Source of the DNA: Isohypsibius dastychi | Lineage: Eukaryota > Tardigrada > Eutardigrada > Parachela > Isohypsibiidae | Assembly: GCA_034696485.1 (NCBI GenBank) | Contig: JAQIWT010000141.1 | Span: 1-32,155 of the forward strand | Reading direction: 5' to 3' | DNA: 32,155 nucleotides | Shown here: positions 1-32,155 of the stretch, piece after piece | Position numbering within the stretch: position 1 is the first letter of the stretch | Layout: each line of letters begins with the position of its first letter | The notes under the pieces: generated by a model | What the model was told of the DNA's origin: nothing | Databases searched by the model: none | Seen by the model: the letters and a program-made list of their open reading frames with translations, nothing else | Made by a program: the position numbers and the translations under genes

Positions 1-7
1 AAACCTA

Positions 8-40
8 TATATACTACCAGCCTTCGGCTGGCAGCATATA
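8..40. repeat. Short near-perfect hairpin
   Basis: Arms 8-22 and 26-40 (15 bp each) are inverted copies with two mismatches around a 3-nt TTC loop. The inner core is CCAGCC-TTC-GGCTGG. No gene ends next to it, so there is no reason to call it a terminator. It may be part of a repeat cut by the window edge. Confidence 0.6.
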
Positions 41-88
41 CCGGCTGTCGCTCCATCAGAGCCAAAGCCTTACGGAATACTTGTACTC

Positions 89-193
89 GTACAGATCTCC
101 ACAAAGTTCCCTGGAAAACTAAGCTCCACCCCCAATGTTAAACGAATGAAAGGCGGAGCTTAGTTTTCCAGGAAATTTTGTGGAGATCTGTAC
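89..193. repeat. 39-bp-arm foldback (small inverted-repeat element)
   Basis: Arms 89-127 and 155-193 are inverted copies with two mismatches in 39 bp, separated by a 27-nt loop. Each outer end reads GTACAGATCTCC. I see no clear target-site duplication, so this could be a degenerate MITE or a solo foldback. Positions 194-443, between it and the next element, hold no gene I can support. Confidence 0.75.
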
Positions 194-452
194 CTTCTTG
201 TTGCGCGAATACAGTACTACTTTGATTATCCAACAAAATAAGAGAGCTCGCCAAGCAATGCATTGTAGCTCTTCCCATTCCATATTAACTATTAAAACTG
301 AGTTTTACGTCAGATGAAGCTCATATGAAACGAGGCTAGCATGATCCGTTGATAATTAGTACCCCGAATAATTGTTGGCGCACACTTTTTATACCGCGGC
401 TACCCATTTTAGTTATAAGTTGAAACTAAAAAGGAGTTTCTGAAATTCAAAA

Positions 453-1009
453 GGGAGAGGCTATTCCCACAACCTTTTTAACCCAAACGCTATTCCCACA
501 ACCTTTTACACAACGTTTTGCTATTCGCACAACCTTTTATTCAGTTTTTTAATTAATTACCGAAACAACCTTTTGCTATTGACACAACCATTTTACAAAA
601 ATCTAGAACAACGTGATGGTTAGACAGAAATGGAAATGCTTGAAGAAGTTCTGCTCGATATTCGAGGGAAAGATCACGAGAAGGCCGATCTACGTACCAG
701 AATTGTGGAGAACAAGCTACTAGGACTGACAGTGATTAAGAGCTTTTCTTGCCCAGTGTATGAATAAGGCAAGCTTAGCGGAATTTCCAAAACCCATTGG
801 TCGGAAAAAAGCTTCCACCGTGATTCCGAGAGTCGTAAAAATTTAGAAAAACTGGTTGTGCTTTGAGAAAATGGTTGTGTCAACAGCAAAAGGTTGTTTC
901 GGTAATTAAATAAAAAACTGAATAAAAGGTTGTGCGAATAGCAAAACGTTGTGTAAACGGTTGTGGGAATAGCGTTTGGGTTAAAAAGGTTGTGGGAATA
1001 GCCTCTCCC
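453..1009. mobile_element. Mutator-like non-autonomous element, 557 bp
   Basis: Two terminal inverted repeats of about 145 bp (453 to about 597, and about 865 to 1009) match with only a handful of differences, both beginning GGGAGAGGCTATTCCC. The element is flanked by a 9-bp direct repeat, AATTCAAAA, at 444-452 and 1010-1018. Long inverted repeats plus a 9-bp duplication are typical of Mutator-like elements. Each repeat contains three or four copies of a submotif close to CTATTCSCACAACCTTTT, plausible transposase-binding sites. No transposase is encoded. The roughly 265-bp interior has a different composition and carries a short open frame (see the entry at 629). Confidence 0.85.
629..766 (+). 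other. Short ORF inside the Mutator-like element (possible captured fragment)
   Basis: An ATG at 629 opens a 45-codon frame ending in TAA at 764-766. The product is charged and helix-like (beginning MEMLEEVLLDIRGKDHEKAD), unlike what the AT-rich inverted repeats around it would encode. I do not recognise it. It may be a fragment of a host exon captured by the element, as in Pack-MULEs, or a remnant of the element's own gene, or chance. There is no evidence of expression. Confidence 0.3.
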
Positions 1010-1229
1010 AATTCAAAATTCCGACAAACAGCAAACGAGATAATTCGATTTTGAATTAAATGACCGAAAATTCAGAAAAAGCAAAATATCATTCAATCTT
1101 GCTGAAACATGAACACCAGGCAGTTGTCATCTCAAAAAGCTTAAGTTCACGCCGAAAAGTTAGAGCTTTGCAAAACTTCATATTTGAAAATTTTACTGGA
1201 ATATCACGAGTCAAAATTACAGATAGATA

Positions 1230-1506
1230 CCAGCATAACACGGAATCCCGGCGCGGATTTTCCGATAATAATCTCGGCGAGACCCCAGCCCCCCACAAGA
1301 ATGTGGTTTGACCTGGAATAATCAGACCTCCGCCCAACTGTGGTTTTGCAATGTGAATTGGACGCACATTTCGGATTGGTCGATTTACCAGGCCTCAGTT
1401 GGGCGGAGGTCTGATTATTCCAGGTCAAACTACATTCTTATGGGGGGCTGGGGTCGCACCGAGATTATTATCGGAAAAGCCGCGCCGGGATTCCGTGTTA
1501 TGCTGG
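1230..1506. mobile_element. Palindromic MITE flanked by TA, 277 bp
   Basis: Inverted repeats of about 110 bp (1230 to about 1340 and about 1398 to 1506) begin CCAGCATAACACGG and differ at only a few positions around a short unique centre. A TA dinucleotide lies outside each end (1228-1229 and 1507-1508), the hallmark of Tc1/mariner-type insertion. The centre (about 1341-1397) encodes nothing recognisable. Open frames on both strands beginning MTWNNQTSAQL are mirror images produced by the palindrome and are not genes. Positions 1019-1227, before the element, show no supported gene. Confidence 0.85.
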
Positions 1507-1559
1507 TACCTGTTTTATTTCTTGTGATCATCTAGACCTGCATGAATTTAATTAGAGCT

Positions 1560-1950
1560 AAATTCTATTTGGGTGATTTATGATTTATATGAGATATTAA
1601 AGTTTTGTCTGGAAAGATTGTTGAATTTAAGTTCCGCGAGATTTTTGGAATTGAATGTACATGATTATTTGGTTAGTTTTTTATCACTGATTTTGATTTG
1701 TTAATCTTATGATTCATACAAAAAATTGAAGTTGTGTCTAGAAAGAATATACAGCTTGAGTTCAGAAGATTACCTAAATTTGCATTTAAATGGTTATTAA
1801 TTTATTCACTAAATTTTGATTACAACACTGATTTTGGTTTGTTTGCTTTATAATTTATACATAAAGTACTGAAGTTGTGGCTGAAAATGTTATCTAGTTT
1901 CAGTTTAGAAGACGACTTAAATTTGCATGAAGATGTTATGACTTATATTT
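1560..1950. repeat. Decayed tandem repeat, about three units of 120-150 bp
   Basis: Three diverged AT-rich units follow each other, starting near 1570, 1687 and 1828. Shared landmarks are ACTGATTTTG near the unit start, an ATTTATACA-type block, a GAAGTTGTG(T/G)CT block, and AATTTGCAT near the end. Copies differ by many substitutions and small indels, so the array is old. The rest of 1507-2278 is AT-rich with no gene I can support. Confidence 0.5.
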
Positions 1951-2382
1951 GACACCAACCCATGCAGAGAGTTTTTGTCACACATTCACAAAATTGCAAA
2001 ACTTAAGCTTCTCTTCATTTTATCTACCATCCGTTCATATTTCAGAAGAATTAAATCCTATTTTGTACTTTCTTCTGATTTTTTGGTGATTTATTGTAAA
2101 GTAGAATTATCTCGCTTTCTGCTGATTCAAATTTCAAGTTTCAAAAATTCATTTCTGCATTCAATCAAAATAATTATCCGTGGTTTAAAAAGTGCGCACT
2201 GACAATTGAGAGGACGCGAATGGGTTTAACGGAACGGGGCTTGTTAAGTTGTAACGGAACGGGAGCGGTTGACCGGAAATGAAAAACGGGCCAGTTCTGC
2301 TTCGGTCACATCGTGAGAATCAGAAGTCCACAGATTGTTTGTCGAAGAACTCGGAATCACAAAGTCAGCTCATGACCCCTGA

Positions 2383-2805
2383 CAAGCAAGGTGCCCGTCC
2401 TTGATACATGGTTGAAATGGTTGAAATAGTTGAAAATTATGCCTTTGGTACCACAATGTACAGAAATTACTGAGGAATAATATCGGCGACTTTTTTTTGC
2501 AGAATAAATTCCTAGCCCAAGTTATGAGTTTTCGAAAAAGTGCGTTTTTCGGGGTCAGTGGCACGAGTGACGCTACCTTTAGCCTCTCATAATAAGTCAT
2601 CTAGCCTTGGCTCATACTGGCTGACGTCACGTGCGTGTCGATGATGCCAATACCCCCGAAAAAGGTGCTTTTTCAAACATTCATAACTTGAGCTAGGAAT
2701 TTATTCTGCAAAAAAAGTCGCCGATATTATTCCTCAGTAATTTCTCTACATTGTGGTACCAAAGGCATAGTTTTCAACCATTATCAGGGACGGGCACCTT
2801 GCTTG
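2383..2805. mobile_element. Inverted-repeat element inserted in another element's target duplication, 423 bp
   Basis: Long imperfect inverted repeats (about 2383-2555 and 2650-2805) begin CAAGCAAGGTGCCCGTCC and share a GGAATAATATCGGCGAC block. The element is flanked by the 3-bp direct repeat TGA (2380-2382 and 2806-2808), suggesting a PIF/Harbinger- or CACTA-type mechanism. The interior has no transposase. It lies inside the left copy of the 8-bp duplication of the element at 2810, so it is the younger insertion. Confidence 0.75.
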
Positions 2806-2809
2806 TGAG

Positions 2810-3304
2810 TAGTGTATTTGACAATGCAATAGCTATTGAATTTTGAGGCAATAGCTATTGCACTTTGAGGCAATACCTATTGGATAAGCGATTTCGAAGA
2901 CAATAGGTAATTGCTAAGAACAATGTTCTTCTAAACTGGATGATGTCGAAGAAGAAAAACTGCAGAAGTTGATTTGTCGCATTTAATTGATAGCGAGGAC
3001 GCTGATACTTCTCAGTATGACTTGAATGCGACGATGAACAGCCTCCATCTCCTTGATTTTTTCACTAAAATCGAGTTTTTGGTGACAAGAACTTTTCCTG
3101 TTTGCTTCTTGTTTGTGGAAGATTTTGTTCTCTGAAATACGAGAAGTGAGTAGGAGCTTCTATTTGATGTTTTCTGGAGCTGGGGAATCATTTTTCTTAG
3201 CAATTACCTATTGCCTTCGAAATCGCTTATCCAATAGGTATTGTCTCAAAGTGCAATAGCTATTGCTTTAAAAGTCAATAGCTATTGTATTGTCAAATAC
3301 AGTA
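2810..3304. mobile_element. hAT-like non-autonomous element with palindromic subterminal repeats, 495 bp
   Basis: Terminal inverted repeats of about 105 bp begin TAGTGTATTTGACAAT at the left and TACTGTATTTGACAAT (reverse complement) at the right. The right flank is CCCCTGAG (3305-3312). The left flank is the same 8 bp, split into CCCCTGA (2376-2382) and G (2809) by the younger element, which itself duplicated TGA. An 8-bp duplication is characteristic of hAT elements. Each inverted repeat carries two copies of the perfect palindrome CAATAGCTATTG, plus related CAATACCTATTG and CAATAGGTAATTG boxes. The interior (about 2925-3195) contains only short frames. Confidence 0.8.
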
Positions 3305-3499
3305 CCCCTGAGCTGTTACGGTTGGTGATTTCCGGTTCTGACCGTGACCTTGAACTTCCAGGAATAACGTGTCTCGGATTGCCGGATAATTCGCATCCTG
3401 GATTCACATTCAAGCTTACGTTTCGCCACGGTTCGGACTCCTTCGTTTCACCGGACATCGCCACCTGTCGACTGACGAAAACAGGTAATGGTATTGCAT

Positions 3500-3701
3500 G
3501 CGTCAAGTTAGGCATGCGTCAAGTTCTCTTTTTATTCAGGCGAATCAGAGAGAACTTGACGCCAGAATACTCAAATCAGCGAGAACTTGACGCATATGTT
3601 AATTTTCGGTGAACTTGACGCAAAAGTTCTGATAAAGTGAACTTGACGCCAGAATTGTGGTCAGAACTTGACGCAAAAATACACGAATATTTAGAACTTG
3701 A
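3500..3701. repeat. Cluster of GAACTTGACGC repeats
   Basis: Two inverted copies (GCGTCAAGTT at 3500 and GCGTCAAGTTCTC at 3516) are followed by five direct copies of GAACTTGACGC starting at 3552, 3583, 3611, 3639 and 3664, and a truncated sixth at 3694. Start-to-start spacing is 25-31 bp. Opposed orientations at the two sides resemble the subterminal repeats of a foldback-type element, but I could not define ends or a target duplication. Positions 3702-4213 hold no gene. That stretch should include the 3' UTR of the minus-strand Caskin gene, and a reverse-strand AATAAA lies at 3531-3536, which is rather distant. Confidence 0.8.
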
Positions 3702-4092
3702 GCCCAATGTCGAGCAAGCTTCCAACCCTCTTCGTCTACTGTGCGACGGTTCGTAGTTGCATTTGCGATGGCTATAACTGTTTTCCAAACAGTACTAATC
3801 AAGGAATCGTCGGGAGCAAAGCAAACCTTTTTGGCTGGAAAACACTGTTGACCAAACTGACAGAAAAGCGTGACAGTCTACATTTCCTGACCTGTAGGAT
3901 ACGTGGTTGCCATCGACAATTTTCGATCCGAGATGAAGCCATTCGAAAGCGAAAATAATGGGCGCCTCCACATGATACGAGTGATTGAGATTAGAAGGAG
4001 TCTGTCAGCAGTCAAAGGTCCAAGAAACACGGAAAATACTTGTGAAATTCTAGTCCGTGGTGTGAAAGAATGAAACAGGCCAGGCACCTCAG

Positions 4093-4106
4093 CCCCCCCC
4101 CCCCCC
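4093..4106. repeat. Homopolymer of 14 C
   Basis: An uninterrupted run of 14 C residues lies about 110 bp beyond the Caskin stop codon, probably in its 3' UTR (as G on the transcribed sense strand). Length may be unreliable because such runs are prone to sequencing error. Confidence 0.9.
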
Positions 4107-4213
4107 GCCATATCATGAACAACTGTTTGACCATCAGAGTTAGCATACTCAAAATCTCTTTAACCTTGCCGGATGACGGAAACCAACACAAACTGAACAA
4201 GAAAATTCGAAGT

Positions 4214-7200
4214 TTATGTTGCGCTGCTTTCAAGCTGGTGCATTGCTTCATCCAATTCGCTTGTCAACTCCGCCAGCATGCCTGTGATATCATCCAATGC
4301 CACTTCCCCATTGCGAATGCTGGCCCCGGGAACAACCTGATCAGCACTCGGTGTTGCTTCTCTAAACGTCGAGTCACTCATTACAGGTGCAGTCCTCCCG
4401 TTTCTCTGCTTGATCGTCCCGATATTATCTTGAGCGAACGGCATAGAATTGATGGAGACTTTCCGTTCAACCGAAGCACCAGTGTGTGAAAAACTCTGCG
4501 GGTTGTAAGTTTGGCTTGGATGAGGGAGGAACACTCTATGTGGCAGAGTAGGCGTTTTCTCAACATTCATCTCACTGCTTGTGTATTCTCGTAACAGTGG
4601 TGAAGGAGGAGGAGGGAACCTGGAAAGGTCACGGTCATCCAGGTCAGGCTTCGAAGAATAGATCGTCGGCGAACTGCTTCGAGGAGGTAGCCGGGTGATG
4701 GATGGCATCGTTTTTGAAGAAGAAAAACTGCTAAACGCCCGAACTGGTGAGTGCGAACTCACTGGCCTCAAGTTCGAGGGAGAGGACGGACTTCTAGGAA
4801 TCGGGTACAAATCAGGCTGATCTTTGCTTGGACTCGATGGGGCACTGGGCGTCTGAAACAAGACAGGGTAACTAACTACACTTTGCAAACGAAAACGCAA
4901 AATCTTCGAAGTTTACTCGGTGCTTGTACGTTAACTAATAAGCAATGGTTACCTTGTCCGATCGGAAGACTTGTGCCATAATCTTTGCAATCGATTTTGA
5001 TCCCGCTTTCAAACTTTTCCTTCTTGGTAAGGTGCAAGTGGTGTTCTGGCTTATCACAGGCGATGGGCTGACACTTGACTGAATATTCCCTGTAGCAACA
5101 CGTCCGCCGTAGTTGGACTCGTTCCATGACGAGCAAGGCTCTTCCGTTTCTGGGGTCATGATAAGAGGTGATGGAAGCCCACCCAATGCGGACCGGGGTC
5201 TCCACTGGACATCATGGTGACCATCTTTCGACGGTGAGGGCAACGCTTGAAAGGTAGTTAAGACCGGCTTCAAGGGCAGCTTCTTTGGTGAATTCAACGA
5301 ATTCCGGCTGATGCTCGACTTGTCATCATCACTTCTCGGACAGTCGCCGTTCAAATGGGACATATAGGAGCTAGTCGACAGACGCTTGGTTTCTTCCTCC
5401 AAGGCACAGCTGAGAGCAGTTTGTCGCCGAACGGCGCGGAAATGCTTTACGGCCAATGTCAATTTCTTTAAATGACCTGTAAGAAAGCAGATGAGCTGAC
5501 AGATATAGTGACGTTATCAATCGACTGATAAAAAACAGCGAGGTGAAACCAATTAATTAAACGACAAATCTGCCATCAAACAAGTAGAGGTCTCGTATCA
5601 AGGCACTATAATTTTCCTCGTTTTTCTCATAACGATGATGGATCTTAAGGTTCGACAAAAGCCATATTCGATTGGTTTATAATCTGATTTGACGGCAAAA
5701 TTACTGATCTGACAAAAGTATTCAGAACAACGGTCTCTCACTAGAAGCAAACACGCTAATCTTGAATATTATTTCAAAGGTCACCACGTTTTACAATAAT
5801 CAAATTTAGAATTGGTACATGATACAGTAGAAAAGTTTGGTGGGTTACTCACCTAATTTGTGCACGCCAACTTCTTCGAAATCCTCCCAGGTCATGTTGA
5901 GGATTTTGTCCAGCGTTTGGTAATTCTGATTCTGGAAAAGCGCAGTATATTCCTCCATGCCAGCTGCTCTTAGGAACTGTGTAGAATCCTCCTGCGAAAC
6001 AAAATCAGTGAGCCATTTCAATCAACGATCAAGTATGTCTTGACATGATGATTGTTTGAGTCATTTACTGGAAGATCACATCCAAAGTTCAGATCAACGG
6101 TAGGAAGTCGAGCGATTTCCGCCCGAATACGCTTGCGATGATTGGGCTTCGTTATTCCAATCGCCGTGAGATCCTGTGGGAGAAACAAAAAGGGAATTAC
6201 ATCATTTTGCCAAGTGGGGCGTTGGGTGTAATTGCCCCCTCGTTGACCTACTGTGGCACATTTGCGCTTATCTCAGCGGGAATGAAGCTGTGTTTTATGA
6301 AAACTGCCCTACATCTTGATCTATGGCTTTACTGTTTCAAAAGAATGAAGAACGAACAGGAAACGTGACTATAAATTACAAATATCACTCTAAGCTGACA
6401 AACTTCATGAAACAAAAACGGCAGTCAATAATCTCTGGCATTTTTGAAACACTGCCAATAACAGCTCAAACTCAGACGGAAACTTTCAAACTCAATGGAT
6501 TATTAAAAATTCTACAGAATATTTAAAATTCAACCCGAATGGTCGTAATTTTTCAAGCACACCGAAATATTGTATTCATTTTCCACTCCGAAAAGTCAGA
6601 ACCAGTTAGAGAAATACTGAATACGTGGTGTACAGTATCTAGGTTATCGATTTTGTAGTGGTTCAAAGAAGACATTAATTCAATTGATAAACGAGTCATT
6701 TAGGCTATTCTGCGTTTCAAGTATGCTGAATGGCTTCAGACACGCGAGGAAACAATCGCACCGGAAGTTGATTTCAGTCATGCGTATACCTCTGTGTTCA
6801 TGGCTGCTGTTGTTGAGAGATCATATCCAGCTTGGGTGAATTTAGGGAACTCCTGAATAAATCCAATGCTTCCGAGCCAGGCACTTAAAACTTCATTATT
6901 CTACAAAATGCCCGTTTAATCAGGATGGAGGCACTTGAAAATGCCAAAAATAATTACATTCATTCCGGCTTGAAACATAGCCGCAACGTCCAGAGTCTGT
7001 CCGCTGATGGGCGAATTATTAAAGCTGCAGCTTGAATAATTTGATGCTGAGCCATCGAAGGAAGAGAAAGAGCTTCTCGAACGACGAGAATCACTACTGC
7101 ACATCAACTCGACATAATCAGATCGCGTTGGACTCTTCAAGCTGTCAGGGTTGACCATCATCCTGGTGGCTTCCCCGTAAGGGTAATTTGATGCTGCTGG

Positions 7201-10200
7201 AGGACGATTGCGAAACACAGCTGGAGCGCTCTCGGACACTGGCGAATGCAATATCTCATTTCCTGTAACACATAATAAGAATGAGAATCAATGGTAGGAT
7301 TAAATTATGGAATCATCTATTAAGCGCATCACATCTCTCTCGATGGGTTAACACCGATGGCAGCTGTCCAACATTTTTGTGCAAACATGCTGCCAGTGTT
7401 TTACTAACATTGAAACACGAGCTCGCGCTCTCATCAATTAAACGCCAGAAATAGATGGCAGATTTGGAAATTATTCAGAAGAGTTAATGTGTTCAAATTC
7501 ATCTATCTGCCCTCAAAACGCTAAAAGCCCTAAATCATTCCCGGCAATTTTTCAAAAATGTGATATACGCATAAACAGAAAATCTTTGAGAGCTTTTTCA
7601 AGTCCATGAGCATCCACCAACCAGAAAAACACATTAATTCTTAAATCATATCGAAAAAAACTGTTTCACGTCGGGAAAACTATCCGAAAAATGAAAGCAA
7701 ACTTAACGAAGGTTTCTAAGTGTAAAAGACTCGCGATCGTTAAGCAAAGCGTAGATAGATATAGCATGTCGCGTTGATTCACCTCACAGTTTAGAACATC
7801 TTACCAGAGTTATAGATTGGTGAAGCCAGTGGCGATTTGGGAAGATTAAATCTCCTTTCGCAGCTTCCCGTTCCATACACATATTCACCAGATTCGTTGA
7901 TTGCGGCTCCATTTGGATTACTAGGGATAATACTGAGCTTCAAATTCATTCGAGCTTTTCGAATGGTCGAATTTTCCATTTGGTCCAAATGGTTGTTATG
8001 ATTCACGAAGGTGGAAGACATGGTTGAGGAGCTTGAGGAGTCCGAGGAAGCCGTGGACTCTTGACTACTTCCGCTGCTAAATCCCGAACTTCCCAGGGAG
8101 ACGTTAGATAGTCGATTGAACTTATCGTTAGGAATCACGGGAGGAGGCACATTATTCAGGATCTTGGGTCGGCGGAAGCTGCCGCGGAGGATAGATGAGC
8201 GGGTCGGGGCACCGCGGGCCAGATCCATCTCGGCTGATGTCGATGTCGAGGAGATACTATTGGTGACATGCGAGTCGATGTCTGTAACAAGAAAAAAACA
8301 AACATGACTCGTTAAGTTGATTCGCGCTCGGTAGGGTATGCCGTAATGACTTGACAGTATGATGTCCCAAGCTGAATGCTACATCATCACCCACCCCGCT
8401 AAATGAGCATCCGTTTCAAGGCCGATTAGCTTGTCAGTGATGCAAAAAAAGTCAATTTGAAGGCTACTCTTTCGGAGGCTGAAAAAGCTGCTGCTAAACA
8501 AAATCAATGCCTAGCTCTTCGATCCCCCGCAAAAAATGGAAAAAATCGTATTCAATCACCTTTCTGCAGCTCAGTCTTAAGAGCAATGCGTTTTAAAAAA
8601 CGGAGTTCAAAAGCACCACTTGCAAATAATTCAGAAATACTGCTCAAAACAATTGCGAAAATATTTGGCAATGAAAACAAGTCCTCGGATTTTGGTACCG
8701 GCCTTTAAATTTAATTGCATCTCGGGAAAAGATGACCAAGCGAACGCACCTTGTGTCCACCTCCGCTGATGCAGTGCAAAGAAAAACGATAAAGTCAGTC
8801 GGTGCCGAAAATAAAAGACGATTATGCTTTCAGACCTTGCAAATAAAAACTATCACGACGATTTCGAAAACAGGATATAATAAACTGCTGTATTCAGAAA
8901 CTGCTCTTTTTACCGGCAATAATATTTGGCGACGGCAGCGCAATAACTTATTCGCGCCTCGAACGCGTAATGCAGTTGCAACACATCTCGCCTGGCGTTT
9001 TCGTGATCCAATAAGAATCAAAATACTTGATGAGATTAAAACCGATATTCAATAGCGAATGTCAATCAGATTTTTCCGCAGAAATCTTCCAAATAACGAT
9101 GACATTCTGTTCCATATCACACTTGAACATGAAATATACTGCAGTGGAAGTCATATGTCCAAAAGTATTCTAAGCGATCATGCAATAAAGATAGTTTTCT
9201 GACTAAAGGAACTTGAACAAGACCGGAAACACGGAGCTCGTCAACCGAGCTACAGCTCCCCGCTGCCGTGAACAAAACGGAATTATGCTGACAAACTGAC
9301 AAATAAAGTCAATCAGTATTCATATGATATTTACCTGCCGTATTCCAACTGCACATTCCAAGACAAATTGCCGGTATAAATGTTCGGCCCATAAAGGCAG
9401 GGATGATTACAAGTGCAATTTAAACCTTTAGAAACCTGACTTTGGTCAAGTCGCATCTTCAGAAAATTACAACAGCTGAATGGGCTCGTTTGGCAACATC
9501 ATTTCTACGCTGATTGTCTTCTTATCAGACTAAAATCCATTTCAAAAGCAAAATCATCTAGCTGCTTATTCCATCCGTCATATCTCTTTCCCAACCTCAT
9601 GCGGCGACTTTGCATTTCATTTCAAGTCTCCCTCGAACATGTTGTACATTTCAAAGCCTGAAAATATTGAAGACAGCGGAGAAAATCGTTTGGATCTGAT
9701 TACCGACTTGCGAAACAGAACTTCTGGTGATTGCATGGCGCGGATATCAGCATTTCCGCTCAGACAAATCAGTGCATTATTCGATTAGAATAAGAGCGAT
9801 TCGTCTTTTCATGGCATAATTTCAAGTGATGCTTTTGAAAGCATGTTAATAATTTTCAACCTTGTGTGGGCTGCATGAATCTCTGCACGAAAATATGAGG
9901 GACTAAGTAGGCCGATGACCGGAAGCACTCGTGATCGAGATTTCCAGCATCTAAATCAATCAAGGCCCCAAAAACGTCAAATTTCATCTTAAGCTCAAAA
10001 TTCCACAAAATAAACACCGACACGTCAGGCTAAAACGGTCAAAACATCTAAACAGAGCTTCTACAAATTTTGGGCATGTTTCGAAAATGTAGAACAAAAT
10101 TCCAACAAGATTTAAAGATTCAGTTCTTTAACGTTTCTTCCGACCTGACTGTTCCAATAGCGGGAGCATCGAACTCGGAAATAAAATGAGCTCTTTATAG

Positions 10201-11819
10201 CTCTTTCCAGCTTAACTTGCACTCAAGATTTATATGTTATTCCAGTTTTCAAACGCCTTTGATCATAAACCACCCACAAAGAGTCCGACAATTACAATCT
10301 TCAGTAACCCTGAACAAAATATTGGACTTAATCGTCCAAACACGCAAAAGCTTAAACTCTGTGGTCAACATCACATTTACTTTTCAGATTTCTCAACAAA
10401 CGAGTTAATGTCGCGATAAGGAGGATTGCATCTTAAAAACCTGACCAAGAGGAAGGGATCACTCTCTGACCAAGAGAGAAAGCCAGGCGGAAATTCTTGA
10501 GGAGATTACTTTTATGGGAGATGTGGGATCAGTGCCGAATTTCGCTTCGGTCATCGCAACCTGCCCAAAGCCCATCCGGCGAGTTATCCGTATCAGGCTT
10601 CTGCCGGAGTGACCGTTTACAAATTTAAAAGTTGGTCAGAGAGAAAGATAGGAAAAACTGTCATTCTCCTCTCGCTGGCGATCATTTTCTCAATTGATCT
10701 CATTTTAAATACAGGCCTTGGCTTCGGACACACTTTGGACATGGGCAAGCTGAGCCTGCGAAAATCAAACAGACATGGAACAAGTTTGACCGGATTTGAC
10801 TTGTCAACACCATATCACTAAAAATAACCACACATTAAAACTATCGCGGCACAGCTTGGCTGCGCGTGAACACCGAAAACAACGCTCTTTTCGACATGAC
10901 ACGCACGGCGAATTAGTTGATCAAAACCAACTTTACTATCGAAAAGAAACTGAATTAAATCGCTCAGTATTAATCAAATTTTGAAAATGAATCTGACTGA
11001 CCTCCGAGAATGAATCGATACTGTCAGCGTTTCCGGTCAGTTCAAAACCATCAACTGACTTTGAGGTTAGGTAAACTGGCCGCAAATAACTAGGCTGATC
11101 ACAATCACAGCGTCAGGCTCATTTTAATTATCGGACACTCATTCGAACTTGAACGTTGTCACCTCAGGCCAGTTTTCATACTTTACACACATGTTTACCA
11201 TGATAGACTCAAGTCCCGACCTGCAACTTTGCATGAAAATGCTGACATTGTGATATTCAAAACGATCGAAGTGGTATTTCATAACGCACAACAAAAAAGG
11301 CAGTTTACATGTAGAAATCAACAAGAGTTATGTAAAGTACGGGCAATAAATCATCGGGAGAATCACCGTGTAGAAGCAACTACAAACACACGGAAATTCG
11401 ATAAAAATTACGGAATAAAATTTATTTCAACAAAGTTTCTTCTGACGCTCGGTTCAAGAATCATTTTCTACGCCGTGCTGGATTTTGTGGCAATTAAGAA
11501 ACGAAGAATTTTCAAACTCTCATGTTCGGCAGAGAGGAATAATGCACCAAAAGCAAGGTGAATAAAGTTCCTATTGAAAAGACTCACCTTCTTTTCCATT
11601 TGATTTGGATGATTTGTTTGACTTGTGGAATAATTCCCGTGGTGTCCGCGGTGATGGGGATAATGCAGACGATTTCACTTGCCCATTGTGATTGCTGCTG
11701 ATGGGAGCCATCATATTCGCAGTTGCAGAAGACTGTACTGGCGAGTTGGTCATAGGAAGCGTCGTTCCTGCTGCTGATCCAATAAGGTCGTTATCATCTG
11801 AACTTTGGTGATTGCCCAT
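4214..11819 (-). CDS. Caskin-like scaffold protein with tandem SAM domains (short form, 843 aa)
   Basis: Eight exons: 11819-11588, 8281-7805, 7262-6958, 6900-6790, 6173-6069, 5991-5853, 5476-4953 and 4852-4214 (TAA). Splice phases agree at every junction and the total is 844 codons. SAM1 (about residues 339-400) ends with DLTAIGITKPNHRKRI. SAM2 (about 411-470) contains MTWEDFEEVGVHKLGHLKKL. These closely match the tandem SAMs of Caskin rather than ANKS1. The flanks are Ser/Pro-rich with several PxxP stretches, and an acidic helix-like segment sits at 816-838. Caskins are cytoplasmic scaffolds; vertebrate Caskin1 binds CASK, and Caskin SAM domains bind LAR-type receptor phosphatases. The product starts MGNHQSS, fitting the N-myristoylation pattern MGxxxS, followed by a basic Ser/Lys tract. 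No ankyrin repeats, SH3 or CASK-binding segment are encoded here; they may use a distal promoter or be lost. The first intron is 3.3 kb. Confidence 0.88.
8282..11587 (-). other. Large first intron of the Caskin gene
   Basis: A 3,306-nt intron runs from the donor GTGAGT just below 11588 to the acceptor TTACAG just above 8281. It joins codon phase 1 to phase 2 and gives Asp at the junction. Two opposite-strand frames (8457-8708 and 8732-9055) lie in it, but I find no family, splice or composition support for them. No transposon with clear ends is visible. Large first introns often carry regulatory elements, but none can be named from sequence alone. Confidence 0.7.
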
Positions 11820-13010
11820 ATTACAACAAGCCCAAGGACGGATATGATGATATGAATCCTCTGTTCCGAGTGGCAGATAGATCAGATTCAGAAACGTTGC
11901 CTAATTCAAATACTGATAATAAAACCAGATAAGCCCACGTTCAGATGCGCTGAGAAAATAAATGGCTGGAAAAACCAGAACATATAAACATTTGTTCTTC
12001 CACAACAACGATCCGGATTATGGATCAACCTGATAACAAACGATCAAATTGAAACGAATCAGCAAGCAACGCAGCACACGTTCTCCTTTTTCGAGAGAAT
12101 AAATTTCCCTAGAAAAGGAAAAGTGAATGATGAGAATCGCGCTCGGATTTCCCAACTGACCGCTGTCTGATTTGCTTCTGCCTATTCTGCGTATAAAGCG
12201 CATGAATTGATCTCACGCAGACAGGTTATAGGCCAGGGGCAAACAGCATGGTGAGCCAACTCGATCAAACAGGCACACCTTCTCTGCCCACTGGTCAGAT
12301 CACATGGGCAAGTGGGTCAAATTTAAAGTGCGGCCAAAGATATCCACACTAAAGATTGTCGCAATCAGCCCACCATACGTTTGATATTACCGAGTTTAAT
12401 CGGCGATCCGGAACAACTTCGCCATGTGACATTTACACAACTCGACTTGACAGTGATCGAAACCCGGGGGAAAATGTCTCATAACGCAGCAGGAGGATTA
12501 GTAAGTCGCTGAGCAGCCGCGGACCTCCCGATGAGCTCTTTAAAGCCATCTGTGCAATATCAAGCTTATTTCCGGCCAACCGGTCCAAACCGAGTGAAGT
12601 TTTCCAGCTCAATGGGTTTTAAAGGGGTATTATGGCCTAAATGTGATCCGGGCAGCTGGTATAGGTAGCTCTTGGCCGCACTCTCGGCTGCATGCAAACG
12701 AAACCGACCATAAAATTTCCAAATATCAAAACGAACCCATAAACTCCGGTTTTATGATTTCAACTCCTGGAAATATGTCCATCAAATCAATACAACCGGT
12801 GCATGACCGGTGCAAAAATGTTACAGCCGACGAATTTGTGAAAAGAAGACGATGAGCAGAAAAGCTGAAAAGACGAACGAACAAAATTGCCGTACTGGAG
12901 AGCTTACGTCTGAGAAGGTATGAATGCCGTATTTACAAATTGTCACAAAAATTTCCTTACAAGTCAATTACACAAACTGTCAAGCCTGTCCGGTTGGAAA
13001 AACTATACAT
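11820..13010. other. Intergenic region, Caskin promoter side
   Basis: This stretch lies between the Caskin start codon and the end of the upstream minus-strand gene. It should contain the Caskin 5' leader and promoter and the 3' UTR of the upstream gene. I see no convincing TATA box, canonical poly(A) signal, RNA gene or mobile element. A plus-strand open frame of 70 codons (12643-12855) has no supporting features. Confidence 0.5.
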
Positions 13011-16000
13011 TCATTCGCCGTCCGATGGAGGTGCGACAAATTCGCCAGATAGTTGAACTCGTTGTAAATTCGTTTTGACTTCGGTTGTTTCCTCGGTTTT
13101 CTTGACCGATTCCTCCATCGGAGCTTCATCCGGTTTTCCATGAACCAACTCCATAACCCCACTAATGACAATATCCACAATGTTCGAATGCGGATCAAAA
13201 TCTTTGTGCTTGATTTCACTTTCATCCGGGAATCCGATATCGGTCTTCTCTTTTAGCTCAAACGGAAGATATTCCGATTCATCATCCGACTTCGAAATAT
13301 CAGGCTGGTGGGTGAAAACGCCGGTAACCGCAGACAACATGCCGGTGACGGAACCGACAACGGTGGCGATTATTCCCTTAGGTTCTTCATGATCCTTATT
13401 TTGACTTGCATCGATTTCGCTTCCGGTGACCGGCTTTTCGGACGAAACCTCCACCTTGGCTTCGCCCTTGACAGCCGCTTCATAGTTCTCCACGATTGGC
13501 TGGCTATAGTTCACCGGAATGGTTGAAGCAACGTCAACTACAAAAATAAGCAAATTTTACAAAGACAATAAAAAACGAAGCTTATAATAGAATAAAGCGT
13601 ACAAATTTTACATAAGGTTACTTGATTAAAAACAGCCACGAACAAAGCCTTCTCGACTATATTTTCTGACTGCGCACTTCAGCTGTTAACTACCGCTGAC
13701 CTTTCTGTTTAGTATGATGTTGTTCCAAATCGTTTCCTTCAAACTCCGCGTCAAGAAAGTGATCAGCTTTTCGGATCGACTCGCGTTTTCCTTCCCCACG
13801 ATCACTATCTGGCTGAACAACCACGGGAGACTCCTGATACTGGAAGCTTCGTCTACTCTCCGCAGAAGGACTTGAATGACTCGGCAAAAGTGAAGCATCG
13901 ATGTCAACAAAGTGCACTTCTTCATGCATTGGATGCACAGGTGGAATCATATCAGGAACAACATCGCGCTCGAAAATTGCCGAATCATCCTGCATCGGTG
14001 GAGATGTCAAGATGGACTGGCTTGGATGCGGTGATGGACGTTCAGGACGGGATAAAACATCGGGAATCGCGAGCTAGGGAAATTAATGGAAGGGGTCAAC
14101 AACACATTATCCTGTTGACAGAGTGTAAAAGTGGATGCTGTGCATCATCTCACCTCGTCAGATGAGCTGCCTAAAGAGGATGTCGATACGAATGTCTGAG
14201 TGCCTTCAAGTCCTAAAACATAACACGATGTTTTAATAACTGCACGTGCCATTTGTATAGAATTAGCTTGTGCAAACTCACCACCGGAGGACTGTTTTGT
14301 CCAAGGGCTACTTTGCTGATGGTGTACAGCCTCAGATCGATAATCGGTAGATGGAAAATCCCGTCGAAACGATGCCTAAGTCAGAGAAATCCTTAGCGGC
14401 GTGACCTTTTTACATCCAAATGGAGTTTCACTTGTCAAAAGTTCAGAGCTATTACGAAGAGTTCCAAACTAAATCGAAATGAACATACGTTTGAATGTTC
14501 TGACACAACGGAGGAACGTCCGCCGCTGATTCCCAAATCGGACTCCGTGCGTTCGAATGACTGGCTACTTGGTGAATGTTTGCTCAAGTCCAGCAAATCA
14601 GTTTCCGAACGATCCAATCGAGGAGGTTCTGGTTGGGATGGTAGGAGCCATGTTGCTTTTGCAGCACTTAAACGATCTTCGAACGAAGTCAGATGGACGA
14701 ACGGATGTTCCGGTGTGACAATCGGAACATGAGGCGCTCTGTCCACTACAGGGTTGTTGATATCTTCTGGAGTCAGCGAGTTTCGATGTTGGCCAATTTT
14801 CTGGAAATGACCACTGAACTCCTCAGCATTCTTTTCGGCGTCAGCAAGTGTAGCTTTTCCAGCTGAAGAGAAAAATTTATCCTCATCTGTCAACGAATTT
14901 CGGTGTTCTCCAATACGGGCAAATCGTTCACTGAACTCTTCGGCATTTCTTTCGGCTTCAGCCAAAGTCAGCGGTTCTTCGTTGGCTTCATGACGAACTT
15001 CAGCCGCAACATCCCACAATTCCGGTGATCGAACAAGATTAGTAGGTGTCTCCGGTTGGATGGACATACTATTATGTTTGGTAGGAGCATGCAAATCACT
15101 TGATAACGAATGATGAACATCGGCAGCTGGATATATCAGAGGTGAAGAATGAACATGGGGAGAAGAATATCCGGGACTCTGGGACAATGGAGGATCCCGA
15201 TAAGTCTGGGTGAATTCACCTGAAATACTATGCAGAGGAACCGATGGATGGGCTGGACTTGATGCGCTCCCCGGGGTCCATGTAGACTTTTCAGAGAACA
15301 AAGCATTTGAATCACGGACACGAGACGGGGTTTCTGTGCCTAGAATAGAGCAACTAAGACCTTCCCGACAATATTATCAACCATGATAAAAAAAAATTAT
15401 GCAAAACTTCAACGAAAACGAAATCAAAACTTCAATCGGTTTAAATCCCCAGCTTGAACCCACAAACACTTCAAAACCAAGACCACCCTAAATTCTTCGT
15501 AACTTTAGTGGTGCTGTTAATCTTCTTCAAATTAATTTGCCAACATAACATTGAAGATATATAAGAGAAGATCACTGCGAAGCCAGAGAGATACTACTGA
15601 CCTCCTACGGCTGTTTCTTTATCGAAAAGTAATTTACTACTTGGCACTTGGCAGTAAAGAAATTCGCATGTTTTAATGGTTGTTATAATTTATCTAGTTT
15701 TCTTTTTGGTAAGCTTCCACTTGGAAAGAGTGGTGTTCGAAATGAATGGGTTAGTTTAGTTAGTCTATTCTAGGCACACGTGGTAGTTGGAAGTTGGGGT
15801 CAGACAGGAACGAAGTACTTACGATGATCGAGGATGTCTTGAGCTCGCCCAATGTCCAAGGTTGTGTTACCAACAGTGACAATCTCCGACTCGTAGCGAT
15901 TTCGACTTTGATGCGAAGCACTTTGACTTTCGGTTGCTTGAAGCCCTTCTCGCTCAAAAGCAGCCTGCAAGTTATGCTGGACCAACGTATCATGCGATGA

Positions 16001-16908
16001 AGCCGGATCCTCCAGAAGGGATTTCTCATAATCCAATGGCATTGAGCTTACGACCTTTTCAACGGACTGGTGTGAACCTCGGCGGGCTCCGTCACGATGG
16101 TGGTGGTGTTCATGATGCTCGTGGTGTTGGTGGTGATGCTCATGTTGTTCCTCATGCGGTTCCTTCTTTTCTTTTCCAGTTAGCTTTCTGCAACGAAATT
16201 TTCATTACCAACTGCTTTTAAGCTACGTTCCGTAATCATATCAGAAATACTGGTGAAAGTACTTATTATCTACTGGGATTTCCCAGTTACACGCTATAAT
16301 GATTTCACGTTCTATGCGCTATCAGTCCAATTCGAAACCTCCCAAATCAAAAGGTCACCAAGGCTGAAATGCCAAAGGGGTAGTAATCTCTGTTAGGAAA
16401 AAAAATTGAATAAACGTAAAAATTGCCACCACACTGATAGAAATGAATGCCAACAAAGTGAGAGCACATTCTCGACGTTAGAATGAACCTGACAGACCCG
16501 GAAGCAGATTCGAAAAACCCCAACAAAGATAGCTCACCTGAAAACATTCGCCAATTTGGTCTTTACTTTCTTCACGCGCCCAGGCTTGTGCTTCTTTTCT
16601 CCAACTTCGTCGCTATCATTGTCGGATTCATAGTCCGAAGGGGAAGATTCCGAAGACAACTTCTCGTTTTTCGACAGGTCAGAGGAATGAGGTTGATTCA
16701 GATGATCAGCTCTGATAGTCTGGACTCGCTCGTGTATAACCTCGCCAGAATTGGGATGTGACACTCTGATCCGATCCTCTAGTAGAGCAGGATTGTGAAT
16801 AGGAGGGTTCATCAGAATTTGGACATTGGGATCCAGTTCGACGACAGGATCCACTGAAGGAATCTCAGGCACTTTCAGCTTCTCCAGATGATTGTTGTAG
16901 GCTTCCAT
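13011..16908 (-). CDS. Unrecognised 879-aa low-complexity, probably disordered protein
   Basis: Seven exons: 16908-16538, 16187-15823, 15339-14489, 14375-14282, 14212-14154, 14073-13701 and 13537-13011. All junction phases agree, and the total is 880 codons with stop. I do not recognise the family. Seen in order: a Pro/Val-rich N-terminus; an acidic Ser/Asp stretch (about 85-101) followed by a Lys-rich, potentially amphipathic segment (about 105-132); a His-rich run (135-152, 12 His in 18 residues); long Ser/Pro/His-rich regions; and two copies of a 31-residue unit (369-399 and 408-438, 22 of 31 identical) with AEEFS and HRNSLT cores. The last exon has a Gly/Val/Ala hydrophobic patch (759-779) in an acidic Glu/Lys-rich background. 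There is no signal peptide or clear membrane span, so it is probably intracellular. The exon 13701 donor (GTCAGC) is weak, so the 3' part is less certain. It could be a lineage-specific disordered protein; function unknown. Confidence 0.7.
14762..14971 (-). repeat. Coding repeat: two 31-residue units in the unrecognised protein
   Basis: Unit 1 is encoded at 14971-14879 and unit 2 at 14854-14762, a 39-codon period within one exon. Both share the pattern TLAxAExNAEEFSxxFxxIGxHRNSLTxED. The alternating charged and hydrophobic residues suggest a helix ending in the polar HRNSLT turn. Nine of 31 residues differ, mostly conservatively, which suggests an old duplication under protein-level constraint. 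Confidence 0.8.
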
Positions 16909-17312
16909 GTTTAGTGATCTTTAATCAATTCGGAAATTCAGTCAAAATTGGTTAACGTTTCCGACAGTTATGATTGACGAAATGAGTTGCAAGTTGAAAA
17001 CAGTGCGAAAGTTGTGCAGAAAATCCCACTTGATAAATTTCTGTCGGAAAATCCCAGAAATGATCTCGATGATGCAGAAAGTAGCGGTTACTACTTACTC
17101 TTACTATTCCCCGAAACAACCACTAGCAGGGTACTAGTAACCAGAACGCCCACAGACATGCAGTCGCGTGGATCAACGACAATACCGGTTGTTTGTTTGT
17201 CACGCCGGTATGTTTGATTCATCACGACAACCTTGAACTAGAACAGCGATAGATTTCCCACGAAAGAAGTCCAAATCTACAAGTGACTTTCCTATGTCTA
17301 CGGGCTAGAGTT
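16909..17312. promoter_or_regulatory. Upstream region of the unrecognised minus-strand gene
   Basis: This is the first 400 bp above the minus-strand start codon at 16908. Together with 17744-18434 it forms the divergent intergenic region shared with the RNF13-like gene. It must hold the leader or promoter, but I see no recognisable promoter element. Confidence 0.35.
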
Positions 17313-17322
17313 CCACGGTGTT

Positions 17323-17733
17323 GGGAAGGTATGCAACTTCTACTTCTACTTCTACTTCTACTTCTACTTCTACTTCTACTTCTACTCCATGTAAAAAACT
17401 GAAAACCTTGCCTAATTTTCACGGTTTTTCCAAAAATTGTGAAACTTTTATTTTGAAATCAAGATGCGCCAAAGAAACATTTGAACAAAAAGATTCTATG
17501 ATTTCCGATGTTTTTTGATGACATCATCTGAGGAGGCGTTCCCTCTAAATTGGAAAAACGTAAAAGTTTGAGTTCCTGAAATATTTCGAAAAAGATTCTT
17601 GGCTCAAAACACTTTGAATTCAGTTTACTATTTGTTTTTCGCATGATATCTCCTGGAATACTGACATTTCATTGAATAGAATTTGAGAGTAGAAGTAGGG
17701 CCAAAACGTAGAAGTAGAAGTTGCATACCTACC
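17323..17733. mobile_element. MITE with a 10-bp target duplication and microsatellite in its terminus, 411 bp
   Basis: The direct repeat CCACGGTGTT lies at 17313-17322 and 17734-17743. Inside it the ends are inverted copies: both share AGGTATGCAACTTCTAC followed by more CTTCTA. At the left end the CTTCTA hexamer is expanded to about nine copies (17337-17387), and at the right there are a few GTAGAA copies. Long target duplications of 9-11 bp suggest a Mutator-like origin. No protein is encoded; the open frames here (Ser-Thr and Arg-Ser runs) are translations of the microsatellite. Confidence 0.75.
17337..17387. repeat. (CTTCTA)n microsatellite
   Basis: About eight to nine tandem CTTCTA units lie at the left inner end of the MITE at 17323. 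The same hexamer is part of the inverted terminal sequence, so the array probably grew by slippage from the element's own terminus. Confidence 0.9.
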
Positions 17734-17743
17734 CCACGGTGTT

Positions 17744-18434
17744 ACCTTGGAATGGTAACTACCCGGGTGCTTATGGTAACGCAGAAAACCTGTCAAAGGT
17801 CATATTCAGAATTTTCGTTGGATTTGCCTACATCAGCATCTGTATTATTTCTGAAAAATAATTGAAAATTTTCCCGTCAACGTAGTGCTACTTGTTCGTC
17901 AGCAGCTGACGCAAACCACATCTGCGCAATCGTGCACGCACGTGATATCGACTGGTAATCACGCCCCGATAAGGCACAGTTTCGATAACAGACCAAGCTT
18001 GCAGCACCACCACCAGCACTGGCACTGCGGAAGAACCAAAACAAAGGTTCCAACAGTCTTTGATTTGCTCCAGTATTCCATTAACACTTTGTTTTCACCT
18101 TGTGTGATGCTCCTGGTTTAACTCTTTGAATCCCAGTGGAGTCATCTGCAAACCATTTTCGCCTGAGGGAAAGCAAATCGCAGTCGCACAGCTGATCATC
18201 TGTATTTAGGTGAGTTTTATCACATTGAAACGGACTTTTGCCCTGTTTGAAGGCGAAATGTTCGATAGCAATAAGCACGAGTTTATGTGTCAACAAATCC
18301 ACTTTTGATGCAGGTTGATTTGAGGTGATATCCGCTGATGTTTGTTTGAGGGAAATGCGATCGAAGGGTCGAGGACGCTGAACTACACAGATCTCTGGAT
18401 ATTTTCAACATTTCAATCACTGAAGGAATCCACA
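17744..18434. promoter_or_regulatory. Upstream and leader region of the RNF13-like gene
   Basis: This stretch lies between the MITE and the start codon at 18435. It should contain the promoter and 5' UTR, possibly with a leader intron. I see no clear core promoter motif, RNA gene or repeat. Confidence 0.4.
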
Positions 18435-20458
18435 ATGAATTTGTCGTGGAAACCGCTGCAGTTGGGATTCTTCGTTTTGTTATCCAGGACTACACTGGCA
18501 GATATAATTGTGGTGAGTTAACCAGGACGACCTGTTTGATGTCAAATTGCAGCTTCTCTGGAAATTTTGAAACGAAACCGAGCAAATAGTGTGTTTTCTC
18601 TGTTTTTGGACGTTTATCTTGCGTTTGATCTTCGTCTGATAGTGAGAAAGATCATGGCCAGACTGATACTTGCTGTTTGGAAGTTACGTCATGATTCATG
18701 AACAGTGAAATGTTATGAAACGATTACCGACCTGACTGCTGCGGAAGTTGTGGCCTTGAATCTCCGTAAGATCTGTTTTTCTATAGGTCGGTGGAAATGT
18801 CACCGTTGCACGCTTCAAGGATATGCAGTCGACATTCGGTCCGGAAATTCCGGATGATGGAATCGATGGATATCTTGCTGTGGCAGACCCACCTCATGCT
18901 TGTAGCCCGGTAGTTAAACCACCCATGCCGCCGATGAACGAAACATTACCATGGATTTTGCTCATCAAACGTGGAGTTTGTAATTTTGACACCAAGGTAT
19001 GTTGCCTTGTTGAGTAGTTTTTTGAGACCATGTGTAATTTCCAAAGTAAAAGGATTTATATGGTCATACTTGTGACGGCTTCTGTAGTGGAGATGTTTTT
19101 GTTTCAGGTTGTTAACGCGCAGAATGCCGGGTATATTGCTGCGATTGTTTATGACAACAACACTTCGAGAAACTTGATTCCGATGTCTGGACCTGATGAC
19201 GGCTCAGCTCAGATACCTTCTGTATTCATCAGCTATGCTGACGGCCTGGCTCTCCAGACTTGGTTTCTTGCTTCTAATGGCTACTACATTCGGATCACGC
19301 AGGGATATACGCCGTTCTCATTAAACGCAATATTGCTACCGTTTGCAATAGTTGTGGGGATCTGCTTTTTGGTACTTAGTTTAGTTCTGGTAAGCAGCTC
19401 AACATTTTTTTCATTTGTACTTGCGTTTAACTGCACATTTTAGGTCGTAAAATATGTGAAAGACCGAAGACGGCGTCAGAGACATCGTTTACCGAAATCG
19501 CAGCTAAAGAAGCTGGCGTTGAGGAAATATAAGAAAGGAGAAGGAAACGATGTATGCGCCATTTGTTTGGAAGAATTCGAAGAAGGCGACAAATTGCGGC
19601 TACTCCCATGTCATCATCGTAAGTACCATGTAATCAACTGTCAGCTGTTTTTCTCAATTATGTTGAATGCTACATGCCTGGTGCTTTGGCTGGTTTTTGT
19701 ACTTTATTAGTTGGATATTATGGGAATTTTGCTTACAAAATATTACAACTTGGAAAGACAGTCATGATAATATCATGAATGGTACCCATAAGATAGCTCA
19801 AATTTGAAATCTTCAATATTGTATCGAGGTTACGGAATTTGACGTTTATCTGTACGATTGGTTAGAATTTCAGGCAGGATTATTTAGACCTGCTGTCATG
19901 ATGGTTGCGTTTTTGTGCTGTTTTGAATAAATTCATTGTCTTTAGAATACTGGGCTGTTTGAAATCTTTTGTATTGAGCCTGTTGAAATGATAACGTTTC
20001 GAAACATCTGTTTTGCTGTAGATTAGTCAATTTCGCCTGATTGACGTATTTTTGTTTCAGAGTACCATGTGAAATGCGTGGACCCTTGGCTTCTCAACAA
20101 TAAGCGGGTGTGTCCCGTCTGCAAGCGAAAGGTCATTCCTGGCGATGATTCAGACGAAGAAGGCTCTACAGGCCAGGGAACTTCTTCGGAGCCAAGTGAA
20201 CATACTCCTCTTCTCGCCGCCAACGTTGGGCCTCTGGACAACGATATGCCTGTACAGCAACCGTCCCTTCTGATCAACGTTGACTATGCAAGTGACGAGG
20301 AAAACGATGCCGACAATGAAGCTGACCAGGATCCTCGGTTGATACTGCAAGAAGATGATACTTCACCACCAACTACGTCGAGAAATTCTGCTGAGGAACC
20401 GGATGTTCCCCTTATTCGTCTGGGTGATTTAGAAGATGTGCCACAACGGCGTGGTTGA
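18435..20458 (+). CDS. RNF13/RNF167-type PA-TM-RING E3 ubiquitin ligase (380 aa)
   Basis: Exons 18435-18512, 18787-18996, 19108-19389, 19444-19618 and 20061-20458 (TGA) give 380 residues; human RNF13 has 381. Order: signal peptide (1-22), lumenal protease-associated domain (about 30-165), one membrane span (about 168-192), a cytosolic basic stretch, and a RING-H2 finger with C228, C231, C246, H248, H251, C254, C266 and C269. The finger lies in CAICLEEFEEGDKLRLLPCH, and the PWLL that follows is typical. Such proteins sit in endosomal/lysosomal membranes and ubiquitinate cytosolic substrates; RNF13 is tied to ER-stress signalling through IRE1. An acidic dileucine signal, EHTPLL (295-300), follows the RING, as in RNF13, where this motif controls AP-complex sorting to lysosomes. 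The tail is acidic. The start is the first ATG giving a signal peptide. RNF13 versus RNF167 cannot be decided; an ancestral single copy is likely. Confidence 0.95.
19619..20060 (+). other. RNF13-like gene intron 4 flanked by a 10-bp direct repeat
   Basis: The intron splits the RING finger between H248 and Y250 (donor GTAAGT, acceptor TTTCAG). The 10-mer AGTACCATGT occurs just inside the donor (19622-19631) and again as the first bases of the next exon (20061-20070). As a result, translation into the intron mimics the true protein briefly (KYHV) before diverging and stopping at 19710. Such duplication is what staggered-break or insertion-based intron gain would leave. Confidence 0.7.
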
Positions 20459-21689
20459 TTCAGGTTTGCATGGTGTTTTTTAGATTCTGATTCTTGATAG
20501 TCTACATGATGAATACAGAGGATTCTTTTATCGGGTTATTGTGAACGTAGTTTGTATTTTGATTTTTTGACACCGATGACTGTGTAATGAGTTTAGTTGT
20601 TATCTCTGATTTTTTATCTTGGAGCTAAAAATGTGTAATCTTTGCAGAAATCTATAAATAGTTATCGGGATATGAAGGCTGCAGTTGTTTCAGCAGATAA
20701 ATAATCAAGTTCGTAACCGAACAAAAATTCAGTCATCAGGAATTCCAGACAGTCATGGCTGTCATAATTCTGATCTCGATGATTCATCTTGTTGGATATT
20801 TGTTTGTATGGCGAACCCGTCTGGAGTGTTTTCCAGGACTCCGAAAAGAGCTGGTCTGATTTGCTAATTCGGCATATTGTGACGCTGCTGTTTTTCGCAA
20901 ATTCATTTTTGGTTATTCTCCATTATCTTTTATGTTTCATAACATGAGATAATGTGAAATATGCGATGAGGTCATTCTACTAAATCGCAGTCAAACGAAA
21001 ACCATTTCAGAGCCGGTGATTTTGGAAAGTAGGCGGTTGCCACTGTGATTGGTGTATCTGCCACTGCCTTTCTCTTGTTGGGAAAAGAAGATCCCACCCG
21101 TTGGCAGCTGCCGCAAACCGCTTTTGGTTCTCACCAGTTTGTCTTGAGATAATCCAGTCACCAGCCAGCTCTCATCCCATCCAGCTTTTTACACTCCACC
21201 AGTTCAAAGCCGTAGCCATTTATCGCAGCTCGATCTGAATAAATAAGCTCGGAGCGGGTTATTTTTTCCGATATTTTTCAAGGCCTTGCCTGATCTGTTC
21301 CGCTTGCTCCCATTCCAGAAAACCCAGCCACAGAGAGCGAGACCAGCGACGTCGGGGAACTCTACATTTGCGCGTCTCCCGGCTTTATTGATCGTTTGTG
21401 GCACCGAGCCCGTTTGGCATTCTCAAGTACCGGCTCCGTCCAAAACAGTATCTTCCCACAGCCTCGACTTGGACAATTGACAAATTTTTTCTCCTCAACT
21501 AGAAACATGCTACTAGTCTGGAATTGAACAAGGAGGATTCGAATTCTCGGATTGATTGACTAGGCGTCTGCGACTTGAATTACCGCGACGAGCAAGGTGA
21601 TCCCTATCCGATATTCTGCGTATATTTCTGGATACACGGCGAAGCGAGACGAAAGTTATAATTGTCCCCGATTCAGACAATTCGGAGCC
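20459..21689. other. Intergenic region between the RNF13-like and Ig/FN3 genes
   Basis: It contains the 3' UTR of the RNF13-like gene and the promoter or leader of the Ig/FN3 gene. The only AATAAA I see is at 21238-21243, about 780 bp past the stop, so its assignment is doubtful. A non-coding first exon of the downstream gene could lie in the G/C-richer part (about 21030-21560). No RNA gene or mobile element is recognised. Confidence 0.45.
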
Positions 21690-24600
21690 ATGAATATTCC
21701 ACTTATCTTCATTCTAGTCGCCGTCCTGCATGGTAAGTGGCACGGTTTAGCCGTTTGGAATAGTCAGACGAGTAATTTCAATTTTTTATTGTTTTTTTCG
21801 CGCTACCGTTAAAGAAGCCGAATTGGAAAGTATCCAAAGGGTGGGAAATCATTTTTTGCTTGATTGTTTTTCGATTAGAGTCGGCAGCTTCTTCATCCTC
21901 CCCTCCCACGTTTTTCGGTTGGTCGTTGAAGCGTAAATTCTGTAGATTGTCGTTTGCTCAGTCGTTGTGATTTGTATTGAACTTTTTTATTGACTGTATC
22001 TTCTTTTTTACTTATTTAGCTGCAGGGCCGGTTTTGTGCTCCCTTCGTTCCATTTGAATTTCTTTCTCATTTCCGACTCATGACGTGACGAGTTCTTTGA
22101 CTCGAATGAGAAATTAGTAAGTCGGTGATCATTCGGGGACGTCGCTAAGCGCAATCCGAAAATAAATCTTGGCATAGGGTGAGACACTGAAGGATACTTG
22201 AATGTAGATTGGAAAAATCGTTTTATGAGCCATAAGATGATGGAGATGGTTTTTTTCGGGCGAGTGAGGTGCGTCCTTGTCGTCTTAGTCTTTAAGTTTG
22301 CTTATTATTTATAGAGCGATCAATTGCTGACATACTTTTGCTTATTCATGTTTATGAACCGTTGTATCAAGGATTATTTATTTAACGAGGCGATTGTAAA
22401 GGATTAGTTCAAGAAAGCTACCGTAACTTTCCAGATGTTTTTTCAGTCGGAAAAATGGCTGATTTTCATCGCCTTTTCTACTCTCTAATATGAGAGATTT
22501 AATTGGAGATCGATTTTGACGCTGTATTAAGATCGTTTTTATGCTTCTTTGTATGTGTTTTTTAAGCCGGAATATAATTGGTCAGGTTTCGAACTGGTTC
22601 AAGCTGGTTTATTCTGCTTCACCAGTCTCAGTAATTTTTCGATCCATTGGAGCCGACAAACGTTTGTTTTGCAAAATATTCTCTTTTGTTCCTAAATCGT
22701 ACATTTATGGCGTATATTCTCATGCGTTGATTGGTTTCAAAGTATTTCATTTGAGTGTTCTGTATTGTCCCTTTGTAATCGATGAAAACCGATTCTCGTA
22801 TCTTATTTTGCCCATTGATCAGCAGACTGACCGGTGCCAGTTTCTAAATGAATTTTGAAAGTGTTTGTTATTAATGCAAATGATTTAATCAGTTGGTCTG
22901 TAAAGTGTATATTTGGTCAGCCAGTGGTCACTCCTTGCCGTAGGCCATCTTCACACTTGAGACATATTAAAGAGCAAATATCCATGTAGAGTGCTTGCTT
23001 TTATTCATGTCAGGGTTCTGGAAAATATTTTTTCTTTCGTTCACCGAGTTGTTTAACTGTATTCTTATCTACTGGCTTTTATCGGGAGGATGCGATAGCA
23101 GAAAAAAATATCAAGTACCGGCGCAATCTTGTTTTTAGATTATCTGGATTAGCATTCCATGGATTTGGCAAAAAAGGAGTTGTGCAGTTGTTGAGGTGGC
23201 AGATTCGGACGGACTAAAGACAGGTTCTTGAGTAAATCAAGTCAAACGCAGCGAGCTATTACTGGCCCTGCAAAAACAATTCGCGATAGTTGACTCAGAA
23301 AACATCGGGGTGTCGCACCGCGGATAATCGCCATTTTTGCGATGAGAAAAAAAGTGATGGATTGGGACCTTGGGCACTTTATGATCCCATTTTACTTTGA
23401 CGAATTGATTACAATATGTACTCGTTTGCATTCGGACATGGATAGTGTGCCATGTGTCCATTTATCAGGGAGCGGGATCGGGAAAATGTGTTGTGACATG
23501 AATTGTCCAGTCGAATTTCCATTTCAAGTTGTCATGCGAGGACGGGAGTAAAAACGGGGCGCTAGTGTCCCCTTTAGTCGTCTTGTCCACTTGAAGCCGC
23601 TCATTGTTGTCCATTGTAGCTTGAATAAACACATCAAATCTCTCTCCCGAATATGTTATGAATATTTCTGCCGCACGCAATATAATTTTTACCAGTGCAC
23701 CTTATCAAAAGGCGAATATTGAGATGCGGCGAGTGTAATTGTAGGGCTGCCAGGATTCGTGTCCACTGACCGCACGGGATGCAATAGGCACATGTCTGTC
23801 CACAGCTTAACCCCCCGAATGAGATCTGGTCCAAAGAAAACAAACACCATAGAGCAATTGCAATTTGATACGGAAAAGCAATGCATAGGCAATTGATCAT
23901 TCGGGCACTTGGATGCAAGCGGCGGTTTCGTTTTCGTGCATTTTATCATCCTTGAAGGTCGATGAACTTTGCGGCGGAATATTCTGGACCCCCCGGCGGG
24001 GATTGCGCAAGATATTTTGCATGGATCAAAATAGAAGAGAATGAGTAATTAACTACTCAACTAAACAAGGAAAAGTGCCTTTACTTAAATGGCGATTAGG
24101 CCACTTGATTTATAAATGCGGCCACGCGCCGGTTTTATTAATGGCTCACATTGGTCGTTAAATTTTCCCTGATTATTTGGCGGGGCAGTGTGTGCTCCTG
24201 TTCCCGCAGCTGCTCTTTAGAGAAAAATTCGAGAACAATCTCAGATGGAATTTCATCTGGCTTATTGTTAATCATACTGAAAGATCTGACGAAAAGAAAT
24301 ATTGGCTTTTGAATTGCAGAATGGAGAAATATTTCCAAGCGGTAAACAAAAGACGAGCATGCCGGTTTTATTTATCACCCATCCAAACAAATGAGTTGTG
24401 ATTCAAACTTTTATATGTGTAACGCAAGTTTTGGAATTTGATCCAACCAGATGGAAACCGGACTGAATTGATCGAATTAAACTGGACGACTAGGTTCAAA
24501 TGGATTTTTTCCTCCATTGTAAACTGTATTTCCGAAGAAAGACAAGCCACTAGAAATTACTGCTCTCAAGCACCCTTGTAGTGTCGTCTTACGGTTTTTC

Positions 24601-27600
24601 AAGCCAATTTTTCCCGATTTTTATCGACGTTGGGAAATTAAATTATCGAACCGAATTTCCTTTTTAGCTTGAATTTTTTCGTCGTTGGTTCTGCTCTGAA
24701 TAACCCAGTGATTTCATCGCAGTGTTTATTTTCGTTTGGAAATGTTGGGAAAAGTGCGTCAGTTTGATGAGTTTGCCATGATGGTGCATATTGTCAGAGG
24801 GATGATATGGTGTTGAGAAATCGGCTCAGCATGGATGAGGATTCTGTGCGGGGATGAGGATATTGGATTTACTCATGAGCTCTCTCGGTCTGGGTTGTAG
24901 CCTTTTCTTTTCCTAATGTGCCAACACATTACATCTGACAGCTTTCTTTTGAAAATTGTCGACGAGACCGATGATGATAAGCAGGCCAATACAGCTGGGA
25001 CTTGTCTTGAATTTGATTGAATTCGTAGGTGTAAATTGAGCTTTATAAAAGCTCTAAACGGACACTGTCCAGTACGTTTGACCCGAATCAATGCGTTGCC
25101 GGAATGCACTTTAAATATTTCCCCCTTGAATATGCAGAATAGGAAGGATGCGAAGAATGTTGTGCGCTCTTTTCGTGACAAGATAGTATTATTTATGTTT
25201 CATCTCAAATTTGATTAATCGATTTCATGTCGGTCCTGGAAAACGCAGAAAATTCCCCGATCAATATTATGACATTTTTTAAGTCACCCCAAAAACATGC
25301 TTTCAGGCTGATGATCAATCGGCGTCGAAGAATCAATATTGTTACACGTTACACTTTCCATAGGAATACGTTCTTATTAAAATACGTTGCCTAAATACGG
25401 AAATTCTGTACGGAAAACGAACGGGCATTTTTGGGGTAGCATCTGATATTTAATTTGACCATTCATCTTTTGAACAATTTGTAATCCCACAGCTCATGTC
25501 CTCCTTTATTGCACCGCAATAGCATCATTTTCTTTTAAATTAATTTGCTTGATCCAGAAAGAATCCTCATGATTACTAGATGTTGGCCATTCTCAGAATG
25601 GTCGTGGGAGGAGATGGTCTGCGGTTTATGTACGGATCAAGTATGTTTGACCCATATTTCTCGACAGCTATCATATCCTTTGGGAAGTGTTCTGTGGAAT
25701 GTTCATTTGCTGACCTTTCGCCTCTTCAGTTGGTTGACTGGGAGATGAGTTTACCTATTGGAATATTGAAATGTGGGCCAGCTGTCAAGGTGGTGAAAAG
25801 GATCAATCAAAAAAGGACTTCCGGTGTATATTCTCACCGGAAATGTCGCATCGGGTTCTACCACTCGGCTCAGCATGTCGTAGAGCACCGTCCAATCAAG
25901 GACATATTGAGATGAAATATCGAAAATAATAATGCCGTGGTTCAGTTCGGTAGTACTAATCTGCGCTTTTGTTGTATTTATTTGGAATAATTTTGCGAGA
26001 ACGGCTTAAATTCGTTGATGACTGGATCGATTGACTCGCTAATTCACTCAGTTTTATTATGTTTACGCATGAATCTCGTTCTTTGTTTTTATAACGAATG
26101 AAGAATCCAGGGGTGTTCAAAAGGTCAATCAATGTGGGAGGAAGAGGGATTAATTCCGGCACCCTTATCATGTCATGTTGTTTGGAGAACGCGACTGGCT
26201 ACGGGATTACCCTCATGTCCGGTTCGCTTGGTCATCAGCAGCTGCTTCGAGGGATAAAATTAGACGTGTCTCCAGATTTAGATTTGCAAAAAGATAGCTA
26301 ATCTTCCGATGCAATTAGTCTGGGATGACGACGTACTTCATTCACTCGCTGCCATGATAGAAAAATGGGCCACGTAAATATTCTTGACTTTTTATGCGAC
26401 TGAAACTTTGCGGGGTGAGACGATGTCATGGGAAAGAGAAAAGGTCAAACAGTCTGTGGTTACGCAGGGTTAATCCTCTCCGGCAGGGATTCGCGTTGAA
26501 TCCCAAATTTTCTGGACATTACAGGATTCGTGTTGGAAACGCTTTATTTTTGTATGGAAAATGTGAATGCTGAATACGAAGCTGGTAGAAAGAGGTTCAG
26601 TAGATTGAAGAATACCAATTTCGGTTCGAGTTGTCTTGCAGTGTTTGTTTTGCGCGTATTAATATGCAAATGACCATTGTGGTTGTGTGATCTTTTAGCA
26701 GGGCAATTAAGCAGGAATGAATGTGAGTGGATAAGAGTGGTCATTCCTAATGGTCAAAGGCGTGAAGCGGAATATTTTGAAATTTCACTCGTTTTCCACA
26801 AGCGACTGGCGATTCCCATGAAATCTCCCAGCGGGACGTTGCGAGCTCTTTAGCAGCTGCAAGTTGGGTGGTCATCAAGCGCCCCTTTGACATACTTGCC
26901 ATTAAAAGAATAAAATTCACAAGGCAACTGGCAAAAATTATTCTAATTTATTTGGACAAGCTTCGATTTGGCTACTCAGAGTAATCAATGTTTGGGGATG
27001 ACCCAGTTTAATCCCCCGCGGAGTAAGGGGATTTGTTCTCTCTTTAAATACACCGACGCTGGTGTTTATCCTAGCATTGTGCCACAATTTACCACGCAAA
27101 AAGAAATGATTATAGGGAATCGATTTTCGTTCATAAGAGTCGATTTTCTTAGAAGTTATCTCTAAGACTGGTTTGTTTATTACAGGTTCACGATGTCAAG
27201 AGTCAAACTCTGTCGGCAACGAAGATGCTTCGGAAGAAGCCGTTCAGCCCGCGCCACTGGCCACCATTCCGACCAAACCGGAAACGATACTGGTGCAAAG
27301 TGGAACTGAAATAAGATTACCTTGTCTTGTCGAATCTACCTACAAGGAAGGAGTCATTCTTGTATGGAAGAAGATCCGAGTTGGGGGTGGAGATCCAGTT
27401 TTTCTGACCAATAATGGAAAGCAAATTGGCAGAAATCCAAATATCGCGCTCGATGGTGATAACTTGATCATCAGGAGAGCTCACGAGAAGGACGCTGGAG
27501 AATATGTTTGTGAGGTCATGCAAAATCCACCGGTTGCAGTTCGGCATACTGTGATGATCTCACGTGAGTTACTGGAGACTTTCCGGTTGATCATCTTGAA

Positions 27601-29941
27601 ACCAACTGTTTTTTTTTATTTTTTAGGTCCGCCAACTGCTGATATTCAACCGAATGAACCATCGAAAGAAGTCCCGAAAGGAGACCCATATGATTTGTCT
27701 TGTATTGCCAGCGGATTTCCACATCCAACAATTCGTTGGTTTCTGAAGGTAAAGCGTTACAAAAATTCCGGACCCTTTTTTCCATGATTTTATTTTATTA
27801 TTTTAGGCACATGATGCTGAAGAACGCAAGGAACTCGAACAGTTTTATAATCATTCCAGTATCCATTTGGAGAACCTTCAACGAGAAGATGCCGGCGAAT
27901 ATATTTGTGAAGCTGATAACTCAGTTGGTGAAGCTGCGAACGCAACTCACAAGATCTTCCTACGATGTAAGTTCTCCAGGCTGAAAAAAAAGATTTTCCT
28001 GTGATTTTATTGATTTTATTTCTGATCAGATCAACCAGAGCTTCTGGACAGTACCGCGATATATTTGTCCAAGGTCGGCAGTGAAGCGCGACTCGAATGT
28101 TCCTTTTCGGCTTATCCTCTCGGAGGAGCTGCAGTAATCTGGCATAAACTGGAAAAGGCTCCCGTGGACGCCACTCTGCCGCCTCAGCAGGCAGAAGCTG
28201 TGACGGAAACAGTCGCGGAGGAACAGGTGACGGCTGAACCATCTGCTCCCGCGGAGATCGAAACAGAACATACGGGCCAAAATAAACGCCGGCAAACTAG
28301 CGATGAAAAAGGAGAGCAGGTACATTAATGATCACAGAATTAATTTCCATGAATATTTCATGATTGAATCTCTTAATAATTTCGGTTTTTCAACAGGTGC
28401 ACAATAGTGACCGCCATGAGCTGATTGAAACTAAAGATGGATCGAATCTAAGATCAACCTTGGTGATCAAGAATGTCCAGGAAGACGATTTCCGGAAGTA
28501 TATATGTACGGCCAGCAACGAATTGGGCTCAGCATCGCACACCGTGGAATTATCAGGTCATATTTCTAACGATTATAAAATTTGTCTTCGAAACGATTTT
28601 TGAACATTTTATTGGAATATAACACTGTTTTGGGATATTGTTGGATGGCACTGAATTTCTAATCCATCTTGAAATGTCAAGTCGAGTTTGAAAAGTGATC
28701 GAAATGCATTAGCATTTGACCGGGGCAAGTCAGCTTTTGATATATTCCAAGTCAGAGTCATAGTGCGGTCATCCAGAGGATGTGGAGCGTGGTCAGCCGG
28801 GACTTATTATTGCATTTGCAGTTTCTAATGTCGGCTCATTTTATATTGCAGGCCTTCCTTATCCCATCGCCGTTGAAGCAGCCAATGTAGCCATCCATGA
28901 GCCGTTAAAATATGCACTGGCCTGGCGCGTTCGCAGTTCTTCCCCCATAAAGGAGTACCGAATTATTTACCGTGAAGTGAGTTGAAGTTAAAATAATAAC
29001 TGCGCTCTTTCCGGTTCATCCAACTGGAAAGTTTAATTAATGAGCTGCCCTCCACTTGGACAAAAGCTTATTCTAACCGAGCAACTTAATATTATTATTC
29101 AAACGGTTGACATCCTCTGTTCAGATGTTGCCGGTTTAAAGTGCATCGGCCAATTAATGCATCATGTTTTCCGGACTTTGCTCAAGCAGATGTTTGAAAA
29201 TATTTCACTTTCATCGAAATTAGCAGCCGAACCAAAACGTTGAAAAAATTATGGAGTTTTAAAAAATTCCACGTTTCTCGGCTTAAAATTTCTGTTTTAC
29301 TGCTTATCGTAATACTGGCATTTTTGCAAAGAACAAAATAACTGAATGGAATAATCAAGAAGTGGAAAAAATCAGCATACTACTGTAACTGAAAATCTGG
29401 AATTTCAAAAAATCGAGGCTTTCGGTGGTTAGCGTTCCAGTATATAAGCTATACTACTATTTTGTTCTCTAAACATTTGTGGTTGTTTTCAGTTTAACGA
29501 GACCCATCAGGGTAGTGATCAGAATCTGACCGTGATGGAGGATGATAAAGACGCACAACCAGAAAACGGAGATGTGAAGCTATACCACAAGACTCACGTC
29601 TTTGAGAATTTGCGGCCATTCACCAATTACACAGTGCAGATTGGAGCACATAACGATTACGGCTGGAGCAATGAAAGAGATTTGCAGCATCAATTTTTCA
29701 TGAGCGATTCGACAGCCAGCTCTCAGATTGGTGGAAAGTCTCATGGTGAGTATTCCTAAAGGTCATTATCTATTCCACTTAAGAATGCATGCCTGGATCG
29801 CTTCTCATAAACACCACTCCACTTTGCATCTCATTAAGTGACCTTTCTCGTTTTGTAGCATCGACCATCGTCCCCCAGTCTTCCACCCTTGCCTTCGTCT
29901 TGACGTGTTTGTTATTGACGAACTGGAGAAGGGGACTGTGA
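21690..29941 (+). CDS. Klingon/Wrapper-like adhesion protein: three Ig domains, one FN3, C-terminal anchor (537 aa)
   Basis: Nine exons: 21690-21732, 27186-27563, 27627-27748, 27807-27966, 28030-28319, 28397-28556, 28852-28976, 29493-29745 and 29859-29941 (TGA). Phases agree throughout and the total is 538 codons. Order: short signal peptide (1-15); Ig1 with C61, W75 and C123 in DAGEYVCE; Ig2 with C166, W178 and C215 in DAGEYICE; Ig3 with C258, W272 and C368; an FN3 domain (about 386-495) with an NYTVQIGAHNDYGWSN strand; and a hydrophobic C-terminus (TLAFVLTCLLLTNW) ending in RRGL. Three Ig plus one FN3 with a lipid anchor is the layout of insect Klingon and Wrapper, cell-surface adhesion proteins of neurons and glia. 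The tail could be a GPI signal or a minimal membrane span; the basic end makes this uncertain. Several N-glycosylation sites are present (for example NHS at 196). Ig3 carries an unusual acidic insertion of about 55 residues. Confidence 0.87.
21733..27185 (+). other. 5.45-kb first intron of the Ig/FN3 gene
   Basis: The donor GTAAGT follows the signal-peptide exon and the acceptor TTACAG precedes the Ig1 exon; the split codon is Gly. All other introns in the gene are 58-516 nt. Open frames of up to 105 codons in the AT-rich interior (such as 22541-22858) look like chance. I find no transposon ends, RNA genes or nested gene by eye. Regulatory elements are likely but not identifiable here. Confidence 0.75.
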
Positions 29942-30584
29942 GCTTCCGCTATACTTCTTCACGAGACACGTTCCATACCAAAGAGAGTTTGGCGTCTGTT
30001 TAACAGCGGATTTTGTTTTGAGAGAGAAAACCAACTGTTATGCTCATGATTTGTCAATAAGTTTTACAAGTCTGAAACTTGCGCTGTCTCTTGATTTTCC
30101 GGAGATGGATTGTTCCTTTTGCAGTTGCATTTTACGATTGAACACCGCGACATAGTTTTGATTTTTGTGATTTTTGTCGGTGGTGCAATTTGTTCGTTGT
30201 ATCATATAATCCATATGTTATGTTCAGAAATAATCTTGGACTAGCGAAATGTTGATAAAATTACTTTACGAGAATTCACGGAAACGTTACGCGCTGGAAC
30301 TCGAGTTGAGTAAGATGGCGGTTTTCCAAATGAGGGATATGATAAATGTAGTGATGTATGATAAATGTAGAATTTTGTTTCCGACACCAACTTCATTTTT
30401 GTTCGCACCATCACGATACTTGGTTTCGGTCACAAAGCGCTATTTTCTATTGTTCCTCGGATCTTCGCACTTACGCCACGATGGTACTGGATAGATGGTA
30501 GCTGGTAGAGAGTAGCAACGGAATCTGGTCACGCCTTCTGCTTCGTTCGAGTCGAGCCCTAGCAAGGTCGCAACGTCACATTCG
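29942..30584. other. Intergenic region before the bZIP gene
   Basis: This stretch contains the 3' UTR of the Ig/FN3 gene (no canonical AATAAA seen) and the bZIP promoter. An 81-codon frame at 30249-30494 has no protein-like signature and is more probably chance than an upstream ORF, because the bZIP transcription start is unknown. Confidence 0.4.
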
Positions 30585-30613
30585 ATGATCTCATTTTCCA
30601 TTTGCGCAGAAGA

Positions 30614-30649
30614 ATGAAGGTTTTAGTGATGATCCCGCGAACGAGCTGA
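30614..30649 (+). promoter_or_regulatory. Candidate upstream ORF, 11 codons, in the bZIP leader
   Basis: ATG at 30614 to TGA at 30649. It is counted as leader only if transcription starts upstream of it, which the sequence cannot show. A further ten-codon frame at 30585-30617 overlaps it. Confidence 0.3.
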
Positions 30650-30684
30650 GATTTTTTTCGTTTTCGATTTACAACGATTTGATA

Positions 30685-30693
30685 ATGTTTTGA
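30685..30693 (+). promoter_or_regulatory. Minimal upstream ORF (ATG-TTT-TGA) in the bZIP leader
   Basis: A two-codon ORF lies 40 nt before the next upstream ATG (30733) and about 133 nt (after leader splicing) before the main start. It matches the position and size class of uORF1 in vertebrate ATF4 (three codons), which lets ribosomes resume scanning after termination. Confidence 0.55.
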
Positions 30694-30732
30694 AAAACTT
30701 TCGAGCGCCGCGGTGCTTTTATTCCAACCAAC

Positions 30733-30940
30733 ATGAGGTACGTGACCTGAAAAGGGAACTTCGTCAGTGCTTGGAATTTCTTTGACGCTTTTCAGGTCTT
30801 CCCGTTTTGTGACCCTGGGACGTATTTCTGAGACTATCCGAAAAAGCGGGTGTTCCGAAGATCCTAGTGGAGAGGTCCAACATCATGGAAGACATTGTTA
30901 TGTGGTGGGATGTGGACGCCGCCCGCAAAGGGCAGGCTGA
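30733..30940 (+). promoter_or_regulatory. Spliced upstream ORF overlapping the bZIP start codon (49 codons)
   Basis: ATG at 30733 has A at -3. In unspliced RNA it stops after five codons at 30750. Removing a 58-nt intron (30738-30795; donor GTACGT, acceptor CTTTTCAG) joins 30733-30737 to 30796-30940, giving a 49-codon frame plus TGA. It overlaps the main coding sequence (start 30885) by 56 nt in a different frame. This is the arrangement of the inhibitory uORF2 of ATF4, which blocks the main ORF unless eIF2alpha phosphorylation slows reinitiation. The splice event is inferred from its two strong sites. Confidence 0.65.
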
Positions 30941-31944
30941 TGGTGTATCGGAGTCGGAAGCTCATGAAACCGACGATTGTGAATCCCACCCTTCGTCGTT
31001 TGATCTAGAAAAAGTCATGGTGTATGATCCACAAGGTATACACCTGACTTCTGGAGAGAATTCTGGAATCGACTTCCTTGCTTCCGGCGACATTGAACAA
31101 CTCCTAGATTGTGGAATGTCTTTCGAGCCCACAAGCTATCTTGACACAATGTCCTACATCGCACCGGAAATGGCATTTGACTATCTCGAAGTTCAAGGTT
31201 CGATTCAATGTCAACAGAATGTTTGGAATACCACAAAGAGCATGACATCATTTGTTGTTGATAGATAGTGACTCATCTAGGGCGTCCAGATATTGCTCAG
31301 ATATTGCATGTTTTTACTGTTTAGGTTCTGCGAATGAGTCCAGTTTCACCGTGACAGGCTCCTCATATCTGGAAAATGATGATTGGTTCTTCACATGGTT
31401 GACAGCTCCGAACGACGAAGTCGGTGCTTCCGAGAAATCCGATCTACTTGTACAGATAGATAACTACGATCAGTTTCTGTCATTCTTGGCCGAACCTGTT
31501 AGTGCTGCTCAAATTAGTACGTATGTCATCCTTGTTACGAATTTCGTTGAATCTTGATAGTGTGACCTTTCCGCAGACGCTGTTGACTTGAGAGATTCCA
31601 CCCTTGGTGTTCCAGTTCTGTCTTGTGCAGGAAGCAGCTCTTTTCCAGAATGCATGGTGGATGTAGAACGAGCATCGACTAGCGAAGAGCAACCCAAAAA
31701 AGCAAGGATATCGAAAACGTCCCCGAAAAGACGGCGTCAGAATTCGAAAGCATCTGAAGAATACCGGAAAAGAAAACGCCTCTCTTCAAAAGCGATGAAA
31801 ACTGATCATGTCAAGCTCCAGGAAGAAGTAGCTGCCTTGACTGAGAAACAGAAGGAACTGATTATTCAGCTTGGATTTGCTGTTAGAATACTGGAAGAAC
31901 GATTGAAAGCGCGTGAGCTTGTTACACCGGTATCTGGTGAATAG
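30885..31944 (+). CDS. ATF4-like bZIP transcription factor (290 aa)
   Basis: Exons 30885-31197, 31325-31516 and 31577-31944 total 291 codons with stop. The N-terminal two thirds are acidic with hydrophobic clusters (WW near residue 7, FDYLEVQ near 100, WFFTWL in exon 2), as expected for an activation region. The C-terminus has a bZIP domain: basic region 219-236 with the NxxA(S)xxYR signature (N224 to R232, Tyr before Arg as in ATF4), then a zipper with M242, L249, L256 and L263 in heptad register. ATF4 activates amino-acid, redox and ER-stress genes as a heterodimer. The DSGxxxS beta-TrCP degron of vertebrate ATF4 is not evident. The start at 30885 has A at -3 and G at +4. The leader uORFs support the ATF4 assignment. 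The first intron's donor (GTTCGA) is weak. Other bZIP families (ATF5, or a divergent C/EBP) cannot be excluded from the domain alone. Confidence 0.85.
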
Positions 31945-32155
31945 ACGAGCCAGATACCGAAAATGACCTTTTGTGAGCTGCGTCTTGGATTTCCGTGCCT
32001 CTTTTATTTTATAGAGAATCTGTGTCTCCGCTTGCGCTTGAGATAAAAAGCTTGGTTTGATAAAATATTTGTACGTACTTTGTTAGTACGTAGTGTTGAG
32101 CTTTTAGAGCAAGATTTAACAAAATACCAGTTCTGAGCTTCCGTTGAAAAGGTGA
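31945..32155 (+). other. Downstream region of the bZIP gene
   Basis: This is probably 3' UTR, running to the window end. No canonical AATAAA is seen; GATAAA occurs near 32041 and 32059. Nothing else is recognisable. Confidence 0.5.

Follow-up and report, generated by a model that had tools for sequence, protein, structure and literature searches.

A paired-uORF leader on an ATF4-type bZIP gene of the tardigrade Isohypsibius dastychi, with a second uORF divided by a predicted leader intron

Paired upstream open reading frames (uORFs) in the leaders of ATF4 genes have already been described across animals, and the unusual detail of the gene reported here is a second uORF that is predicted to be split by an intron. 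In human ATF4, uORF1 has four codons and uORF2 has sixty codons, 27 of which are overlapping, according to an excerpt of PMC12839439. A passage of PMC4176352 states that paired ATF4 uORFs, with a uORF1 of 2 or 3 amino acids, are conserved throughout the metazoa apart from nematodes, and judges uORF1 of Caenorhabditis elegans atf-4 too long for reinitiation. The C. elegans gene (formerly atf-5, T04C10.4) carries two inhibitory uORFs that are relieved by stress, as reported in excerpts of PMC4225475 and PMC8857226. A related arrangement is found in Drosophila Xrp1, which also encodes a stress bZIP protein and from which alternative splicing produces isoforms without the inhibitory leader (excerpt of PMC13268129).

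We analysed a stretch of 32,155 nucleotides of I. dastychi (the window; assembly GCA_034696485.1, contig JAQIWT010000141.1), and all features of the gene described here are on its plus strand. The first uORF, uORF1 (30685-30693), reads ATGTTTTGA (ATG TTT TGA) and consists of two codons, Met-Phe-stop. The second, uORF2, starts at the ATG at 30733 and, when unspliced, stops after the five codons MRYVT. A predicted leader intron of 58 nt (30738-30795, GTACGT...TTTTCAG) obeys the GT-AG rule and has ATGAG/GTACGT as donor and GCTTTTCAG/G as acceptor. It contains no ATG and lies in phase 2 within uORF2, so that the first exon part of this uORF is ATGAG (30733-30737), with the donor 5 nt downstream, and the second exon part runs from 30796 to 30940, including the TGA at 30938-30940. 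The spliced uORF2 encodes MRSSRFVTLGRISETIRKSGCSEDPSGEVQHHGRHCYVVGCGRRPQRAG followed by a stop, comprises 49 codons and ends at 30940; its last 56 nt overlap the bZIP coding sequence, which begins with the ATG at 30885, in a different frame (+1). The stop of uORF1 and the start of uORF2 are 39 nt apart, and a further 94 nt separate the start of uORF2 from the main start. An A is present at -3 of uORF1, uORF2 and the main start. If the transcript starts further upstream (30585-30649), the ATGs at 30585, 30614 and 30629 become relevant; they open possible uORFs of 10, 11 and 6 codons, the latter two in one shared frame.

A sequence-only reading had proposed most of these elements. Its two-codon uORF at 30685 was borne out base for base. 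The coordinates it gave also proved exact for the ATG at 30733, where reading ends after five codons if the 58-nt GT-AG intron stays in, and for the spliced 49-codon frame with its 56-nt out-of-frame overlap of the bZIP start. The observed leader layout is confirmed in every coordinate.

As in the excerpt on human ATF4 (PMC12839439), a very short uORF1 is followed by a long uORF2 that runs over the bZIP start out of frame, and this anatomy would fit delayed reinitiation of the human type. Compared by uORF lengths, which is how the human leader was compared, uORF1 of the window gene differs in having two sense codons, and an intron is predicted to interrupt uORF2 of this gene after its first 5 nt. 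The ATF4 genes of arthropods, molluscs and Hydra likewise have paired uORFs with a short uORF1, and the passage of PMC4176352 on these genes makes no mention of a leader intron inside uORF2. C. elegans atf-4 is also a bZIP gene with two leader uORFs, but its uORF1 is described in excerpts as long, whereas that of the window gene has only two codons. The splice isoforms of Xrp1 vary in their leader (excerpt of PMC13268129), whereas in the window uORF2 is split by a single intron. A limited literature search of title listings and selected passages yielded no description of an intron inside an ATF4 uORF2.

The main coding sequence was modelled with three exons. Exon 1 (30885-31197) starts with MEDIVMWWDVDA, exon 2 (31325-31516) has phase-1 introns on either side, as it does in the modelled paralog described below, and exon 3 (31577-31944) holds the bZIP domain (PF07716, bZIP_2). 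The two coding introns (31198-31324 and 31517-31576) are removed to give a protein of 290 amino acids that ends at 31944. The donor hexamer GTACGT is found both in the leader intron and in the second coding intron, and 4 of the 7 introns modelled across this gene and its paralog end in TAG. Intron ends of this kind at such a frequency are unlike C. elegans. Directly upstream of the gene, on the same strand, frames at 27137-29759 match the immunoglobulin domain over its cut-off and fibronectin-III below the cut-off, and this content marks the genome as animal. A frame on the minus strand of the window (14435-15373) contains an internal repeat, LTLAEAERNAEEFSERFARIGEHRNSLT with a similar second copy, and matched no Pfam family over its cut-off.

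Assignment of the gene to the ATF4 type is supported by domain and profile comparisons. The protein alone matched PF07716 weakly (21.6 bits with a cut-off of 22.3), and in the bZIP_2 search of the genome the gene scored 24.6 bits, over the cut-off. When the bZIP regions of the window gene and its paralog were combined in a two-paralog profile and compared with PDB, ATF-4 (1ci6) ranked first of 7 with an E of 0.0011, above PAP1 and NFIL3. In the alignment to this profile, the basic region matches ATF-4 in N-x6-Y-R and QN..A...YR..KR. Taken singly, the window protein gave nothing significant in PDB (ATF-4 sixth of 6, E 2.3), and the paralog gave ATF-4 first of 3 with a non-significant E of 0.21. 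Of 1,653 candidates that the full 290 amino acids drew from a protein collection, none reached E 0.01, and of 28 drawn by the last exon, none reached E 1. Since these searches yielded no homologues, the comparison was confined to the source species. Matches in an NCBIfam search were chance matches only.

Searched for bZIP_2, the assembly yielded 13 matches, 10 of which exceeded the cut-off, and from the basic regions of the retrieved loci a second ATF4-type gene was picked out on contig C1330 (locus L034, C1330:2000-11299; 23.9 bits against bZIP_2). A protein search of the assembly, with 2 matches in all, gave no third ATF4-like copy. Identity between the two modelled proteins is 31% (81 of 263 aligned positions), and between their bZIP regions it is 42% over the aligned part. 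The paralog protein starts with MDMDIMWAGED. In both gene models the first two coding introns are in phase 1, and the paralog, whose exon borders are our own model, has one extra intron. Frames with a PA domain and a RING finger were found at 19018-20458 of the window, approximately 10 kb upstream of the ATF4-type gene, and at 6574-7437 of L034, approximately 1.3 kb downstream of the paralog; several of these matches fall below the Pfam cut-off. This neighbourhood on both contigs may have been left by a segmental duplication that gave rise to the paralogs. At approximately 1033-1204 of L034, beside zinc-finger-like frames, a long inverted repeat (cgatgctaacggacactttt ... aaaagtgtccgttagcatcg) was noticed by eye, which is perhaps a MITE-like element.

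The leader of the paralog repeats the layout of the window gene. Its uORF1 (L034 3578-3586) reads ATGTTCTAA (ATG TTC TAA) and again encodes Met-Phe-stop, the same peptide as in the window. Its uORF2 starts at L034 3633 with ATGAC/GTGAGT, the ATG again 5 nt before the donor, and the predicted leader intron of 76 nt ends at L034 3713 and lies in phase 2 within uORF2. After splicing, uORF2 has 49 codons and overlaps the main frame (ATG 3782) by 77 nt, also in the +1 register. Because the distances from the uORF2 start to the main start differ (94 nt in the window and 73 nt in the paralog), the equal length of 49 codons is probably a coincidence. The gap between the uORF1 stop and the uORF2 start is 46 nt. 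At -3, uORF1 of the paralog has G, uORF2 has A and the main start has C, and taken over both genes the start contexts are mostly fair. Further upstream ATGs of the paralog are located at L034 3403, 3426, 3433 and 3478; the frames opened at 3426, 3433 and 3478 would cross uORF1 if transcribed.

Aligning the leaders of the two genes as DNA was uninformative, and the uORF2 peptides align poorly, their slight likeness being mostly in the part that overlaps the main coding sequence. The 9-mer GGTGCTTTT is found between uORF1 and uORF2 in both genes (30712-30720 in the window), 18 nt (window) or 20 nt (paralog) after the uORF1 stop, its distance to the uORF2 ATG being 12 or 17 nt. When the two spacers were shuffled by mononucleotide, a shared 9-mer arose in 0.4% of cases, and as three other 9-mers are common to the wider leaders out of register, it is only a weak lead. 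A hairpin of 6 bp with a 4-nt loop could be drawn by eye just 5' of uORF2 in both genes (window 30703-30718, L034 3598-3613), the two copies differing by two G-U to A-U changes; it is part of the predicted fold of the window and is not in the minimum-energy fold of the paralog. Folding of four leader pieces gave a stability not above that of shuffled sequences (z 0.50 to 1.09), and an Rfam search with the window and L034 gave no matches.

The layout of a single leader could also have arisen by chance. We counted leaders with exactly two upstream ATGs, the first opening a frame of at most 3 codons and the second one that runs across the main start in a different frame. Among 50,000 dinucleotide shuffles per leader this pattern occurred in 1.2% (window) and 0.8% (paralog), the starts of the shuffled leaders being our choice, downstream of the other upstream ATGs. 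When an ATG 5 nt before a donor was included as well, the frequencies were 0.002% and 0.05%. In a set of 196-198 pseudo-leaders from 180 kb of the same assembly, taken from 18 of 20 loci with L034 and the possible contaminant L018 omitted, the paired layout was found in 1-2 cases, and any overlapping out-of-frame uORF in 87-89 (44-45%). The succession of AGGTACGT and TTTTCAG within 90 nt, counted after the site had been seen, had no occurrence on either strand of the 180 kb. L018 lies on contig C4, where an intact ATP phosphoribosyltransferase frame (HisG, E 3.9e-45) occupies L018 913-1905, with a RhoGAP frame near it and an AspRS-like frame recognized by eye. The G+C content here is 48-49%, compared to 43% over the retrieved loci, and contig C4 may derive from another organism.

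A single leader with this layout is therefore mildly unusual, at about 1% by chance, and weak evidence when taken alone. The layout becomes convincing because a diverged paralog matches it in the uORF1 peptide, in the distance from the upstream ATG to the donor and in the overlap frame. A chance origin of the uORFs and the intron, with no regulatory role for either, is compatible with the abundance of overlapping out-of-frame uORFs among the pseudo-leaders and with the rate of the paired layout, but the repetition of all these properties by a paralog with 31% protein identity makes this explanation extremely unlikely. Judged from the protein identity and the only slight likeness of the uORF2 peptides, the layout was kept while the sequence drifted. 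Its survival at such divergence, seen in one paralog pair, speaks against chance and for selection acting on position; since the two uORF2 peptides show no clear likeness, position seems to count and not the product. The decoy uORFs are probably real.

The acceptor of the leader intron allows for another reading. TTTTCAG resembles a nematode trans-splice acceptor, and if the copy ending at 30795 were a spliced-leader acceptor, the mature mRNA would start at 30796 and lack any uORF, the stretch from 30796 to the main start at 30885 being free of ATGs. Against this, both paralogs have a cis donor at the identical position, 5 nt from the A that opens the upstream ATG. Also, no spliced-leader matches were obtained from the assembly: a search for the SL1 family gave none among the best 50 of 7,334 candidates, with the control genomes also blank, and patterns for the SL1 exon (up to 1 mismatch) and an SL2-like exon gave none either. 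Little weight attaches to these negative results, since arrays of this kind may be missing from the assembly. The paired cis donor together with the absent matches makes trans-splicing less likely, and we regard it as highly improbable.

We consider it quite probable that the gene is controlled by ATF4-type delayed reinitiation, in which the body of an inhibitory uORF2 is joined by leader splicing that is most probably constitutive. Removal of the short leader intron would connect the uORF2 ATG to the uORF2 body. Ribosomes would terminate at the two-codon, permissive uORF1 and resume scanning. With plentiful ternary complex they would reinitiate at uORF2 and, reading its 49 codons past the bZIP start, bypass that start; with limiting eIF2 they would scan beyond the uORF2 ATG and begin translation at the bZIP ATG. 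In both paralogs the putatively permissive uORF1 has two codons and, given removal of the leader intron, uORF2 overlaps the main start out of frame. Splicing, reinitiation and a response to eIF2 kinases we infer from established ATF4 biology. The earlier claim of a conserved ATF4 mechanism stands as far as the gene is ATF4-like (profile E of 0.0011) and its paired-uORF leader recurs in the paralog, and is weak in its proposal of an intron-retention switch.

Several observations speak against delayed reinitiation in this form. A weak point is the gap of 39-46 nt between uORF1 and uORF2, which leaves little room for regaining the ternary complex. In mammals this gap is longer. The extra upstream ATGs in both leaders count against the model, depending on where transcription starts, and the C at -3 of the main ATG counts against it in the paralog. 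In the assembly, eIF2alpha (EIF_2_alpha) gave no matches and no first-look candidates, compared to matches in 4 of 14 control genomes, and the same was obtained for COX1 (8 of 14 control genomes matched). The W2 domain, which also covers 5MP, gave no matches and no candidates either, with the control genomes also blank, so absence is not shown; the cuticle-collagen N-domain and Chitin_bind_4 were equally without matches or candidates in the assembly and in the blank control genomes. As eIF2alpha and W2 proteins are expected in any eukaryote and were not matched, either the assembly has gaps or the search lacks sensitivity. The missing cuticle-collagen domains speak only weakly against a nematode, and the missing Chitin_bind_4 only weakly against an arthropod. 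Together with the intron ends, these weak signs lean away from a nematode, in which a leader of this kind would contradict the statement of PMC4176352 that the typical pair is lacking there. Co-conservation with 5MP is an idea put forward in a passage of PMC4176352.

Leader splicing might itself be regulated, and the sequence-only reading had proposed that an intron-retaining mRNA without the overlapping uORF yields the factor without stress. In the window this holds for the retained form, which loses the overlapping uORF: the retained intron has no ATG and only the five codons MRYVT follow uORF1. In the paralog it fails, as the retained intron holds ATGs at L034 3648 and 3699, and the latter opens a frame of 104 codons that overlaps the main start out of frame. 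A retention switch shared by both genes is unlikely because the retained intron of the paralog thus brings its own overlapping uORF. The truncation upon retention in the paralog (ACG TGA) comes from the GTGAGT donor itself in phase 2 and needs no selection. Moreover, the leader splice sites are good by eye and the donor hexamer is also used by a coding intron of the window gene, which suggests constitutive splicing. Reportedly, a 2013 paper deals, by its title, with an ATF4 splice variant and an IRES. There are precedents for leader variation in excerpts of PMC13268129, where Drosophila Xrp1 splice isoforms without the inhibitory leader act in cell competition, and of PMC12839439, where an internal stretch of the 5'UTR distinguishes the V1 mRNA of human ATF4 from V2, but according to the former excerpt the isoform composition of Xrp1 shows no significant change under ER stress. 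Overall, we consider regulated retention as a switch very unlikely. A paralog-specific, stress-independent ATF4 route, in which retention would free the window factor and add a uORF in its sister gene, is similarly a long shot.

In these two genes the paired-uORF layout of ATF4 has outlived a duplication and the deep divergence of the copies. The peptide of uORF2 shows no clear conservation, which favours positional control over control through the peptide. In these genes the start and the body of uORF2 are predicted on different exons. If splicing of the leader intron were regulated, the stress factor could be switched on without phosphorylation of eIF2.
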